From positions 1,116,001 to 1,180,000 of the forward strand of contig NZ_FNWJ01000001.1 in the NCBI RefSeq assembly GCF_900108055.1: 64,000 bases of DNA, in the 5' to 3' direction. Positions 1 to 64,000 of the stretch are shown here, piece after piece (position 1 is the first letter of the stretch; every line of letters starts with the position of its first letter). Source of the stretch: Thermoleophilum album. GTDB lineage: Bacteria > Actinomycetota > Thermoleophilia > Solirubrobacterales > Thermoleophilaceae. The notes under the pieces were generated by a model. The model was not told the origin of the DNA, searched no databases, and worked only from the letters and a program-made list of their open reading frames with translations. The translations under genes were made by a program, and so were the position numbers.

Positions 1-665
1 CCGGAATCGCGGCGCCGCACGCAGCGTCGACGCCCACGGTCCGCTCCCGCGTAGCTCAGGAGAACCGTGTGCGGCAGTGCGATCGCGCGGATTTCGGCGG
101 CCGGCAGCCAGCCGATCTTCTGCACGGCACGCATGCTCGGGCGGTTGTGGGCGAGCACGTAACACAGCCCCCGTGTGAACCCGAGATCGGCGAGCATCGC
201 GAACGTGCGCAGTGCGCGTGCGGGCGTGATCCCGCGACCGCGGAGATCTCGGCGCGTGTAGCTGTCGTACGCGTAAATGAAGTGCGACGGCAGAACGATG
301 TGCAAGCCGATCTCGGGGATCCACGCCTCGCCAGGGTGCCACCAGGCAACCGACACGAGCTCGGCGCCCAGCCACGCGCCGATCGCGAGCGAACCAGCGG
401 CGAGTCGCTCGCGCAACTGTTTCGCTCCGCCGAACGGCCGCAAGGCGGCGTACTGCTCGGCGTGCTCGGTGCCCAGCGGGGCAACGCGCAACCCCTCGAT
501 TTTTGGCGACGCGCTCGCGCTCGTCGGGCGCAGCGAGCGTTCGAAGATCACCAGACGGCGGAAGCCCAGGCGCTCTACGAGCGTGCCAACAAGGGCTGGC
601 AACCCACCGAGCTCGTACCGCTCACGCGCGCGGGCCAGCAGCCCGCGCTGTCGTCGCTCGAACAC
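1..665 (-). CDS. GNAT-family acetyltransferase, 3' end cut by window edge
   Basis: The minus-strand frame is open from a GTG at 665 to the first base of the window with no stop, so the C-terminus is missing; about 221 residues are visible. The frame has no ATG. The C-terminal half reads like a GNAT fold: a W-W-H-P strand, then I-V-L-P-S-H-F, an R-G-R-G-I-x-P-A acetyl-CoA loop (the Q/RxxGxG/A motif), and the typical tail Y-V-L-A-H-N-R-P-S-M-R-A-V-Q-K-I-G-W, in which an N-x-x-S/A-x-R-x-x-x-K-x-G-W pattern marks GNAT proteins. GNAT enzymes transfer an acyl group from acyl-CoA to an amine; the substrate cannot be read here. No strong ribosome binding site lies before the GTG, so the start is uncertain. 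It diverges from the acyl-CoA dehydrogenase at 760. Confidence 0.7.
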   Translation of the reverse strand, partial: MFERRQRGLLARARERYELGGLPALVGTLVERLGFRRLVIFERSLRPTSASASPKIEGLRVAPLGTEHAEQYAALRPFGGAKQLRERLAAGSLAIGAWLGAELVSVAWWHPGEAWIPEIGLHIVLPSHFIYAYDSYTRRDLRGRGITPARALRTFAMLADLGFTRGLCYVLAHNRPSMRAVQKIGWLPAAEIRAIALPHTVLLSYAGADRGRRRCVRRRDS

Positions 666-759
666 CAGGTGAGCTTAAGACGAAAGCAGCGTGCGGGCGC
701 CGGAAGGCGAAAGCCGAGCCGGCCTTACAAATCGAATAAGTGTTAGTTTCGGAGGCGCT

Positions 760-1896
760 ATGGACCTCACGCTTTCACCATCCGAGCAGAAGTTCCGGGA
801 CGAGCTGCGGGCCTGGCTCGAGGCCAACCACCCCGGCCCAGAGCCCGACGATCCTGACGAGGCGTTCGAGTTCCGACGTCAGTGGCAGCGCAAGCTGCAC
901 GAGGGCGGTTGGGCCGGCGTCTCCTGGCCGCGCGAGTACGGCGGCCGTGGCGCGAGCGTCATCGAGCAGGCGATCTACAGCGAGGAGATGGTCCGGGCCA
1001 AGGCTCCTCAGCCAGCGAACATCCTGGGCTTGCTGATGGGTGGTCCGGTGGTTATCCACCACGGCACCGAGGAGCAGCGCCGACGCTTCCTGGAGCCGAT
1101 CCTCTCGGCCGAGGAGATCTGGTGTCAGGGCTTTTCGGAGCCGGAAGCTGGCTCCGATCTCGCGTCGTTGAAGACGCGCGCGGTCCGTGACGGCGACGAG
1201 TGGGTGGTGACGGGCCAGAAGGTTTGGACGACCTACGCACACAAAGCAAAGTGGTGCATGCTGCTCGCCCGCACCGACCCCGACGCGCCAAAGCACCAGG
1301 GGCTCACCTACTTCATCATGGACATGGAGCAGGACGCGGTGCAGGTGCGTCCGCTGCGCCAGATCACCGGCGAGGCGGAATTCAACGAGCTGTTCATCGA
1401 GGGCGCGCGCATCCCCGACGAGAACGTGATCGGCGGGGTCGGTAACGGCTGGGCCGTGGCGATTACAACGCTCATGCACGAGCGCGCGGGGCTCGGTGCG
1501 GCGGCTGCCGCGGGGGTCCGACTGATGCTCGACGAAGTAGTCGAGCTCGCCCGAGAGCGCGGCCTTGCGGACGACCCGATCGTCCGCGATCGGATCGCTC
1601 AGTTCAAGATCGAAGTCGAGGCCCTTCGCTTCACCAGCTGGCGCGGTCTCACGCAGATCCAAAAGCGCGGGGTGCCGGGGCCCGAAGGCTCACTTCCGAA
1701 GTGGCACTGGTCGGAGATCAGCCAGGCACTCACGGAGTTCGCGATCGAGCTGCGAGGCGAAGAGGGGCCGGTGTGGGACTCGCGCTGGGTCTATCGCTTC
1801 TTGCGCTCGCGCGCGAACTCGATCGAGGGCGGTACGACCGAGATCCTCAAGAACATCGTTGCCGAGCGGGTGCTCGGCCTCCCGAAGCTGAGGTGA
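760..1896 (+). CDS. acyl-CoA dehydrogenase, probable alpha subunit of a heteromeric enzyme
   Basis: A 378-residue flavoprotein of the acyl-CoA dehydrogenase family, which oxidises acyl-CoA thioesters to 2-enoyl-CoA with FAD and passes electrons to ETF. Seen: N-terminal helical domain (about 1-110), the middle-domain signature S-E-P-E-A-G-S-D-L-A-S-L (about residues 126-137), the strand W-V-V-T-G-Q-K-V-W-T, and a C-terminal N-S-I-E-G-G-T-T-E-I motif carrying the E-G-G-T of the active-site region. The ATG at 760 is chosen because GGAGG lies five bases before it; an in-frame upstream extension to 691 has no such site. The next gene starts four bases after the stop and encodes a shorter, diverged family member, the layout of mycobacterial alpha2beta2 FadE pairs. 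The substrate is unknown; fatty acid or sterol side-chain catabolism is possible. Confidence 0.9.
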   Translation: MDLTLSPSEQKFRDELRAWLEANHPGPEPDDPDEAFEFRRQWQRKLHEGGWAGVSWPREYGGRGASVIEQAIYSEEMVRAKAPQPANILGLLMGGPVVIHHGTEEQRRRFLEPILSAEEIWCQGFSEPEAGSDLASLKTRAVRDGDEWVVTGQKVWTTYAHKAKWCMLLARTDPDAPKHQGLTYFIMDMEQDAVQVRPLRQITGEAEFNELFIEGARIPDENVIGGVGNGWAVAITTLMHERAGLGAAAAAGVRLMLDEVVELARERGLADDPIVRDRIAQFKIEVEALRFTSWRGLTQIQKRGVPGPEGSLPKWHWSEISQALTEFAIELRGEEGPVWDSRWVYRFLRSRANSIEGGTTEILKNIVAERVLGLPKLR

Positions 1897-1900
1897 GGAG

Positions 1901-2923
1901 ATGAACTTCGACTTCAACGACGATCAGCAGGCGATCAAGCGGACCGCCCGCGAGCTGCTCGCGGCGCGCTTCACCCCCGATCGCGTGCGCGAGCTGGCGG
2001 AGGCGCGCCGCTACGACGACGAGGCTTGGCGCGAGCTGTGCGAGCTCGGGTGGCCGGGGATCTTCGTCGACGAGCGGTTCGGGGGTCAGGGGCTCGGCAC
2101 GGTCGAGCTCGTAATCCTCGCTGAGGAGCTCGGCTACGCGCTCGCGCCGCTGCCGTTCCTGTCGCGTGCTGCGGCCGGACTCGTGCTGCAGGCGGCGGGA
2201 TCGGACGAGCAGCGCGAGCGTTGGCTCGCACCGCTCGCGCGCGGCGAGCTGAGCGCGACGCTGGCCCTCACCCACGGCGGCGAGGCGCGCCTGGTCCCGG
2301 ATGCTGCCGAGGCCGATCTACTCGTGGCGGTCGAGGGTGGCGAGGCGCAACTGTTCGAGCGAGGCTCGTTCGAGGCACAAGCACTCGACACCATCGACCT
2401 GACCCGCAGTTACGCGTCAGTGCGTGTCGAGGGTTCCGGGGAGCCGCTCCCGGGCGATCCCTCCGCCGGTGTCGACCGCGCGCTCGTTGCGCTCGCCGCA
2501 GAGCTTGTCGGGATCGCGCAGCGGACGCTCGAGATGGCGGTCCAATACGCGCGCGAGCGCAAGCAGTTCGGGCGCCCGATCGGTGCCTACCAAGCGGTGT
2601 CGCACCGTTGCGCGCAGATGTTGCTCGAGACCGAGAGCGCCCGCTCGCTCACCTACTACGCGGCCTGGACGGCGGAGTCCGAGCCGGAGTCGCTGCCGCT
2701 CGCGTCAGCGATGGCCAAGTCCTACGCCAGCGACGCTGGTTGGCGCACGAGCGCGCAGGCGTTGCAGGTGTTCGGAGGCATCGGTTTCACCTGGGAGCAC
2801 GACCTCCACTTCTTCCTGAAGCGTGCGCGCACCGATGCTCACCTGTGGTCGATGGGCCGCGAACTGCGGGCTAGGGTGGCCGACCTTACGGGACTCGAGC
2901 GGACGGCGCCCACCGCCGCCTGA
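1901..2923 (+). CDS. acyl-CoA dehydrogenase-like protein, probable beta subunit
   Basis: A 340-residue acyl-CoA dehydrogenase homologue, shorter than the usual 380 or more. The start (M-N-F-D-F-N-D-D-Q) overlaps the Shine-Dalgarno region left by the preceding stop, indicating translational coupling. The middle domain is weak: the family S-E-P-x-A-G-S-D signature is replaced by an unrelated L-A-L-T-H-G-G stretch. The C-terminal helical domain is well kept (Y-A-R-E-R-K-Q-F-G-R-P-I-G, then Q-V-F-G-G-I-G-F-T-W-E-H-D-L-H). This combination is typical of the non-catalytic or half-site partner in heterotetrameric FadE enzymes such as ChsE-type pairs (family knowledge), so a complex with the 760-1896 product is inferred. 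An intrinsic terminator follows the stop. Confidence 0.85.
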   Translation: MNFDFNDDQQAIKRTARELLAARFTPDRVRELAEARRYDDEAWRELCELGWPGIFVDERFGGQGLGTVELVILAEELGYALAPLPFLSRAAAGLVLQAAGSDEQRERWLAPLARGELSATLALTHGGEARLVPDAAEADLLVAVEGGEAQLFERGSFEAQALDTIDLTRSYASVRVEGSGEPLPGDPSAGVDRALVALAAELVGIAQRTLEMAVQYARERKQFGRPIGAYQAVSHRCAQMLLETESARSLTYYAAWTAESEPESLPLASAMAKSYASDAGWRTSAQALQVFGGIGFTWEHDLHFFLKRARTDAHLWSMGRELRARVADLTGLERTAPTAA

Positions 2924-2954
2924 CGAGAGTTCGCCACGCTGCCAAGCGATGTAG

Positions 2955-2987
2955 CCCGGCGCGGCCCTGCCGCGCCGGGTCCTTTTT
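2955..2987 (+). terminator. intrinsic terminator after the acyl-CoA dehydrogenase pair
   Basis: A perfect ten-base stem (CCCGGCGCGG, 2955-2964, with CCGCGCCGGG, 2970-2979) and a five-base loop, followed by five T residues at 2983-2987. It ends the plus-strand operon and touches the stop codon of the convergent small gene at 2986. Confidence 0.85.
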
Positions 2988-3273
2988 AACCCTCTGCGGG
3001 CAGCTGCTGGTCGCCCACGTAGCTACGCAGGCCGCGCTCTCCCTCGACCACCGGACCGCGCGCCTCGGCTCCCCGCGCCACCTGCTCGAGGTGCTGCATC
3101 CAACGCTCGCCCTCACGCCGCACCGGGTGATCGGGGGGCAAGCCGACGATCAGATTGCGGATGCGATTGCGGATCTGCAGGGCGAAGTGCGGCGTCGAGG
3201 CGCCCACGAGCTCGTGGATGTCCTCGATCGTCGGTTCGCGTGTCAGGCGGTCAGGACGCTCGTACTCGCTCAC
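2986..3273 (-). CDS. small conserved hypothetical protein
   Basis: A 95-residue soluble protein from a GTG start. It is rich in charged residues and has a helical, conserved-looking core (E-D-I-H-E-L-V-G-A-S-T-P-H-F-A, then I-R-N-R-I-R-N-L-I-V-G-L-P, then H-P-V-R-R-E-G-E-R-W). No signal peptide, membrane segment or cysteine motif is present. Codon use matches the neighbours and the frame is free of interruptions, which supports a real gene. The family is not recognised and no function is proposed. It lies downstream of, and in the same direction as, the lipoprotein gene at 3331-4542, with about 57 bases between, so the two may share a transcript. Confidence 0.65.
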   Translation of the reverse strand: MSEYERPDRLTREPTIEDIHELVGASTPHFALQIRNRIRNLIVGLPPDHPVRREGERWMQHLEQVARGAEARGPVVEGERGLRSYVGDQQLPAEG

Positions 3274-3330
3274 GGCTGGGAACGTTAGAGCGAGACCGGC
3301 TGCCAGGACTCGCCGACCGCTTCGCCGCGC

Positions 3331-4542
3331 TCAGGGCGTCTGCGGTTGCACCGGTACGAGTTCGGTCAAGCGGTCGATCTGGCCCTGCACCCCCAACGAG
3401 ACGGCCCGGTCGTCGCCGAGGATCCAAACCCGGTTGTAGACCGCTTCCTGCGGTGTGCCCTCATACCCGGGTTGGATGCTCAACAGGTACTGCTGCACGG
3501 TGCGCGGGAGGGCGTCGGCGCGGTCGGTCAGAAGCAGCGGCGCGAAGATGCCCTTCGAGCCGAGCAGCGCCGCTGCGGCAGCGTCGAGCGGCCGGGTCGT
3601 GCTTGCCAAAGCCAAGTTGTAGCCCGGCACGACGACCCCCCAACCGAACGTGCCGCTGCGGTAGCGCGCGAACGCGACGGCCAGTTCGACAGCGTTGCGT
3701 GCGCGCTCACCGATCCGCCGCACGCGACCAAAGCGGCGCAGCGAGCGCTCGACGCGAGGCGAGATAAGCGACTCCGGTCCGAGCAAAAAGATCGCGGCGT
3801 TGCCCTCCCGGCGTGCGAGCGCCCGCTGGATCGGTGCCGGCACCGAACGACTGCGGACCGGCAGGGCGGAGTCGCCCGAGAAACCGGCCCACGCTGCAGC
3901 CGGCATCGCCCACTCCGGGCGTTCCCCTGAGAAGAGCAAGACACGAGGAGACGGCCGTCTGCGCAGCGCCGCCGCGAAACGATCGAGCTCCGCGGCGATC
4001 GCGTAGGGATCGTCGCCGGCGATTCGCTTGACGCGGAGACCGGCTGGTGCGGGGACGCCATTTCCGACCAGGATCGCTTGGGCATCGTCGGCGAGGTCGG
4101 CGCCCAGTGGCCGCAGTCGTCTGATCGTCTCGCCCGTGACGGGTGGGAGGTCGCCGCCCGACGAGAACAGCAAGGGCGCGACCAGCGGGTCGGCGGCTAG
4201 CGTCGCCGCGGCCACGGCGTCCTGCCAGCGGCGGGTGTCAAGCAGTACGACCGTGCGGGGCCTAGTGGCGCTGGTGGTGGCGGGGTAGAAAAGGTTCGCG
4301 ACGCCGGCCGCGTCGGCCACCGGATCGCCACCGCCTACCCGCACCGTGTTGCGCGTGGCCACGGCGGGGAAGCCAAGCTTGGTCGCAGCGTCCTGATCGC
4401 CTGCGCGGGCGCCGAGTTGCGGTGGCCGACCATCGCCGCCGCCACCCAGCTGGCAACCGGCGCCGACCAACGCCGAGGCGACGACCAACGCCGTCACAGC
4501 TAGCACGAGGCTGCCGCGTCGCTTTCCCCGAGACCCCTCCAC
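3331..4542 (-). CDS. lipoprotein with CWB2-type cell wall-binding repeats
   Basis: About 403 residues. A basic N-terminus (K-R-R), a hydrophobic stretch and the lipobox V-G-A-G-C predict a lipid-anchored exported protein. The mature part contains segments typical of putative cell wall-binding repeat 2 (PF04122): T-V-V-L-L-D-T-R-R-W-Q-D-A near residue 97 followed by D-P-L-V-A-P-L-L, and a C-terminal R-V-W-I-L-G-D-D-R-A-V-S with Q-I-D-R-L. CWB2 repeats anchor some Gram-positive surface proteins; here the protein is already lipid-anchored, so wall contact or a periplasmic role is inferred. Two GTG codons compete for the start: 4542 has GGGAG at proper spacing, whereas the upstream one at 4548 overlaps that site. 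It diverges from the acyl-CoA dehydrogenase at 4670. Confidence 0.8.
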   Translation of the reverse strand: MEGSRGKRRGSLVLAVTALVVASALVGAGCQLGGGGDGRPPQLGARAGDQDAATKLGFPAVATRNTVRVGGGDPVADAAGVANLFYPATTSATRPRTVVLLDTRRWQDAVAAATLAADPLVAPLLFSSGGDLPPVTGETIRRLRPLGADLADDAQAILVGNGVPAPAGLRVKRIAGDDPYAIAAELDRFAAALRRRPSPRVLLFSGERPEWAMPAAAWAGFSGDSALPVRSRSVPAPIQRALARREGNAAIFLLGPESLISPRVERSLRRFGRVRRIGERARNAVELAVAFARYRSGTFGWGVVVPGYNLALASTTRPLDAAAAALLGSKGIFAPLLLTDRADALPRTVQQYLLSIQPGYEGTPQEAVYNRVWILGDDRAVSLGVQGQIDRLTELVPVQPQTP

Positions 4543-4600
4543 TCGCACTCCCGAAGCAACTTACCGAGCAGCCGACCGCTATCCTGCCCCCGTCCGCTGG

Positions 4601-4616
4601 TTGACTGGCCAGTCAA
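4601..4616. promoter_or_regulatory. perfect 16-bp palindrome, TetR-type operator candidate
   Basis: TTGACTGGCCAGTCAA is a perfect palindrome located 54 bases upstream of the acyl-CoA dehydrogenase start at 4670, in the divergent intergenic region. Size, symmetry and position fit a TetR-family operator, a family that often controls fatty-acid genes. Its TTGACT could also serve as a -35 element. A related palindrome with the same GACTGGCC half-site lies at 13520-13539. Confidence 0.6.
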
Positions 4617-4669
4617 GGCGTCGCGGCGGCTGCGAGGAGTATCGAGGCGCGAGCAAGGAGGATCTGACC

Positions 4670-5935
4670 GTGGACTTCCGTCTGTCGCCGGACCATCTCG
4701 AGTTCAAGGAGCGCTGCCGGCGCTTCGCGAGAGAGGTGATGCGCCCGATCGCGCCCCACTACGACCGCACCGAGGAGGTGCCGTGGGAGGCGATCAAGGC
4801 GGCGCGCGAGTGGGGCCTACACGGTCTCGATCACATGCAGCGGATGGCCTCCGATCCCGACGGCTTGATGACGGCGATCTACGCCGAGGAGCTGCATTGG
4901 GGCTGCGCGGGCATTGCGCTCGCCATCCAGGGGTCCGGTCTTGCCGCCGCCGGCATCGCCGCGTCTGGAACACCCGAACAAATCATGCGCTGGGTGCCAG
5001 AGTGCTACGGCACAGGCGATGAGATCAAGCTCGGCGCTTACGCGGTGACGGAGCCGGGAGCGGGCTCCGACGTGCGTGCTCTCCGCACGACCGCGCGTCT
5101 CGACGGCGACGAGTGGGTGCTCAACGGCACCAAGGTCTTCATCACCAACGGCGGCATCGCCGACGTGACGGTCGTCGTCGCGACCGTCGATCCCGACCTC
5201 GGTTACCGCGGACAGGCGTCCTTCGTGGTGCCCAAGGGGACGCCAGGCCTCAGGCAGGGAAAGAAAGAATCGAAGCTCGGCATCCGCGCCTCGCACACCG
5301 CCGAGATCGTGCTCGAGGACTGTCGCGTGCCGATGGAGAACTTGCTCGGCGGCTACGAAAAACTGCAGCGCAAGCTGGAGCGTGCGCGCAAGGGTGAGTC
5401 GAGCGGACGCTCTTCGAACGCGCTCGCCACGTTCGAGATGACGCGCCCCCTAGTCGGCGCCTCGGCGCTCGGCATCGCCCAGGCCGCCTACGAGTGGACG
5501 CTCGACTACCTCGAGCGCACCCGCGAGGGCGGAAGGCCGCTGATCGAGCATCAGCGAATCCAGCAAACGATCGCCGACGTCGCCACTGAGATCGAAGCTG
5601 CACGCCTGCTCGTCTGGCGGGCCTCGTGGATGGCGCGCAACGGTGTGCCGCTCACCGGCGGCCAGGGATCGATGGCGAAGTTGAAGGCAGGGGACGTCGC
5701 GATGTGGGCGACCGCGACCTGCATGGACCTCGTCGGGCCGTACGCCCAGACGACGGAGTGCCCACTCGAAAAGTGGTACCGGGACGCGAAGATCTACCAG
5801 ATCTTTGAGGGCACGGCCCAGGTGCAGCGGCTGGTGATCTCGCGGCTCCAGCGCGAGGAGTACAGGCGCCGCTTGGCGGAGGCCGCGGAGCTGGTGGCGG
5901 CGGGTGAACGTAGCGGCTCGGCAGTGGCAGCCTGA
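4670..5935 (+). CDS. acyl-CoA dehydrogenase
   Basis: A 421-residue FAD-dependent acyl-CoA dehydrogenase. GTG at 4670 is chosen because AAGGAGG lies eight bases upstream; an in-frame ATG at 4601 lacks a site and would run through the palindrome. Seen: A-Y-A-V-T-E-P-G-A-G-S-D-V-R-A (FAD/substrate signature, near residue 125), G-T-K-V-F-I-T-N-G, E-H-Q-R-I-Q-Q in the helical C-terminal domain, and K-I-Y-Q-I-F-E-G-T-A-Q-V-Q, whose Glu aligns with the catalytic base of medium-chain acyl-CoA dehydrogenase. An inserted basic segment (about residues 235-255, K-L-E-R-A-R-K-G-E-S-S-G-R-S) is longer than usual. Unlike the 760/1901 pair it should work alone as a homotetramer. Control by the palindrome just upstream is inferred. 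Confidence 0.92.
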   Translation: MDFRLSPDHLEFKERCRRFAREVMRPIAPHYDRTEEVPWEAIKAAREWGLHGLDHMQRMASDPDGLMTAIYAEELHWGCAGIALAIQGSGLAAAGIAASGTPEQIMRWVPECYGTGDEIKLGAYAVTEPGAGSDVRALRTTARLDGDEWVLNGTKVFITNGGIADVTVVVATVDPDLGYRGQASFVVPKGTPGLRQGKKESKLGIRASHTAEIVLEDCRVPMENLLGGYEKLQRKLERARKGESSGRSSNALATFEMTRPLVGASALGIAQAAYEWTLDYLERTREGGRPLIEHQRIQQTIADVATEIEAARLLVWRASWMARNGVPLTGGQGSMAKLKAGDVAMWATATCMDLVGPYAQTTECPLEKWYRDAKIYQIFEGTAQVQRLVISRLQREEYRRRLAEAAELVAAGERSGSAVAA

Positions 5936-6022
5936 GGGGGTCGCGCGCCCGTCGGCGCCGCTACCAGAGCGCGCTCACTACACTCAGCGGGGCAGCGGCT
6001 CGCAGCGACGGAAGGAGGCGCT

Positions 6023-6802
6023 TTGCCAGGGCTAGCTGGGCGGCTCTCGACCACCATCAAGGCCAAGATCTCGAAGTGGCTCGACCGCGCCGAGGATCCG
6101 GCGGAAACGCTGGACTACGGCTACCGCAAGCAGGTCGAGCTGCTCCAGAACGTAAAGAAGGGGATCGCCGAGGTCCTCACCGCGAAGAAGCGTCTGCAGA
6201 TGCAGTCGCAGAAGCTCGAGCAGCAGGTGGCGAAGCTCGAAGGCCAGGCCCGGCAGGCGCTCGCTCAAGGCCGTGAAGACCTTGCGCGCGCGGCCCTCGA
6301 ACGCAAGGCGCTGGCGCAACGCGAGCTGCAAAGTCTCGACCAGCAAATCGCCGAGCTAGAGGCGCAGCAACAGCGCCTCACCGAGAACGAGCAACGCCTG
6401 CGCGCCAAGGTCGAGGCCTTCCGCACCAAGAAGGAAGTGATCAAGGCGCAGTACTCGGCGGCCGAGGCGCAGGTCCGGATCTCGGAAGCCGCCCACGGCG
6501 TCGGCGAGCAGATGGCCGATCTCGGGCTCGCGCTCCAGCGCGCCCAAGAGAAGGTCGAGGACATGCAGGCGCGCGCCGCCGCCGTCGAGGAGCTCGAACA
6601 GGCGGGCACCTTCGAGGACCTTACGGCGCTCGGTTCGAGCGACGACATCGACCGCCAGCTCGCTCAGCTGGAAGCAGGCGACCAGGTCGAGCGCGAGCTG
6701 GCCCGCCTGAAGGGCGAAGTTCCGGGCTCCGGGCGGGAGCTCGGCGCCGCTGCCGAGGATTCGGGCAGCCAGCCGCCCACGCACCGGGAGAAGGGCTCGT
6801 GA
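6023..6802 (+). CDS. pspA: PspA/IM30 family membrane-stress protein
   Basis: A 259-residue PspA/Vipp1/IM30 homologue, peripheral proteins that coat and protect the inner membrane. Seen: a short amphipathic N-terminus, then the family stretch E-D-P-A-E-T-L-D-Y-G-Y-R-K-Q (about 24-37) and long coiled coil rich in K, Q, E and A (about 40-200). The C-terminus is disordered and charged. The start is TTG at 6023 with AAGGAGG four bases upstream. It overlaps pspAA by four bases, so the two are translationally coupled. The partner genes pspAB and htpX sit about 5 kb away on the other strand (11935-13439). Confidence 0.92.
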   Translation: MPGLAGRLSTTIKAKISKWLDRAEDPAETLDYGYRKQVELLQNVKKGIAEVLTAKKRLQMQSQKLEQQVAKLEGQARQALAQGREDLARAALERKALAQRELQSLDQQIAELEAQQQRLTENEQRLRAKVEAFRTKKEVIKAQYSAAEAQVRISEAAHGVGEQMADLGLALQRAQEKVEDMQARAAAVEELEQAGTFEDLTALGSSDDIDRQLAQLEAGDQVERELARLKGEVPGSGRELGAAAEDSGSQPPTHREKGS

Positions 6803-7077
6803 TCGTGCGGATCTCCGGCGAGGGGCAGTTTCGGCTCGCCGATCACCTCGCCGACCAGCTAAATGAGCTCGACAACGCGTGTGTGGCCGCGGTCGAAGCG
6901 GGTGACGAGCGGCGCTTCCGCGAGCTGTTCGACGAGCTCATAGCGCTGATCGAGCGCGAGGGGGAGCCGCTCGCCGATGACGAGCTTGTGGAGTCCGACG
7001 TGATCGTGCCGCCCCGCGACATCACCTTCGAAGAGGCGCGGCGTGACTTCACCGGCGAGGGAATCGTTCCCGAGTAG
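6799..7077 (+). CDS. pspAA: PspA-associated protein PspAA
   Basis: A 92-residue soluble protein beginning M-I-V-R-I-S-G-E-G-Q-F-R and containing L-N-E-L-D-N-A-C-V-A-A-V-E-A-G-D-E and V-E-S-D-V-I-V-P-P, the recognisable pattern of actinobacterial PspAA. PspAA proteins always travel with PspA and are thought to modulate it; the mechanism is not known. The GTG start lies in the GTGA overlap with the pspA stop. The full family length is present. Confidence 0.88.
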   Translation: MIVRISGEGQFRLADHLADQLNELDNACVAAVEAGDERRFRELFDELIALIEREGEPLADDELVESDVIVPPRDITFEEARRDFTGEGIVPE

Positions 7078-7136
7078 CGCGGTGGGGCACCGGCTCACGG
7101 CTCTCGCGACCGGCTACCGCGACCTCGAGAGCGCCG

Positions 7137-7541
7137 GTGGCTAGCGGGTCACAGCAGGGGCCGGACTACACGCGCCTCAATTTGCTCGAGGTCGAGGATC
7201 TCGCACCGCGCTTCGGCTACGGGGAGCTGTTGGCGGCTCGCTTCCCGGGCGGTGCGCTCGAGGCGCGCGAAACCGGGCTCTCGCTGCAGCACCTGCGTCC
7301 TGGCCGCAAGCAGCCCTACGGACATCGCCACGAGCGTGCCGAGGAGATCTACGTCGTGCTGGAGGGCTCGGGCCGGGTGTGCCTCGACGGGGAAGTCGTC
7401 GAGCTGCAGCGGTTCGATGCTTTGCGCGTAGCCCCGCAGGTGGCGCGCCGCTTCGAAGCCGGGCCGGAGGGGATGACGCTGCTCGCTTTCGGGCCCCGCC
7501 GCCAAGGCGACGGCGAGGTGCTGCCGGACTTCTGGCCCTAG
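7137..7541 (+). CDS. cupin-domain protein
   Basis: A 134-residue single-domain cupin from a GTG start. Cupin motif 1 is G-H-R-H-E-R-A-E-E-I-Y-V-V-L-E-G-S-G (two His and a Glu that normally hold a metal), and motif 2 is represented by F-D-A-L-R-V-A-P-Q-V-A-R-R-F-E, where the usual motif-2 His appears to be missing. Cupins range from enzymes to ligand-binding proteins, so no reaction can be named. It follows pspAA with a gap of 59 bases and may be on the same transcript. Its stop faces the hemerythrin gene, nine bases away. Confidence 0.85.
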   Translation: MASGSQQGPDYTRLNLLEVEDLAPRFGYGELLAARFPGGALEARETGLSLQHLRPGRKQPYGHRHERAEEIYVVLEGSGRVCLDGEVVELQRFDALRVAPQVARRFEAGPEGMTLLAFGPRRQGDGEVLPDFWP

Positions 7542-7550
7542 AACGCAGCG

Positions 7551-8006
7551 TTAGGGCGCTGTCGAAGCCGCTTTCTGGCGAGCGTGGCGAAGCTGCTCGC
7601 CGAGACGCGCTAGCTCGACCTCCGTCGCACACGCCTCGAGGAGCGCGAAGAGCTCGCGTTCCTCCATGCGCACGTGATCGTGCAAGAGCTCACCGGCAGC
7701 CCTGAGCTCGTCCGGTGCGGGGGGCGTTGCCGTGAGCCACCGCGTGGTCAGGGCTCGCAGGCGCACATGATCGAGGAGAGTTCTCACAATGAGTCGATGG
7801 TCAGCGTCGACGTGGTTAGCCAAGAGGGGCAGCAGGAAGCGTTCTTCCTCGGCGAAGTGAACGGCGCTCGCATCGTTCATGAACTCGACGAAGGCTCGCG
7901 TAAGCCCGCCCGCGGAGGAAGCGTCAGCACGCCGCATCTGCGCTGCCAGCACTAGCGCGTGATGGTGATCGCGAGAGAGTTCGACTAGCGCGGGGTGCCG
8001 AGTCAT
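7551..8006 (-). CDS. hemerythrin HHE-domain protein
   Basis: A 151-residue four-helix hemerythrin-like protein that should bind a di-iron centre. Visible ligands: His in S-R-D-H-H-H-A-L (helix 1), His50 and Glu in H-F-A-E-E-E-R-F-L-L-P, His in D-A-D-H-R-L-I, and His/Glu in H-D-H-V-R-M-E-E-R-E-L-F. This order matches HHE domains. Roles in the family include O2 or NO sensing and di-iron repair (RIC/YtfE-like), but the Cys region of true RIC proteins is absent. The ATG at 8006 is preferred over an in-frame start at 8144 because upstream residues look like read-through of non-coding DNA. The gene follows the membrane protein at 8074-9414 by 67 bases in the same direction. Confidence 0.88.
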   Translation of the reverse strand: MTRHPALVELSRDHHHALVLAAQMRRADASSAGGLTRAFVEFMNDASAVHFAEEERFLLPLLANHVDADHRLIVRTLLDHVRLRALTTRWLTATPPAPDELRAAGELLHDHVRMEERELFALLEACATEVELARLGEQLRHARQKAASTAP

Positions 8007-8073
8007 CTTCAGCCGCCGTTCGCTCTCATCGCTCTCGCCGCACCTCCACTGGCCATCACTCTCGCCCCGTCGC

Positions 8074-9414
8074 TCACAACCGCAGTGGGGCCGCGCGGGC
8101 GGCAGCGAGCGCGCGCTCGGCGATCGCGAGCCCGGTGGCGCCAACGCAGACGACGAGGGCGGCGCGCAGCAGCGTCTGGATCGGCGCCTCGAGCGGCGCC
8201 ACCTGCGCGATCCAGGCCAGCAGCAGGACTACCGGAGCCGCTGCGACGAGTGGACCGAGGACGCGTCTTGTGCGTTCGGTGCTAGGACGCCTGCGAGTCT
8301 GCGGCCCGAGTTCTGCGGACGGCGCTCCTGGCCTTCTGATCGCGCGCACTCGCGCGAGCACATCGAGAAGATGCAGTAGCGAGCCGGCAACCGTCAGTCC
8401 GATCCAACCGGCCAGCGCAGATAGGGCGAACACCGCGTCTCTCGGCAGCGCAACCGCGCTTCCGCCGGGGTTTCCGCTCAGCGTCTGAATCAGGCCCCAC
8501 AGGAGGGCGAGTACGCAGAACAGCTGACCGTGCGCAACCAGCCAAGCTGGCAGCCGCAGCGGCGACCGCCGCTGGCTAAGACAACCCAGCACGTTCGCGA
8601 GCAAAGCGCTCGCAGCGACCAGACACACGAACCATCCCGCGGTGACCAGCGCCAGCGATCCCGAGAAATAGCCGGCGGCGAGCGCACCGAGGCCCGGGTA
8701 CCAGCCAAGGAGTGCGATCACTTCGAGCCGCGGCCAGCGCAGGCGCGTGTCGGTGAGCGAGGGGAAGAAAGTGTGGAGGGTGCCCACGATCGTCCCTCCG
8801 AACCAGCCACCGACGGCGAGCAAAGCGTGCGTTCCGACGGTGTCGCCGTCGCCTGCGAAGAGCCCCGTGGCGAGCAGCGTGCCAATCGTGCCGGCGCAAA
8901 CGAGTGCCGCGGCGGCGCCTTCGTACCAGGCGATGGCCAACGGTGCCCGTTGCAGCGAGCGGCGACGCATCCGCTCGAGTCGCGCGACGTAAACGGCGAG
9001 GCCCCCGCCCAGGAGGACGGCGCCCGCCACGATCACCGCGGCGGCCGAGGTGACGTAGCCCACAGCAACCGTCAAAGCGCCGGCATTCCAGGTGAAGAGG
9101 CCCAGCCGGAAGAGAACAGGCGGGCTCGCCTCGGCCGCTAGGAGTGCGCCGGCGAAGAACGGGGCGGCACCGAGGATCAGTTGCGAGATCCCGCCTACGA
9201 ACGCCAAGTGCAGGGCGAGCCATGAGGATCTCGGAAGACCAACCGCGGTACCCACCGTGGCCGTCACGCCCGCGGCTAGCAGGAAGGCGAGGCCGCTGAG
9301 GAAGTGCGCGAGCAGGTGATCGGTCGGCCGCGGGCCGCTCTCGCGGCCCGCGCGGCGCGGACAACGGCGCGAACGGGGTTGGGGGTGACTCGCGGTGGCC
9401 GCCGTGCCGATCAT
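8074..9414 (-). CDS. polytopic membrane protein with conserved histidines, NnrS/heme-copper-like
   Basis: About 446 residues with roughly twelve hydrophobic segments. Histidines sit inside or at the ends of helices: L-H-L-A-F-V-G-G, G-T-H-A-L-L-A-V-G-G-W, G-T-L-H-T-F-F-P-S-L, V-A-H-G-Q-L-F, and S-L-L-H-L-L-D-V-L-A. This layout recalls NnrS and heme-copper oxidase subunit I-like proteins that act in NO or copper stress (family resemblance, not proven). Pairing with a hemerythrin strengthens an NO/redox link. The ATG at 9414 is only seven bases from a TAATAAT -10-like box, so the mRNA is probably leaderless. The mature protein could alternatively start further in. Confidence 0.7.
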   Translation of the reverse strand: MIGTAATASHPQPRSRRCPRRAGRESGPRPTDHLLAHFLSGLAFLLAAGVTATVGTAVGLPRSSWLALHLAFVGGISQLILGAAPFFAGALLAAEASPPVLFRLGLFTWNAGALTVAVGYVTSAAAVIVAGAVLLGGGLAVYVARLERMRRRSLQRAPLAIAWYEGAAAALVCAGTIGTLLATGLFAGDGDTVGTHALLAVGGWFGGTIVGTLHTFFPSLTDTRLRWPRLEVIALLGWYPGLGALAAGYFSGSLALVTAGWFVCLVAASALLANVLGCLSQRRSPLRLPAWLVAHGQLFCVLALLWGLIQTLSGNPGGSAVALPRDAVFALSALAGWIGLTVAGSLLHLLDVLARVRAIRRPGAPSAELGPQTRRRPSTERTRRVLGPLVAAAPVVLLLAWIAQVAPLEAPIQTLLRAALVVCVGATGLAIAERALAAARAAPLRL

Positions 9415-9420
9415 CTGGGC

Positions 9421-9450
9421 ATTATTACACAATGATGTGAAAATATTGTT
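9421..9450 (-). promoter_or_regulatory. AT-rich promoter with ACAAT-N11-ATTGT operator
   Basis: In very GC-rich surroundings these 30 bases are strikingly AT-rich. On the minus strand TAATAAT (9427-9421) is a good -10 element whose transcript would begin at or just before the ATG at 9414. Directly upstream lies an inverted repeat ACAAT (9429-9433) and ATTGT (9445-9449) with 11 bases between, positioned to overlap the promoter like a repressor site. The regulator is unknown. Confidence 0.55.
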
Positions 9451-9526
9451 CCAGCTTTGGCCTTGCGAATAGGTCGCCGAGCGGTTAGCGTCGGCCCGGC
9501 CCCACTACCTACTCGGTGACTAGCCG

Positions 9527-11938
9527 GTGACCAGACGCCCCCGTCTTCCGCTGCTATTGCGGCTAACAAGGAAACCGCTCGCGGCCCGTTGGTCGACCGC
9601 CTTTGCGGCGACTGCGCTGATCGGCGGGGCCCTCGGGCTACCGGGCCTTGGCGGCTTGCCGGTTGCGCCGGCACGCGCCGTTGCTGCCACCGACTTCGGC
9701 GGTGAGCTGCGACCGCCGGCCAGCGTTCCCTTCGCTGCCCGTGGCGGCATCCGCTACGCGTACGTGGTCGGGGCGCGTCCCGGTGAGCGCTTGGTGCTCA
9801 CCGACACTCGCGGTCGGACGCTACGCGCAGGACAGGCCGATGACTTCGGCAGCCTGATCTTCCGCGAGCTACGCCCCGGTCGCTACCGGCTCTTACGCGC
9901 GTCGCGTGGCCGCGGCGAGTCGCGCGTCGTCGCGCGCCTGCGCGTGCTCGCGCCCGGCGCCAACCCGCCGACCTCCTTCTATCGCCGGACCCGACTACGC
10001 CCGGGGCTCAACTACGTACGGATGCGCGACGGCATCGAGCTCGCGATGACCCTCCGCCTGCCGCCCGGCAAGACCCTCGCCGACGGTCCCTTCCCGACCG
10101 TCATCGAGTACTCCGGCTACCAAGTTGCTGCACCACACGACTTGCTGAGCGCCCTCGCTGGCGCACTGGGGGGCGGACCGGCGCCGAACGACCCGCTCGC
10201 GCCGGCCACCTCGACCGCCGTCGGCTCGGTTATCGCGCCGCTGCTTGGCTTTGCGACAGTGAGCGTGCAGATGCGGGGGTCGGGTTGCTCGGGCGGCGAC
10301 TTCGACCTCTTCGACCTACCCACCACTTACGACGGCTACGACGCCGTCGAGACGGTCGCCGCACAACCATGGGTCAAGGGCGGGAAGGTCGGGATGGTCG
10401 GGATCTCGTTCTCGGGAATCAGTCAGCTGTTCGTGGCCGGCACACGCCCCCCGCACCTCGCCGCGATCACCCCGCTGTCGGTGACCGACGATCTCTACGA
10501 GGGCACCGGCTACCCCGGCGGCATCTTCAACTCCGGGTTCGCCCGCCGCTGGGTCGAAGAGCGTCAGCGCGATGCCCAGCCCGCTCCCTACGGTGGCCAG
10601 CCGTACGCCCGCGAGTTGGTGCGCCAAGGCGACCTGCACTGCGCGCGCAATCAGCTGCTGCGCCTGCAAACGCAGGATGCCCTCGCGCTGCAGGAGCGGA
10701 CGCCGTACCGCGACCCGCGCATCTTCGGGCAGCGCTCTCCTGGCTCTTGGCTAGCTCGGGCGCGGGTACCGATCTTCCTGGTGGGCCAGTTCCAGGACGA
10801 GCAGACCGGCGGCCACTTCCCCGAGGCGCTCGCCGCTCTCAACGGGCGGCGTCGCGTGTGGATCACGCTGCAAAACGGGGTGCATCCCGATTCTCTCTCG
10901 CCCAGTGTGATCACTCGCTGGGTCGAGTTCCTCAAGCTGTATGTCGCCGACGAGGTGCCGCGCATACCCGACCAGGTGCTCGCGCTCGGCGGCGTGCTCT
11001 ACCGGGTGCTCGCGGACTCGCCCGCCGCCCCGGTCGTGCAGTCGCGCTTCGTCGGCTACGACTCCGCAGCGCGGGCGCGGGAAGCATTCGAACGCGACCC
11101 TCACGTGCGGCTCCTGATGGAGAACGGCGGTGGTCCCTGGGGGCCTGGCTCGATCGGTGCACCCTGGGAGCTCGGCTTCTCCGCCTGGCCGCCGCGTGAG
11201 GCCAGCCCGCAGGCGTTCTACCTGCAAGCGCGTGGCAGGCTCGGTGCGCGGCCAGCCCGTACGGCGGCGGTCGCCTATCGCTCCGATCCCGCCGCGCGGC
11301 CCTCCCGCACGCTGCCCGGGGCGAGCGAGAGCGATGCCTGGCGGCCGCAGCCGCCCTACGACTGGCGGCCTGTGCCCCCACGCAACGGGCTCGGCTTCGT
11401 GACCGCGCCGCTCGCCCGCGACACGCTGGTGGCCGGACCGGGCAGCGTCGACCTCTGGCTGCGTTCGACGGCGCGCGACACCGACATCCAGGTGACGCTG
11501 ACGGAGGTGCGCCCCGACGGCAGCGAGACCTACGTGCAGAACGGCTGGTTGCGGGCCTCGCACAGGCGCTTGGACGGCCGGCGCTCGAGCGTTCTCGATC
11601 CGCACCCGACGCACCTCGCCCGCGACGCAGCACCACTTCCACGGGGGCGTTGGACACTCGTTCGCGTGCCGCTCTGGCCGGTCGCGCACCTCTTCCGCGC
11701 CGGCTCGCGAATTCGCCTGGTGATCAGCGCGCCGGGTGGCGACCAGCCGTCCTGGGAGTTTCAGACGATCGAGCGCGGGCAGACGATCAACACCATCGCG
11801 ATCGGTGGGCGCACGGCCTCGCGTCTGGTGCTCGCGGTCGTGCCGCGTTTTGCTGGTGCGCCGCTGCCGTTGCCGCCGGTCGGAGCCCTCCGCGGCCAGC
11901 CGTCACGGCCCTACCAGCCCGCCGGCAACGGCGGTTAG
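9527..11938 (+). CDS. secreted CocE/NonD-family (peptidase S15-like) hydrolase
   Basis: An 803-residue exported serine hydrolase. The N-terminus has basic residues, a hydrophobic stretch and an A-R-A cleavage site (about residue 50). A small beta-rich region (about 55-150) precedes the alpha/beta-hydrolase domain, which has the nucleophile elbow G-I-S-F-S-G (Ser296), Asp424 in F-Q-D-E-Q-T, and His453 in N-G-V-H-P-D as the likely triad. The C-terminal half is the jelly-roll X-Pro dipeptidyl-peptidase C domain (PF08530-like: P-G-S-V-D-L-W-L, then V-P-L-W-P-V-A-H-L-F-R-A-G-S-R-I-R-L). Family members cleave acyl or amide bonds (X-Pro peptides, cocaine, glutaryl-cephalosporins); the substrate here is unknown. 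The start is GTG. Its stop overlaps the convergent pspAB stop by four bases. Confidence 0.88.
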   Translation: MTRRPRLPLLLRLTRKPLAARWSTAFAATALIGGALGLPGLGGLPVAPARAVAATDFGGELRPPASVPFAARGGIRYAYVVGARPGERLVLTDTRGRTLRAGQADDFGSLIFRELRPGRYRLLRASRGRGESRVVARLRVLAPGANPPTSFYRRTRLRPGLNYVRMRDGIELAMTLRLPPGKTLADGPFPTVIEYSGYQVAAPHDLLSALAGALGGGPAPNDPLAPATSTAVGSVIAPLLGFATVSVQMRGSGCSGGDFDLFDLPTTYDGYDAVETVAAQPWVKGGKVGMVGISFSGISQLFVAGTRPPHLAAITPLSVTDDLYEGTGYPGGIFNSGFARRWVEERQRDAQPAPYGGQPYARELVRQGDLHCARNQLLRLQTQDALALQERTPYRDPRIFGQRSPGSWLARARVPIFLVGQFQDEQTGGHFPEALAALNGRRRVWITLQNGVHPDSLSPSVITRWVEFLKLYVADEVPRIPDQVLALGGVLYRVLADSPAAPVVQSRFVGYDSAARAREAFERDPHVRLLMENGGGPWGPGSIGAPWELGFSAWPPREASPQAFYLQARGRLGARPARTAAVAYRSDPAARPSRTLPGASESDAWRPQPPYDWRPVPPRNGLGFVTAPLARDTLVAGPGSVDLWLRSTARDTDIQVTLTEVRPDGSETYVQNGWLRASHRRLDGRRSSVLDPHPTHLARDAAPLPRGRWTLVRVPLWPVAHLFRAGSRIRLVISAPGGDQPSWEFQTIERGQTINTIAIGGRTASRLVLAVVPRFAGAPLPLPPVGALRGQPSRPYQPAGNGG

Positions 11939-12516
11939 AGGGGTATCTCCCAAAGCGGGAACCAGCGCGACAAGTCGGGCTCGAGCGGCAGTTCCTGCTC
12001 GAGCTGTGCCTTGAGGCGCAGCTCCCGCTCGGTGTCGCGAGCCCGCTCACCGTCGGTCGCCGGTACGAACGGGTAGAAGCGACCACGCTTGAAGTTGTAG
12101 ATGAGGTAGATCCGCCGCGCCTGCTCCTCGAACGCGAACAAGGCGCAGAGCAGGCGGTCGCCGTAGCCGGCGCCATCCAACTGCTCTGCGGTTTGCTCGA
12201 GCGCCACCACCAGGTCCTCGAAGTCCTCGTCCTGCAGCACCAGCCAGCGGTAGCCGAAGGAGTCGGCGCTGGAGTCGACGCGCGTGCCGAACTCCTGCCC
12301 GGTCGCCTTCAAAAGCTCCTCGGCCTCGGCAACGATCGATTCGAAATCGGCCGTCGGGAGGGGTTGGAAGACGAGCGCAGCCACACCGGCGGGTCGCGCC
12401 GCGGCTTCGCTCTCCAGGGCAAGTGCTGCGCCTACGACCGCCGACAGGCCCTTTCCACGCTTGACCGGGACCCGCAGTCGGCGCCCGCCGCCGAAGAGGA
12501 TGTCGCGGAGCCCCAC
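11935..12516 (-). CDS. pspAB: PspA-associated protein PspAB
   Basis: A 193-residue soluble protein matching actinobacterial PspAB: it begins M-G-L-R-D-I-L-F-G, has a middle G-Y-R-W-L-V-L-Q-D-E-D-F-E-D-L-V, L-L-C-A-L-F-A-F, the strand pair I-Y-L-I-Y-N-F-K-R-G-R-F-Y-P-F-V-P, and the end P-L-E-P-D-L-S-R-W-F-P-L-W. The function is not established; the gene is linked to pspA and htpX in actinobacteria and is taken as part of the membrane-stress response. It lies 23 bases downstream of htpX in the same direction, an operon. Its stop overlaps the CocE stop. Confidence 0.85.
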   Translation of the reverse strand: MGLRDILFGGGRRLRVPVKRGKGLSAVVGAALALESEAAARPAGVAALVFQPLPTADFESIVAEAEELLKATGQEFGTRVDSSADSFGYRWLVLQDEDFEDLVVALEQTAEQLDGAGYGDRLLCALFAFEEQARRIYLIYNFKRGRFYPFVPATDGERARDTERELRLKAQLEQELPLEPDLSRWFPLWEIPL

Positions 12517-12539
12517 CGCGCCGCTCTTCCGGCGTTAGC

Positions 12540-13439
12540 TCAGGCGACCGCCTGCAGCTGGGCCTCGAGTTGCTGGAGCCGCTCGATCCGCTTCTCGACC
12601 GGCGGATGCGTCGAGAACAGGTTGGCCACAGCGCTGCGTGCCGATGCCGGCACGATGAAGAAGGCGTTCATCCGCTCCGCCTCGCGCAGATCCTGAGTCG
12701 GTACGAGCTGCATCGCACCGGAGATCTTCACCAGCGCGGAGGCCAGCGCACTTGGGCGTCCGGTGATCAGCGCCGCGCCGCGGTCAGCAGCGAACTCGCG
12801 GTAGCGCGAGAGCGCCAGCATCAGGAAGAACGAGAGGACGTACACGAGGCCCGAGACGACCAGCAGGATCAAGCCGACTGGCGGGCCATCCTCGTCGTCC
12901 GCCGCGCCGCCGAAGAAGAACGCCATCTGCATGATCATCGACGCGACCGCGGCGAAGAAGCTGACCACGGTCATGATCAAGACATCGCGGTGCTTGATGT
13001 GAGCGAGCTCGTGCGCCAAGACACCCTCGAGCTCGTGAGGCTCGAGCGTTTCCATGATTCCGGTGGTCACGCACACCGTGGCCTTGCGCTGCGAGCGGCC
13101 CATTGCGAAGGCGTTCGGCAGCGGCGTATCGGCCACCGCGATGCGGGGCTTCGGCAGGTCCGCTTGGACGCAGAGCCGCTCGACCATCGCGTGTAGCGCG
13201 GGCGCCTCCTCCGGCTCGACGACGCGCGCCCCCATCGCCGCCAATGCCAGCTTGTCGGACAGGAAGATCTGAGCCGCCGCCAGGCCGGCGACGACCAGCG
13301 CGATCGTGAGGGCCCCGGCACCGGCCGCCATGAGCACCGCGACGAACGCGGTGTAGAGCAGGCCGAGCAGGAAAATCGTGAACACCATGCGGACCTGCAG
13401 ACCCAAGTCCGGCTTGAGTACGGCTCGCTGACGCGCCAT
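12540..13439 (-). CDS. htpX: M48 family zinc metalloprotease HtpX
   Basis: A 299-residue integral membrane protease that degrades damaged membrane proteins. Seen: two N-terminal membrane helices (about 18-60), the zinc motif H-E-L-A-H (His143, Glu144, His147) in G-V-L-A-H-E-L-A-H-I-K-H-R-D, two further helices (about 155-215), and the third ligand region S-R-Y-R-E-F-A-A-D-R-G-A-A. P-N-A-F-A-M-G-R lies before the zinc site as in other HtpX proteins, and S-T-H-P-P-V-E-K-R-I closes the domain. The length is normal. It forms an operon with pspAB, tying it to the Psp response. A 20-bp palindrome lies 81 bases upstream of the start. Confidence 0.93.
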   Translation of the reverse strand: MARQRAVLKPDLGLQVRMVFTIFLLGLLYTAFVAVLMAAGAGALTIALVVAGLAAAQIFLSDKLALAAMGARVVEPEEAPALHAMVERLCVQADLPKPRIAVADTPLPNAFAMGRSQRKATVCVTTGIMETLEPHELEGVLAHELAHIKHRDVLIMTVVSFFAAVASMIMQMAFFFGGAADDEDGPPVGLILLVVSGLVYVLSFFLMLALSRYREFAADRGAALITGRPSALASALVKISGAMQLVPTQDLREAERMNAFFIVPASARSAVANLFSTHPPVEKRIERLQQLEAQLQAVA

Positions 13440-13519
13440 CTCGAGGACGAAATATAGAGACCGGCGACGGCTGTTATCGCCAGTCGCGGGGGCCGCCTTG
13501 CTCGCAAGCGAGCTTGCAG

Positions 13520-13539
13520 GACTGGCCGATCGGCCAGTC
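13520..13539. promoter_or_regulatory. perfect 20-bp palindrome between htpX and the M23 gene
   Basis: GACTGGCCGATCGGCCAGTC is a perfect 20-base palindrome in the 271-bp divergent region between htpX (minus) and the M23 peptidase gene (plus). It has the same GACTGGCC half-site as the palindrome at 4601-4616, with four extra central bases. A TetR-type dimer site is the best guess. Just upstream lies a small CTCGCAAGCGAG hairpin, and the rest (13560-13700) holds GC-rich inverted repeats without a T-run or a gene. Confidence 0.55.
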
Positions 13540-13710
13540 GGGCGCTACGGTAGCGGCGACCTGCGCTGAGTCCCGGTTCGCCGGGAGCGGGGGACCCATT
13601 TGCGCCGCGTTCGCGGCGTAGGGGCGAGTCGCCGCGCGAGCGCGGCGTAGCGCCGGACGGCGCGAGCCCGACAGCTAACCCCGTAAGCGTGGCCAACGTG
13701 CTGATCGCTC

Positions 13711-14895
13711 GTGAAGAAGCCCTTCGTCATAGCTCTCGCGCTCGTCTTCGCGGTCGCGCTGGCGCTGCCGCTCGCGGTGCAGTCGAAGCCGCTTGCCAAG
13801 CGGCTCGCCGAGAAGCGGGCGCAGCTCTCGCGAATCGAGCGTCGCGAGGCGGTTTTGACCACCGACATCTCGTCGCTCAACGCGCGCATCGAGGGAATCA
13901 ACGGACGGCTGCGGGCGACGCGGGCGCAGCTGGTGTCGGTGCAGCGGCGACTCGACCGCGAACGCGCGCGGCTCGCGCGCATCCAAGGGCGTCTCGAGCG
14001 CGCGCGCTACCGGCTGGCGGAGCTGCGCTCGCGGCTCGCTGAGGGGCGGCGGGTGTTGTCAGCGCGGCTCGTCGAGATCTACAAGTCCGACCGCCCCGAC
14101 CCCTGGACGGTGGTGTTGGAGTCAGACGGTTTCGCGGAGCTTCTCGACCGTATGGAGTACCTGCAGCGGCTCGCCTCCTCGGACCTTCAGGTGGTGGACA
14201 GCGTGCGCAAGCTCAGCGACGAGGCACGGCGCCGCGCGCTGCAGCTCGCAGCCCTCGAGCGGGCGCAGCGACGGAGTGCCCTCGCCGTCCTGGAGCAGCG
14301 TGATCGGCTGGCGGCGACCCGCGACACGCTCGCCTCGACGCGCGCAGAGCTAGCTGCAGCGCGTGGTGAGCGGCGCGCGCTGTTGGCCCGCGTGCGGCGC
14401 AGCAAGGCTCACGTTGAGGAAGACTTGGCGGCGCTCGAGGCCGCTCAGCGCCGCGTCCGGCAGGCTCTGGTGGCGGCCGCGCCGCGCGCCTTTGCGCCAA
14501 GCTCGGCGGGGCCCGTCAAGCGTGGATCTGGCCGCCTGATCTGGCCCGTGAACGGCCCCATCACCGGGGTCTTCGGAGAGGCCCGGCCTGGACACATGCA
14601 CAGCGGCATCGACATCGCCGCTCCCTCCGGTACGCCCGTGCGGGCAGCCGATTCCGGCGTCGTGGTGCTCGCAAGTTGGGTCGGCGGCTACGGAAACTTC
14701 ATCTGCGTCCAGCACACCGGTTCGCTGTCGACCTGCTACGCCCACCTCTCGGGCTACGCGACCTCGCGCGGTGCCTCGGTCAGCCAAGGACAGGTGATTG
14801 GCTACGTCGGATCCACTGGCAACTCGAGCGGTCCGCACCTGCACTTTGAGGTGCGGGTAGGCGGCTCCCCGGTCAACCCGCTCGGCTACCTGTAG
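13711..14895 (+). CDS. M23-family peptidoglycan endopeptidase with coiled coil
   Basis: A 394-residue EnvC/NlpD-like protein. A signal peptide (K-K-P-F-V-I-A-L-A-L, cleavage near residue 25) is followed by a long coiled coil of R/L/E-rich heptads (about 30-250), a short linker, and an LytM/M23 domain (about 270-394). Zinc ligands are visible: H297-x3-D301 in H-S-G-I-D-I-A-A-P-S-G and H-L-H (His376, His378) near the end. All catalytic positions are present, so it is probably an active D,D-endopeptidase or an amidase activator at the division site. The GTG start follows a weak Shine-Dalgarno region. It converges on the subtilisin gene, eight bases apart. Confidence 0.92.
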   Translation: MKKPFVIALALVFAVALALPLAVQSKPLAKRLAEKRAQLSRIERREAVLTTDISSLNARIEGINGRLRATRAQLVSVQRRLDRERARLARIQGRLERARYRLAELRSRLAEGRRVLSARLVEIYKSDRPDPWTVVLESDGFAELLDRMEYLQRLASSDLQVVDSVRKLSDEARRRALQLAALERAQRRSALAVLEQRDRLAATRDTLASTRAELAAARGERRALLARVRRSKAHVEEDLAALEAAQRRVRQALVAAAPRAFAPSSAGPVKRGSGRLIWPVNGPITGVFGEARPGHMHSGIDIAAPSGTPVRAADSGVVVLASWVGGYGNFICVQHTGSLSTCYAHLSGYATSRGASVSQGQVIGYVGSTGNSSGPHLHFEVRVGGSPVNPLGYL

Positions 14896-14903
14896 CGCGG
14901 CTG

Positions 14904-16463
14904 CTAGCGCACCAGCGGGAACGAGCGGGAAGCGCAGTTGAGCACGCGGTCGCAGGCCACGACGAACAGCCGCAGGCCCTTGCTGGTGCTCGGCAGGCGC
15001 ACGCTCCTGACCGGTGGCCGGGATGTCGGGCGGGCCAGCAGCCGGCGCCTGCCGCGCTCTTCGACGACGATCGCGTAGCGCACGCCGCCTTCGCGCAGTT
15101 GGCCGCGCCGCACCGGATCGCGGCTCGGCAGCACCCGCACGCGCCAGGTGGTGGGGCTGATACGAGCGATTTGCGCGCGCGCCGGCGGCGGTGTGACATC
15201 GAACCGTCGGGCGAGCTCGACCGCTGCTTGCGCGTCGACCACGCCGTGTCCGGTCGCGGGGTTCCAACCCCGCTGCCCGTTGGCTTGCCGCGCCGTGCGC
15301 ATCAGGATCCGCGCCACCTGGTCGGCGTGCAGTCGCGGCTGCGCTGCAAATACCAGGGCCGCCACGGCGGAGACGATCGGTGCTGCGAAGCTCGTTCCCT
15401 GGCCGTATGCGTAGCGGCCGGCGCCGAACGGTCCGGGCGCGAAGATCAGCGGCCCGCACAGCTTCGGCGCGTCATGGTCGAACGAGGTGTCGGTCGCGCG
15501 GGGAATCGTTGAGAACACGCCTCGACGGCAGTCGCCCATGGCGCCCGGCGCCGCCAGGCTGACACTGTCGTTTCGGGTCGAGAAACGCGCCGCCGCACCG
15601 CTCGGCAGGGTCGCCGCCACCGAGAGTCCAGCACCCACCGCACCGCGCGGACCGCCGAGCGATACGGCTGGCTCTTGGGGGAGGTTGCCGCTTGAACCCG
15701 TGTTCCCGGCGGCCGCGACGACCAGCACATCAAGCGCTACCGCTCGCTCGAGCGCGTCGCGCAGCAAGAAGTCGAGCGTGTTGGCCTGGACGCTCAAGTT
15801 GATGACGCGCGCACCGCGGCGGATCGCTGCCAGCACTCCGTCCGCCAGGGCCAGCTGGGTAAAGCTCTCGCCGGTCGAGGCGCGCACGACGATCAGCGGT
15901 GTGTTGCCGCCGACGCCGAGGGTGCCGATCCCGTTGTTGGCGCGAGCGGCGATGAGCCCGGCGATGAACGTACCGTGCCCGTCGAAGTCGGCAACGCTGC
16001 GCTGACCGAGCAGGTCGACGCGGCTCCGGACGCTTCCGCGGAGATCCGGGTGAGACGTATCGACGCCGGTGTCGATCACCGCCACCGGAGGTCCGCCCGC
16101 CACCAGTCGCAGCGCTTGCGGCGCACGGACCGCCGCCAGCTGCCAGGCATATGGAAGACCGGTGGCTGGGTCGACGGACTCCGCGGGCTCGCTCGCGACG
16201 CGCGCCGGTGGCGCGGCGTGGCTTGCCAGCGCCAGCGGCAGCTGGTCGGCGAGCAGACGCTTGCGCTCCCGACCGTCCAGCGTCGCCCGCACGACCGCCA
16301 GCGTCGGATCGCCCAGGCGGACGCCGAGCGCCGCGCCCGCCGGCCGGGCCGGCGGCGCTGCGGCGGCAGCGCGGACCCCTGGCGGCGCGGCGAGCACGGC
16401 GAGGGGGAGCGCCGCAAGCATCGCGCAGCAGGCCGTGACGGCTTTGGCGGCGGTCGAATTCAT
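14904..16463 (-). CDS. secreted subtilisin-like serine protease (S8)
   Basis: A 519-residue exported protease. The signal peptide (A-V-T-A-C-C-A-M-L-A-A-L-P) is followed by a propeptide-like region (about 40-115). The S8 domain has Asp131 in V-I-D-T-G-V-D, His163 in D-G-H-G-T-F-I-A-G, and Ser358 in G-T-S-F-A-A-P, a complete triad. An oxyanion Asn lies in A-A-A-G-N-T-G. The C-terminal 90 residues form a beta-rich domain with two cysteines and no membrane anchor, which separates it from mycosins. The ATG at 16463 is preferred over an in-frame start at 16535 because the signal peptide begins there. The gene diverges from the Lgt-family gene, with 40 bases between starts. Confidence 0.9.
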   Translation of the reverse strand: MNSTAAKAVTACCAMLAALPLAVLAAPPGVRAAAAAPPARPAGAALGVRLGDPTLAVVRATLDGRERKRLLADQLPLALASHAAPPARVASEPAESVDPATGLPYAWQLAAVRAPQALRLVAGGPPVAVIDTGVDTSHPDLRGSVRSRVDLLGQRSVADFDGHGTFIAGLIAARANNGIGTLGVGGNTPLIVVRASTGESFTQLALADGVLAAIRRGARVINLSVQANTLDFLLRDALERAVALDVLVVAAAGNTGSSGNLPQEPAVSLGGPRGAVGAGLSVAATLPSGAAARFSTRNDSVSLAAPGAMGDCRRGVFSTIPRATDTSFDHDAPKLCGPLIFAPGPFGAGRYAYGQGTSFAAPIVSAVAALVFAAQPRLHADQVARILMRTARQANGQRGWNPATGHGVVDAQAAVELARRFDVTPPPARAQIARISPTTWRVRVLPSRDPVRRGQLREGGVRYAIVVEERGRRRLLARPTSRPPVRSVRLPSTSKGLRLFVVACDRVLNCASRSFPLVR

Positions 16464-16503
16464 CCCACCCGATCGTAGGAGGCGCTCCACTACGCTGTGC
16501 CGG

Positions 16504-17274
16504 ATGCTGCCGACGATCGAGCTCGGACCGATCACCCTTCAGACCTTCGGTCTGGCGATGGCGGCTGCCTTCCTGGCCGCGGCGGCGCTTGGGGCACGCC
16601 GTTTCGCCGAGCTTGGTCGCTCACCCGACCTAGCGTGGGAACTTGGGGTAGCTGCGCTGGTCGGCGGGGTGGTCGGCGCGCGCGCGTACTTCTTGATCGA
16701 GCACTGGGACGAAGTGCGGGGCGACTTAGTCGGCGAAGTTTTTGCTGGTACCGGGCTTGTTTGGTATGGAGGGCTGCTCGGCGGTGCACTGGCGGTCGCA
16801 GCCTGGGCGGCCCATCGGCGGGCGCTCGGAAGCTGGCTGCTCGGGGCGGTGACTGCGCCGCTGGCCCTCGGCTACGCGATCGGCCGAATCGGCTGTCAAC
16901 TCTCCGGTGACGGGGACTACGGGATCCGTTCGGATCTGCCCTGGGCGATGGCTTATCCGCACGGCACCGTCCCGACCACCGAGCGTGTGCACCCCACCCC
17001 GATCTACGAAACGCTGACGATGGGCTTGGTAGCGGCTGGTCTGTGGGTGTTTCGTGATCGTGTCGCTCCAACCAAGCTTTTCGCGTGGTACCTCGTGCTT
17101 GCGGGGAGCGAGCGCTTCCTGGTCGAGTTCGTGCGTCGCAACTCACCGGTGGTCGCCGGGCTCACGGCAGCGCAGCTGATTGCGCTCGCCCTGAGTCTCG
17201 TCGGGGCGGCGATTCTGCTGGCCTCACGCGCGCGCTCGCGCGTGCCCTCGCAGCCGCTGCCAAGCGGTCGCTAG
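16504..17274 (+). CDS. lgt: prolipoprotein diacylglyceryl transferase family protein
   Basis: A 256-residue, about seven-helix membrane enzyme. Lgt moves diacylglycerol from phosphatidylglycerol onto the lipobox Cys of exported prolipoproteins, of which this window encodes several. Seen: an N-terminal Q-T-F-G-L-A-M segment, G-L-V-W-Y-G-G-L-L-G-G (the conserved YGG region), G-R-I-G-C-Q-L-S-G-D-G-D-Y-G and H-P-T-P-I-Y-E-T. The Arg of the G-R-x-G motif is kept, but the Asn that follows in E. coli Lgt (GRIGNF) is Cys here, a variant seen in some lineages. The ATG at 16504 is chosen by homology at Q-T-F-G-L-A. The 3' end overlaps the convergent permease gene by 51 bases. Confidence 0.85.
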   Translation: MLPTIELGPITLQTFGLAMAAAFLAAAALGARRFAELGRSPDLAWELGVAALVGGVVGARAYFLIEHWDEVRGDLVGEVFAGTGLVWYGGLLGGALAVAAWAAHRRALGSWLLGAVTAPLALGYAIGRIGCQLSGDGDYGIRSDLPWAMAYPHGTVPTTERVHPTPIYETLTMGLVAAGLWVFRDRVAPTKLFAWYLVLAGSERFLVEFVRRNSPVVAGLTAAQLIALALSLVGAAILLASRARSRVPSQPLPSGR

Positions 17275-18063
17275 CAACGCTCCGCTGACCAGCGTCAGCG
17301 CGACCGTCGCGCCGGTGGCGGTGTCGAGGAGGTAGGCGATCGCGAGCCCCGTCACCGTGAGCGTCGCGCCCGCTACGCCGGCGCTCACGAGGGACGAGCG
17401 GGCGCCGTGGGCGAAGGGTCGTACGACGAGCGGTGGTGCGACCAGCACCGCCACCGCCAGCAGGTTGCCGACCGTGCTGGCAGCGACCGCCGCTGCGACT
17501 ACCACGAGTCCGGTCGTGAGGGCCCGCAGCCGCCCGACTGCGAAGCCTGCCGAGCTGGCCCAGACGGGATCGCTAGCGGCAGCCACCAGCGCCGCCCCGT
17601 AGCGGACGAGCAGGAACCACGTTGCAACCGTGGCCGCGGCCGCCATCAACAGGTCGCTGTTATCGGCGGCCAGCGGCTCGCCGAACAAAAGCCGCTCGAG
17701 GTGACCCGGGGAACCAGGAAGAAAAACCGCGATCGACCCCATCGCCAGGGCACCGGTAGCGAGCGCTGCGATCGCTGGTCCCGTGCCCGCACGCGGTTCA
17801 TTGCTCACGATCGGCAGAAGCACGGCAAAGACGGCTGCGCCGAGCAGCGCCCCGGGCGCAAGCGGTAGCGAAAGTGCTGCTGCCAGCGCCAGGCCCGGCA
17901 GCATCGCGTGTGCCGCAGACTCCGCGGCGAAGGTGATGCGCTCGCCAAGCACGAGCCAGCCGACCGGGCCGGCCAACGCGCCCACCAACAGGAGTTCCAG
18001 GCCCGCTCGTGTCAGAGCGTCGGAGCCGATTAGCGGCCAAGCGCTTGCGATTGCCCCGGTCAT
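17224..18063 (-). CDS. metal ABC transporter permease (ABC-3/ZnuB family)
   Basis: A 279-residue inner-membrane permease with about eight hydrophobic segments. Typical ABC-3 elements: G-W-L-V-L-G-E-R-I-T-F-A-A-E-S-A-A-H-A-M-L-P-G-L near the N-terminus (the E-S-x-x-H-A motif), L-L-F-G-E-P-L, and a C-terminal V-L-V-A-P-P-L. These families import Zn2+, Mn2+ or Fe2+. It lies 25 bases downstream of the fused permease-ATPase gene in the same direction, so the transporter would have two different membrane subunits. A Fur/Zur-type box controls the operon by position. No metal-binding periplasmic protein is encoded nearby. Confidence 0.88.
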   Translation of the reverse strand: MTGAIASAWPLIGSDALTRAGLELLLVGALAGPVGWLVLGERITFAAESAAHAMLPGLALAAALSLPLAPGALLGAAVFAVLLPIVSNEPRAGTGPAIAALATGALAMGSIAVFLPGSPGHLERLLFGEPLAADNSDLLMAAAATVATWFLLVRYGAALVAAASDPVWASSAGFAVGRLRALTTGLVVVAAAVAASTVGNLLAVAVLVAPPLVVRPFAHGARSSLVSAGVAGATLTVTGLAIAYLLDTATGATVALTLVSGALLATAWQRLRGHARARA

Positions 18064-18088
18064 CTGCGGTTGCTGGCTGATCGTGGTC

Positions 18089-19798
18089 TCACGGCTCCCG
18101 CGCGTGGCGGTGCGGGGCCGCCACCGCCCGCCGTTGTCCCGACTCCCCTTCGACGATCAAGAGCTCGCGACCGTAGGTAGCGGCGAGTACATCGGTGACG
18201 AGCACGCGCTCTGGCGGTCCGCAAGCGATCAGCCGCCGGTTGAGGCAGAGCACGCGGTCAAAGCGGCGCGCCGACTCGAGATCGTGGGTCGCCACGAGCA
18301 ACGCGTGGCCGCGGTCGCGCAACGTCAAAAGCAAGTCCTCGATCTCCGCGGCCGCCCCCGGATCGATGGGAGCCAAGGGCTCGTCCAGCAGGAGTAGGCG
18401 CGAACCTTGTGCCAAGGCGCGAGCGAGCAGCACGCGCTGGCGCTGGCCTCCCGAGAGAAGGGCGAAGCGACGGTCGGCGAACGCCTCCATGTCGACGGCT
18501 GCCAGCGCCGCCAGCGCCCGCTTGCGATCGGTACGACGGGGCCGGGCCGGCAAGCGACGCCCGGCCATGGTGCCCATCAGTGCGACGTCGAGCGCCGTCA
18601 GCGGTATCTCGCTCCGCGGCCGGCTCGCCTGCGGCAAGTAAGCGGGACGCTCGCGCACCTCGAGGCGGCCGCCGAGCGGTTTCAGCTCCCCGACGAGAGC
18701 GCGCAACAGGGTGGTTTTGCCGGACCCATTCGGCCCGATCACGGCCACCGCCTCGCCGGCAGCTAGCTCGAACGTGACGTCACTAAGCGCGGCCACTCCC
18801 TCGTAGCCCAGCGTGAGTGCTTCGGCGACCACCAGCGGCTCACCGCGCACACCCTTCTGACTGGATGCGGCGCGCGGTCCGCCGCTCGCCGCGCGCGCAG
18901 CACCCGACGTGGGCGCTCTCACATCCGCGGCGTTAGCCCGCGCTCTGCGCGACTTCCCTTTGATTGCCGCCCCGCCAACGCGGCGGAGAGTGGCGCAAAG
19001 GGCGTAAGCCGTGACGGCGGCGATCGCCACCGACGGCCCTGGCGGCAGGTCTAGCCAGAAGCTCGTGTAGACACCGAAGGTCGCGGCGGCCAGCGCCAGT
19101 GCTACCGCCAACGGTGCGAGACCGCGGAGCTGGTCGCGGCTGATGCGCGCCGCCGCTGCGGGCAGCGTCGCGAGCGCCGGCGTAAGCAGCGTGCCGAGCG
19201 CGGGGATCGCTGCCGCGATCGAAACGGCCACCGCCACCAGGCAGCTTACGCGGAGCGTCCGTACGGGCACGCCGAGAGCGCGCGCTGCGGGCGGATCGAA
19301 GGCGATCGCGAGCCACCCACGGGCAAGCAGCGAATGCGCCGCGAGCACCGCGACAGCCAGCAACGCGAGGCCCAACTGCGCGCCCCCGCCGGCGGCGAGC
19401 ACTGACCCGAAAAGCAAGGCGTCGATTCCCGCCCCGGAGTTCAGCTCGCTGGCAGCGATAACGCCCACCGCGAACGCGGCCACCACTGCCAAAGCCGTGG
19501 TGGCGTCGGGGAAACCGCCTTGGGGGGCGCGCTCCTCGTCGGAGCTCAAGGCGATGATGCTCGCGTAAGCCCCTGCTAGGACGCCGGCGGTGAGGGCTAC
19601 CGGTGCGCCGAGCGCGCTACCTGCCACAGCGGCTGGGAACGCGAGGCTCGAGGAGGCGTGGGCGAAGAAGGCAGCGCGCCAGAGGACCACCCATACGCCG
19701 AGGGTGGCGAGGGCGAGGCACGCCAGCAGCGTCGTCGTGGCGGCACTGCGGGCGAGCGGGTCGCTCCAAAGCAGTTCGGGCGCGGGAGGGGTCGGCAT
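18089..19798 (-). CDS. fused metal ABC transporter: ABC-3 permease joined to ATPase
   Basis: A 569-residue protein containing two proteins that are usually separate. Residues 1 to about 275 are an ABC-3 permease (eight hydrophobic segments; W-R-A-A-F-F-A-H-A-S-S-S-L-A-F, a ZnuB-like element). A basic 40-residue linker (G-K-S-R-R-A-R-A) leads to an ABC ATPase (about 320-569) with Walker A G-P-N-G-S-G-K-T-T, Q-loop P-Q-A-S, signature L-S-G-G-Q-R-Q-R, Walker B L-L-L-L-D-E-P and switch His in A-T-H-D. All nucleotide motifs are intact. With the 17224 permease it should form an importer with one permease tethered to an ATPase. The substrate is inferred to be zinc or another divalent metal from the family and the upstream box. 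Confidence 0.9.
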   Translation of the reverse strand: MPTPPAPELLWSDPLARSAATTTLLACLALATLGVWVVLWRAAFFAHASSSLAFPAAVAGSALGAPVALTAGVLAGAYASIIALSSDEERAPQGGFPDATTALAVVAAFAVGVIAASELNSGAGIDALLFGSVLAAGGGAQLGLALLAVAVLAAHSLLARGWLAIAFDPPAARALGVPVRTLRVSCLVAVAVSIAAAIPALGTLLTPALATLPAAAARISRDQLRGLAPLAVALALAAATFGVYTSFWLDLPPGPSVAIAAVTAYALCATLRRVGGAAIKGKSRRARANAADVRAPTSGAARAASGGPRAASSQKGVRGEPLVVAEALTLGYEGVAALSDVTFELAAGEAVAVIGPNGSGKTTLLRALVGELKPLGGRLEVRERPAYLPQASRPRSEIPLTALDVALMGTMAGRRLPARPRRTDRKRALAALAAVDMEAFADRRFALLSGGQRQRVLLARALAQGSRLLLLDEPLAPIDPGAAAEIEDLLLTLRDRGHALLVATHDLESARRFDRVLCLNRRLIACGPPERVLVTDVLAATYGRELLIVEGESGQRRAVAAPHRHAREP

Positions 19799-19859
19799 CG
19801 GCGATTACGGGTGACGCGGGTCGCTGCCAAGGTCCCGCTGTTGGCGGACCCTCAACAGC

Positions 19860-19878
19860 AATGAGAATGATTCTCATT
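19860..19878. promoter_or_regulatory. Fur/Zur-type box
   Basis: AATGAGAATGATTCTCATT is a perfect 9-1-9 palindrome, and contains TGAGAATGATTCTCA, close to Fur/Zur-superfamily operators. It lies 61 bases before the start of the fused ABC transporter gene (minus) and about 100 bases before lysA (plus). Repression of the metal transporter when metal is plentiful is the natural reading. No fur/zur gene lies in this window. Confidence 0.8.
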
Positions 19879-19977
19879 ATTGCAGCGGGCCGTCACGCTC
19901 GCGGTCCGTGGGCGGTGCGCCACGGCGGCGTGCGGCCGCAGAGCGGCATAATCGCGCCGCAGTCCGAAAGCAAAGCG

Positions 19978-21276
19978 ATGGGTGAGAGCTTGCAAACGAC
20001 TCGCGGCAGCGACCGCGCGCAGCGCGACGGCGACGGCGGTCTACCGGAACACGTGTGGCCGCTCGGCACGAGGGTCAACGAGGCCGGCCGCATCGAGGTC
20101 GGGGGTTGCGACCTGGTGGAGGTTGCGCGCGAGTTCGGGACGCCCGCGTACGTCTACGCCGAAGACGACATGCGCGCACGGGCGCGCAGCTATCTCGCGG
20201 CCTTCGCAGCGCGCACTGAGCATTTCGAAGTGATCTACGCCAGCAAGGCGTTCCCCTGTACTGCCGCCTACGCGCTCTTCCGGGAGGAGGGGCTCTCGTG
20301 CGACGTGGCGTCGGGCGGTGAGTTGTTCCTCGCCCTGCGCGGTGGCTTCGACCCCGCGCGTATCTACATGCACGGAAACAACAAGACCGAGGCGGAACTT
20401 GCCTACGCGCTCGAGAGCCAGGTCGGCACGATCGTCGTCGACTCGTTCGACGAGCTCGACCGCCTCGAGCGGTTGGCCGCCGGCAGTGGCCAGCGGGTGA
20501 TGCTTCGGGTGACGCCGGGTTTCACGGCCGAAACGCACCGGGCGATCCAGACCGGCCAGATCGACTCCAAGTTCGGCTTCGGGCTGTCAGAAGTCGAGCG
20601 AGCCGCGGAGCGCTGCCGGCAAATCGGCCTGGAGTTGCGCGGGCTGCACGCACACATCGGTTCACAGATCTTCGACCTCGCTGCCTACGAGCGGTTGGCG
20701 GAGGTGCTCGCCGGCCTTGGCGACTGGCCGCTTTTGAACCTCGGCGGCGGCCTCGGCATCGCCTACACGCGCGACCAGAAACCGCCGTCCTACGACCAGT
20801 ACGTGGATGCCCTGCTGCGGCGGGCGCCCGACGCCGTGACCGTTCTCTGCGAGCCAGGCCGCTCGCTCGTTGGCAATGCCGGTGTCACGGTCTACACCGT
20901 GGGGACCGTCAAGCGGATCCCCGGCGTACGCACCTACGTCGCCGTCGACGGCGGGATGTCCGACAACTTGCGACCGATGCTCTACGGGGCTCGCTACGAG
21001 GCGGAGCTCGCCGACCGGCCTGGTCGGAGCGGCGAGCTCGTCACGGTCGCCGGCATGCACTGCGAGTCCGGCGACATCATCGTGCGCGACGTGTCCCTCG
21101 ATCGTCCGCGCCCCGGCGATCTTCTGGTCGTACCGGCAACCGGTGCTTACGGCCACGCGATGGCCAACAACTACAACGCCGTGCCGCGCCCGCCGGTGAT
21201 CTTCTGTAAGGACGGAGACGCGCGGATCGTCGTCCGCCGCGAGACCTACGAGGATCTGGCACTACGTGACGTCTAG
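19978..21276 (+). CDS. lysA: diaminopimelate decarboxylase
   Basis: A 432-residue PLP enzyme that decarboxylates meso-diaminopimelate to lysine, the last step of lysine synthesis. Seen: the PLP lysine K90 in Y-A-S-K-A-F-P, H-A-H-I-G-S-Q, the phosphate loop L-G-G-G-L-G-I-A-Y, C-E-P-G-R-S-L, the Cys/Asp pair C-E-S-G-D, and Y-G-H-A-M-A-N-N-Y-N near the C-terminus. The ATG at 19978 is the likely start; an open frame continues upstream but runs through the Fur/Zur box. It overlaps hom by 11 bases, which makes a lysine-threonine block with coupled translation. Confidence 0.95.
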   Translation: MGESLQTTRGSDRAQRDGDGGLPEHVWPLGTRVNEAGRIEVGGCDLVEVAREFGTPAYVYAEDDMRARARSYLAAFAARTEHFEVIYASKAFPCTAAYALFREEGLSCDVASGGELFLALRGGFDPARIYMHGNNKTEAELAYALESQVGTIVVDSFDELDRLERLAAGSGQRVMLRVTPGFTAETHRAIQTGQIDSKFGFGLSEVERAAERCRQIGLELRGLHAHIGSQIFDLAAYERLAEVLAGLGDWPLLNLGGGLGIAYTRDQKPPSYDQYVDALLRRAPDAVTVLCEPGRSLVGNAGVTVYTVGTVKRIPGVRTYVAVDGGMSDNLRPMLYGARYEAELADRPGRSGELVTVAGMHCESGDIIVRDVSLDRPRPGDLLVVPATGAYGHAMANNYNAVPRPPVIFCKDGDARIVVRRETYEDLALRDV

Positions 21277-22516
21277 CGACAACGCCCGCTTCGGCGTCGG
21301 CCTGCTTGGCCACGGCACCGTCGGCGGTGCGTTCCATCGCCTGCTCGAGGAGCGCGCCGACGCGGTCGCTGCGCGAACTGGTCGGCGACCCCATGTGGTC
21401 GGGGTTTTGACGCGTTCGCAGGGTGACTTCGAGGAGATCCTCGCCGCGAGCCAGACGATCGTCGAGTTGATCGGTGGTATCGAGCCCGCCCGCACTTACG
21501 TGTTGCGCGCGATCGAGGCCGGGCGACACGTCGTGACGGCCAACAAGCAACTGCTCTCGCAACACGGCGACGAGGTCTTCGAAGCGGCCCGCAAGCGGGG
21601 CGTGCAGGTCCGCTTCGAGGCCGCCGTGGCAGGCGTTATCCCAGCCATTCGAGTGATCTCCGAGTCGCTCGCGGGCGCCTACATCGAGCGCGTACACGGG
21701 ATCGTCAACGGCACCACCAACTACGTGCTGACGGAGATGGCGCGCACCGGGGCGACCTACGCCCAGGCGCTTGCGGCAGCGCAGCGGCTGGGGTACGCCG
21801 AGGCCGACCCGACCGAGGACGTCTCCGGTAAGGACGCCGCCGCCAAGATGGCGATCCTCGCGCGCCTCGCCTTCAATGCTCGCGTCGGTCTCGAGGACGT
21901 GCGCTACGAGGGGATCGAGCGGATCACGCCCGACGACATCGCCTACGCGCGCGAGCTCGGCCTCTCGCTCAAGTTGATCGGGTCCGCGGAACGCATCGAC
22001 GACGGCCTGGCGGTGATGGTCTATCCGGCGTTCCTCTACGCCGATCATCCGCTCGCGAGCGTCGACGGGGCGTTCAATGCGGTCACCATCGAAAGCCCGG
22101 CGATCACCGAAATCACGCTCTCCGGGCCCGGCGCGGGCGGCATCCAAACCGCCTCGGCGGTGCTCGGCGACGTCGTCTCGACGATGTTGCCGGCCGGCGC
22201 GCAACCGCCGCCGCCGCGAGCGGTCAAGCTCGTCGAGGATGTCGAGTTCTCGTTCTATTTGCACCTTGAGGTGGCGGACCGTCCCGGGGTGCTCGCGCGG
22301 ATCGCCGACGTGCTGGGTCGCAACGAGGTTTCCATCAAGTCGGTCGTGCAGCGCGGCCTGGGCGACGATGCGCGGCTGGTGATGGTCGTCCATCCGGTGC
22401 TCGAGTCGCGGTTTCGGTCAGCGGTCGCCGAGATCGCTCGCCTCGACGTCGTGCGCGGCGACCCGCGGGTGATACGAGTCATCGAAGAGACCTTCGAGGC
22501 GCCGGGAGCGACGTGA
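21266..22516 (+). CDS. hom: homoserine dehydrogenase
   Basis: A 416-residue enzyme reducing aspartate semialdehyde to homoserine with NAD(P)H, the branch to threonine and methionine. Domains: Rossmann fold with [10 protein letters not shown] (about 13-22), V-T-A-N-K-Q-L-L, the catalytic region [11 protein letters not shown] and [10 protein letters not shown], and a C-terminal ACT domain (about 335-410; [12 protein letters not shown]) that probably senses threonine. The length is typical of Gram-positive Hom. The GTG start overlaps the lysA end. Confidence 0.95.
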
Positions 22517-22565
22517 TCGTGGCGCGCAGCGACCAGCTAGTTGCGGGCGTCCTCGGCGGTGGCGG

Positions 22566-23615
22566 ATGAGCCTCTGGCGTTACCGCGAACGACTACCGGT
22601 CGAACCTTTGGTGACGCTCGGTGAGGGCGACACGCCGCTGGTGCCCGCCCCCGCACTGTCGCAGCGCACAGGCTGCCGGGTGTTCCTGAAGTTGGAGGGC
22701 GCCAACCCCACCGGGTCCTTCAAGGACCGGGGCATGACAGTGGCCGTCTCGGCTGCCTTGCGAGACGGGGCGCGGGCGGTGGTCTGCGCGTCGACCGGGA
22801 ACACCGCTGCCAGCGCTGCCGCCTACGCCGCGCGGGCGGGGCTACGGTGCGCGGTGATCGTGCCGGAGGGGAAGATCGCCACCGGCAAGCTCGCGCAGGC
22901 GCTGATGCACGGTGCGCGCGTGATCGCCCTGCACGGCAACTTCGATCGCGCGCTCGAGCTGGTTCGCGAGCTTGTCGACCGACACCCGATCGCGCTCGTC
23001 AACTCGATCAACGAGTACCGCCTCGAGGGCCAGAAAACGGGCGCGTTCGAGGTCGTCGACGAGCTCGGTGAAGCCCCCGATGTGCTGTGCATTCCGGTCG
23101 GTAATGCCGGCAACATCACTTCCTGGTGGCGGGGCTTCTGCGAGGTCGGCGTTGCCCCCGCTTTGCACGGCTACCAGGCAGAGGGCGCGGCTCCGCTGGT
23201 TCGCGGAGCGCCGGTGCCGGACCCGGAGACGGTCGCCTCGGCGATCCGCATCGGCAACCCCGCTCGCTGGGAGGAGGCGATGGCAGCGATCACCAGCTCG
23301 CGTGGTCATGTGCGGGCGGTCTCCGACGAGGAGATCCTCGCTGCCTACCGCTTCCTCGCCGAACGCGAGGGTGTCTTCTGCGAGCCGGCTTCAGCGGCGT
23401 CGGTGGCGGGGTTGCTCCGCTACGGCGCCGAAGGCACGGTCGTCTGCGTGCTTACCGGACACGGTCTCAAGGATCCGGACACGGCGATCGGCCGCGCGGC
23501 CGCGGTGGTGCCGTGCGAGCCCACCATCGAGGCGCTCGAGGAGGCCGTGCTCGGAGGCGATCCCAGTGCGGCGACAACCGACGCTCCCGCTGCCGACGGC
23601 GTCGCGCGCGTATGA
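22566..23615 (+). CDS. thrC: threonine synthase
   Basis: A 349-residue PLP enzyme converting O-phosphohomoserine to threonine. The PLP lysine is K53 in [12 protein letters not shown], followed by [13 protein letters not shown], then the phosphate-binding P-V-G-N-A-G-N-I. The size is that of the short (class II-like) threonine synthases. The ATG follows hom by 49 bases, and the end overlaps thrB by four bases (ATGA). Confidence 0.95.
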
Positions 23616-24472
23616 GCGCGATGCACCGTAAGCGGGTCGTGCGCGTGCCGGCGTCGAGCGCGAACCTCGGCCCCGGCTACGACGTGCTGGCGGCGGCGGT
23701 GTCGCTGTCGCTCGAACTCGAGGTCGAGGAGACTGGGCGCTTCGCCGTCGAATCTGATCTCCCCGGGATCCCGCTCGACCGCTCCAACCTATGTGTGCGT
23801 GCGTTCGAACGGTTGCGTCCCGCCGACGGCCTCACCTTCAGGATCCGCTCGGCGATCCCCCCGAGCGGGGGTCTCGGTTCCAGTGCCGCTGCGATCGTCG
23901 CGGGCCTGGCCGCGGCCGACCACATGTTCGAGCTGGATGCCGACCTTTTCGCGCTAGCTAGCGAGCTCGAGGGCCATCCCGACAACGTCGCCGCGGCTCT
24001 CTACGGCGGCTTCGTGGTGTGTGGCCCCGAGCGGGTGGTGCGGATCCCGCCACCGCCGGAGCTCGAGGCGGTGGTGGTGGTACCGCCCACACCGGTTCCG
24101 ACCAGCGAGGCACGGAGCGCGATTCCCGCCGAGCTGCCGATTGCCGACGCGGTCCACAACATCGGTGCGGCAGCACAGCTAGTGCTCGGTCTCGAGCGAG
24201 CCGATCTTTCGTTGATCGCTTCGGCGCTGCGCGACCGCATTCACCAGCCACGCCGCAAGCACCTCTATCCGCGCTCGCTGGAGGTCGTCGAGACGGCGCC
24301 GAAGATCGGTGCACTGGGCGCCACGATCTCCGGCGCCGGTCCCAGCGTGCTGGTGTGGTGCGAGTGGCAGCAGACCGGTCAAGTGGTCGAGCAGCTGCGA
24401 GCGCGGTTCCCCGACACGGTCGTGCGACGATTGAACTTCACCGACCTCGGTGCCGACGTGCGAGCGCTCTAG
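23612..24472 (+). CDS. thrB: homoserine kinase
   Basis: A 286-residue GHMP kinase phosphorylating homoserine with ATP. Visible GHMP motifs: motif 1 [13 protein letters not shown] (about 11-23), motif 2 [12 protein letters not shown] (ATP loop), and motif 3 [10 protein letters not shown]. The start ATG lies within the thrC stop (ATGA), so these genes are translationally coupled. The 3' end overlaps the convergent penicillin acylase gene by four bases. Confidence 0.95.
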
Positions 24473-27018
24473 CGGGGCGCGAACTCAATCACGTGCTGGT
24501 AGGTGGGCCGGTTGGTCCAGTGCATCGTGTCGGGTATCAGGCCCGGCGTGAAGCGGATCCGCGGCGCCTTCGCGTGCCAGCGGGTCGGATCGGGGCCTTG
24601 GTCGGCGGCTAGTTTCGCGGCCGCCTCCGCAAGCGCCCCCCACAGTTCGCGCGCACAGACGCCGATCTTGCCGCGGCCGCAGAAACGGAGCGCGAAGCGC
24701 CCACGCACACGCTTGCCGAGCAAGGTCCGCAGATCCTTGTCGACGTACGACCACCAGCCGGAGCCGAAGCCGGCGGCCTCACCGATCGGGACCACGCGGG
24801 TCAGCTGATCGACGAGCGCCGTGCCCAGCCGATCGCGCAACACGGTCTGGGCGATCCGCGGCCAGGCCTCGTCCATGACGGCGCGACCCGGCGCGTCGAT
24901 CAAACCGTCGCGGTTCGCGTCGAGCGTCGAGCCGCCAGCGCGCGACCAGCGGTCGACGAGCGTCACCGCTTGCGCGGTTAGGGCGTTCGGTGCCTTGGCA
25001 CGGGCGAGTACCGCTCTCACCGTCGGCCAGACCAGGGTGGCGCGCAGGTCCTCGGTGGCGGCGCGGTTCATGATCGAGACGACTTGCTCGAGGCGCGGGC
25101 GGCGCGGCCAGCGGTTGAACATCTCGACCCGGTGAACCGAGCCGTAGTGCTCGTCGTCGCCGTGCATGAAGCCTGGCGCCGACTGGTTGTTCCAGTTGAG
25201 CAGAAGACCACCGGGACCGGAGACGTCGTGGGGATGCTCGCGTAACGACAGGAATCCGCGCCACTCGTAGCGTCCGTCGCCGAGCGTCGGCAGCCGTCGA
25301 TCGAGCCCCCGCGCTCGCCGCGGCAACCGGCCCGAAGAGAAGTAAGCGGTCGCCCGCCGCGATGCCCACCCCCAGTTGAAGGTGAACTCGAAGCGGTTCG
25401 CGATCTTGAAGAACCGCTCCGGGGTGGTGGCGCGCCCCTCGGTCATCGCCTTGAGTGCCATCAGGTTGAGCGCTTCACGCCCAAAGGTGGAGCGTTTGCG
25501 CGCCAGCGCCACCGGCCGCCCGCGCAGTGTCGCCGTGCCGATCACCGGACCGTGCACGGTGGTCATGAAGCTGATGTCGCGACCCGCGAGCTTGCCCGCG
25601 TAAAAGCGCCCCATCGGGCGACAACGGCCGCGGTAGAGGTAGTGCGTGGAGGCACGTGTCGGCGCCCCGCCACCGGGCTCGCACAGTCGCTCGACGTAGA
25701 CGTCGCGCACGTCGTGCCCGGCTGACGTGAGGCTCCATGCGTAGTCGCGGGTGCGGCCGATCAGCATGTAAAGACCGAGGCCGGCAGCCGATATACCCTG
25801 AGCGTGGATCCCGGGACCGCGCAGCTCCTGCTGATACACGATCTCTGGGTAGTAGTACCCGAGCTGCGGACCTTGAACAGCGAGCGTGTGCCCGCTCGCC
25901 GAGCGTCGGGGCGCGACCAGTAGCCAGTTCGACATCCGCTTGCGCGGCGGCTCGCTGCGCGCGGCGCGCGCTGCCATGGGACCTTGCCGGGCGTCGATCA
26001 GCCGTACCGAGCCTGGGTCAAGGGTCACCGACCCGCGAATTGGTCCGCCGGTCAGTGGTCCGTAGCGGAAACGCCGCCGAGTGGTCGTTGGCGACTCGGG
26101 ATCGACGCTCAACATCAGGTCGTCGAAGACCCGCTTGCCGAGCCGTGCCCCGAAGCGTCGATCGAGCGCCGCCAGCAGCATCGCGTTCTCGTATTCGCGG
26201 CCACCTCCGGCGCCGAAGATCGAGCCGATGAAGGCGGTCACTGCCGCCCCGTCGTCGACGGTGAAGGGCTTGCCGTCGGGCAGGCCGCCGTGCCGCTCGA
26301 ACCAGTCGTTGATTCCCCGCACGTAGTCGGCGGCATCGCGCAGCAGCTGCTGACCCTCGCGGCCGTAGGTGCGCAGGATCAGGCCGCGCTGACGCCGCAC
26401 CAACGCTTCCGCCTGCGCGCTCGGCTGGAAGGGCGTCGCGCTGGTTACCAGCGAGAAGGCGTCGACGCCAGGTATGTCGAGGATCGCCGCTCGTCCCGGC
26501 CAGCGGCCTAGCTGCAAGAGCAGCTTGCGATCTCTCGCCATCACCCAGCCTGCGCCGTACATCAAGGCGGATCGCGTCTTGCCGGTGATGTGCGGAATGC
26601 CGTAGGCGTCGTAGACGATCCGCACGTCCGGATTCGGCGTCGGCTCGACACGGGTCTTGCCGATCGGCCGGAAGTCCATCGGCAGGAAGAAGCGCACGAG
26701 GTCGGCGCGCGAGACGCGACCACGGAGGTAGGTGAGGCCGTCGTAGAGCGGCAGCTGGTCGGTTGAGTCGTCGTTGGTTGGCAGGCCTCCGTAGTTGCCC
26801 GGCGGCAGGATGTAGCGAGCGAAGTCGCGGGGCGCCGCAACCGCAGCGCTCGCGCAAAGCGCGGTCGTCGCCACCGTCACGACGCTCGCCAGTAGACCGC
26901 GCGCGGCGACCGACAGCCGCCGCCTGTGCCCGGTAGGTGTGTAGAGCGCGGCGCGCTGCGTGCCTGAGCGCCCGCTGCGCGCTCGCGTGAGATCGACGAT
27001 CTGTGGGGTACTCGCCAC
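24469..27018 (-). CDS. penicillin acylase family protein (Ntn hydrolase)
   Basis: An 849-residue exported precursor of the penicillin amidase family (PF01804). The signal region is L-L-A-S-V-V-T-V-A-T-T-A-L-C-A-S-A-A-V-A-A. The predicted autoprocessing site is at Ser363 (R-M-S-N-W-L-L-V), which would become the N-terminal nucleophile of the large subunit; S-A-S-G-H-T-L-A-V-Q-G-P-Q-L-G-Y follows as in the family, and L-L-N-W-N-N-Q-S-A-P-G carries the oxyanion Asn. Members hydrolyse amides such as beta-lactams and acyl-homoserine lactones; the substrate is unknown. GTG at 27018 is preferred because GGAGGAA precedes it; an in-frame GTG at 27078 lacks one. It is downstream of parA and the amidase. 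Confidence 0.88.
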   Translation of the reverse strand: MASTPQIVDLTRARSGRSGTQRAALYTPTGHRRRLSVAARGLLASVVTVATTALCASAAVAAPRDFARYILPPGNYGGLPTNDDSTDQLPLYDGLTYLRGRVSRADLVRFFLPMDFRPIGKTRVEPTPNPDVRIVYDAYGIPHITGKTRSALMYGAGWVMARDRKLLLQLGRWPGRAAILDIPGVDAFSLVTSATPFQPSAQAEALVRRQRGLILRTYGREGQQLLRDAADYVRGINDWFERHGGLPDGKPFTVDDGAAVTAFIGSIFGAGGGREYENAMLLAALDRRFGARLGKRVFDDLMLSVDPESPTTTRRRFRYGPLTGGPIRGSVTLDPGSVRLIDARQGPMAARAARSEPPRKRMSNWLLVAPRRSASGHTLAVQGPQLGYYYPEIVYQQELRGPGIHAQGISAAGLGLYMLIGRTRDYAWSLTSAGHDVRDVYVERLCEPGGGAPTRASTHYLYRGRCRPMGRFYAGKLAGRDISFMTTVHGPVIGTATLRGRPVALARKRSTFGREALNLMALKAMTEGRATTPERFFKIANRFEFTFNWGWASRRATAYFSSGRLPRRARGLDRRLPTLGDGRYEWRGFLSLREHPHDVSGPGGLLLNWNNQSAPGFMHGDDEHYGSVHRVEMFNRWPRRPRLEQVVSIMNRAATEDLRATLVWPTVRAVLARAKAPNALTAQAVTLVDRWSRAGGSTLDANRDGLIDAPGRAVMDEAWPRIAQTVLRDRLGTALVDQLTRVVPIGEAAGFGSGWWSYVDKDLRTLLGKRVRGRFALRFCGRGKIGVCARELWGALAEAAAKLAADQGPDPTRWHAKAPRIRFTPGLIPDTMHWTNRPTYQHVIEFAPR

Positions 27019-27139
27019 TGCTTCCTCCCTCACTGCGGTCGCGCTCCCCTCGACCGCTACGGAGCATCTAGGCCTCACGAGCGACCATATCCGCCGCGGT
27101 CCCGGCTGTCGAGGGCGCGCGGGCGCCTTGCGCCGGCAG

Positions 27140-28579
27140 CTAGTCGCCGGCGGCGAGCGGTGCGATCCGCTCGTGCCAGGGTTCGGCCTGCTCGAGTTGC
27201 GCCGCGAGCGAGAGCAAAAGCTCCTCGCCGGCGGGTGGCCCGATCAGCTGGACCGCCAGCGGCAAGCCATCCTCGCCGTGATAGAGCGGCAGCGAGATCG
27301 CCGGCTGGCCGGTGATGTTGCAGACGGCGGTAAAGGGCGTGAACTCGCCCGACTTGCGGAACTCGCCCCAAGGGTCATCGCTCGTGGGGTCGATCTCGGA
27401 GACCGCTACCGGGCGCTTCGCTAGCGCAGGTGTGAGCAATACGTCGTGGCGACCTTCGCCGCCGAACAGCGTCGCGACGATCGCGCGCCCGGCACCCTGC
27501 AACTCGAGCAGCGCCAGGAACAGGTCGATGCCCGTGCCCTCGCGCATCCGTTCGTAGATCGCGAGCGAGAGCGGTTCGACCACCTCGGGACCGGGGTCGC
27601 GTCCACCGATCCGCCGACCGAGCTCGATCAGCGCGGCGATCTGGGTGCCAAACATGCGCGTGAAAGTCGGCAACAGGTCGACCTCGCCCCACGGCGGATC
27701 GACCTCGACGACCTCGTGACCGAGGTTGGCGAGCAGCTCGGCAGCCCGTCGCGTGGCGTGGAGGCACTGCGGGTCGACTTCGGTCGGTAGCGGTGGCTTG
27801 GTGATCAGACCGACGCGCAAGCGACCAGGCTCCCGCTCGACCGCCTCCGCGAACGGTCGGCTGGGCGGGGGCGCCCAGGTCGCGTCGCCGGGCTCGTATC
27901 CCGCGAGGACGTCGAGCAGCAACGCCGTCTCGCGAACGGTGCGCGTCAGCACACCGTCCTGGACCAGGAAGTCGTCACCCTCCTCGGGTCCTCGTGAGAT
28001 TCGGCCGCGACTCGGCTTAAGCCCGACCAGGCCGCAGCATGCGGCAGGGATACGAATCGATCCGCCGCCGTCGTTGCCGTGGGCAACCGGCACCATCCCG
28101 GCCGCCACGGCCGCCGCCGCGCCGCCCGACGAGCCGCCCGGCGTGCGCTCGAGGTCCCAAGGGTTGCGGGTCGGGCCGAAGCGCCGCGGCCCCGTGACCG
28201 GGAGGATCCCGAACTCCGGCATGTTCGTCTTGCCGACCAGCACGAAGCCCGCTTCGCGCAGGCGGCGCACCAAAAAGGCGTCGTGGTGCGGGGTGTAGTC
28301 CCCGAAGAGGTCTGAAGAAAAGGTCAGTCGCCAACCCGCCACCGCGACGTTGTCTTTGATGGCGATCGGTACGCCGCAGAACGGGCGTGGGTCACCAGGA
28401 CGAATGGCGCGTGCCTGCTCGGCGGCGCGGTCAGGGTCGATCAAGGTGAAGGCGTTTACCTGCGGCTCCACGCGGTCGACCTGCTGCAGACACTCCTCGA
28501 GCAGCTCCTCCGCGCTCACCTCGCCACTGCGCACGAGCGCAGCGAGCTCGTCGGCCGGACGCAGGCTGAGCCTCGCCAT
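27140..28579 (-). CDS. amidase signature family protein
   Basis: A 479-residue amidase. The Ser-cisSer-Lys triad is visible: Lys in P-I-A-I-K-D-N, the glycine/serine-rich signature G-G-S-S-G-G-A-A-A-A with its cis-Ser, and the nucleophile Ser in D-G-G-G-S-I-R-I-P-A. The size fits general amidases rather than GatA, and no gatC or gatB is nearby. The substrate is unknown (a carboxylic amide or an aryl or peptide amide). It lies 12 bases behind parA and 121 bases before the acylase, suggesting a parA-amidase-acylase transcript. No signal peptide is seen. Confidence 0.9.
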   Translation of the reverse strand: MARLSLRPADELAALVRSGEVSAEELLEECLQQVDRVEPQVNAFTLIDPDRAAEQARAIRPGDPRPFCGVPIAIKDNVAVAGWRLTFSSDLFGDYTPHHDAFLVRRLREAGFVLVGKTNMPEFGILPVTGPRRFGPTRNPWDLERTPGGSSGGAAAAVAAGMVPVAHGNDGGGSIRIPAACCGLVGLKPSRGRISRGPEEGDDFLVQDGVLTRTVRETALLLDVLAGYEPGDATWAPPPSRPFAEAVEREPGRLRVGLITKPPLPTEVDPQCLHATRRAAELLANLGHEVVEVDPPWGEVDLLPTFTRMFGTQIAALIELGRRIGGRDPGPEVVEPLSLAIYERMREGTGIDLFLALLELQGAGRAIVATLFGGEGRHDVLLTPALAKRPVAVSEIDPTSDDPWGEFRKSGEFTPFTAVCNITGQPAISLPLYHGEDGLPLAVQLIGPPAGEELLLSLAAQLEQAEPWHERIAPLAAGD

Positions 28580-28591
28580 CGCGCGCGCAGC

Positions 28592-29461
28592 CTAACGTTC
28601 TCCGTCGGGCGTTGGCGCCGTCGCCTCTGCTGGTTCGCCTTCAGCGCCGCCCCGAAGACGCCGCGCGGAACCGGCCTCCGCCAGCTCCTTGCGCAGCTGT
28701 CTGAGTTTGCGGATCGGTTCGGAAAGCTCGATGCGGCGCGCGAGTTCCAGCGCCAGATCCGCATAGTCGACTGCCAGGTCGGGCGCGTAGTCGAGGATCG
28801 ATACGCCGCGCTCGGCCGACTCTGCGTAACGCACCGAGCGCCGGATGATCGTCTCGAAGACCTTCTCGCCAAAACGCTCGCGCAGTTGCGCCAGCGCGTC
28901 GCGCGCGTGCACAAGGCGCATGTCGGCCATGTTCAGGACCACGCCTACCCAGTCGAGGTCCTCGTTTAGGTTGTCGCGGGCGAGCTCGATCACCTCGAGC
29001 GCCTGCTCGACGCCCTGCAAAGAGAAGTACTCGGCGGCGCTGGTGACGAGCGCGTGGTCGGCCGCCACCAGTGCATTGACGGTGAGCAGGCCAAGTGATG
29101 GTGGGCAGTCGACGAGTACAAGGTCGTAGCTACGACGCACGTCCTTGAGGGCTCGCCGGAGCGTGAGTTCGCGGCCCATCTTCCCGCTTAGGACGATCTC
29201 GGCCTCGGCCAGGCCGAGGTTCGCGGGTAGCACGTCGCCGTGGATCGCTTCCCGAGCTTTGGCTCGACCGGTGAGCACCTCACCGACCGTCGGGTGCGCA
29301 TCGGGTGGTACGTCGAAGTAGTCAGAAAGGTTGCCCTGCGGATCCAGATCGACGCAGAGCACGCGCTGGCCGGCGCGGCGGTAACAGTCGGCGAGCGTGC
29401 GCACCGTCGTCGTCTTGCCGGTGCCGCCCTTCTGGGAGAGAACCGTCACTACCTTGGCCAT
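28592..29461 (-). CDS. ParA/Soj-family ATPase (orphan)
   Basis: A 289-residue deviant Walker ATPase. Seen: K-G-G-T-G-K-T-T (residues 10-17, with the signature first Lys), D-L-D-P-Q-G-N-L-S, and L-V-D-C-P-P-S-L-G, the typical ParA-type A' and B boxes. The body is complete through residue 245; the last 40 residues are charged and disordered. ParA proteins position chromosomes, plasmids or protein clusters with a ParB or MinE-like partner, but no parB gene lies beside it. Its position in front of an amidase suggests a housekeeping locus rather than a segregation locus. Confidence 0.88.
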   Translation of the reverse strand: MAKVVTVLSQKGGTGKTTTVRTLADCYRRAGQRVLCVDLDPQGNLSDYFDVPPDAHPTVGEVLTGRAKAREAIHGDVLPANLGLAEAEIVLSGKMGRELTLRRALKDVRRSYDLVLVDCPPSLGLLTVNALVAADHALVTSAAEYFSLQGVEQALEVIELARDNLNEDLDWVGVVLNMADMRLVHARDALAQLRERFGEKVFETIIRRSVRYAESAERGVSILDYAPDLAVDYADLALELARRIELSEPIRKLRQLRKELAEAGSARRLRGGAEGEPAEATAPTPDGER

Positions 29462-29685
29462 GGCTTCCTTCGCTGCAGCGAACTATCCCGCGACCCTATC
29501 GCGCCGCGAGCGCCCCCGACTAGCCGCGCCTACGGCGGACTCCGCAGCCGCGGCCGGAGACTGTCCAAACACCTTCCCGCGTCGCGCGCAGGAAGCACAA
29601 GAATCGCTTGCGCCGAGCGGCCGCTGGTACGCTTATCCGGCCCCGCTGTCCGCGCACCCGAAGCCAGCGGGAGGCCTCCTCCTCT

Positions 29686-32600
29686 ATGAACGTGAGCGCA
29701 AGAGAACAGGCCCCCCGCGGGCTGTACGACGCGGCCTACGAGCACGACGCGTGCGGCGTCGCTTTCGTCGCGCGTTTGCGGGCTCCTGCCTCGCACGAGG
29801 TGGTGGAGCGCGCGCTCGAGGCGCTCGAGCGGCTCGAGCATCGGGGGGCAGCTGGTGCCGACCCGGAAACCGGCGATGGAGCGGGGATCCTGTTGCAGCT
29901 TCCCGACGCCTTCTTCCGGGCAGAGCTGCCCTTCGAACTTCCCGAACCCGGCCGCTACGCGGCCGCAATGGTGTTCCTGCCGCGCGATCCCGAGCGTGCC
30001 GCCGAAGCCCGAACGGTTTTCGAGCGCACGGTCAGCGAGCACGGTCAGCGGCTGCTCGGGTGGCGCCCAGTTCCGGTTTGCGAAGACGCCTGCGGGCGCA
30101 CCGCTAGGGCTTGTGCGCCGCGGATCGAGCAGCTGTTCGTGGCGGCCTCGCCGGACCTCGGCGACCAGGACGCGTTTGAGCGCCGCCTATACGTGATCCG
30201 GAGGCTGATCGAGCGCGCCGGTATCGACGGTCTCGCGATCCCCTCTTTCTCGTCGCGCACAATCGTCTACAAGGGGATGTTGACGGCCCCTCAGCTGCCC
30301 CGCTTCTACCCCGATCTGCGCGACCCGCGCCTGGCGTCGCGCCTAGCGATCGTCCACTCGCGCTTCTCGACCAACACCTTCCCGAGCTGGGAGCTCGCGC
30401 ACCCCTACCGGATGCTGGCGCACAACGGTGAGATCAACACGCTGCGTGGCAACCGCAACTGGATGCGCGCCCGCGAGAGCCAGCTCGCGTCGCCCCTGTT
30501 CGGCGACGACATCGAGAAGATCCGAGGTCTGCTGAGCGAGGACCTCTCCGATTCGGCGTCGCTCGACCGCGTCTTCGAGCTGTTGGTGCTCGGCGGCCGT
30601 TCGCCGGCGCACGCCATCACGATGCTGATTCCCGAGGCGTACGAGCAGCGCTCCGACGTGCCGCAGGAGCTGCGCGACTTCTACGCCTACCACGAGTCGT
30701 TGATCGAGCCTTGGGATGGACCAGCCGCGGTGGCCTTCAGCGACGGTCGGGTGGTCGGCGCGACGCTCGATCGCAACGGTCTGCGCCCGGGCCGCTGGCT
30801 CGTGACCCGCGACGGCTGGGTGGTCCTGGCGTCCGAAGCGGGCGTTTTCGATTGCGACCCCGGGCAGATCGAGGCGAAAGGGCGGCTGCGCCCCGGCAAG
30901 CTCTTCCTCGTCGACCTCGAGCAGGAGCGGATCGTCCCGGACGAGGAGATCAAGCGCGAGCTAGCGCTGCGGCGCCCCTACGGCAAGTGGTTGCGGGAGC
31001 GCGTCGTGCACATCGACGATTTGCCCGACCGCAAGCCGCGGGTGCCGCGCGTCGAGCCACTGCGTGCGCGCCAGCTCGCCTTCGGCTGGACCGAGGAGGA
31101 CATCCGCACGATCCTCGCGCCGATGGCCCGGGACGGCGCCGAGCCGACCGGCTCGATGGGCAACGACACCGCGCTCGCCGTTCTTTCTGATCAGCGGCCA
31201 TCGCTGTTCAGGTACTTCAAGCAGCTGTTCGCTCAGGTCACGAACCCGGCCATCGACCCGATCCGCGAGTCGGTGGTGATGAGCCTCAAGGCCTGCATCG
31301 GGCCGGAGGTGAACCTGCTCGACGAGACACCCGAGCACTGCCACCAGCTGGTGATGCCGCAGCCGATCCTGCGCAACGGCGAACTGGAGCGGCTGCGCCA
31401 GGTCGATCACGAGGTGTTCTGGGCACGCACGATCGACATCACCTGGCCGGTCGCCGAGGGGCCTGCGGGAATGGAGCGTCGTCTCGAGGCGATCTGCGAC
31501 GAGGCGGCGCAGCTCGTCGAGCGCGGGGTGAACATCCTGATCCTGTCCGACCGCAACCTCGGCGCCGAGCGTGCGGCGATCCCGGCTTTGCTCGCGACGT
31601 CGGCCGTGCACCACCGCCTGGTGCGTGAAGGGACCCGCTTGTGCACCGGTCTCGTGGTGGAGACCGGCGAGGCGCGCGAGGTCCATCACATTGCCTGCCT
31701 GATCGGTTACGGCGCGGCAGCGGTCAACCCGTACCTGATGTTCGAGTCGCTGTCGACGGTCAAGCGCGAAGGTTGGCTAGCCGACGACGTCTCGCTCGAG
31801 GAGGCCGAGCGGCGCGTGATCAAGGCGATCGGCAAGGGGCTCCTCAAGATCCTCTCGAAAATGGGGATCTCGACGATCGCCTCGTACACCGGCGCGCAGA
31901 TCTTCGAGGCCGTCGGTCTCGAGCGCGAGCTCGTGGACCGCTACTTCACCGGCACGCCATCGCGGGTCGGCGGCGTCGGTCTCGAGGTCCTCGCCCGCGA
32001 GGCGCTCGACCGCCACGCCCGTGCCTACCCGACCGCCGAGTCGGAACTGCTCCCGCACGGCGGCATCTACCAGTGGCGTCGCGACGGCGAGTACCACGGC
32101 TGGAACCCCGAAACGATCGCCAACCTCCAGCATGCGGCCCGCCGCGAGGGCAGCGCCGACGCCTACGAGCGCTTCGCTCGCTACGTCAACGAGGTCGCGC
32201 TGCCGCGGACGACGCTGCGCGGCCTGCTGCGCTTCCGTACCGATCGCGACCCGATCCCCCTCGACGAGGTCGAACCCACCACGGAGATCCTCAAGCGCTT
32301 CAAATCGGGTGGAATGAGCCTCGGTGCGCTCTCCCCAGAGGCGCACGAAACGCTGGCGATCGCGATGAATCGCCTCGGCGGTAAGTCGAACACCGGGGAG
32401 GGCGGCGAGGATCCTGCCCGCTACCTCGACGAGCGGCGCTCGGCGATCAAGCAGGTGGCGTCCGGTCGTTTCGGCGTCACGATCCACTACCTCGTCAACT
32501 CCGACGAGATCCAGATCAAGATCGCGCAAGGAGCGAAGCCGGGCGAAGGCGGTCAGCTCCCCGGCCACAAGGTCAACGAGTACATCGCCAAGCTCCGCCA

Positions 32601-34287
32601 CTCGACGCCGGGCGTCGGCCTGATCTCGCCACCGCCACACCACGACATCTACTCGATCGAGGACCTCAAGCAGCTGATCTACGACCTGCGCTGCGCTAAC
32701 CCGCGTGCGCGCATCTCGGTGAAGCTGGTCGCCGAGGTTGGGGTCGGTACGGTCGCTGCCGGAGTCGCCAAGGCCAACGCCGACCACGTGGTGATCGCCG
32801 GTCACGACGGCGGCACCGGGGCGTCGCCGCTCTCCTCGATCCAGCACGCCGGTATTCCATGGGAGATCGGGCTTGCTGAGACGCAACAGACGTTGCTGCG
32901 CAACGATCTGCGCTCGCGGATCCTGGTCGAGGTCGACGGACAGATGCGCACCGGCCGCGACGTCGTGGTGGCAGCGATCCTCGGTGCCGACGAGTTCGGT
33001 TTCTCGACCGCCCCGCTGATCGCCCTCGGCTGCGTGATGATGCGGGTGTGCCACCTCAACACCTGCCCGGTCGGGGTGGCTACCCAAGACCCGGTCTTGC
33101 GCGAGCGCTTCGCCGGTCAGCCCGATCACGTCGTCAACTACCTGTGGCTGGTGGCGGAGGAGGCACGCCGGATCATGGCGTCGCTCGGCGTGCGCACGAT
33201 GCAGGAGCTGATCGGGCGCACTGAACTGCTCGAACCGGATCCCGCGATCGACCATTGGAAAGCCCGCGGGCTCGACCTGCGACCGCTCTTGGCGGTCCCG
33301 GAGGGCATCGATCCCGAGGCGCCGCGTTGTCGCACGCGCGGCCCCGACCCGGTGCTCGACGACCACACCGACCACCAGTTGATCGCAAGTGCGCGCCCCG
33401 CGATCGAGAAGGGGCGGCCCGTGCGTCTGCGGCGCAAGATTCGAAACCCGGAACGCGCCGTCGGTGGCCTCCTGTCGAGCGAGATCGCGCGCGTACGCGG
33501 CTTCGACGCGCTGCCGGACGGCACGATCGAGGTCGAGTTCGAGGGCTCCGCGGGCCAGAGCTTCGGTGCCTGGCTGGCGCCCGGTGTGACCTTCGTCTTG
33601 CGCGGCGATGCCAACGACTATGCGGGCAAAGGCTTGTCGGGCGGCACGCTGGTCGTGAGGCCACCGGAGGGAGCCGCGTTCGATGCCGAGCGCAACGTGG
33701 TCGTGGGCAACGTCGTCCTCTACGGCGCGACGTCCGGCAAGGCGTTCTTCCGCGGGTTGGCCGGCGAACGCTTCTGTGTGCGCAACTCGGGGGCGATCGC
33801 GGTCGTCGAGGGCGTCGGTGACCACGGCTGCGAGTACATGACGGGCGGTCGTGTGGTCGTGCTCGGGCCGACCGGCATCAACTTCGCTGCGGGCATGAGC
33901 GGCGGCATCGCCTACGTGCTCGACGTCGACGGCCGCTTCCGCGAGCGTTGCAACACCGAGCTCGTGGGCTTCGATGAGATCACGCCCGACGAGGCGCTCG
34001 AGCTGCACGGCTGGATCGAGGAGCACCAGCGACGCACCGGCTCGCCGCTCGCCGAGCGCCTGCTCGCCGCCTGGCCGCAGTCGTTGGAACGGTTCGTGAA
34101 GGTGATGCCGCACGACTACAAGCGGGCGCTGGCCGAGCTTGCAGACCGCCGTGGGCGCCTGCCGTCGGAAGCGGCCGAGCCGCTGGCCTTAGTGGGAGCG
34201 TTGGACAACGGCGGCGATGGGCGTGCTTCGGGGCTCGCCCCCGGTCACGAGGCGGCCGCCGCCGGCCCGGAACCAGTCGGGAGTTAG
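29686..34287 (+). CDS. gltB: glutamate synthase large subunit
   Basis: A 1533-residue glutamate synthase alpha subunit. It moves the amide of glutamine to 2-oxoglutarate. Domains: glutamine amidotransferase class II (about 20-400) with nucleophile Cys23 in E-H-D-A-C-G-V (22 N-terminal residues must be removed), central domain (about 450-740), FMN-binding synthase domain (about 800-1180) with the 3Fe-4S cysteines C1116-x5-C1122-x4-C1127, and the GXGXG beta-helix domain (about 1250-1440). The ATG at 29686 follows GGAGG at about 12 bases. The last 60 residues are a low-complexity tail. The small-subunit gene gltD begins three bases later. Confidence 0.96.
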   Translation: MNVSAREQAPRGLYDAAYEHDACGVAFVARLRAPASHEVVERALEALERLEHRGAAGADPETGDGAGILLQLPDAFFRAELPFELPEPGRYAAAMVFLPRDPERAAEARTVFERTVSEHGQRLLGWRPVPVCEDACGRTARACAPRIEQLFVAASPDLGDQDAFERRLYVIRRLIERAGIDGLAIPSFSSRTIVYKGMLTAPQLPRFYPDLRDPRLASRLAIVHSRFSTNTFPSWELAHPYRMLAHNGEINTLRGNRNWMRARESQLASPLFGDDIEKIRGLLSEDLSDSASLDRVFELLVLGGRSPAHAITMLIPEAYEQRSDVPQELRDFYAYHESLIEPWDGPAAVAFSDGRVVGATLDRNGLRPGRWLVTRDGWVVLASEAGVFDCDPGQIEAKGRLRPGKLFLVDLEQERIVPDEEIKRELALRRPYGKWLRERVVHIDDLPDRKPRVPRVEPLRARQLAFGWTEEDIRTILAPMARDGAEPTGSMGNDTALAVLSDQRPSLFRYFKQLFAQVTNPAIDPIRESVVMSLKACIGPEVNLLDETPEHCHQLVMPQPILRNGELERLRQVDHEVFWARTIDITWPVAEGPAGMERRLEAICDEAAQLVERGVNILILSDRNLGAERAAIPALLATSAVHHRLVREGTRLCTGLVVETGEAREVHHIACLIGYGAAAVNPYLMFESLSTVKREGWLADDVSLEEAERRVIKAIGKGLLKILSKMGISTIASYTGAQIFEAVGLERELVDRYFTGTPSRVGGVGLEVLAREALDRHARAYPTAESELLPHGGIYQWRRDGEYHGWNPETIANLQHAARREGSADAYERFARYVNEVALPRTTLRGLLRFRTDRDPIPLDEVEPTTEILKRFKSGGMSLGALSPEAHETLAIAMNRLGGKSNTGEGGEDPARYLDERRSAIKQVASGRFGVTIHYLVNSDEIQIKIAQGAKPGEGGQLPGHKVNEYIAKLRHSTPGVGLISPPPHHDIYSIEDLKQLIYDLRCANPRARISVKLVAEVGVGTVAAGVAKANADHVVIAGHDGGTGASPLSSIQHAGIPWEIGLAETQQTLLRNDLRSRILVEVDGQMRTGRDVVVAAILGADEFGFSTAPLIALGCVMMRVCHLNTCPVGVATQDPVLRERFAGQPDHVVNYLWLVAEEARRIMASLGVRTMQELIGRTELLEPDPAIDHWKARGLDLRPLLAVPEGIDPEAPRCRTRGPDPVLDDHTDHQLIASARPAIEKGRPVRLRRKIRNPERAVGGLLSSEIARVRGFDALPDGTIEVEFEGSAGQSFGAWLAPGVTFVLRGDANDYAGKGLSGGTLVVRPPEGAAFDAERNVVVGNVVLYGATSGKAFFRGLAGERFCVRNSGAIAVVEGVGDHGCEYMTGGRVVVLGPTGINFAAGMSGGIAYVLDVDGRFRERCNTELVGFDEITPDEALELHGWIEEHQRRTGSPLAERLLAAWPQSLERFVKVMPHDYKRALAELADRRGRLPSEAAEPLALVGALDNGGDGRASGLAPGHEAAAAGPEPVGS

Positions 34288-34289
34288 CG

Positions 34290-35858
34290 GTGGGCAAGCT
34301 ACGCGGCTTCCTCGAATACCCGCGCCGAGCCTTCGTCAAGCGGGACCCGCGTGAGCGCGTGCGCGACTACGCGCGTTACTTCTCGCTGCAGGACGAGAAC
34401 ACCCTGCGCGAGCAGGGCGCGCGCTGCATGGACTGCGGCGTTCCCTTCTGTCACGAGGGGTGCCCGCTCGGCAACCTGATTCCCGACTGGAACGACCTCG
34501 TCTGGCGCGGCCGCTGGCGGGACGCGCTGGTCAAGTTGCACGCCACCAATAACTTCCCGGAGTTCACCGGGACCATCTGCCCGGCGCCTTGCGAGTCGGC
34601 TTGCGTGCTCGACATCAACGCGGACCCGGTGACGATCGAGCAGATCGAGCTCGCGATCGTGACCAAGGGTTTCGAGGAGGGTTGGATCAAGCCCGAGCCG
34701 CCCGACCAGCGCAGCGGTAAGACCGTCGGTGTAATCGGCTCCGGTCCCGCCGGGCTGGCGGTTGCGGCCGAGCTCAACAAGCGTGGGCACCTGGTCACTG
34801 TCTACGAGCGCGACGAAGGGCCGGGCGGGTTGATGCGCTTCGGTGTGCCCGACGCCAAGCTCGAGAAGTGGGTGATCGACCGACGCGTCCGCCTCCTCGA
34901 GGAAGAGGGCGTGCGCTTCGAATGCGACTGCGACGTCGGGCGCAGCGTCTCGACCGAGGAGCTCCGCCGCCGACATGACGCCCTCGTGATCGCGATCGGT
35001 TCGCGCGTGCACCGCGATCTCGAGGTCCCCGGACGGGAACTTCGCGGTGTGCACTTCGCGATGGACTACCTCTACCAGCGCAACCGTGCGGTGGCGCGCA
35101 TGGAGGGCCGGCCGGCGCGCGATGTGCCGCCTGGGGCCGAGATAACGGCGCGGGGCAAGCGCGTCGTAGTCGTCGGCGGCGGCGACACCGGGATGGACTG
35201 CATCTCCAACGCCCTCCGCGAAGGCGCGCGCGACGTCCTGATGCTCGACGTCTATCCGCCGCTGCCGCCGTCCGGGCGTCCGCCGATGTCGCCCTGGCCG
35301 CTGCCGCCCAAGCGCACCCCGACGACCTATGCGCTCGAGGAGGGGGGCAAGCGGCGCTTCGGCTGCGAAGTGGTCGAGATCCTCGGCGACGGCGACCATG
35401 TGACGGCGGTGCGGGCGCGTCGCGTCGAAGGTACGAGCTCGCGTGACCTGCGCCCGATCCCCGGCAGCGAGTTCGTCGAGCCGGCGGACCTCGTTTTGAT
35501 CGCGATCGGGTTCGCGCATCCCGAGCACGAGGGTCCGATCAAGGAGCTGCAACTCGACCTCGACGCGCGCGGCAACGTGCGAGCGCCGGTCTACGGAACC
35601 TCCGTCGAGGGCGTGTTCGCGTGCGGCGATGCGCGCATCGGCCAGTCGCTGGTGGTGACAGCGATTGCCGAGGGGCGCCGCTGTGCCCGCGTGGTCGACC
35701 GTTATCTCGGCGGTACCGGCGAGCTCAGACGACTGCCTGCGGAGGCCTTGTTCGCCTACGAAGACGGCGATCCCAACTCGTTGCGCCACCAAGCGGAGGT
35801 GGCCGGATCGGTCACCGTCGGCGAGGCCTTCTGGGTCGGTCCGCGCGACGGCCGGTAG
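34290..35858 (+). CDS. gltD: glutamate synthase small subunit
   Basis: A 522-residue beta subunit that passes electrons from NAD(P)H to the large subunit. It has the N-terminal cysteine motifs for two 4Fe-4S clusters (C-M-D-C-G-V-P-F-C, C-P-L-G-N-L, and I-C-P-A-P-C-E-S-A-C), an FAD site V-I-G-S-G-P-A-G-L-A (about 148-157) and an NAD(P) site V-V-V-G-G-G-D-T-G-M-D-C. The start is GTG, separated by two bases from the gltB stop, so the subunits are co-translated. The C-terminus carries about 45 residues (from L-G-G-T-G-E-L) beyond the usual end, of unknown role. Confidence 0.96.
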   Translation: MGKLRGFLEYPRRAFVKRDPRERVRDYARYFSLQDENTLREQGARCMDCGVPFCHEGCPLGNLIPDWNDLVWRGRWRDALVKLHATNNFPEFTGTICPAPCESACVLDINADPVTIEQIELAIVTKGFEEGWIKPEPPDQRSGKTVGVIGSGPAGLAVAAELNKRGHLVTVYERDEGPGGLMRFGVPDAKLEKWVIDRRVRLLEEEGVRFECDCDVGRSVSTEELRRRHDALVIAIGSRVHRDLEVPGRELRGVHFAMDYLYQRNRAVARMEGRPARDVPPGAEITARGKRVVVVGGGDTGMDCISNALREGARDVLMLDVYPPLPPSGRPPMSPWPLPPKRTPTTYALEEGGKRRFGCEVVEILGDGDHVTAVRARRVEGTSSRDLRPIPGSEFVEPADLVLIAIGFAHPEHEGPIKELQLDLDARGNVRAPVYGTSVEGVFACGDARIGQSLVVTAIAEGRRCARVVDRYLGGTGELRRLPAEALFAYEDGDPNSLRHQAEVAGSVTVGEAFWVGPRDGR

Positions 35859-35889
35859 CGGGCCAGCGCGTCGACGGGGCCCCGGACGA

Positions 35890-35943
35890 GCCCCTCGAGC
35901 AGGGACATCCCTCGAGCAGGGCGACCCCTCTAGCAGGGCGATC
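35890..35943. repeat. three imperfect tandem repeats after gltD
   Basis: Three copies of a unit of about 17 bases with core CCCTCGAGCAGGG (the third reads CCCCTCTAGCAGGG) stand in a row just past the gltD stop. They lie in the 221-bp convergent gap before the FHA-protein gene. The role is unknown; a transcription-end structure or a slippage-prone spacer is possible. Confidence 0.55.
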
Positions 35944-36015
35944 AGCAGCCGACGAGCAACGAGCGTCTCTGGGAATCGCTCCGGCCGGGCGGGAAGGTTC
36001 CGCGGGGACGGGGAG

Positions 36016-36036
36016 GGGGGCGGTTTCGCCGCCCCC
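36016..36036. terminator. GC-rich hairpin between convergent gltD and FHA gene
   Basis: A perfect eight-base stem, GGGGGCGG (36016-36023) with CCGCCCCC (36029-36036), loop TTTCG, lies between two converging genes. There is no T-run, so it is at best a factor-dependent or weak intrinsic stop for either strand. Confidence 0.5.
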
Positions 36037-36079
36037 GGCACCCCTCGCTAGACGGGACCCGGCCCTCGGTCCCCCGCCG

Positions 36080-36703
36080 TCACGCGACGGCGTCTTCGTG
36101 CGCCGACTCGAGCCCCGCGGTCGGCGCCGCTCGGTTCTCGTGGCTGTAGCCCCCGCTTAAGAAGAAGAGTCGGTAGCGCCCGATCGTGACCTCGTCGCCG
36201 TGTTCCAGCTCCACCAGTTCGACGCGCTCGCCGTTCACGAAAACCCCGTTCAGAGAGCGGTCGTCGAGGATCCGCGCACCCGCCTCGTCGACGTACACGA
36301 GCGCGTGCCGGCGCGACACGGTGGGGTCGTCGAGGCGTACCTGCGCTGCGATCGAGCGGCCGATGCGAGTCCAGCCAGCCGCCAGTTCGACGCGCTCGAT
36401 ACCTCCGTCCGCGGTCTCATAGACAAGGAAGCAGCCTTCGCTTGAGCTCAGTTCGGCCGCCAGCTCCTCCAACCAAGGTGGGCGCTCGCCGCTGCGCAAC
36501 GGCCCGGTCGCGTCGAGCTGCGTCTCGGTCGTCGCCCCAAACGGGTCGCGGGGATCGAACAGCGAGTGGCGGCGGAACGTGGTGGCGCCGCACATCGGGC
36601 AGGCCGGCAGTTCTTCGCCCTCCCGCAGTGCGATCAAGTACCCACAGCCATCGCAATGGTATGTGCCGGCTTCACGGACCGGCTCGAACTTCGGACGTCC
36701 CAT
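36080..36703 (-). CDS. zinc-ribbon and FHA-domain protein
   Basis: A 207-residue two-domain protein. The N-terminal zinc ribbon has C-D-G-C-G-Y-L-I-A-L-R and C-P-M-C (about residues 17-40). A linker leads to a C-terminal FHA domain (about 105-185: T-R-I-G-R-S-I, S-R-R-H-A, N-G-V-F-V-N), with the Arg, Ser and Asn that hold phosphothreonine. FHA proteins read phosphorylation by Ser/Thr kinases, which actinobacteria use widely; no kinase gene is nearby. The ATG at 36703 is chosen because the codons ahead of it (to an in-frame ATG at 36757) read as a low-complexity extension. The start faces the small zinc-ribbon gene at 36862. Confidence 0.85.
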   Translation of the reverse strand: MGRPKFEPVREAGTYHCDGCGYLIALREGEELPACPMCGATTFRRHSLFDPRDPFGATTETQLDATGPLRSGERPPWLEELAAELSSSEGCFLVYETADGGIERVELAAGWTRIGRSIAAQVRLDDPTVSRRHALVYVDEAGARILDDRSLNGVFVNGERVELVELEHGDEVTIGRYRLFFLSGGYSHENRAAPTAGLESAHEDAVA

Positions 36704-36861
36704 GCCTGTCCCTGCTCCTCCTGCGTGAGCGTCGGTCGCGCCGTGCGACGGGCGCACCTCAAGCAGCGGGCACCTGTCGGACGGTTCAAACGCTTAGTAC
36801 CCATTTTTGGCCTGGGCCACACGCTTGCAGGAACGTCCGCTTCGTCGGCGAACCTCGAGCC

Positions 36862-37125
36862 ATGCCCGACATCGCGCAACTCCTTGTACGCCACAGCGTC
36901 GGCCTGGCGCCGACCAGCGAGCTTCGCTGCAGCGGCTGCGCTCGCACCCTGCTGACGGGCGAGCGCTGGCACGAGCTCGATGGGGGCGAGACCCTCTGCG
37001 ATCTCTGTCTCGCCCGCCTTCCCGAGGAGCGCCGTCGATCGGTGCGCAGCGAACGGGTGCGCGCGCTCGCGCGGCGGCTGGTGGTCGCGCCGCGCAGCCG
37101 CTCGTACCGACCGCGCGCCGCCTGA
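36862..37125 (+). CDS. small zinc-ribbon protein
   Basis: An 87-residue soluble protein with two C-x2-C pairs (C-S-G-C-A and C-D-L-C-L) about 25 residues apart, a standard zinc-ribbon layout, then a basic tail (R-R-R-S-V-R-S-E-R-V-R-A-L-A-R-R). Such proteins often bind nucleic acids or other proteins. It is divergent from the FHA/zinc-ribbon gene, with 158 bases between. The start ATG is inferred; a longer frame to 36442 overlaps the FHA gene and is not plausible. Confidence 0.7.
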   Translation: MPDIAQLLVRHSVGLAPTSELRCSGCARTLLTGERWHELDGGETLCDLCLARLPEERRRSVRSERVRALARRLVVAPRSRSYRPRAA

Positions 37126-37190
37126 GCGACCGCGGGCGGCGCGCGCGACACTTCGTCCTGGCCAGTGGCCGCCGGTAGCATCTGCGGCTC

Positions 37191-37829
37191 GTGGCGGCCT
37201 TCACTCTGGCGAAGACGATCTGCGCAGCTCCCGAGCGGGTCTACGACTTCGTGGCGGATCTCGCCGCGTGGCCCGCGGTCGTCGACCATTTCGTCGACGA
37301 CTTCCGCTTGGCACGCGCCAATCCCGTGGGACGGGGTGCCGCCGCTCGGTTCCGTGTGCGCTCGCCGTACGGCAAGCCCTATGCGGAGCTCGATATCTAC
37401 GCCGCCGAACGGCCACGCGAGTTGTTGTTGCGGGTGCGCTACGGCCGAGTCGGGCGCAACCGCGCGGCGATTGCGCTCTCTTTCATGGCTGAGGAGGCGG
37501 GTTGCACGCGTCTCGAGTTGCAGGCGGAGACCTATCCGATGCGGCTGGCCGACCGCCTGCGCGACGCGCTGTGTGCACGCTGGCTGAAGCGACGAGTGGC
37601 AGAGGCTCTCGAACGGCTGCGGATGGTTTTCGAGGAGCCACCGTCGAAACCGCTGCTGCGCGCTTCGATCGCTGGTTTCGAGCCCGAGAAGGGTCCGCGC
37701 TTCGGCGCGCACGCGGGTAGCGACCCCAGATGCGGCCGTCGCTGGGCCGGTGAGCGGTCGCGCGACGCAGTAGCCACTGGTCCCGGCCCCAGTGCTCCCG
37801 CAGAGCGCCAGGCGCCGGTCGCCGGGTAG
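37191..37829 (+). CDS. SRPBCC/polyketide cyclase-dehydrase-like protein
   Basis: A 212-residue protein whose first 145 residues fit the SRPBCC (START/CoxG-like) fold: an A-A-P-E-R-V-Y-D-F-V-A-D-L-A-A-W-P start, a conserved W-P-x-V-V-D-H-F, a V-R-Y-G-R-V-G-R-N strand, and a final amphipathic helix (R-W-L-K-R-R-V-A-E-A-L-E-R-L). The fold has a hydrophobic pocket for lipids or aromatic ligands. The last 60 residues are low-complexity. The start is GTG at 37191. The adjacent lipoprotein gene starts 14 bases after the stop, so they may be co-transcribed. Confidence 0.8.
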   Translation: MAAFTLAKTICAAPERVYDFVADLAAWPAVVDHFVDDFRLARANPVGRGAAARFRVRSPYGKPYAELDIYAAERPRELLLRVRYGRVGRNRAAIALSFMAEEAGCTRLELQAETYPMRLADRLRDALCARWLKRRVAEALERLRMVFEEPPSKPLLRASIAGFEPEKGPRFGAHAGSDPRCGRRWAGERSRDAVATGPGPSAPAERQAPVAG

Positions 37830-37843
37830 ACTGCCGCTCCGCG

Positions 37844-38401
37844 ATGCAGCTTCGCTCAGCCCGCTTGCTAATCCCTCTGCTGCTGGTCGGCGTGCTCGCG
37901 GTTGGATGCGGCACCGACACGGCGAAGCTCGGCGTCGACGAGGCTGCGCGCGAGGGCCTACGGATACCAATCGCGGGTCTCGACTACGACGTCTTCATCA
38001 CCCGCCAGCTCAACCTTCGCATCCCTCCCGACAACGCCTACTACAAGGGCCCCGAGGCGCGTCCGGGTGAAGCGCTCTACGGCGTTTTTATGCAGGTCTG
38101 CAACCGCGGCAATCGGCCCGCGCGTGCAACCGACGACTTCGAAATCGTCGACAACCAGGGCAACACGTTCAAGCCGACGCCCTTGCCGCGCGACAACCCC
38201 TTCGCCTACCACCCGGGCACGCTCCAGCCCAACGAGTGCATTCCCGAGGAGGGATCGATCGCGCAGCTTGGCCCCACGGCGGGAGCGATGCTGCTGTTCC
38301 GCTTGCCGCTCGCGAACACGGAGAATCGGCCGCTCGAGCTGATCATTCGGCCGCCCGCTGGTGCCGGCGGCGAGGAGCGTCGGGTGGAGCTCGACATCTA
38401 G
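37844..38401 (+). CDS. lipoprotein, DUF4352-like
   Basis: A 185-residue lipoprotein. The signal is L-L-I-P-L-L-L-V-G-V-L-A-V-G-C, with lipobox A-V-G-C. The mature domain has an immunoglobulin-like pattern (A-L-Y-G-V-F-M-Q-V-C-N-R-G, then D-D-F-E-I-V-D-N-Q-G-N-T-F-K, then L-L-F-R-L-P-L-A-N) seen in DUF4352/Telomere_reg-like exported proteins of actinobacteria. The function is unknown. Two further cysteines could form a disulfide. It is probably on the same transcript as the SRPBCC gene. Confidence 0.8.
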   Translation: MQLRSARLLIPLLLVGVLAVGCGTDTAKLGVDEAAREGLRIPIAGLDYDVFITRQLNLRIPPDNAYYKGPEARPGEALYGVFMQVCNRGNRPARATDDFEIVDNQGNTFKPTPLPRDNPFAYHPGTLQPNECIPEEGSIAQLGPTAGAMLLFRLPLANTENRPLELIIRPPAGAGGEERRVELDI

Positions 38402-38444
38402 GGCCTTCGCCGAGCCGCCGGCCGGAGCGGCGGGCGCGGCGGCC

Positions 38445-39113
38445 TCAGGCATCCGGCTCCACGGCCAAGAGGACCCGGATCACCGCCAACAAGCTCTCGA
38501 TGTCCGGCTCGAGTGCTGCGATCGCGTCGTTGTAGAGGAACGCCTCGCCGACGCGGACGATCACGTAAGCGAACAGCGAGGGGGCCAGCGGAAGTGCGAG
38601 CTCTGAACGCTCGACCTCCTCGCGCAGCAGCCGCTCGTAGGCTTCGACTAGACGCCCCTGCACACCGCCGTGGCGGCGCGTGAGGATTCTCAGGGCGCGC
38701 TCCGCGTCGGCTTCCAAGAAGCGCCTTAGCGGTTCGGCTTCCGCAACCCAATAGGTGAAGCGTCGCACGACCTCGACGATTCGCTCGGCACCGCTTCCCG
38801 GGGCGCGCTCGGCGGCAGTCCGGAAGAGCTCGTCGGCAAACGACCAGATGACGTCCGCCAAGAGCTGCTCGCGGCTACCCGCCCAGCGGTAGAGGGTTGG
38901 TCGACTGACGCCCAGTTCCTCGGCGAGGGCGAGCATCTCCAGCCGACGCCCGGCGAGATACCAGCGCCGCGCGACCTCGAACGCTTGCGCTTGGCGGCTC
39001 CGCGATCCCGCAAGCCAGGCTTGGTAAGCGGGCGTTGGCGGTGGCGCCGACGATATCGGATGGGTCTCGCCGGGACCCCCGGCGTCGCGCTTCGCGTCCT
39101 CCCTTTCGTCCAT
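38445..39113 (-). CDS. TetR-family regulator, QsdR-like (copy 1)
   Basis: A 222-residue TetR/AcrR regulator. The helix-turn-helix region (about 55-80) reads E-M-L-A-L-A-E-E-L-G-V-S-R-P-T-L-Y-R-W, with the recognition helix at S-R-P-T-L-Y-R-W. The C-terminal effector domain resembles QsdR-type regulators (Y-Q-A-W-L-A-G-S-R-S-R-Q start, L-Y-N-D-A-I-A-A-L-E-P-D near the end). It pairs with the copy at 39155-39841, with which it shares nearly the whole layout. The ATG at 39113 is used; a longer frame to 39722 overlaps the paralogue. The ligand and target genes are unknown. Confidence 0.88.
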   Translation of the reverse strand: MDEREDAKRDAGGPGETHPISSAPPPTPAYQAWLAGSRSRQAQAFEVARRWYLAGRRLEMLALAEELGVSRPTLYRWAGSREQLLADVIWSFADELFRTAAERAPGSGAERIVEVVRRFTYWVAEAEPLRRFLEADAERALRILTRRHGGVQGRLVEAYERLLREEVERSELALPLAPSLFAYVIVRVGEAFLYNDAIAALEPDIESLLAVIRVLLAVEPDA

Positions 39114-39154
39114 ACGTGGCAAGCATGACCGCAGGCGGGGACGGTGGGCGCCCT

Positions 39155-39841
39155 TCAGTGCCTTACCGGTAGCGGCTGCTGAAGGTGCGACGACTTCGCG
39201 CCAGCCGACGGCTGCGCCCCTTTCAGCAGCAGCTCCACGACCATCGCGGCCGCCTCGAGATCCGGCTCGAGCGCGGCGATCGCGTCGTTGTAGAGGAACG
39301 CTTCGACGACCCGCACGATCAGGTACGCCATCTCCGGTGTCTCGAGAGGAAGCGACAGGCCGCTGGCGCGCACCTCGTCGTCGAGGAGCTCCGCGACCGC
39401 ACGCACCAAACGCCCCTCCACACCGCCGTCGCGCCGGGTCAAGACGCGCAGCGCGATCTCGGCATCCATCTCCAAGAAGCGACGCAACGCCGGCGCAGCA
39501 ACGATCTGCGCGGTGAACTCGCGCAGGATGCTCATGATGCGCGCAGAGCCGTCGCCGCGTGCGCGTCGCACGGCGACCGCTAGCAGCTCCTCGGCAAACG
39601 ACCAAATCACGTCTTCGAGTAGCCGTTCGCGGCTTCCGACCCAGCGGTAGAGCGTCGGCCGGCTGACGCCGAGCTCGCTCGCCAACGCGCGCATGTCGAG
39701 CTTGCGACCCCGCGCATACCAATCGCGGGCAACCGCAAAGGCCCGCGCTTGGCGCTCGGGAAAGCCGAGCCGATACGCCCGGTAGGCGAGGCAGGGGGCC
39801 GGCGGCTCGTGGCTTGGCGTGTTCGCGGCGGTTGCTGGCAC
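39155..39841 (-). CDS. TetR-family regulator, QsdR-like (copy 2)
   Basis: A 228-residue TetR regulator, paralogue of the gene at 38445. Recognition helix region: M-R-A-L-A-S-E-L-G-V-S-R-P-T-L-Y-R-W. Shared with copy 1: R-Q-A-x-A-F-x-V-A-R-x-W-Y, D-V-I-W-S-F-A-x-E-L, R-R-x-G-G-V-x-G-R-L-V, and A-F-L-Y-N-D-A-I-A-A-L-E-P-D. The start is GTG at 39841. The pair is separated by 41 bases and transcribed together. A tandem duplication with diverging effector pockets is inferred; the two could form heterodimers or recognise related operators such as those at 4601 and 13520 (not shown). Confidence 0.88.
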   Translation of the reverse strand: MPATAANTPSHEPPAPCLAYRAYRLGFPERQARAFAVARDWYARGRKLDMRALASELGVSRPTLYRWVGSRERLLEDVIWSFAEELLAVAVRRARGDGSARIMSILREFTAQIVAAPALRRFLEMDAEIALRVLTRRDGGVEGRLVRAVAELLDDEVRASGLSLPLETPEMAYLIVRVVEAFLYNDAIAALEPDLEAAAMVVELLLKGAQPSAGAKSSHLQQPLPVRH

Positions 39842-39951
39842 GGTTGTCAGCGCAAGCTTGACGGCTGCGGAGGGTGTATCGCCACTCGCTACCGCCAGTC
39901 GCTGGTAGCGGAGGCGCCTCGGCGGCTCACGCCGTACGGCTCACATAACGG

Positions 39952-39977
39952 CACCGGGTGCGCCTCGGCGCACCCGG
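39952..39977. promoter_or_regulatory. strong hairpin in the TetR/heparanase intergenic region
   Basis: ACCGGGTGCGCC and GGCGCACCCGGT form a perfect 12-bp stem with a two-base centre. It lies in the 385-bp gene-free stretch 39842-40226. About 20 bases downstream on the plus strand there is a run of T (around 39999), so it may terminate read-through, or sit in the leader of the TetR transcript. No gene is visible in the stretch. Confidence 0.45.
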
Positions 39978-40122
39978 TTACCCACCCCCTGTGTTGGTTT
40001 TTCACCCCTAGCGCGTGTCTTCTCCTGGAGAAGATCGACCCGCTTCGTCGTGCTGCCACCGCCGCATCGCGGCGACTGCGGACGAACGAGCTGCGACTTG
40101 GAATGTGAAACATAATGCCAAT

Positions 40123-40161
40123 CTGTTGCTGCTGCAGCAACAGAGCAGACAGATGTATTAT
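40123..40161 (+). promoter_or_regulatory. CTGTTGCTG inverted repeat next to a TATTAT -10-like box
   Basis: CTGTTGCTG (40123-40131) and CAGCAACAG (40135-40143) form a perfect 9-3-9 inverted repeat in locally AT-rich DNA. TATTAT at 40156-40161 is a -10-like element for rightward transcription towards the broken heparanase gene, and the repeat would overlap the -35 region. A repressor site is a reasonable guess. Confidence 0.45.
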
Positions 40162-40226
40162 CAGCCGCAGGCGGGAGCCGTTGCAGGACCCCACGGCAAA
40201 CGGCGAAAGGGAGGAGTAGGCCGCGA

Positions 40227-41381
40227 ATGCAGCGACGCAAGACCGTGCCTGGTGAGAGTGCTCAAAGGCCTGTCCCCTTGCTTGAAAACTGGCTGCCCCG
40301 GCGACGGGGAGCCCGGCCGCTGATCGCCGCCCTTGTCGCCGCGGCGCTCGGCGCCTACCTGGCGCCAGCAGCTGCGGTTGCGGCGAGCGCCGACCTCGCC
40401 CGGGCGCGCACCGCAAGTCGCGCCCCGCCGCAGTTCTTGTCGTTCGCAATCGACATCGTCGCCGTCACCGGCGGAGAGTTCGCCGACCCGAATTCGAGCG
40501 TCACACGCACCTTTCCGCCCTACGACTTCGGTCGTCCGGTGCTAGTGCGGCTGGCCAAGGCGCTCACCGCTGGGCGACCCGCCTACCTGCGAATCGGCGG
40601 CACTCAGGCCGACCACACCTACTACGACCTGACCAACTCGCTCAGCACACCGCCCCCTGGCTACGAGCGCATCCTCACGCGCCGTCAGTGGGACGCTGCT
40701 CACGCCGGCTGACGTGGGCGGCGAACGGCCGATCATCCTCGGCGGTAACAAGGTGCCGCTGGGACCCGAGGCGCGCGACGTGATGCCGCAGGTCGGGAGC
40801 CTCTACGACGCCATCAACTACCACTTCTACCCGGCGTTCTCCGACCGCTGCACCTATCCGCCGAAGGTGCCGCGCGACACCTTGGCTGCCAGCTGGCTCG
40901 ACTCTCACCTCGCAGCGCTGCGCTACATCGCGGGGCTGCGCGACCGCTACGCGCGGCGCAAGCCGATCTGGTTGGGCGAGACCGGATCGGCTGCCTGCGG
41001 CGGCCAGGTCGGCTACTCGGATCGCTTCGCCGCCAGCTTCCTCTGGCTGAACCAGCTCGGCCAGCTCGCTCGCGCGGGCGTGCAGGTGGTGGTCCGACAG
41101 GCGCTCGAAGGTGGCACTTACGGTCTGCTCGAGCAGGGCACGCTGCGACCGAACCCCGACTACTGGGCGTCGCTGCTGTGGCGTCGCTTGATGGGTGAGC
41201 GCCAACTGAGCGTGCCGGTGCGTGGGGCCGGTTCGGCCGTCCGCTGACGGCGCCCGGCGGGCGGGTGCCGCAGCTCCGGCCACGGCTCGTACGCGGGGGC
41301 ACGGTGAAGATCCCTGGACGCTCGTACGCGTTCGTGGTCGATCCGAACGGTGCCCGCCAGTGCGGCGCAGGGCGCTCCTGA
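40227..41381 (+). pseudogene. GH79 heparanase-like glycosidase, broken by internal deletions
   Basis: Three pieces of one GH79-like enzyme in three different frames. Piece 1 (40227-40712) has a signal peptide and the N-terminal domain (A-Y-L-R-I-G-G-T-Q-A-D, then Y-D-L) and stops after R-R-Q-W-D-A-A-H-A-G. Piece 2 (to 41247) resumes at about I-I-L-G-G-N-K-V and carries the nucleophile region W-L-G-E-T-G-S-A-A-C-G-G, V-V-V-R-Q-A-L and L-W-R-R-L-M-G. Piece 3 (about 41241-41381) has only the end of the C-terminal beta domain (V-R-G-G-T, P-G-R-S-Y-A-F-V-V). The segment that should hold the acid/base Glu (N-E motif), roughly 100 residues, and most of the beta-sandwich are absent, so the gene is dead or misassembled. 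Confidence 0.82.
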
Positions 41382-41449
41382 GCCGAAGTCGGGTTACCCG
41401 GTCCGGTGTTGCGGGCAATCAACCGAAGGGGCAAGAAGGAGGGCTACCA

Positions 41450-42514
41450 ATGGCATCGCAAGCCACGGCGGAGACGCTGGGCCTGAAGCCGATACCGGAG
41501 TTCGACGGCGTTTTCGATATCTGGCCGCGCGGTGACCGCTTGAAGGCGATCCGCGCTGCCGTCGAAGAGTTCAAGCGCCGCTTCAAGGAGCAGGGCCAGG
41601 TGATTGCGGTGCGGTCGATCGATCTTGCGGCGGCGCCCTACCTCACGAAGTTCGCGTTCCACGGGGCGGCGCGGGCGCTGAACCCCTACATCTCGATCAA
41701 GAACCGGATGGTCGTGGTTCGGTACCACGACTTCGAGGGGCGCCAACGCATCCTCGTCTGGGAACCGTCGGAGCCGGAGGGTTCCGCGGAGGCGCCCTTC
41801 TACACGCAGATGATCGAGAAGACGCAATCGAGCCGGCTCTACCGGTTCCTCGAGCACTTCACCTACAAGCAGTACACGACACCGCTCGAGGCGCTGCGCA
41901 CTGCCGGCGTCGCGCCCGAGGACGTCGACTACATCAGCTTCGATCACCTGCACGTGCAGGATCCGCGTCTGATCCTGCCGCACTTCCCGAACGCCAAGCT
42001 GCTCGTGCAGTGGCGCGAGGTCGCCACCTTGCAGTCGATGCACCCGATGCAGTGGTACTGGTACGTCGAGGGCGGGCTCGACGGGATTCCCAATGAGCGG
42101 CTGGTGCTGCTCGACGGCGACGTCGAGCTCGGGCCAGGCGTCGCGATCGTTTGGACCCCAGGACACACCGATGGCAATCACTCGCTGGTCATCAACACGC
42201 CCGACGGTGTCTGGGTCTCTTCGGAGAACGGGGTCGCTTCCGACAACTGGCAGCCCCACCTCTCGCGGATCCCCGGAGTGCGCGAGTACGCCGTGAACAT
42301 GCGGCGCGAGGTGTGCCCAAACGCCAACACGCTGGAGGACTCGATCGACCAGTACGACTCGATGGTCAAGGAGAAGACCATCGCCGATCCCTCGCGCCGT
42401 GATCCCCGCTGGAAACAGGTTTTGCCTTCGTCCGAGCTAGCGCCGTGGCGGCGGCAGTGGCCGGTCGTGCCGACGCACGTGCACGGGCCACTCAATTACG
42501 GGCCGCGCGAGTGA
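41450..42514 (+). CDS. MBL-fold metallo-hydrolase
   Basis: A 354-residue metallo-beta-lactamase-fold protein. The canonical HxHxDH is altered to D-H-L-H-V-Q-D (about 164-170), and the later T-P-G-H-T-D-G-N-H-S and W-V-S-S-E-N-G supply further ligands. The variant suggests a changed metal site, so hydrolase activity is likely but the substrate (lactone, phosphodiester or thioester) is not known. AAGGAGGG lies six bases before the ATG at 41450, so that start is firm. It overlaps the epimerase remnant by four bases and is flanked by two broken genes, while itself showing no frame break. Confidence 0.82.
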   Translation: MASQATAETLGLKPIPEFDGVFDIWPRGDRLKAIRAAVEEFKRRFKEQGQVIAVRSIDLAAAPYLTKFAFHGAARALNPYISIKNRMVVVRYHDFEGRQRILVWEPSEPEGSAEAPFYTQMIEKTQSSRLYRFLEHFTYKQYTTPLEALRTAGVAPEDVDYISFDHLHVQDPRLILPHFPNAKLLVQWREVATLQSMHPMQWYWYVEGGLDGIPNERLVLLDGDVELGPGVAIVWTPGHTDGNHSLVINTPDGVWVSSENGVASDNWQPHLSRIPGVREYAVNMRREVCPNANTLEDSIDQYDSMVKEKTIADPSRRDPRWKQVLPSSELAPWRRQWPVVPTHVHGPLNYGPRE

Positions 42515-43285
42515 ACGAGGCGAAGGCGGTGCTCGTAACGGGCGCCGCGGGCTTTATCGGGCAGACCGTGCGTCGGCGCCTCGCCGAGCGCGGTGTCGAG
42601 GCGCGCGGGATCGACCTCGTCGAGCCGCCTTCCGGCGACCTCGGGCGTGCCGCGGTCGGCGACGTCGCCGAGCGGGGTGCGTGGGAGCGCCTGCTGGAGG
42701 GGGTCGACGTGGTTGTCCACACGGCGGCCGTGGTGTCGAACGCGGCGCCCCTCGCTGAGCATTGGCGCGTTAACGTGCTGGGCACCCGCAACGTTGTCGC
42801 GGCAGCACGCGCTGCGGGCGTGCGGCGGGTCGTGCACCTGAGCTCCGTGCGTGCGCGCGCTCCTGCCGGCGCGCGGCAGCGGACTGTTCAGCCCGATCTA
42901 CGTGGACGATCTCGTCGACGCGATCCTCCTGGTTTGCACGCACGAGCGGGCAGCGGGGGAGGTGTTCAACATCACCCCCGACGAAGCTGTCACCTGCGCG
43001 GAGTTCTTCGGGCACTACGCGCGCATGCTCGGGAAGCCCCCGCCGCGCGTCGCCCCCACCGGCGTCGCGCTCGTCCTCGCCGAAGTGCTCTCGGCCTTCG
43101 AGCGGCTGCGGGGGCGGCGGTCGGAGCTGAACCGCGAGACCGTGCTGTACCTGACGCGGCCCGGTGGCTACTCCAACGCGAAGGCGCGACGGTTGCTCGG
43201 CTGGCGGCCAACAGTCGACCTCGCGGAGGGCATGCGCCGCACCGAACAATGGCTGCGCGAGCGCGGTCTTCTGGGCACCACTTAA
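42511..43285 (+). pseudogene. NAD(P)-dependent epimerase/dehydratase, catalytic segment deleted
   Basis: Head (42511 to about 42850, frame 1) has the Rossmann fold: V-L-V-T-G-A-A-G-F-I-G-Q and V-V-H-L-S-S-V. Tail (42851-43285, frame 2) has the substrate domain end: F-S-P-I-Y-V-D-D-L-V-D-A-I, F-N-I-T-P-D-E, A-R-R-L-L-G-W-R-P. The Y-x3-K catalytic segment and flanks, about 80-90 residues of a normal family member, are missing, and the frames differ, so the join cannot make an active enzyme. The start GTG overlaps the MBL stop. A sequencing or assembly error is possible but would need to remove a whole block. Confidence 0.8.
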
Positions 43286-45045
43286 CGCGAGCGGTCGCTC
43301 GCGGGGCCGGCGGCGAGCGTGGCGAAGACCTGCCGGGCAACCGGCGCGGCGGTGCGTCCGCCCTCGCCGGCGCGCACCAGCAGCACGCACAGCGCGAGCA
43401 GCGGCCGCCGGTAGGGGGCGAAACCGCAGAACCAGGCATCGGTGCGCGAGGGGTCATCGACCGGCCGCTCGACCCCCGCGGCTTGCGGCCTGCTCTCGAG
43501 TTCCGCGGTGCCGGTCTTGCCCGCGATCTCGACCGTCGGTAGGGCTGCCGAAACGCCCGTGCCGAACTCGACGACGGCGCGCATCATGCGCTTGAGCTGG
43601 GCCGCTGTGCGCGCCGACAGCGCGCGCTCCGGCCGCGCCGCGCCGGGCAGTACGTGTGGACGGGCGCGCTCACCGTCCGCTGCCACTGCCTGGGTAACGG
43701 AAGCCATCGCAAGCGCCGTGGCGAGCACGCGCCCTTGACCGATCGCGGTTGCCGCTAACTCGAGGGGCGAGCGGAGCTCGCTAGCCTGGGGCACGACGCT
43801 CGTCACCGCACCGGGCACTGGCGCTGGGCGGTTGAAGCCGAGCCGCTCCGCGGTCGCGACCAGGCGGCGCGCACCGATTCGCACGCCGAGCGGCGCAAAC
43901 ACTGAGTTACAGGAGCGCGCAAAGGCCTCCACGAGCGTGCCACCACACGGCTCGTCGTGGGCGTTGGCGATCGGCACCCCGTCGATGCGCGCTTCGCGGG
44001 CCACCGCGAAGCGATCCTCGGGTTTCGCAGTGCCCGCTTCGAGCGCGGCTGCTGCGGTCACGATCTTGAACGTCGAACCCGGCGGCTGGGCACCGGAGAG
44101 CGCGATCCCGGCAAGTGCTCGCACCGCGCCGTCGCGTGCGTCGAGCACGGCGATGCCCCCATAGCGGCCTCCGAGCGCGACCACCGCAGCCCGTTGCAGA
44201 CGCGCGTCGATCGTCGTGCGCAGGGCCGGCGCTGGACGCGGGCGGGCGCGCGCAAGCACGCGACTGCCGGCCAGCAGAACGCCGCCGGGTCGACCGCGCA
44301 GACGCCGTTCGAAGGCCTGCTCAAGGCCCGAGCGCCCGACCGGCCAAGAGCTCGGGAAGCCAGCTGCGTAGAGCTGCTCCCGAAGCCGCGCACCGTCGAG
44401 CGGGGCGAGCGTGCCGGTGACCGGCAAGGCTGCGGCGCCCAGCGGCGATGAACGCGCCCAGGCCGGTCCCTGCGCCAGCGGCGTGCCGTCCCGCGCGAGG
44501 ATCGCAGCCCGCGCCGGCAACAACTCCTGACGGCGCAAGCGTTCGCCGGGACGTAGCCCGGGGAACGCGAGCTCCGGTCCGAACAACACGCGGTTGCTTG
44601 CGAAACGCAGGCGAATTTCGCCGCGCAGCTTCCCGAATACGCGGGTGTGGGCGACGGCCGGGAGTGTCACAGCCCCGTCTCTTCGTCGCGGTTTGCCGAC
44701 CTCGAGGCGACCCAGGGTTGCCGTCAGCCACTGCTCGCGAAAGGTGCGCGCAACATGCGCAACCGACGGTGCGCGAGCGGTCCGTGGATCGACGGTCGCC
44801 CGCGCAATCGCGTGCAAGTCGCGGCGTGCCAGCGCCTCGCCGAAGGCCGCTGCGGCGACCAGGCGGCGGTCGGGGCCGCGTGCTGCTTGCAGCACGCCGA
44901 ACAGCGCCAAGAGCGTGAGGCTGGCCGCGAGCAGCAGGAGCCGACGTCGCTGCTGGGCGCGACCCGCCGATCGCAGCGATCGCCGCGGCGGGCGACCGCC
45001 GCCGCTCCTGCCCGCTCCCGACGACCTGCGGTGAGCGACTGCCAA
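43282..45045 (-). CDS. class B penicillin-binding protein with MecA-type N-terminal domain
   Basis: A 587-residue D,D-transpeptidase that cross-links peptidoglycan. A basic cytoplasmic tail (R-R-R-S-L-R-S) and one membrane helix (about 35-55) precede an NTF2-like MecA_N domain (about 60-160). The transpeptidase domain has S-x-x-K at Ser324/Lys327 (P-P-G-S-T-F-K), S-C-N, and K-T-G in A-G-K-T-G-T-A-E. All three motifs are intact. The start appears to be TTG at 45045, without a clear ribosome binding site. The end overlaps the epimerase remnant by four bases. It diverges from the MarP-like gene. Confidence 0.92.
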   Translation of the reverse strand: MAVAHRRSSGAGRSGGGRPPRRSLRSAGRAQQRRRLLLLAASLTLLALFGVLQAARGPDRRLVAAAAFGEALARRDLHAIARATVDPRTARAPSVAHVARTFREQWLTATLGRLEVGKPRRRDGAVTLPAVAHTRVFGKLRGEIRLRFASNRVLFGPELAFPGLRPGERLRRQELLPARAAILARDGTPLAQGPAWARSSPLGAAALPVTGTLAPLDGARLREQLYAAGFPSSWPVGRSGLEQAFERRLRGRPGGVLLAGSRVLARARPRPAPALRTTIDARLQRAAVVALGGRYGGIAVLDARDGAVRALAGIALSGAQPPGSTFKIVTAAAALEAGTAKPEDRFAVAREARIDGVPIANAHDEPCGGTLVEAFARSCNSVFAPLGVRIGARRLVATAERLGFNRPAPVPGAVTSVVPQASELRSPLELAATAIGQGRVLATALAMASVTQAVAADGERARPHVLPGAARPERALSARTAAQLKRMMRAVVEFGTGVSAALPTVEIAGKTGTAELESRPQAAGVERPVDDPSRTDAWFCGFAPYRRPLLALCVLLVRAGEGGRTAAPVARQVFATLAAGPASDRSR

Positions 45046-45196
45046 GCGCTCATCAGACTAACGCCGGCGTGGGGCTTGACCGACGGTACGCCGTTGTAAC
45101 GCTGCGCCGGCTACCGTGCGCATACAGCCGGCCGCTGCTGGGTCAAGGGAAGCCGGCCTGAGTGCGCTGGTCGGGGCAGAGTCGGGTTTGGCGAGC

Positions 45197-46342
45197 GTGA
45201 ACGGAGCGGACTGGATCATCCTCACCTTCGTCGCCTTCATGGCGCTCGTCGGTTACGGCGAGGGCCTAATCGTCGGCCTTTCTTCGCTCGTCGGGTTCGT
45301 GGGCGGGGCCCTTGCCGGTGCCAAGCTCGCGCCGACGCTGCTCTCCGATCCTGGCTCGCCGTACGCCTCGTTTGTGGCGCTCGCGGCCGCGATCTTTCTC
45401 GGTGGCATAACCGCCGCGACGCTTGAGGCTCTAGGCGCCGAGCTGCGGCGACGAATTCGCGGTCGGCTCGGTTTGCTCGACGGCATCGGTGGGGCGGTGC
45501 TGCTCGCCGCGCTGGGTCTCGGGCTCGCCTGGGTCTTCGCAACCGGGCTTGCTCGCCTCGATCAGGGGCGCGAAGTACGGGCGGCGGTGCAACGCTCGTT
45601 CATCCTCAGTCGCCTCGGCGAGTACTTGCCGCGCCCGAGCGCGCTGTTAGACGCCCTAGCGAAGCTCGATCCGCTGCCGCGCATTAGCGCACCGCCAGCC
45701 GGTGTCGCGCCGCCGGATCCGACCGTCGCTACCGACCCTGACGTCGCCCGTGCCTCGGGCAGCGTGGTGCGGGTCTTGGGAACGGCTTGCGGGCTTGGTA
45801 TCGAGGGTTCGGGTTGGGTGGCGCGACCGGGCGTGGTCGTCACCAACGCGCACGTTGTCGCGGGCGAGACCGACACCACGGTCCAGGTGCGAGGGGTCGG
45901 AGTTCGCTACCCGGCCCGCGCGATCTGGTTCGACCCGCGCAACGACGTCGCCGTGCTCTCGGTCCCGGCGCTGTCGTCGCTGCCGGCGCTGCCGCTCGCG
46001 CCTGCCGCACCGGTTGGCGAGTCGGCGGCGGTGATCGGCTACCCGCTGAACGGTCCACTGGCGATCGGGGCGGCGCGAATCGGTCGAACGGAGGCCGTGC
46101 TGACCCGCGACATCTACGGCGGCGGACCGGTTTTGCGGCGGGTCACCGCCTTCCGCGGCGTTGTTCGTTCAGGCAACTCGGGAGGCCCGCTGGTCGACTC
46201 TGCCGGACGGGTTCTCGGGACCGTGTTCGCGACCGCTCGCGACAGTGCGCGTCCGACCGGTGTGGCGGTTCCGAACGACGTCGTTCGCCAGGCGTTGGCG
46301 CGCGCTTCGACACCGGTCGACACCGGGCCTTGCGCTCCCTAG
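45197..46342 (+). CDS. MarP-like membrane serine protease (CvpA domain plus trypsin)
   Basis: About 381 residues. Four membrane helices form an N-terminal CvpA/colicin V-production domain (W-I-I-L-T-F-V-A-F-M-A-L-V-G-Y-G), then an exported trypsin-like domain with His in T-N-A-H-V-V-A-G, Asp in D-P-R-N-D-V-A-V-L and Ser in R-S-G-N-S-G-G-P-L. Two cysteines (G-T-A-C-G-L-G before the domain and C-A-P at the end) match the disulfide of mycobacterial MarP, a periplasmic acid- and oxidation-resistance protease. GTG at 45197 fits the first helix; an in-frame GTG at 45116 would add 27 non-conserved residues. It is divergent from the penicillin-binding protein. Confidence 0.85.
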   Translation: MNGADWIILTFVAFMALVGYGEGLIVGLSSLVGFVGGALAGAKLAPTLLSDPGSPYASFVALAAAIFLGGITAATLEALGAELRRRIRGRLGLLDGIGGAVLLAALGLGLAWVFATGLARLDQGREVRAAVQRSFILSRLGEYLPRPSALLDALAKLDPLPRISAPPAGVAPPDPTVATDPDVARASGSVVRVLGTACGLGIEGSGWVARPGVVVTNAHVVAGETDTTVQVRGVGVRYPARAIWFDPRNDVAVLSVPALSSLPALPLAPAAPVGESAAVIGYPLNGPLAIGAARIGRTEAVLTRDIYGGGPVLRRVTAFRGVVRSGNSGGPLVDSAGRVLGTVFATARDSARPTGVAVPNDVVRQALARASTPVDTGPCAP

Positions 46343-46436
46343 GCAGCGCCTGTGAGCTGCCCGGAGAGGCGCTCGAGCGCCGGTCGGTGGGCAGCATTAG
46401 GCGTCGGCCGGGCGACATGCGTACCCTCTCTGCGCG

Positions 46437-48851
46437 ATGAGCGTTGCCTCCAAGACACTCGTGGTCGCCGAAAAGCCGTCGGTCGGACGGGACATTGCGC
46501 GTGCCCTCGACGACCGCTTCAAGGAGGCAAAAGACGGGACCCATCTAGTCGGCGAGCGCTACATCGTGACCTGGGCGATCGGTCATTTGGTGACCCTCGC
46601 CGAGCCCGACGCCTACGACGCGCGCCTCAAGCGCTGGCGCTTCAGCGATCTGCCGATCCTGCCCGAGCGCTTCAAGCTGGTGCCCAACGACGCCAAGTCG
46701 GAACGCCAGCTGCGCGTGATCCACGAGCTGATGCGCTCTGACGAAGTGGCCGAGATCGTCAACGCCTGCGACGCCGGGCGGGAGGGCGAGCTGATCTTCG
46801 CCTATGTCTACGAGACGGCGGGAGTCGACAAGCCCGTCAAGCGTCTGTGGCTGAGCTCGATGACGCGCCAGGCAATCCGAGAGGCCTTCGAGAACCTGCG
46901 TCCGGGCGAGGAGATGAAACGCCTCGAGGCCGCGGCACGCTCGCGCTCCGAAGCCGACTGGGTGGTTGGGATGAACGCCACGCGTGCCGCGACGATCCGT
47001 CTGCGGTCGGCGTTCGACGGGGCGGTCTCGCTCGGTCGGGTACAGACGCCGACGCTGGCGCTCGTCACCCGCCGCGAGCAGCAGATCCGCGACTTCAAGC
47101 CCGAGCCGTACTGGCTGATCGAAGCCGCCTTCGCGGCTTCGGGCGAGCGCACCTACCGGGGTCGTTACCTCGGCGGCAAGCGCATCCCGAAGGCCGAGGA
47201 GGCGCAGGCCATCGCCGACGCCGTGCGGGGTCGCCGGGGCACGATCACCAAGCTCGAGAAAAGCGAAGAGCGTGAGCGCCCGCAGCTCCTCTACGACCTC
47301 ACCTCGCTGCAACGGCACGCCAACGTGCTCTTCGGCTTTTCCGCGAGGCGCACGCTGAACGCGGCCCAGCGTCTTTACGAGGAGCACAAGGCGATCACCT
47401 ACCCCCGCACCAACTCGCGCTACCTGACTGGCGACCTGGTCTCCGAGATCAAGCCAACGGCGGAGCTGGTTGGTCGCAACCCGCAGTACGCGCGTGCCGC
47501 GGAGTACGTCCTCTCGCTCGAGCGGCTGCCGCTTCAGAGGGTCGTCGACGACACCAAGGTCGAGGACCACCACGCACTGATCCCCACGCGGGCCGAGCAC
47601 GACCTATCGAAGATGGGCCCGGACGAGCTGCGCATCTACGACCTCGTGGTGCGCCGCTTCCTAGCGGTCTTCCACCCCGACGCCGTCTATGAGCGCACGC
47701 GGGTGGAGACGACCGTCGAAGGTCACGTTTTCCGCACCAGCGGACGGCGGCTGGTAGAGGCCGGATGGAAGGCCGTCTACGGGGAGCAGGCGGAGGAGCC
47801 GGAGGGCGACGACGACAGCGGCGGCGACCAGCTACTGCCGAAGCTCGAGCGGGGCGAGGAGGTCGAGACACGCAAAGTCGACGTGCTCGAGAAGGAGACG
47901 CAGCCGCCGCGGCGCTACACCGACGCTTCGCTGCTCGCGGCGATGGAGACGGCCGGTCGCGAGATCGAGGATCCGGAGCTGCGCGAGGCGCTCAAGGACT
48001 CAGGGATCGGAACTCCCGCCACGCGCGCGGCGATCATCGAGCGCCTGATCGAGGTCGGCTACCTGGAGCGCGATGGGCGCACGCTGCGTCCGACCGAGAA
48101 AGGCATGCAGGTCATCCGCCTGCTCGGCGATCATCCGCTGACCTCGGCCGAGTTGACCGGCGAGTGGGAGCGGCGCCTAGCGCTGATCGAGCGCGGCCAA
48201 GACACGCGGCCGGCGTTCATGCGCGACATCGCCGACTTCACGACCAAGACCGTCGAACAGCTCGACCAGCTTAAGAACGTGCGGATCGAGCGGGCGCGGC
48301 TCGGACCGTGCCCGATCTGCGGACGCGAGATCGTCGAGAACCGACGCGGCTTCTCCTGCTGGTCGAAGGACGATCCCGGTTGCGGCTTCGTCATCTGGAA
48401 GCGCAAGGCGGGGAAGACGCTGTCGGCCGAGGTCGCCAAGGAGCTGATCGAGAGTCTGCGGGCGTCGATCGAGCGCGGTGACAACCCGCCCGTCGGGCGC
48501 ACCGAGAAGCCGGTGACTGGCTTCAAGGGGCGCTCCGGTCGGACCTTCCGCGCACGCCTGCGTCTTGAACGCGACGAGCAGGGTCGCTGGCGCGTCGAGT
48601 TCGACGAGCAGTGGGCGCAGCCGCGCGAGGGGGAGGACGAAGGGGCGGAAGTGCCCGCGAGCGGGGCGGCCACGAACGACGGCAGCGGCGCAGCGGCGGT
48701 CGCTGGCGAGAAGGAGCTCGCGGTTGACGGATCGAACGGAGCGAGTGCTTCGACCGACGGCGCAGAGCAGGCCGAGCCGGTCGCCGCCGGTGCCGCTGCA
48801 GCATCGCCGACGCGCCGGCGCGCACGCCGCACGCGTCCGCGCGCGAGCTAG
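46437..48851 (+). CDS. topB: type IA DNA topoisomerase (topoisomerase III-like)
   Basis: An 804-residue type IA topoisomerase. Seen: Toprim start V-V-A-E-K-P-S-V-G-R-D-I (residues 9-20) and acidic triad A-C-D-A-G-R-E-G-E-L, A-T-R-A-A-T-I-R, and the active-site Tyr322 in I-T-Y-P-R-T-N-S-R-Y. P-C-P-I-C-G and S-C-W...G-C-G-F are a zinc-like C4 cluster (about 622-645). After that comes a topo C-terminal repeat and a low-complexity, acidic/basic tail of about 110 residues. It relaxes and decatenates DNA by single-strand passage. The 3' end overlaps the phosphoesterase gene by four bases. Confidence 0.93.
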   Translation: MSVASKTLVVAEKPSVGRDIARALDDRFKEAKDGTHLVGERYIVTWAIGHLVTLAEPDAYDARLKRWRFSDLPILPERFKLVPNDAKSERQLRVIHELMRSDEVAEIVNACDAGREGELIFAYVYETAGVDKPVKRLWLSSMTRQAIREAFENLRPGEEMKRLEAAARSRSEADWVVGMNATRAATIRLRSAFDGAVSLGRVQTPTLALVTRREQQIRDFKPEPYWLIEAAFAASGERTYRGRYLGGKRIPKAEEAQAIADAVRGRRGTITKLEKSEERERPQLLYDLTSLQRHANVLFGFSARRTLNAAQRLYEEHKAITYPRTNSRYLTGDLVSEIKPTAELVGRNPQYARAAEYVLSLERLPLQRVVDDTKVEDHHALIPTRAEHDLSKMGPDELRIYDLVVRRFLAVFHPDAVYERTRVETTVEGHVFRTSGRRLVEAGWKAVYGEQAEEPEGDDDSGGDQLLPKLERGEEVETRKVDVLEKETQPPRRYTDASLLAAMETAGREIEDPELREALKDSGIGTPATRAAIIERLIEVGYLERDGRTLRPTEKGMQVIRLLGDHPLTSAELTGEWERRLALIERGQDTRPAFMRDIADFTTKTVEQLDQLKNVRIERARLGPCPICGREIVENRRGFSCWSKDDPGCGFVIWKRKAGKTLSAEVAKELIESLRASIERGDNPPVGRTEKPVTGFKGRSGRTFRARLRLERDEQGRWRVEFDEQWAQPREGEDEGAEVPASGAATNDGSGAAAVAGEKELAVDGSNGASASTDGAEQAEPVAAGAAAASPTRRRARRTRPRAS

Positions 48852-49924
48852 CTGTTGACGAGCCGCACGAGTTGAGGATCCCCGCGTTCGGCCACGATCA
48901 GCGCGAAGCCGGGCGCGTAGCCACCCAGACCGTTGCTGCTCGCCAACGCCGGTTCGGCGATCCAACAGCCGCTGTTCCAAAGCTTGACGCCGCCCGGTAG
49001 CTGCCACTCGCCGCGCTCGTCGCCGTGCAAGGGGCCGGCGCGATGGGTGTGACCGAAGATCACGTGGCTCGCTTCGATCGACAGCGAGCGCACGACTTGG
49101 CCCATCGCGCGCAGACCGGCCCGCCGCAGCGCGTTGCCGTCGAGTGCCGCTTCGAAGCCGTGTATACCGGCTCTGCGCAGCAGCGCGAGGGTCGCTTTCA
49201 CGCCGCCGAGCAGCGCGACCTTGCGGGCCCGGCCGAGCGCCGTGCGGCGCTGGTCGTTGGCCGCTAGCCACACCGTGCGAGAGAGGCGGCCGCCGGAGAC
49301 GAGCGCGCGTGTTGGTGCCAGCTCAGGAAGTTCGCCGAGCAGGGCGTACAGGGGTCCCAAAGCGCGCTCGTGCTCGTCGGCGCTAAGTGGTCGCCACCCC
49401 CGCCCGCGTGTGCGCGCGACGAGGGCGGCCGCGAGCGACTCGATCTTCGGGACGCTTAGGTGCGCGTCAAGGTAGTGCCCGTGGGTCGCGTAGACGTCGC
49501 TGCGCAGCCGCAGCCCCGGGTAAGCGAGCTCGACCGCTGCGGGAGCCAGCACCTCGGCCAGCGCAGCGGCGAGCGGGGAGGCGTCGGTGGCGGGCAGTCT
49601 AAGCCCCTCGGCAGCCAGGGTCCTACCGGCCAGACGCTCGCGCTCGACCAGCGGCCGCACCAGGGCGTGGTCGTGGTTACCGGGTACCAGCACGAAGGTG
49701 GCGTGCTCACGGGCCGCTTGAGCGAGCGTGCGCAGCAGCGGGCGTGCGCGCGCGAGCGCGGCGCGGGCAGGTAGCTCACGCAGTTCGAGCAGGTCGCCGA
49801 GCAACACCACGCGATCGACCTCGGCGACAGCCGCCGCCAGCGCCTCTCGATAGGGATCGCGCAGGGCAAGGTCGAAGCCCGAAGCGGCGCCGAGATGAAG
49901 GTCCGAAACCACAAGCGTCCGCAC
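48848..49924 (-). CDS. calcineurin-like metallophosphoesterase
   Basis: A 358-residue enzyme with the five metallophosphoesterase motifs: D-L-H-L-G, G-D-L-L-E-L, G-N-H-D-H, T-H-G-H-Y and G-H-T-H. The core resembles LpxH/UDP-2,3-diacylglucosamine-type or YvgL-like hydrolases but has an insert of about 100 residues between motifs 4 and 5. Two metal ions and a phosphoester are expected; the substrate is unknown. The GTG start lies 52 bases from the divergent zinc-knuckle protein gene. Confidence 0.88.
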   Translation of the reverse strand: MRTLVVSDLHLGAASGFDLALRDPYREALAAAVAEVDRVVLLGDLLELRELPARAALARARPLLRTLAQAAREHATFVLVPGNHDHALVRPLVERERLAGRTLAAEGLRLPATDASPLAAALAEVLAPAAVELAYPGLRLRSDVYATHGHYLDAHLSVPKIESLAAALVARTRGRGWRPLSADEHERALGPLYALLGELPELAPTRALVSGGRLSRTVWLAANDQRRTALGRARKVALLGGVKATLALLRRAGIHGFEAALDGNALRRAGLRAMGQVVRSLSIEASHVIFGHTHRAGPLHGDERGEWQLPGGVKLWNSGCWIAEPALASSNGLGGYAPGFALIVAERGDPQLVRLVNS

Positions 49925-49976
49925 GCCGCCATGGTGGCAGCGGTCGCTAGCGGATGCGCGCTAGCCTCGCACGCGC

Positions 49977-50654
49977 GTGCCGCGCTTCTGCGCCCACAAC
50001 CGTCTACTCGCGAACTGCCCGCTTTGCCGTACGGGCACGCCCCTCGACCCGTCGTTCGCCTTGCGCGAGCAAGCGGCGAAACGCTCGACGGGTGCCGTCA
50101 GCCGCGGGCGGGCCCGCTCGCCGGGGCGCCGCGCGCCGCGGCCGGGAGCGCCCTCACCCGGTGTGCGGGGACGGGCAGCGGTCGCCGGGCTCGAGGACGA
50201 GGCGGGTCAGCGCTACGAAGTGCGGCTCGAAGCGGTACCGGGTGGCGTTCGGCTCGCCGAGTGGAGCGGCGGCACGATCCGCCGCCGCGCACCGCGCCTA
50301 CCGGTGGCCGACCTGGTGCGTCTCGGCCAGGAGCTCGCCGCCACCGGCGCGCTCGCGGGGCCGCTCGGTGAGCGGCTGGCGGCGGCCAGCGGGCGGCTCG
50401 CCGCCCTCGCTGCGCAGCTAGCCGGCGCTCAAGCTGCCGGTGACGACGATCGCCGGGCGGTCGTCGGGGCGAGCGCAGGCCGCGCCGGCGACCTGCGCGA
50501 CGAGCTGCGGGTCGAGCTGTTCGAAGATGGGACGGCGCGCGTGGGCCGCTGGGTCGAGCTGCCTCACCGCGGCTTCCAGCTCCGCGAGGCGCCCGTTTTG
50601 ATGCCGATCGAGCGGCTGGTGGAAGCGCTAGAGCGGCTCGCCGACGATCGTTAG
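49977..50654 (+). CDS. zinc-knuckle protein preceding the AddB-AddA fusion
   Basis: A 225-residue protein with an N-terminal zinc-knuckle (C5-A-H-N-R-L-L-A-N-C-P-L-C, ligands C-x-H-x6-C-x2-C) and a long Arg/Gly/Pro-rich linker (residues 25-65). The rest is a soluble alpha/beta domain with the paired segments Y-E-V-R-L-E-A-V and E-L-R-V-E-L-F-E-D, which look like two copies of one strand motif. The family is not recognised. The stop is only 23 bases before the fusion gene, so they probably share an mRNA. A DNA-binding accessory of the helicase-nuclease is a possibility only. Confidence 0.65.
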   Translation: MPRFCAHNRLLANCPLCRTGTPLDPSFALREQAAKRSTGAVSRGRARSPGRRAPRPGAPSPGVRGRAAVAGLEDEAGQRYEVRLEAVPGGVRLAEWSGGTIRRRAPRLPVADLVRLGQELAATGALAGPLGERLAAASGRLAALAAQLAGAQAAGDDDRRAVVGASAGRAGDLRDELRVELFEDGTARVGRWVELPHRGFQLREAPVLMPIERLVEALERLADDR

Positions 50655-50677
50655 GTCGCTCCGATGATTTCCTGACG

Positions 50678-53600
50678 ATGTCGTTACGTTTGGTGCTCGG
50701 TCCCGCCAACGCCGGCAAGGCCGGGCGCGTGCTCGGTGCCCTGCGTTCCGCCGGCGACCGCGAGCGGATCGTCTGTCTGCCGCGGGCCGCGGATGTAGAG
50801 CTCGCGCGTCGCGAGCTCGCCGCCGCGGGTGCGGCGCTCGGTGTCCGCGCCCTCAACTTCCCGGGGCTCGTCGACTATCTCGCTGAGCGCCTGGAGGTGG
50901 CAGACGCACCGCTTTCGCAGCCAGCGCTCGCGCTCGTTACGCGGCGGGCGATCGAGAGCACCGAGCTCGTAGAGCTGGCTGCGGCGAGCAAGACCCCCGG
51001 CTTCGTGAGCGCGGTGGTCGAGGCGCTCGCCGAATTCGACCAAGCGGCTGCCGACCCCGAGCGTTTGGCGGAGCGCTCGCGGCGGGTCGCGGCGTCGGGG
51101 CCAGATAGCGCCGAGGGCCGCGAGCTGCGCGAGCTGCTAGCGATCCACCGGCGACGGCGCGAGTTCCTAGAGCGGATCGGGCGCGCGACCGACGAGCGGC
51201 GCGCCCGCCTCTGCGCCGAGCGTCTGTCCGAGCGACCGAAAGCGCTTTACAGCTCGGCGTCGCCGCCGCTTCTCGGTCTTTACGGCTACGACGACTTCAT
51301 GCCCGTCCAGCGCGACCTCCTGAAGCTGCTCAGCGAGCAGGCGGGCTGGGAGCTGATCGTCTCGCTCCCGTACGAGCGCCGCGGCGCCAACGGCCGCGAC
51401 GGCGTGCGGCCGGTGTTCGCTGCGGTCGCTGCGACCGTCGAGTTCCTGCGCCCGCAACGCCGCGAGCTTGTCGAGGAGTTACCCGCCTCGCCCCGCTACT
51501 ACCGCGGGAGCGGGGCGCGAGCGCTGCACCAGCTCGAACGCGGACTGTTCGAACCGGCGGCGGGGCCGATCGACCCTGGGGGGGCGATCGAGGCGCTGCG
51601 CGCCGGTGGTGGCGAAGCCGAGCGGGAGCTGGTTGCCGAGAGCGTCGCGCGGCTGATCGAAGAGGATGGTTTCGACCCGCGGGAGATCGCGGTCGTGGTG
51701 CCCACCCGCGGGCGCTCGCTGGAGGTCGGCGCAGCGCTGGCGGCGCTCGGTATCGAGCACACGGTGGCGGCGCGACTGCCGCTGCCGCACACGCCGCTCG
51801 GCGCGGGGCTCGTGGCGCTCGCGCGAACAGCGCTGTCGCCCGAGGCGACGGCGGCGGAAGAGATCCTGCGTTACCTGCGGCTGCCCGGGATCGCCGAGCC
51901 GGCGCGCGTCGATTACCTCGAGGAGCAACTGCGGCGTCGAGGGCTAACGACGGCGCGCGAGCTGCTCGAGCTGCTCGCCTCCGGAGGCGACCGCAGTCGT
52001 GGCCCGCGCGGCGGCGGGAGCGATCGTCTGCATCGCACGCTCGAGGGTCTGCGGGAAGCTGCGCGCCAGGGCGTCGACGCTTTTTCCGAGCGGCTCGACC
52101 GGGAGCTCGATCGCCTGCTCGCCGCACCGCTTCTTGGAGAGGCCGCAGCGGTCGCCGAAAAGCGCCCCGCCGGCACCGCCGCGCACCGGGCGACGCGTCG
52201 TCTCTTGCGCGAGCTTGCGTCGATCGCTGCCGCCGGCAACCCGCTCGGTCTCGAGCCCAGCGACGTCCTGTGGGCGCTCGAACGCGCGCTCGTCGAGTCG
52301 CCGGCGAGCGACCGCACAGGGCGGGTGACGGTGGCTTCCCCCGCCGAGGTGCGGGCGCGCCGTTGGCGGGCGGTCATCGTCACTGGCCTCGAGGCCGGCT
52401 CGTTCCCGCGTAGCGAACCGGTCGAGGGGGTGTTCGGGGACGCTCACCGCAAGCTGCTCGCCGACTCCTACGGGTTGCGCCTCGAGGCGGGCCCGCGCAC
52501 GATCGAGCGGGAGCGCTTCCTCTTCTACGCCTGCTGCTCGCGTGCGGAGGAGCGGCTCGTCGTCTCTTCGCGCGAGTGCGACGACGACGGACGCCCGCTC
52601 GAGCCATCCCCGTTCTTGCGCGAGCTGCGTCGACTGATGCCGAAGGTCCCGGTGCGTCGCCGCCGGATCGGCGAGCTACCGTCGCGGTCGCGGTCGCGGT
52701 CGCGGTCGCGGTCGCTGCTGTTGCCGCGGCCGCAACAGCGACCGCGACCGCCGGTCACCCGCCCGCTGCTGCCCTCAGAACTCACGAAGCCGGCGCTGCG
52801 GCTCCTGGTCGGCAACGACGAGTATGCCGTCGCCGATCTCGAGCGCTTCGCCCAATGTCGCGCGGCGTGGTTGATCGAGCGGGTGGTGCGGCCCCGGTCG
52901 ATCGATCCGGACACCGACGCCCTGGTCGCCGGCACGATCGTGCACGGGGCGCTGCGCAGGCTTTACAGCGAGCTGTTTACGCGCCCGGGCGAGGGTGTGC
53001 GTGAGTCTTCCAGGGAGCGCGTACGTAAGTGCCCCAGGGAGCAGGTACGCGCGGCGGTGCGTAGAGCCGCCCGCGAGCACCTCGGCGAGGGCGTCGACCT
53101 CGATTCGCCGCGCTTGCGTCCCTTGCTGGCGCGCGCAGCGCACGCGGTGACGCGCGCCCTGCGGCTCGACGCGAAGCTCCTGTGGGGAAAGGAGTTCGAA
53201 CCGCGGCCCGAGCTCCTCGAGGTCTCCTTCGGCGGAGACACACCACCGCTCGAGCTCGGGGGTATCAAGCTGCGTGGGCGCATCGACCGTATCGATGTGG
53301 CGCCCGCCGGCGACGGCCCTGCGCGGCGCGCCGTGATCGTCGACTACAAGACCGGCCGACCGGACAGCGGGGCCGCACATGGGAAGTGGCTGGAGCGCGG
53401 GGTTCTCCAGGCGGGCGTGTACATGCTGGCGGCGCGCGAGCTCCGCGGCGCCGACGGCGCGAAGTTGGCTCCCGAGGGCGGCATTTACGCCTTCCTCGGC
53501 AACGACCCCGGCGTGCGCGGCGCACTCTCCGACGGCGCCGCCGGTCCCGGCCTAAGCCGGCAAGCGAAACGCTCGCTCTGCCTCGACGCAGACGAGCTCG

Positions 53601-56600
53601 AGGAGTTGTTGGAAGCGGTCGAGGAGCGAGTGGCCGAGCTTGTAGGGGAGCTTTCCGGGGGGTCGACAGTTTCCATTGAGCCCAACGCGGAGCGCTGTTC
53701 GAGTCGTGGGACCTGTTCTTACCCTGGGTTCTGCCGCCTCGAGAAGCAGTCATTCGTGGCGGGCAGCGAGGGAGGCGCCGTGTACGCCGAGGCGGCCGCA
53801 GCGGGCCGCCACATCGAGGAGGCCGCAGCGGACCCGCCTAGCGCCGCGTCGGAGGCGGACGCGGACGAGGCGGGGTCCTCCGACGCTCAGGCGGCGCTCA
53901 CGCTCGACGAGGTCGTCGCCGCGCCGGCGGCGCTGAGCGCCGATGATCTAACCCCCGAGCAGCAGGCGGCGGTGGAGAACTCTGAAGACCCGCTCGTCGT
54001 CGTCGCCGCCGGCGCTGGGGTCGGCAAGACTCGTGTCCTCGTCGAGCGCTACGTCAAGCGGCTCCGCGACGAGCTTCAGCGCGAGCCCAGCGCAGCTGGC
54101 GCCGCCGTCGAGCGCCTGGTCGCGATCACCTTCACTGAGAAAGCAGCCGCGGAAATGCGCGAGCGCATCGCCGGTCGTCTACGCGCAATCGCCGACCGCG
54201 AGCGCGACCGGACGCTGGCGGACGCAGTCGAGGCGCTCGAGGGGGCGCCGATCTCGACCGTTCACTCGTTCTGCGCGCGCCTGTTGCGCAAGGAAGCCGT
54301 GCGGGCCGGTCTCGATCCGCACTTTCGCGTTCTCGATGAGCATGAGCAGCGGCGGGTGGCCGAGCGCGCGCTCGATCTTGCGCTCGAAAGGTTCACGGCG
54401 GCAAAGGGCGAAGTCGGCGACCGTGCCGCCGAGTTCATGGCCCGCTACGGTGCCGAGCAGCTGCGCTCCGACTTGCAAGCGGTGCACGCCGCGCTGCGTG
54501 CAGGTGCACTACCGCCGCCCGGCGCCTTCAAATCCTCCGACGCCTCCAACTCGTGGTGCCCGAAGTGCGGGCTCCCATTCTTCCCGGGTGCCGGCGCGCA
54601 GGCAGCGAACGGCGCCGATCGGACCTCCGAGCCCGGCGGGGGGTCGCCCGAAGCGGACGAAGCGCTCTTCTCGCGCGCCCTGCACGAGTTCGCGCACGCC
54701 TACGCCGACGAGCTGGAGCGCCGCTCGCTCTTGGACTTCGACGATCTCGAGCGGCGAGCGGTCGCTTTGCTCGAAGGCGATCCCGCGGTCGGCGCCCGTT
54801 GGCGGGGAGCGCTCAGCGAGATCCTCGTTGACGAGGCCCAGGATCTGAGTCCGCTGCAGCATCGCCTGCTTCGTGCGCTGCACGGTGGCGAGGGGTCCGC
54901 GGGTAGCGAAGGCGCCCCCGCTGGCGACGGCCCCGTGGGTGCCGACGGCGCCCCGCGGCCGACCCTTTTCCTGGTCGGCGACGAGCGGCAGTCGATCTAC
55001 GGCTTCCGGCACGCCGAGGTGGCGCTCTTCACCGAGACCACCGATTGCGCTGAAAAGGCCGGCGCCTTGATCGCCGTCGACACGAACTTCCGCAGCCATC
55101 CGGCGCTTCTCGACGTTGTGAACGGCACCTTTTCGCAGCTCTGGGGCGAGCCTCCGGAGCCCTCGCGCGAGAGTCGGCAGCGCCCACCGTGGGCGGCCCG
55201 TCACCGCGACCTCAAGCCCGGCCGCGAAGCCCAGCGCAACGACGAAGGTCCGCGCGTGGACCTGCTAGTGGTCGCCGCCCCCAGCAAGGCCCGTGCACGC
55301 TCGTCTGCGGGAGCGGGTGGTGGCGCACAAGCGGCCGCGTCGCTGACCGCGAGGGAGGCCCGGCAAGCGGAGGCCTGGCTGCTTGCCGACTACGTCTGGA
55401 AGCTTGCGCACGAAGGGGCGGAGAAGAATGGGGCCGAGAACCCCGGCGAGGTTCAGTGGGGCAGCTGGGCGCTGCTTCTGCGTAGCAGCAGCGACGCGGT
55501 GGTTTTCGAACGCGCCTTGGTGGCGCGGGGGATTCCCGTCTACAACGGCGCCGGCCGCGGCTTTTTTGCCCAGCTCCCCGTCCATGACGTGCTCAATTGG
55601 TTGCGGGTGCTCGCCAACCCGCGCGACGAGACCGCGCTGGCGGAGCTTTTGCTGTCACCGCTTGTGGGACTCGAGGCACAGAGCATCGCCTGGTTGGCCC
55701 TCGCGCCCGAGCTAGATCGGGACGGCGGGGGCGTGGGCGGCGAGTCGGCACGGCGGCCGCGCCGCGGGTCGCTTTGGGAGCGGTTACGCCGCGCGGCGGA
55801 ACTCGGATCGGAGGTCGCAACTGCGCTGCCCAAGGACCAACGCGAACTTCTCGAGTGGGTGGTCGCGACGGTGGAGGACGAGCGCGCCAGCCTCGACGAA
55901 CGACCCCTGGAGGAGCTGATCGAGCGGTGTCTCGAGCTCACCGGTTACCACAGCTATCTGTTGTCTTTGCCCGACGGGGTGCGCCGGCTCGCGAACGTGC
56001 GCAAGTTGCGTCTGATTGCGCGCGCCTTCGAGCGCGTCGAGGGTCGCGACCTGCGGGGCTTTTGCGACTCGGTACGCGAGCGGCAGATCGGCGGCGAGGC
56101 GCGCGAACCGGAGGCCGCGTTGGCGAGTGAGGGTGCCGGGTCGCTGCGGATTCTCACGATCCACCAGTCGAAGGGCCTCGAGTTCGACAACGTGATCGTC
56201 GCCGACCTCGGCCGCACACCGGCTCGCGGTCGCGACAGCGGTGTGCTGGTTGTATTCGATGGCGGTGGGCCGCGGCTTGCCACCCGCCTGCGGCCGGCGC
56301 CGACGCTCGCCACGGACAGCGACCGGGAATACATCGAGAGCGCAGATTGGAAGGACCTCCAGAAGGTGATCAAGGCGCGCGGCCAGGCGGAGGAGGAGCG
56401 CCTTGTCTACGTGGCGATGACGCGCGCCCGCGAGCGCTTGATCCTCAGCGGTCGCTGCGACCCGGAGCTGCTCGAGCGGCCAGCGGCGCCCAATCCGCGC
56501 GAGCGGTCCCGAACGAGCAGCGGGGCCAAGCAGCACTCATCGGGCGCGTCGGCTCTGGACGAGTACGCCGATCGCGCGAAGCTCCCGCTCGCCGACTGGT

Positions 56601-57742
56601 TGTTCCCGGTGCTTCTCACGAACGGCGACAAGGTGCGGGTGACGAAGTGGGGGCCCTCGACGCCGGCGAACGCACGGCAGGCGCGTGGAGAGACGGTGGC
56701 GGGCGAAACCGCAGCAAGAAGCGTTGCCGACGCGGCTGCTGCGCCTGCTGCGACCGTCGCCTCCCCGGAAGCGGCGCCGCCGCGGGGGTGCCCAGGCGCG
56801 CCTTCCGTGAGCGAGGGGCGGCGACATCGAGTGTGCCCGCAACCGATTACAGAGCGCCCGCGCCCGAAATCCGAGCTTGTGCCGCGCTTGAGCTACACGC
56901 AGCTCTCGCTGTACGAGCGCTGCGGCTACCGCTACTACCTGGAGCGGGTGGCTGGCCTCACCGGTCGACCCGAGGACGACCGCCCTTGTGGCGCGCCAGC
57001 CGGCCGGCCGTCGCCGGGTGGGGCGCAAACGGTTGGCGACCGCCAGGCCGATCTCTCGTACCTGCTGGCGCGGGGGCGAATCGTGCATGCCCTGCTGGAG
57101 CGGATCGACCTGCGAAAGCCCCGGCCGCCGAGCCGTGACGAGGTGACGGAGGCGCTCGCTGCCCTCGGCGTAAGTGAAGAGCAGCGGCGCTCTGACGCCA
57201 AACTCTTGTGCGACCAGATCGACCGCTGGTTGCGAAGTCCGCTTGCCCAGCGCCTCCGTGGTTTTCGCGAATTGCGACGCGAGTATCCGTTCCTGCTGGT
57301 TGAACCCCTCACAGTGACCGGTGTCTTCGACCTCTGGGCGCAAAGTGCGGATGGCACCGGGAAGGACACCGTCGTGGTCGTCGACTACAAAACCGACCGG
57401 CTCGATGCACGCGACCCGGCGCAGTTGGTAGCCGACCGCTACGCCTTGCAGCAAGAGATTTATGGACTGGCCGCTTTGTGCGCTGGTGCGCCTTCGGTGG
57501 AGGTCGCGCACGTGTTTCTCGAGCGCCCGGAAGATCCGGTTGTGAAGCGCTTCGAGCGCGCCCAGCAGGAGGCGCTCAAGAGGGCGCTACACGAGCGGGC
57601 GGCGGGAATCGCGGCGGGCCGCTTCGAGCCGACCGAAAACCCCCATTTGGGCATCTGCCAAGGGTGTCCTGGTCGCGCCGGACTTTGCAAATGGCCGCCG
57701 GAGCTGACCGGTCGCTCCACCCCCGCCGCGACCACGGCTTAG
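50678..57742 (+). CDS. AddB-AddA fused helicase-nuclease, 2354 residues
   Basis: One chain containing what are normally two subunits. Half 1 (1 to about 1025) is AddB-like: a degenerate Walker A G-P-A-N-A-G-K-A, L-Y-G-Y-D-D-F, P-L-P-H-T-P-L-G, R-E-R-F-L-F-Y-A-C-C-S-R-A, then a PD-(D/E)XK nuclease with G-T-I-V-H-G, D870, D889-Y-K891, and cysteines C727, C1007, C1013, C1019. A low-complexity linker (about 1030-1080) follows. Half 2 is AddA-like: A-G-A-G-V-G-K-T (K1117), V-D-E-A-Q-D (D1385), G-D-E-R-Q-S-I-Y-G-F, H-Q-S-K-G-L-E-F, V-A-M-T-R-A-R, and a second nuclease with H, D2218, D2236-Y-K2238 and cysteines C2082, C2327, C2330, C2337. It should process DNA ends for recombination, like AddAB/AdnAB. 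Confidence 0.92.
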   Translation: MSLRLVLGPANAGKAGRVLGALRSAGDRERIVCLPRAADVELARRELAAAGAALGVRALNFPGLVDYLAERLEVADAPLSQPALALVTRRAIESTELVELAAASKTPGFVSAVVEALAEFDQAAADPERLAERSRRVAASGPDSAEGRELRELLAIHRRRREFLERIGRATDERRARLCAERLSERPKALYSSASPPLLGLYGYDDFMPVQRDLLKLLSEQAGWELIVSLPYERRGANGRDGVRPVFAAVAATVEFLRPQRRELVEELPASPRYYRGSGARALHQLERGLFEPAAGPIDPGGAIEALRAGGGEAERELVAESVARLIEEDGFDPREIAVVVPTRGRSLEVGAALAALGIEHTVAARLPLPHTPLGAGLVALARTALSPEATAAEEILRYLRLPGIAEPARVDYLEEQLRRRGLTTARELLELLASGGDRSRGPRGGGSDRLHRTLEGLREAARQGVDAFSERLDRELDRLLAAPLLGEAAAVAEKRPAGTAAHRATRRLLRELASIAAAGNPLGLEPSDVLWALERALVESPASDRTGRVTVASPAEVRARRWRAVIVTGLEAGSFPRSEPVEGVFGDAHRKLLADSYGLRLEAGPRTIERERFLFYACCSRAEERLVVSSRECDDDGRPLEPSPFLRELRRLMPKVPVRRRRIGELPSRSRSRSRSRSLLLPRPQQRPRPPVTRPLLPSELTKPALRLLVGNDEYAVADLERFAQCRAAWLIERVVRPRSIDPDTDALVAGTIVHGALRRLYSELFTRPGEGVRESSRERVRKCPREQVRAAVRRAAREHLGEGVDLDSPRLRPLLARAAHAVTRALRLDAKLLWGKEFEPRPELLEVSFGGDTPPLELGGIKLRGRIDRIDVAPAGDGPARRAVIVDYKTGRPDSGAAHGKWLERGVLQAGVYMLAARELRGADGAKLAPEGGIYAFLGNDPGVRGALSDGAAGPGLSRQAKRSLCLDADELEELLEAVEERVAELVGELSGGSTVSIEPNAERCSSRGTCSYPGFCRLEKQSFVAGSEGGAVYAEAAAAGRHIEEAAADPPSAASEADADEAGSSDAQAALTLDEVVAAPAALSADDLTPEQQAAVENSEDPLVVVAAGAGVGKTRVLVERYVKRLRDELQREPSAAGAAVERLVAITFTEKAAAEMRERIAGRLRAIADRERDRTLADAVEALEGAPISTVHSFCARLLRKEAVRAGLDPHFRVLDEHEQRRVAERALDLALERFTAAKGEVGDRAAEFMARYGAEQLRSDLQAVHAALRAGALPPPGAFKSSDASNSWCPKCGLPFFPGAGAQAANGADRTSEPGGGSPEADEALFSRALHEFAHAYADELERRSLLDFDDLERRAVALLEGDPAVGARWRGALSEILVDEAQDLSPLQHRLLRALHGGEGSAGSEGAPAGDGPVGADGAPRPTLFLVGDERQSIYGFRHAEVALFTETTDCAEKAGALIAVDTNFRSHPALLDVVNGTFSQLWGEPPEPSRESRQRPPWAARHRDLKPGREAQRNDEGPRVDLLVVAAPSKARARSSAGAGGGAQAAASLTAREARQAEAWLLADYVWKLAHEGAEKNGAENPGEVQWGSWALLLRSSSDAVVFERALVARGIPVYNGAGRGFFAQLPVHDVLNWLRVLANPRDETALAELLLSPLVGLEAQSIAWLALAPELDRDGGGVGGESARRPRRGSLWERLRRAAELGSEVATALPKDQRELLEWVVATVEDERASLDERPLEELIERCLELTGYHSYLLSLPDGVRRLANVRKLRLIARAFERVEGRDLRGFCDSVRERQIGGEAREPEAALASEGAGSLRILTIHQSKGLEFDNVIVADLGRTPARGRDSGVLVVFDGGGPRLATRLRPAPTLATDSDREYIESADWKDLQKVIKARGQAEEERLVYVAMTRARERLILSGRCDPELLERPAAPNPRERSRTSSGAKQHSSGASALDEYADRAKLPLADWLFPVLLTNGDKVRVTKWGPSTPANARQARGETVAGETAARSVADAAAAPAATVASPEAAPPRGCPGAPSVSEGRRHRVCPQPITERPRPKSELVPRLSYTQLSLYERCGYRYYLERVAGLTGRPEDDRPCGAPAGRPSPGGAQTVGDRQADLSYLLARGRIVHALLERIDLRKPRPPSRDEVTEALAALGVSEEQRRSDAKLLCDQIDRWLRSPLAQRLRGFRELRREYPFLLVEPLTVTGVFDLWAQSADGTGKDTVVVVDYKTDRLDARDPAQLVADRYALQQEIYGLAALCAGAPSVEVAHVFLERPEDPVVKRFERAQQEALKRALHERAAGIAAGRFEPTENPHLGICQGCPGRAGLCKWPPELTGRSTPAATTA
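52681..52750 (+). repeat. hexamer repeat and hairpin inside the AddB half
   Basis: Six copies of GTCGCG (last GTCGCT) at 52681-52716 encode Ser-Arg dipeptides. They merge into an inverted repeat: CGGTCGCGGTCGCTG (52703-52717) pairs perfectly with CAGCGACCGCGACCG (52736-52750), with a smaller TTGC/GCAA stem inside. It falls in the linker between the AddB motor and its nuclease domain, where length change is tolerated because the unit is six bases. Confidence 0.8.
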
Positions 57743-57772
57743 CGGCGCACGGCTTGGGAGCTTCGTGGCGGC

Positions 57773-57819
57773 GTTGACAAATGTGCCGGCATGGTCGACG
57801 GTGCCGGCACATGGTCAAC
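57773..57819. repeat. large interrupted inverted repeat after the fusion gene
   Basis: GTTGAC (57773-57778) and ATGTGCCGGCA (57781-57791) pair with TGCCGGCACAT (57802-57812) and GTCAAC (57814-57819). The ten-base centre includes GTCGAC. In total 17 base pairs form. The shorter unit GTGCCGGC occurs three times in a row here. It may be a protein-binding site or an RNA structure ahead of the gene at 57916. Confidence 0.75.
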
Positions 57820-57821
57820 GG

Positions 57822-57842
57822 TGCCGGCGGCGGCAACTTTTT
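57822..57842 (+). terminator. weak intrinsic terminator downstream of the fusion gene
   Basis: TGCCG (57822-57826) pairs with CGGCA (57831-57835) over a four-base loop, followed by AC and five T. The stem is short, but it directly follows the larger inverted repeat, which could help. It would end the mRNA that starts upstream of the zinc-knuckle gene. Confidence 0.45.
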
Positions 57843-57915
57843 CCGTCGGCAGCCGTCCATATCTTCCGGGGCGACGCGCAGGCTCGAAGGACCGACACGG
57901 AAGACCAGGGACGAG

Positions 57916-58371
57916 ATGCCGCTTTGCTTTATCGAGCCAAGGGATGCAATCAGGGTGATCGCCGACAGCGTTGGTCGCGAGGCGCGCAGACAGCTTCTTG
58001 ATGGGATCATCCGCGCCTGGGTCGACGAGATCCCCGAGGACGAGCTCGAGCACCACTACGCGCGCGCTCTGGAGGAGCTCGATGAGGAGAACCTGTCGAT
58101 GCTCGCTGCGTGGCACGCCGGCTTCGACGTTGGGCGTCCAGTAGCCAACAAGGATTTCTTGGTGCGCGCCTTCCCGCGGCTTGGCCGTCATCGGCGAGAG
58201 GCCCTGCGCATCGCTGCTGTGTTCCGCGGCGAGGAGGCTCTCGACTCTGGTGCTAGCGAGCGCGCGGCGCTGGAGGCGGTGCTGCCGCGTCTTTCCGATG
58301 AGCGGCTGCTCGAGCTGACCTGCGAGGCGCTCGAGATCTACTGCTGGGACCGTCTCGGGGCCGACAACTAG
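57916..58371 (+). CDS. hypothetical protein, acidic and helical
   Basis: A 151-residue soluble protein, mostly helices (E-A-R-R-Q-L-L-D-G-I-I-R-A-W-V-D-E-I-P-E-D, then E-H-H-Y-A-R-A-L-E-E-L-D-E-E-N). Features: W-H-A-G-F-D-V-G-R-P-V-A-N-K-D-F and a C-terminal C-E-A-L-E-I-Y-C-W. No known domain, signal or membrane segment. The ATG at 57916 has AGGGA before it; the longer in-frame start at 57781 lies inside the inverted repeat. It may be under its own promoter. Function not proposed. Confidence 0.7.
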   Translation: MPLCFIEPRDAIRVIADSVGREARRQLLDGIIRAWVDEIPEDELEHHYARALEELDEENLSMLAAWHAGFDVGRPVANKDFLVRAFPRLGRHRREALRIAAVFRGEEALDSGASERAALEAVLPRLSDERLLELTCEALEIYCWDRLGADN

Positions 58372-58382
58372 CGGCGCGAGTG

Positions 58383-58403
58383 GGCGGCCGCGCGACGGCC
58401 GCC
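58383..58403. terminator. GC hairpin between convergent 57916 gene and 58492 lipoprotein
   Basis: GGCGGCCG (58383-58390) and CGGCCGCC (58396-58403) form a perfect eight-base stem with loop CGCGA. A second small hairpin, GCCCCG-CA-CGGGGC, is at 58441-58454. No T-run follows. The 120-bp convergent gap holds nothing else. Confidence 0.5.
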
Positions 58404-58491
58404 GTGCAGCGAGGCGGCGCGGCGGCGCCGCTGTGAGCGGGCCCCGCACGGGGCGTGGCTGCCCCGCGCGGGACGTGGTGGTGCTGGACGG

Positions 58492-59220
58492 TTATTGCGC
58501 GCGTGCGTCGCGGATGCTCACGATGGCGCTGTCGCTAGGCACGCCGCGGCGGGTGTAGGCCCTGGCAGCGACGGTGTCGGCGCCGAGTACGCGGTCGGGT
58601 AGGGCGATCCGGACGGTGCCGGTCAGTGCCCGCACCTCTACCTCTTCGCTTGTGGCCGGGAAGGTCGCCTTGTCGGCGTCGCGCACAGTGAGCTCGATGA
58701 TGTGGGGCTTGCAGCGCCGGTCGAAGCGGTAGAAGCGGTATTTGACGGTGACGGTGCGCTGGTCGCTGCGTTCGGCCGAGATCCCGGGGCGCGGGGGGAG
58801 GTAGAAGATGCGCCGACCCCGCGAGCTGCGGTAGGTGCGCTTACCGCAGCCGCGTTGGGGCGGGATCGAAGTGCGCCGGGGCTTGGGTGGCAGCGTCACG
58901 ACCGTGCCGTCGCTGAGGGTTACCGTGCGGCCGTTTTGAGCAACGGTTTGGACGCTCTGCCCGGCCGCCTGCGCGGCTTCGCTCGCGTCGGCAGCGCCGG
59001 CCGGTGGGCCGCCTGCGGCGCCCGCCGGTCTTGTGCCGCCCATGGTGCTGGGTGTGCCGACAGCCGCCCGCTCCTTGTCGGAACCGCAACCCGCACCCAC
59101 GAGCGTCAGTGCGGCGGCCAGCAACAGGCCACCGACTGCCGCGCGCGAGGGGGCGAGCGGCGGATGCGCCGCGGTGAAACTGTTAGCACGGTCTTTCCTT
59201 TGCCTTGGTGAGTGCACCAT
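58492..59220 (-). CDS. lipoprotein, unknown
   Basis: A 242-residue exported lipoprotein. Signal G-L-L-L-A-A-A-L-T-L with lipobox V-G-A-G-C; a Gly/Ala/Pro/Ser-rich linker (about 50-100) precedes a beta-rich C-terminal domain with G-C-G-K-R-T-Y-R, Y-R-F-Y-R-F-D-R-R-C-K-P-H and V-R-A-L-T-G-T-V-R-I. Two mature-domain cysteines could make a disulfide. The ATG at 59220 is fixed by GGGGAGGAA eight bases upstream. The family is unknown. It is the last gene before the less GC-rich accessory segment. Confidence 0.8.
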   Translation of the reverse strand: MVHSPRQRKDRANSFTAAHPPLAPSRAAVGGLLLAAALTLVGAGCGSDKERAAVGTPSTMGGTRPAGAAGGPPAGAADASEAAQAAGQSVQTVAQNGRTVTLSDGTVVTLPPKPRRTSIPPQRGCGKRTYRSSRGRRIFYLPPRPGISAERSDQRTVTVKYRFYRFDRRCKPHIIELTVRDADKATFPATSEEVEVRALTGTVRIALPDRVLGADTVAARAYTRRGVPSDSAIVSIRDARAQ

Positions 59221-59275
59221 TTCGTTTCCTCCCCTGGGGGCCGTTCGTGAACGTAACACGCTGGTGCGTCACAGC

Positions 59276-59623
59276 TCAGTCGCCAACATAAAACCGTACC
59301 GGTACTACGATTCCGACCACTCCCCCGATGAGGAATGCGATTTCAACGAACCGGCTGTCTCGAGTGCGGACTGTTTGTGCTGCCCCCGCGATAGTGATGA
59401 GGATCGGCACGACCAGGAGCAGCAACCACAGACGGCTCTGGAGGAGGAGGTGGCAGGCTATGTGTAAGAACTTCACTTGATGTGGGCGGAGATGTACAGC
59501 GCAGCGACTCGCCGCGCCCCAGACAGCTACGAGTTGGATTGCGCAGGAGTGCGTAACAAAGAACGCGCAGAGCGCAAGCGGCGACGGGCCGGAAGCGTGA
59601 TCCTTGACATGAGTACGATTCAT
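59276..59623 (-). CDS. small membrane protein, three hydrophobic segments (array member d)
   Basis: A 115-residue protein of the accessory array. Three hydrophobic segments (about F-F-V-T-H-S-C-A-I-Q-L-V, L-W-L-L-L-L-V-V-P-I-L-I-T, and I-A-F-L-I-G-G-V-V-G-I-V), with a G-A-A-Q-T-V-R-T-R-D-S-R basic loop between the second and third, a pattern shared with its three neighbours. The start is uncertain (ATG at 59623; no clear ribosome binding site). It follows the 59642 gene by 18 bases. A role as a small immunity-like membrane protein is only inferred from position. Confidence 0.5.
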   Translation of the reverse strand: MNRTHVKDHASGPSPLALCAFFVTHSCAIQLVAVWGAASRCAVHLRPHQVKFLHIACHLLLQSRLWLLLLVVPILITIAGAAQTVRTRDSRFVEIAFLIGGVVGIVVPVRFYVGD

Positions 59624-59641
59624 GACCAACGATCTCTGCCG

Positions 59642-64000: not shown

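What the first reader, a model, noticed from the sequence alone, without database searches (positions are those of the whole stretch)
50678..57742. AddB and AddA fused into one 2354-residue helicase-nuclease with two Fe-S-type nuclease domains
Seen: AddB-like half (degenerate Walker A, AddB motifs, PD-(D/E)XK with H, D870, D889-Y-K891) followed by AddA-like half (all UvrD motifs, second nuclease). Each nuclease has a lone upstream Cys and a C-terminal cluster: C727 with C1007-x5-C1013-x5-C1019, and C2082 with C2327-x2-C2330-x6-C2337. In B. subtilis AddAB, only AddB carries the Fe-S staple (established knowledge). Two clusters in one chain, and the fusion itself, would fix the 1:1 stoichiometry and allow coordinated end processing. 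I cannot say how widespread this architecture is.
Basis: partly seen in the sequence, partly recalled or inferred. Interest (0 to 1): 0.8.

Follow-up and report, generated by a model that had tools for sequence, protein, structure and literature searches.

The report
Natural single-chain AddB–AddA DNA-break enzyme
One small genus of actinobacteria (order Solirubrobacterales) has joined the two halves of the ordinary DNA-break-processing enzyme AddAB into one giant protein; the enzyme type is known, but I found no description of this natural fusion or of its paired metal-cluster motifs.

Summary
In detail: 50678-57742 is one intact ORF of 2354 residues, an AddB half (1-1019), a ~70-residue linker and an AddA half (1091-2354), with both nuclease active sites and both four-Cys sets at the stated positions. 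It is not a frameshift or read-error join. A second species of the same genus, assembled as one contig, has the same fusion (2508 aa, 52% identical), and in a third the open frame crosses the junction. In 53 distinct loci outside this genus a stop codon separates adjacent addB and addA, so the fusion looks like one event confined to this genus, as far as I could search. Best matches are B. subtilis AddB and AddA, well ahead of AdnAB and RecBCD; no other addA or addB was found in the genome. The two Fe-S-type Cys sets are real motifs but not a result of the fusion: both are conserved in the separate AddB and AddA of nearly the whole order. The unusual part is AddA, whose C-terminal Cys cluster B. 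subtilis AddA has no room for. Best reading: a covalently linked AddAB working by the ordinary AddAB mechanism. New variant of a known kind, moderate interest.

The parts
50678..57742 (+). fused addBA gene, 2354 aa
   Evidence: conserved as a fusion in G030 and G029
50678..53734 (+). AddB half, residues 1-1019 (inactivated helicase fold + nuclease)
   Evidence: profile vs B. subtilis AddB 3u44_B E=2e-49; fold match 3u44_B E=1.1e-38
50699..50722 (+). degenerate Walker A GPANAGKA of the AddB half, residues 8-15
   Evidence: same sequence order-wide
52829..53737 (+). AddB-type PD-(D/E)XK nuclease, residues 718-1020; H756, D870, D889-Y-K891
   Evidence: Pfam PDDEXK_1; catalytic residues 58/58
52856..52858 (+). 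C727, upstream Cys of the AddB iron-staple motif
   Evidence: 58/58 conserved
53696..53734 (+). C1007-x5-C1013-x5-C1019, C-terminal Cys cluster of the AddB half
   Evidence: 39/58, 58/58, 53/58 at the aligned columns
53735..53947 (+). interdomain linker, residues 1020-1090; low model confidence over the part modelled (1020-1049), fast evolving, in frame
53948..56467 (+). AddA UvrD-type motor, residues 1091-1930, SF1 motifs present
   Evidence: G1116, K1117, T1118, D1385, E1386 58/58
54554..54577 (+). WCPKCGLP insertion (C1294, C1297) in the AddA motor, kept in G030 and not seen in separate AddA proteins
56885..57697 (+). AddA-type PD-(D/E)XK nuclease, residues 2070-2340; H2137, D2218, D2236-Y-K2238
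   Evidence: best fold match B. subtilis AddA
56921..56923 (+). C2082, upstream Cys of the AddA iron-staple motif
   Evidence: 50/51 ungapped
57656..57688 (+). C2327-x2-C2330-x6-C2337, C-terminal Cys cluster of the AddA half
   Evidence: 48-50 of 50 ungapped
49977..50654 (+). conserved small upstream gene (MPRFCAHNRLLANCPLCR...), no known family
   Evidence: syntenic in G030 and many family members; no Pfam/NCBIfam hit
46437..48851 (+). topB (DNA topoisomerase III), near the same locus in relatives
57781..58371 (+). conserved downstream ORF, 81% identical in G030

Best explanation
The gene encodes a natural single-chain AddAB: AddB (N-terminal) joined by a ~70-residue flexible linker to AddA (C-terminal). 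Shown by sequence: one ORF, AddB and AddA homology, intact AddA motor motifs, both PD-(D/E)XK active sites and a four-Cys iron-staple signature in each nuclease; the fusion is shared by three genomes of one genus and was not seen elsewhere in the order. Inferred from AddAB knowledge: the AddA motor unwinds a broken DNA end in the 3'-to-5' direction, the AddA nuclease cuts the 3' strand, the AddB nuclease cuts the 5' strand, and the AddB helicase-like domain scans for a Chi-like sequence, leaving a 3' overhang for RecA. The fusion most likely arose once by loss of the addB stop codon in an addB-addA operon whose products already formed a 1:1 complex, and mainly fixes stoichiometry and assembly in cis rather than adding an activity (inference).
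For: Single ORF and domains. Same fusion at 52% identity in G030; G029 frame crosses the junction. G029 vs G030 linker: 51 codons, 10 substitutions, no stop or indel; no conserved internal start with a Shine-Dalgarno (G029 linker has no start codon, G030 one ATG without SD). No other addA/addB in the genome. AddB half vs 3u44_B E=2e-49, against 7e-20 for AdnA; fold E=1e-38 against 8e-25. AddA half vs 3u44_A E=5e-52, against 1e-18 for AdnB. Relatives: a stop between addB and addA in 53 distinct loci; AddB frames at most ~1300 aa in other class genomes. The fused genus is one clade, support 100, in the AddB and AddA trees. Roles of the AddAB domains: PMC4824097.
Against: No expression, protein or activity data. 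Post-translational cleavage in the linker is not excluded. In G000 alone a GTG at residue 1035 follows GGGAGG, so some separate AddA could be made there. Sequence identity to characterised AddAB is low. Fe-S content is inferred from motifs only.
Confidence: 0.82

Rival explanations
1. Assembly or sequencing error that removed a stop or frameshift between two adjacent genes.
For: Relatives outside the genus have two adjacent genes, mostly in different frames.
Against: Same fusion in the one-contig genome G030 and open frame across the junction in G029; an in-frame linker of ~50-70 residues with coding GC pattern.
Confidence: 0.02
2. The fused chain is a precursor, or is accompanied by internal initiation, so that AddB and AddA act as a normal heterodimer after cleavage or separate translation.
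For: The linker is fast evolving (dN/dS about 2.3, on only 10 changes) and modelled with low confidence; G000 has a GTG with SD-like GGGAGG at residue 1035.
Against: No start codon in the G029 linker and none with SD in G030. Protease sites were not looked for.
Confidence: 0.13
3. An AdnAB- or RecBCD-type enzyme rather than AddAB.
For: Two nuclease domains, actinobacterial host; the AdnA nuclease is a close fold match of the AddA nuclease (Z 15.1 against 15.6).
Against: The N-terminal half matches AddB far better than AdnA or RecC; the C-terminal half matches AddA far better than AdnB or RecB.
Confidence: 0.03

Closest known systems
B. subtilis AddAB helicase-nuclease (PDB 3U44, 3U4Q, 4CEJ)
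   Same: Same two subunits, one SF1A motor in AddA, inactivated helicase fold in AddB, two nucleases, four-Cys iron staple in AddB (PMC4824097, PMC7430649)
   Different: Two polypeptides there, one here; AddA here has an extra C-terminal segment with a second four-Cys set, for which the 1232-residue B. subtilis AddA has no room
Separate addB-addA gene pairs of Solirubrobacterales and class relatives
   Same: Gene order, synteny, domains, active sites and both Cys sets
   Different: A stop codon separates addB and addA, commonly overlapping or abutting the addA start
AdnAB of mycobacteria
   Same: Two helicase-like halves and two nucleases; the AdnA nuclease aligns with the AddA nuclease through its C-terminal Cys region
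   Different: Each AdnAB subunit has a UvrD-like motor domain (PMC13309787); much weaker sequence and fold match
Iron-staple nucleases Cas4, Dna2, Bad
   Same: Four-Cys pattern spanning a RecB-family nuclease (PMC7430649)
   Different: Different helicase partner, or none

Membership tests
AddAB | AddA: SF1A UvrD-type motor with intact motifs plus C-terminal RecB-family nuclease | tested here: met
AddAB | AddB: helicase fold lacking motor motifs, plus nuclease | tested here: met
   ADDB_N hit; profile and fold match to 3u44_B; Walker A GPANAGKA lacks the T/S
AddAB | Four-Cys iron staple in the AddB nuclease | tested here: met
   C727, C1007, C1013, C1019 present; motif only, no cluster shown
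AddAB | NCBIfam equivalog cut-offs for addA/addB (Gram-positive models) | tested here: not met
   TIGR02785 316 bits against cut-off 708, TIGR02773 71 against 904. The models are named for Gram-positive AddA/AddB, so this excludes that subfamily, not the wider family
AddAB | Two separate polypeptides | tested here: not met
   One ORF here and in G030; hence 'single-chain variant of AddAB', not canonical AddAB
AddAB | ATP-dependent dsDNA exonuclease and Chi response | not testable with these tools
   needs biochemistry
AdnAB | Halves closest to AdnA and AdnB, each with a UvrD-like motor | tested here: not met
Iron-staple nuclease (AddA half) | Four conserved Cys spanning the nuclease domain | tested here: met
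   C2082, C2327, C2330, C2337 conserved
Iron-staple nuclease (AddA half) | The four Cys meet in space and bind Fe-S | tested here: inconclusive
   Fold alignment runs through the Cys region against AdnA, Cas4, Dna2 and AddB, but no coordinates were available for distances, and Fe-S binding cannot be tested here

The most novel reading that the evidence does not exclude
A single-chain AddBA in which covalent linkage changes behaviour (obligate cis assembly, or a domain-swapped dimer with two motors), as part of a genus-specific reworking of break repair: the same genus also carries an order-wide second UvrD-PDDEXK protein whose motor motifs have been lost, and its AddBA lies on a long branch.
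Probability: 0.1. Interest if true: 0.55.

Novelty: new variant of a known kind. Interest (0 to 1): 0.42.

Why it matters
A natural one-chain AddAB gives a ready-made construct of fixed stoichiometry for single-molecule and structural work on DNA-end resection. It also points to AddA proteins with a predicted iron staple across an entire order, which can be tested to learn whether an Fe-S cluster in the 3'-strand nuclease alters the Chi-regulated switch; in B. subtilis the cluster is known in AddB.

Tried and rejected
Frameshift/read-error join: rejected by G030 and G029. AdnAB/RecBCD identity: rejected. G017 looked fused from the tool's frame length (2189 aa), but its sequence has a TGA between the two in-frame genes. 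Fe-S pair as a product of fusion: rejected. Internal re-initiation: not conserved. Full-length protein searches of class and relatives failed on the server, so shorter pieces were used. A first genome-contig scan with the single protein found nothing. No plasmid record covers 80% of the chain. No paper on a natural AddA-AddB fusion in the held library; the 2009 AddAB distribution paper is not held. The first Cys-conservation script read gapped rows and stopped; it was redone, and one search had used the same gapped query for its percentages, though its ORF coordinates and stop positions do not depend on that. Acceleration after fusion: topB is 94% identical between G000 and G030 while AddB/AddA are 50/54%, below all six unfused pairs with topB 87-89% (58-67% and 58-65%); but other neighbours range from 52 to 94%, so this is only suggestive.

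Full report
Observation. The ORF at 50678-57742 (+) is real and uninterrupted, 2354 residues. Pfam marks two PDDEXK_1 nuclease stretches, one UvrD helicase and ADDB_N. NCBIfam gives matches below the cut-offs to addA and addB equivalogs. The genome (2.2 Mb, 5 contigs, 96% complete) shows no other AddA- or AddB-type gene: other hits are a 752-aa UvrD/PcrA-like frame, a UvrD-Cas4-type protein, and a further UvrD-PDDEXK protein.

Not an artefact. Congener G030, whose genome is one contig, encodes the same architecture in one 2508-residue ORF, 52% identical overall. G029, a near relative of G030, is fragmented, but its frame runs from AddB through the linker into the AddA motif I region before the contig ends. 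GC by codon position is that of coding sequence through the linker. Between G029 and G030 the linker has about 8.5 nonsynonymous and 1.5 synonymous changes in 51 codons, with no stop and no indel: a little-constrained tether that is kept in frame. No start codon with a Shine-Dalgarno is conserved in the linker; the GTG at residue 1035 of G000 is private to it. The part of the linker included in the model (residues 1020-1049) is mostly under pLDDT 50.

How widespread. In the family, order and class searches only the window's genus shows one frame across both halves. Reading the junctions directly, 53 distinct loci outside the genus have a stop between addB and addA, mostly with addA in another frame and starting at or near the addB TGA; two (L029, L090) are in the same frame, which shows how stop loss could create a fusion (inference). 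A thin phylum-wide sample showed no further fusion. Other phyla were not searched, apart from plasmids. The AddB tree places the three fused sequences, and the AddA tree the two complete ones, as one clade with full support on a long stem. The named relatives are Solirubrobacterales / Solirubrobacteraceae MAGs. Synteny (topB, small Cys-rich ORF, addBA, conserved ORF) is shared with G030 and, in part, with many unfused relatives.

Which enzyme. A profile of the AddB half hits B. subtilis AddB at E=2e-49 over 860 profile positions, against 7e-20 for AdnA; the predicted fold does likewise (model pLDDT 78, pTM 0.60). The AddA half hits B. subtilis AddA at 5e-52 against 1e-18 for AdnB. So both halves are of AddAB type. 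By established AddAB biology the AddA nuclease cuts the 3' strand, the AddB nuclease the 5' strand, and the AddB helicase-like domain reads Chi (PMC4824097). The catalytic residues of both nucleases and the AddA motor motifs are intact, so I predict full activity.

Iron-sulphur motifs. The iron staple is defined as four conserved Cys spanning a RecB-family nuclease, first shown in AddB (PMC7430649). Both nucleases here meet that signature. In the 58-sequence alignments, almost all of separate proteins, AddB C727 and C1013 are invariant and C1019 is in 53; C1007 is in 39 at that column, with shifted or missing Cys in the rest. In AddA, C2082 and the C-x2-C-x6-C cluster are present in almost every sequence that reaches that region. 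Exceptions are three genomes of one genus (g32), where AddA lacks all four Cys and AddB lacks C1007 and C1019, and two genomes of another family of the phylum (f28), whose AddA shows no such cluster. So two Cys sets are the likely ancestral state of this order, not a consequence of the fusion. B. subtilis AddA ends 24 residues after the last aligned nuclease position, and the fold alignment to it stops at model residue 244; the alignments to AdnA, Cas4, Dna2 and AddB run on to 294-308, through the Cys cluster. This supports a staple-like position but does not measure distances.

Verdict. A genuine, genus-specific natural fusion of a known enzyme, most likely working like AddAB. The consequence for stoichiometry is trivially true if the chain is not cleaved; any effect on end processing is untested. 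I found no description of such a fusion in the held open-access library, which is a limited search.

Noticed in passing
L006:2644-5721 (-), i.e. G000:C1 about 767643-770720; relatives in L110-L114: A second single-chain UvrD + PDDEXK protein (1025 aa, four-Cys nuclease) conserved across the order. Motor motifs are intact in G020 but lost in G000 and G030 (Walker A GAGRTT/GSGRTT, DQYE/DDYE, no motif VI), so in the genus with the fused AddBA it looks like a pseudo-helicase nuclease.
   Followed up: partly
L007:694-3549 (+), G000:C2 about 150193-153048: UvrD-Cas4-type helicase-nuclease (951 aa) directly upstream of a DNA methyltransferase, like the UvrD-Cas4 / type III restriction-modification contexts reported in PMC5704561.
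   Followed up: partly
49977-50654: Small conserved gene upstream of addB with an N-terminal CxHNRLLANCPLCR motif, syntenic with addB-addA in G030 and many family members, no Pfam or NCBIfam match.
   Followed up: partly
54554-54577: WCPKCGLP (CxxC) insertion in the AddA motor, kept in the fused homologue G030 and not seen in separate AddA proteins.
   Followed up: partly
L100, L101, L103 (genus g32 of the order): AddA nuclease keeps H...D...D-W-K but lacks all four Cys, and AddB lacks two of its four: apparent parallel loss of both iron-staple motifs.
   Followed up: partly
46437-48851: topB is 94% identical between G000 and G030 while the nearby AddBA is 52%, a marked rate contrast.
   Followed up: partly
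61661-63862: Two adjacent Laminin_G_3 domain proteins on the minus strand, 83-92% identical in G030.
   Followed up: no
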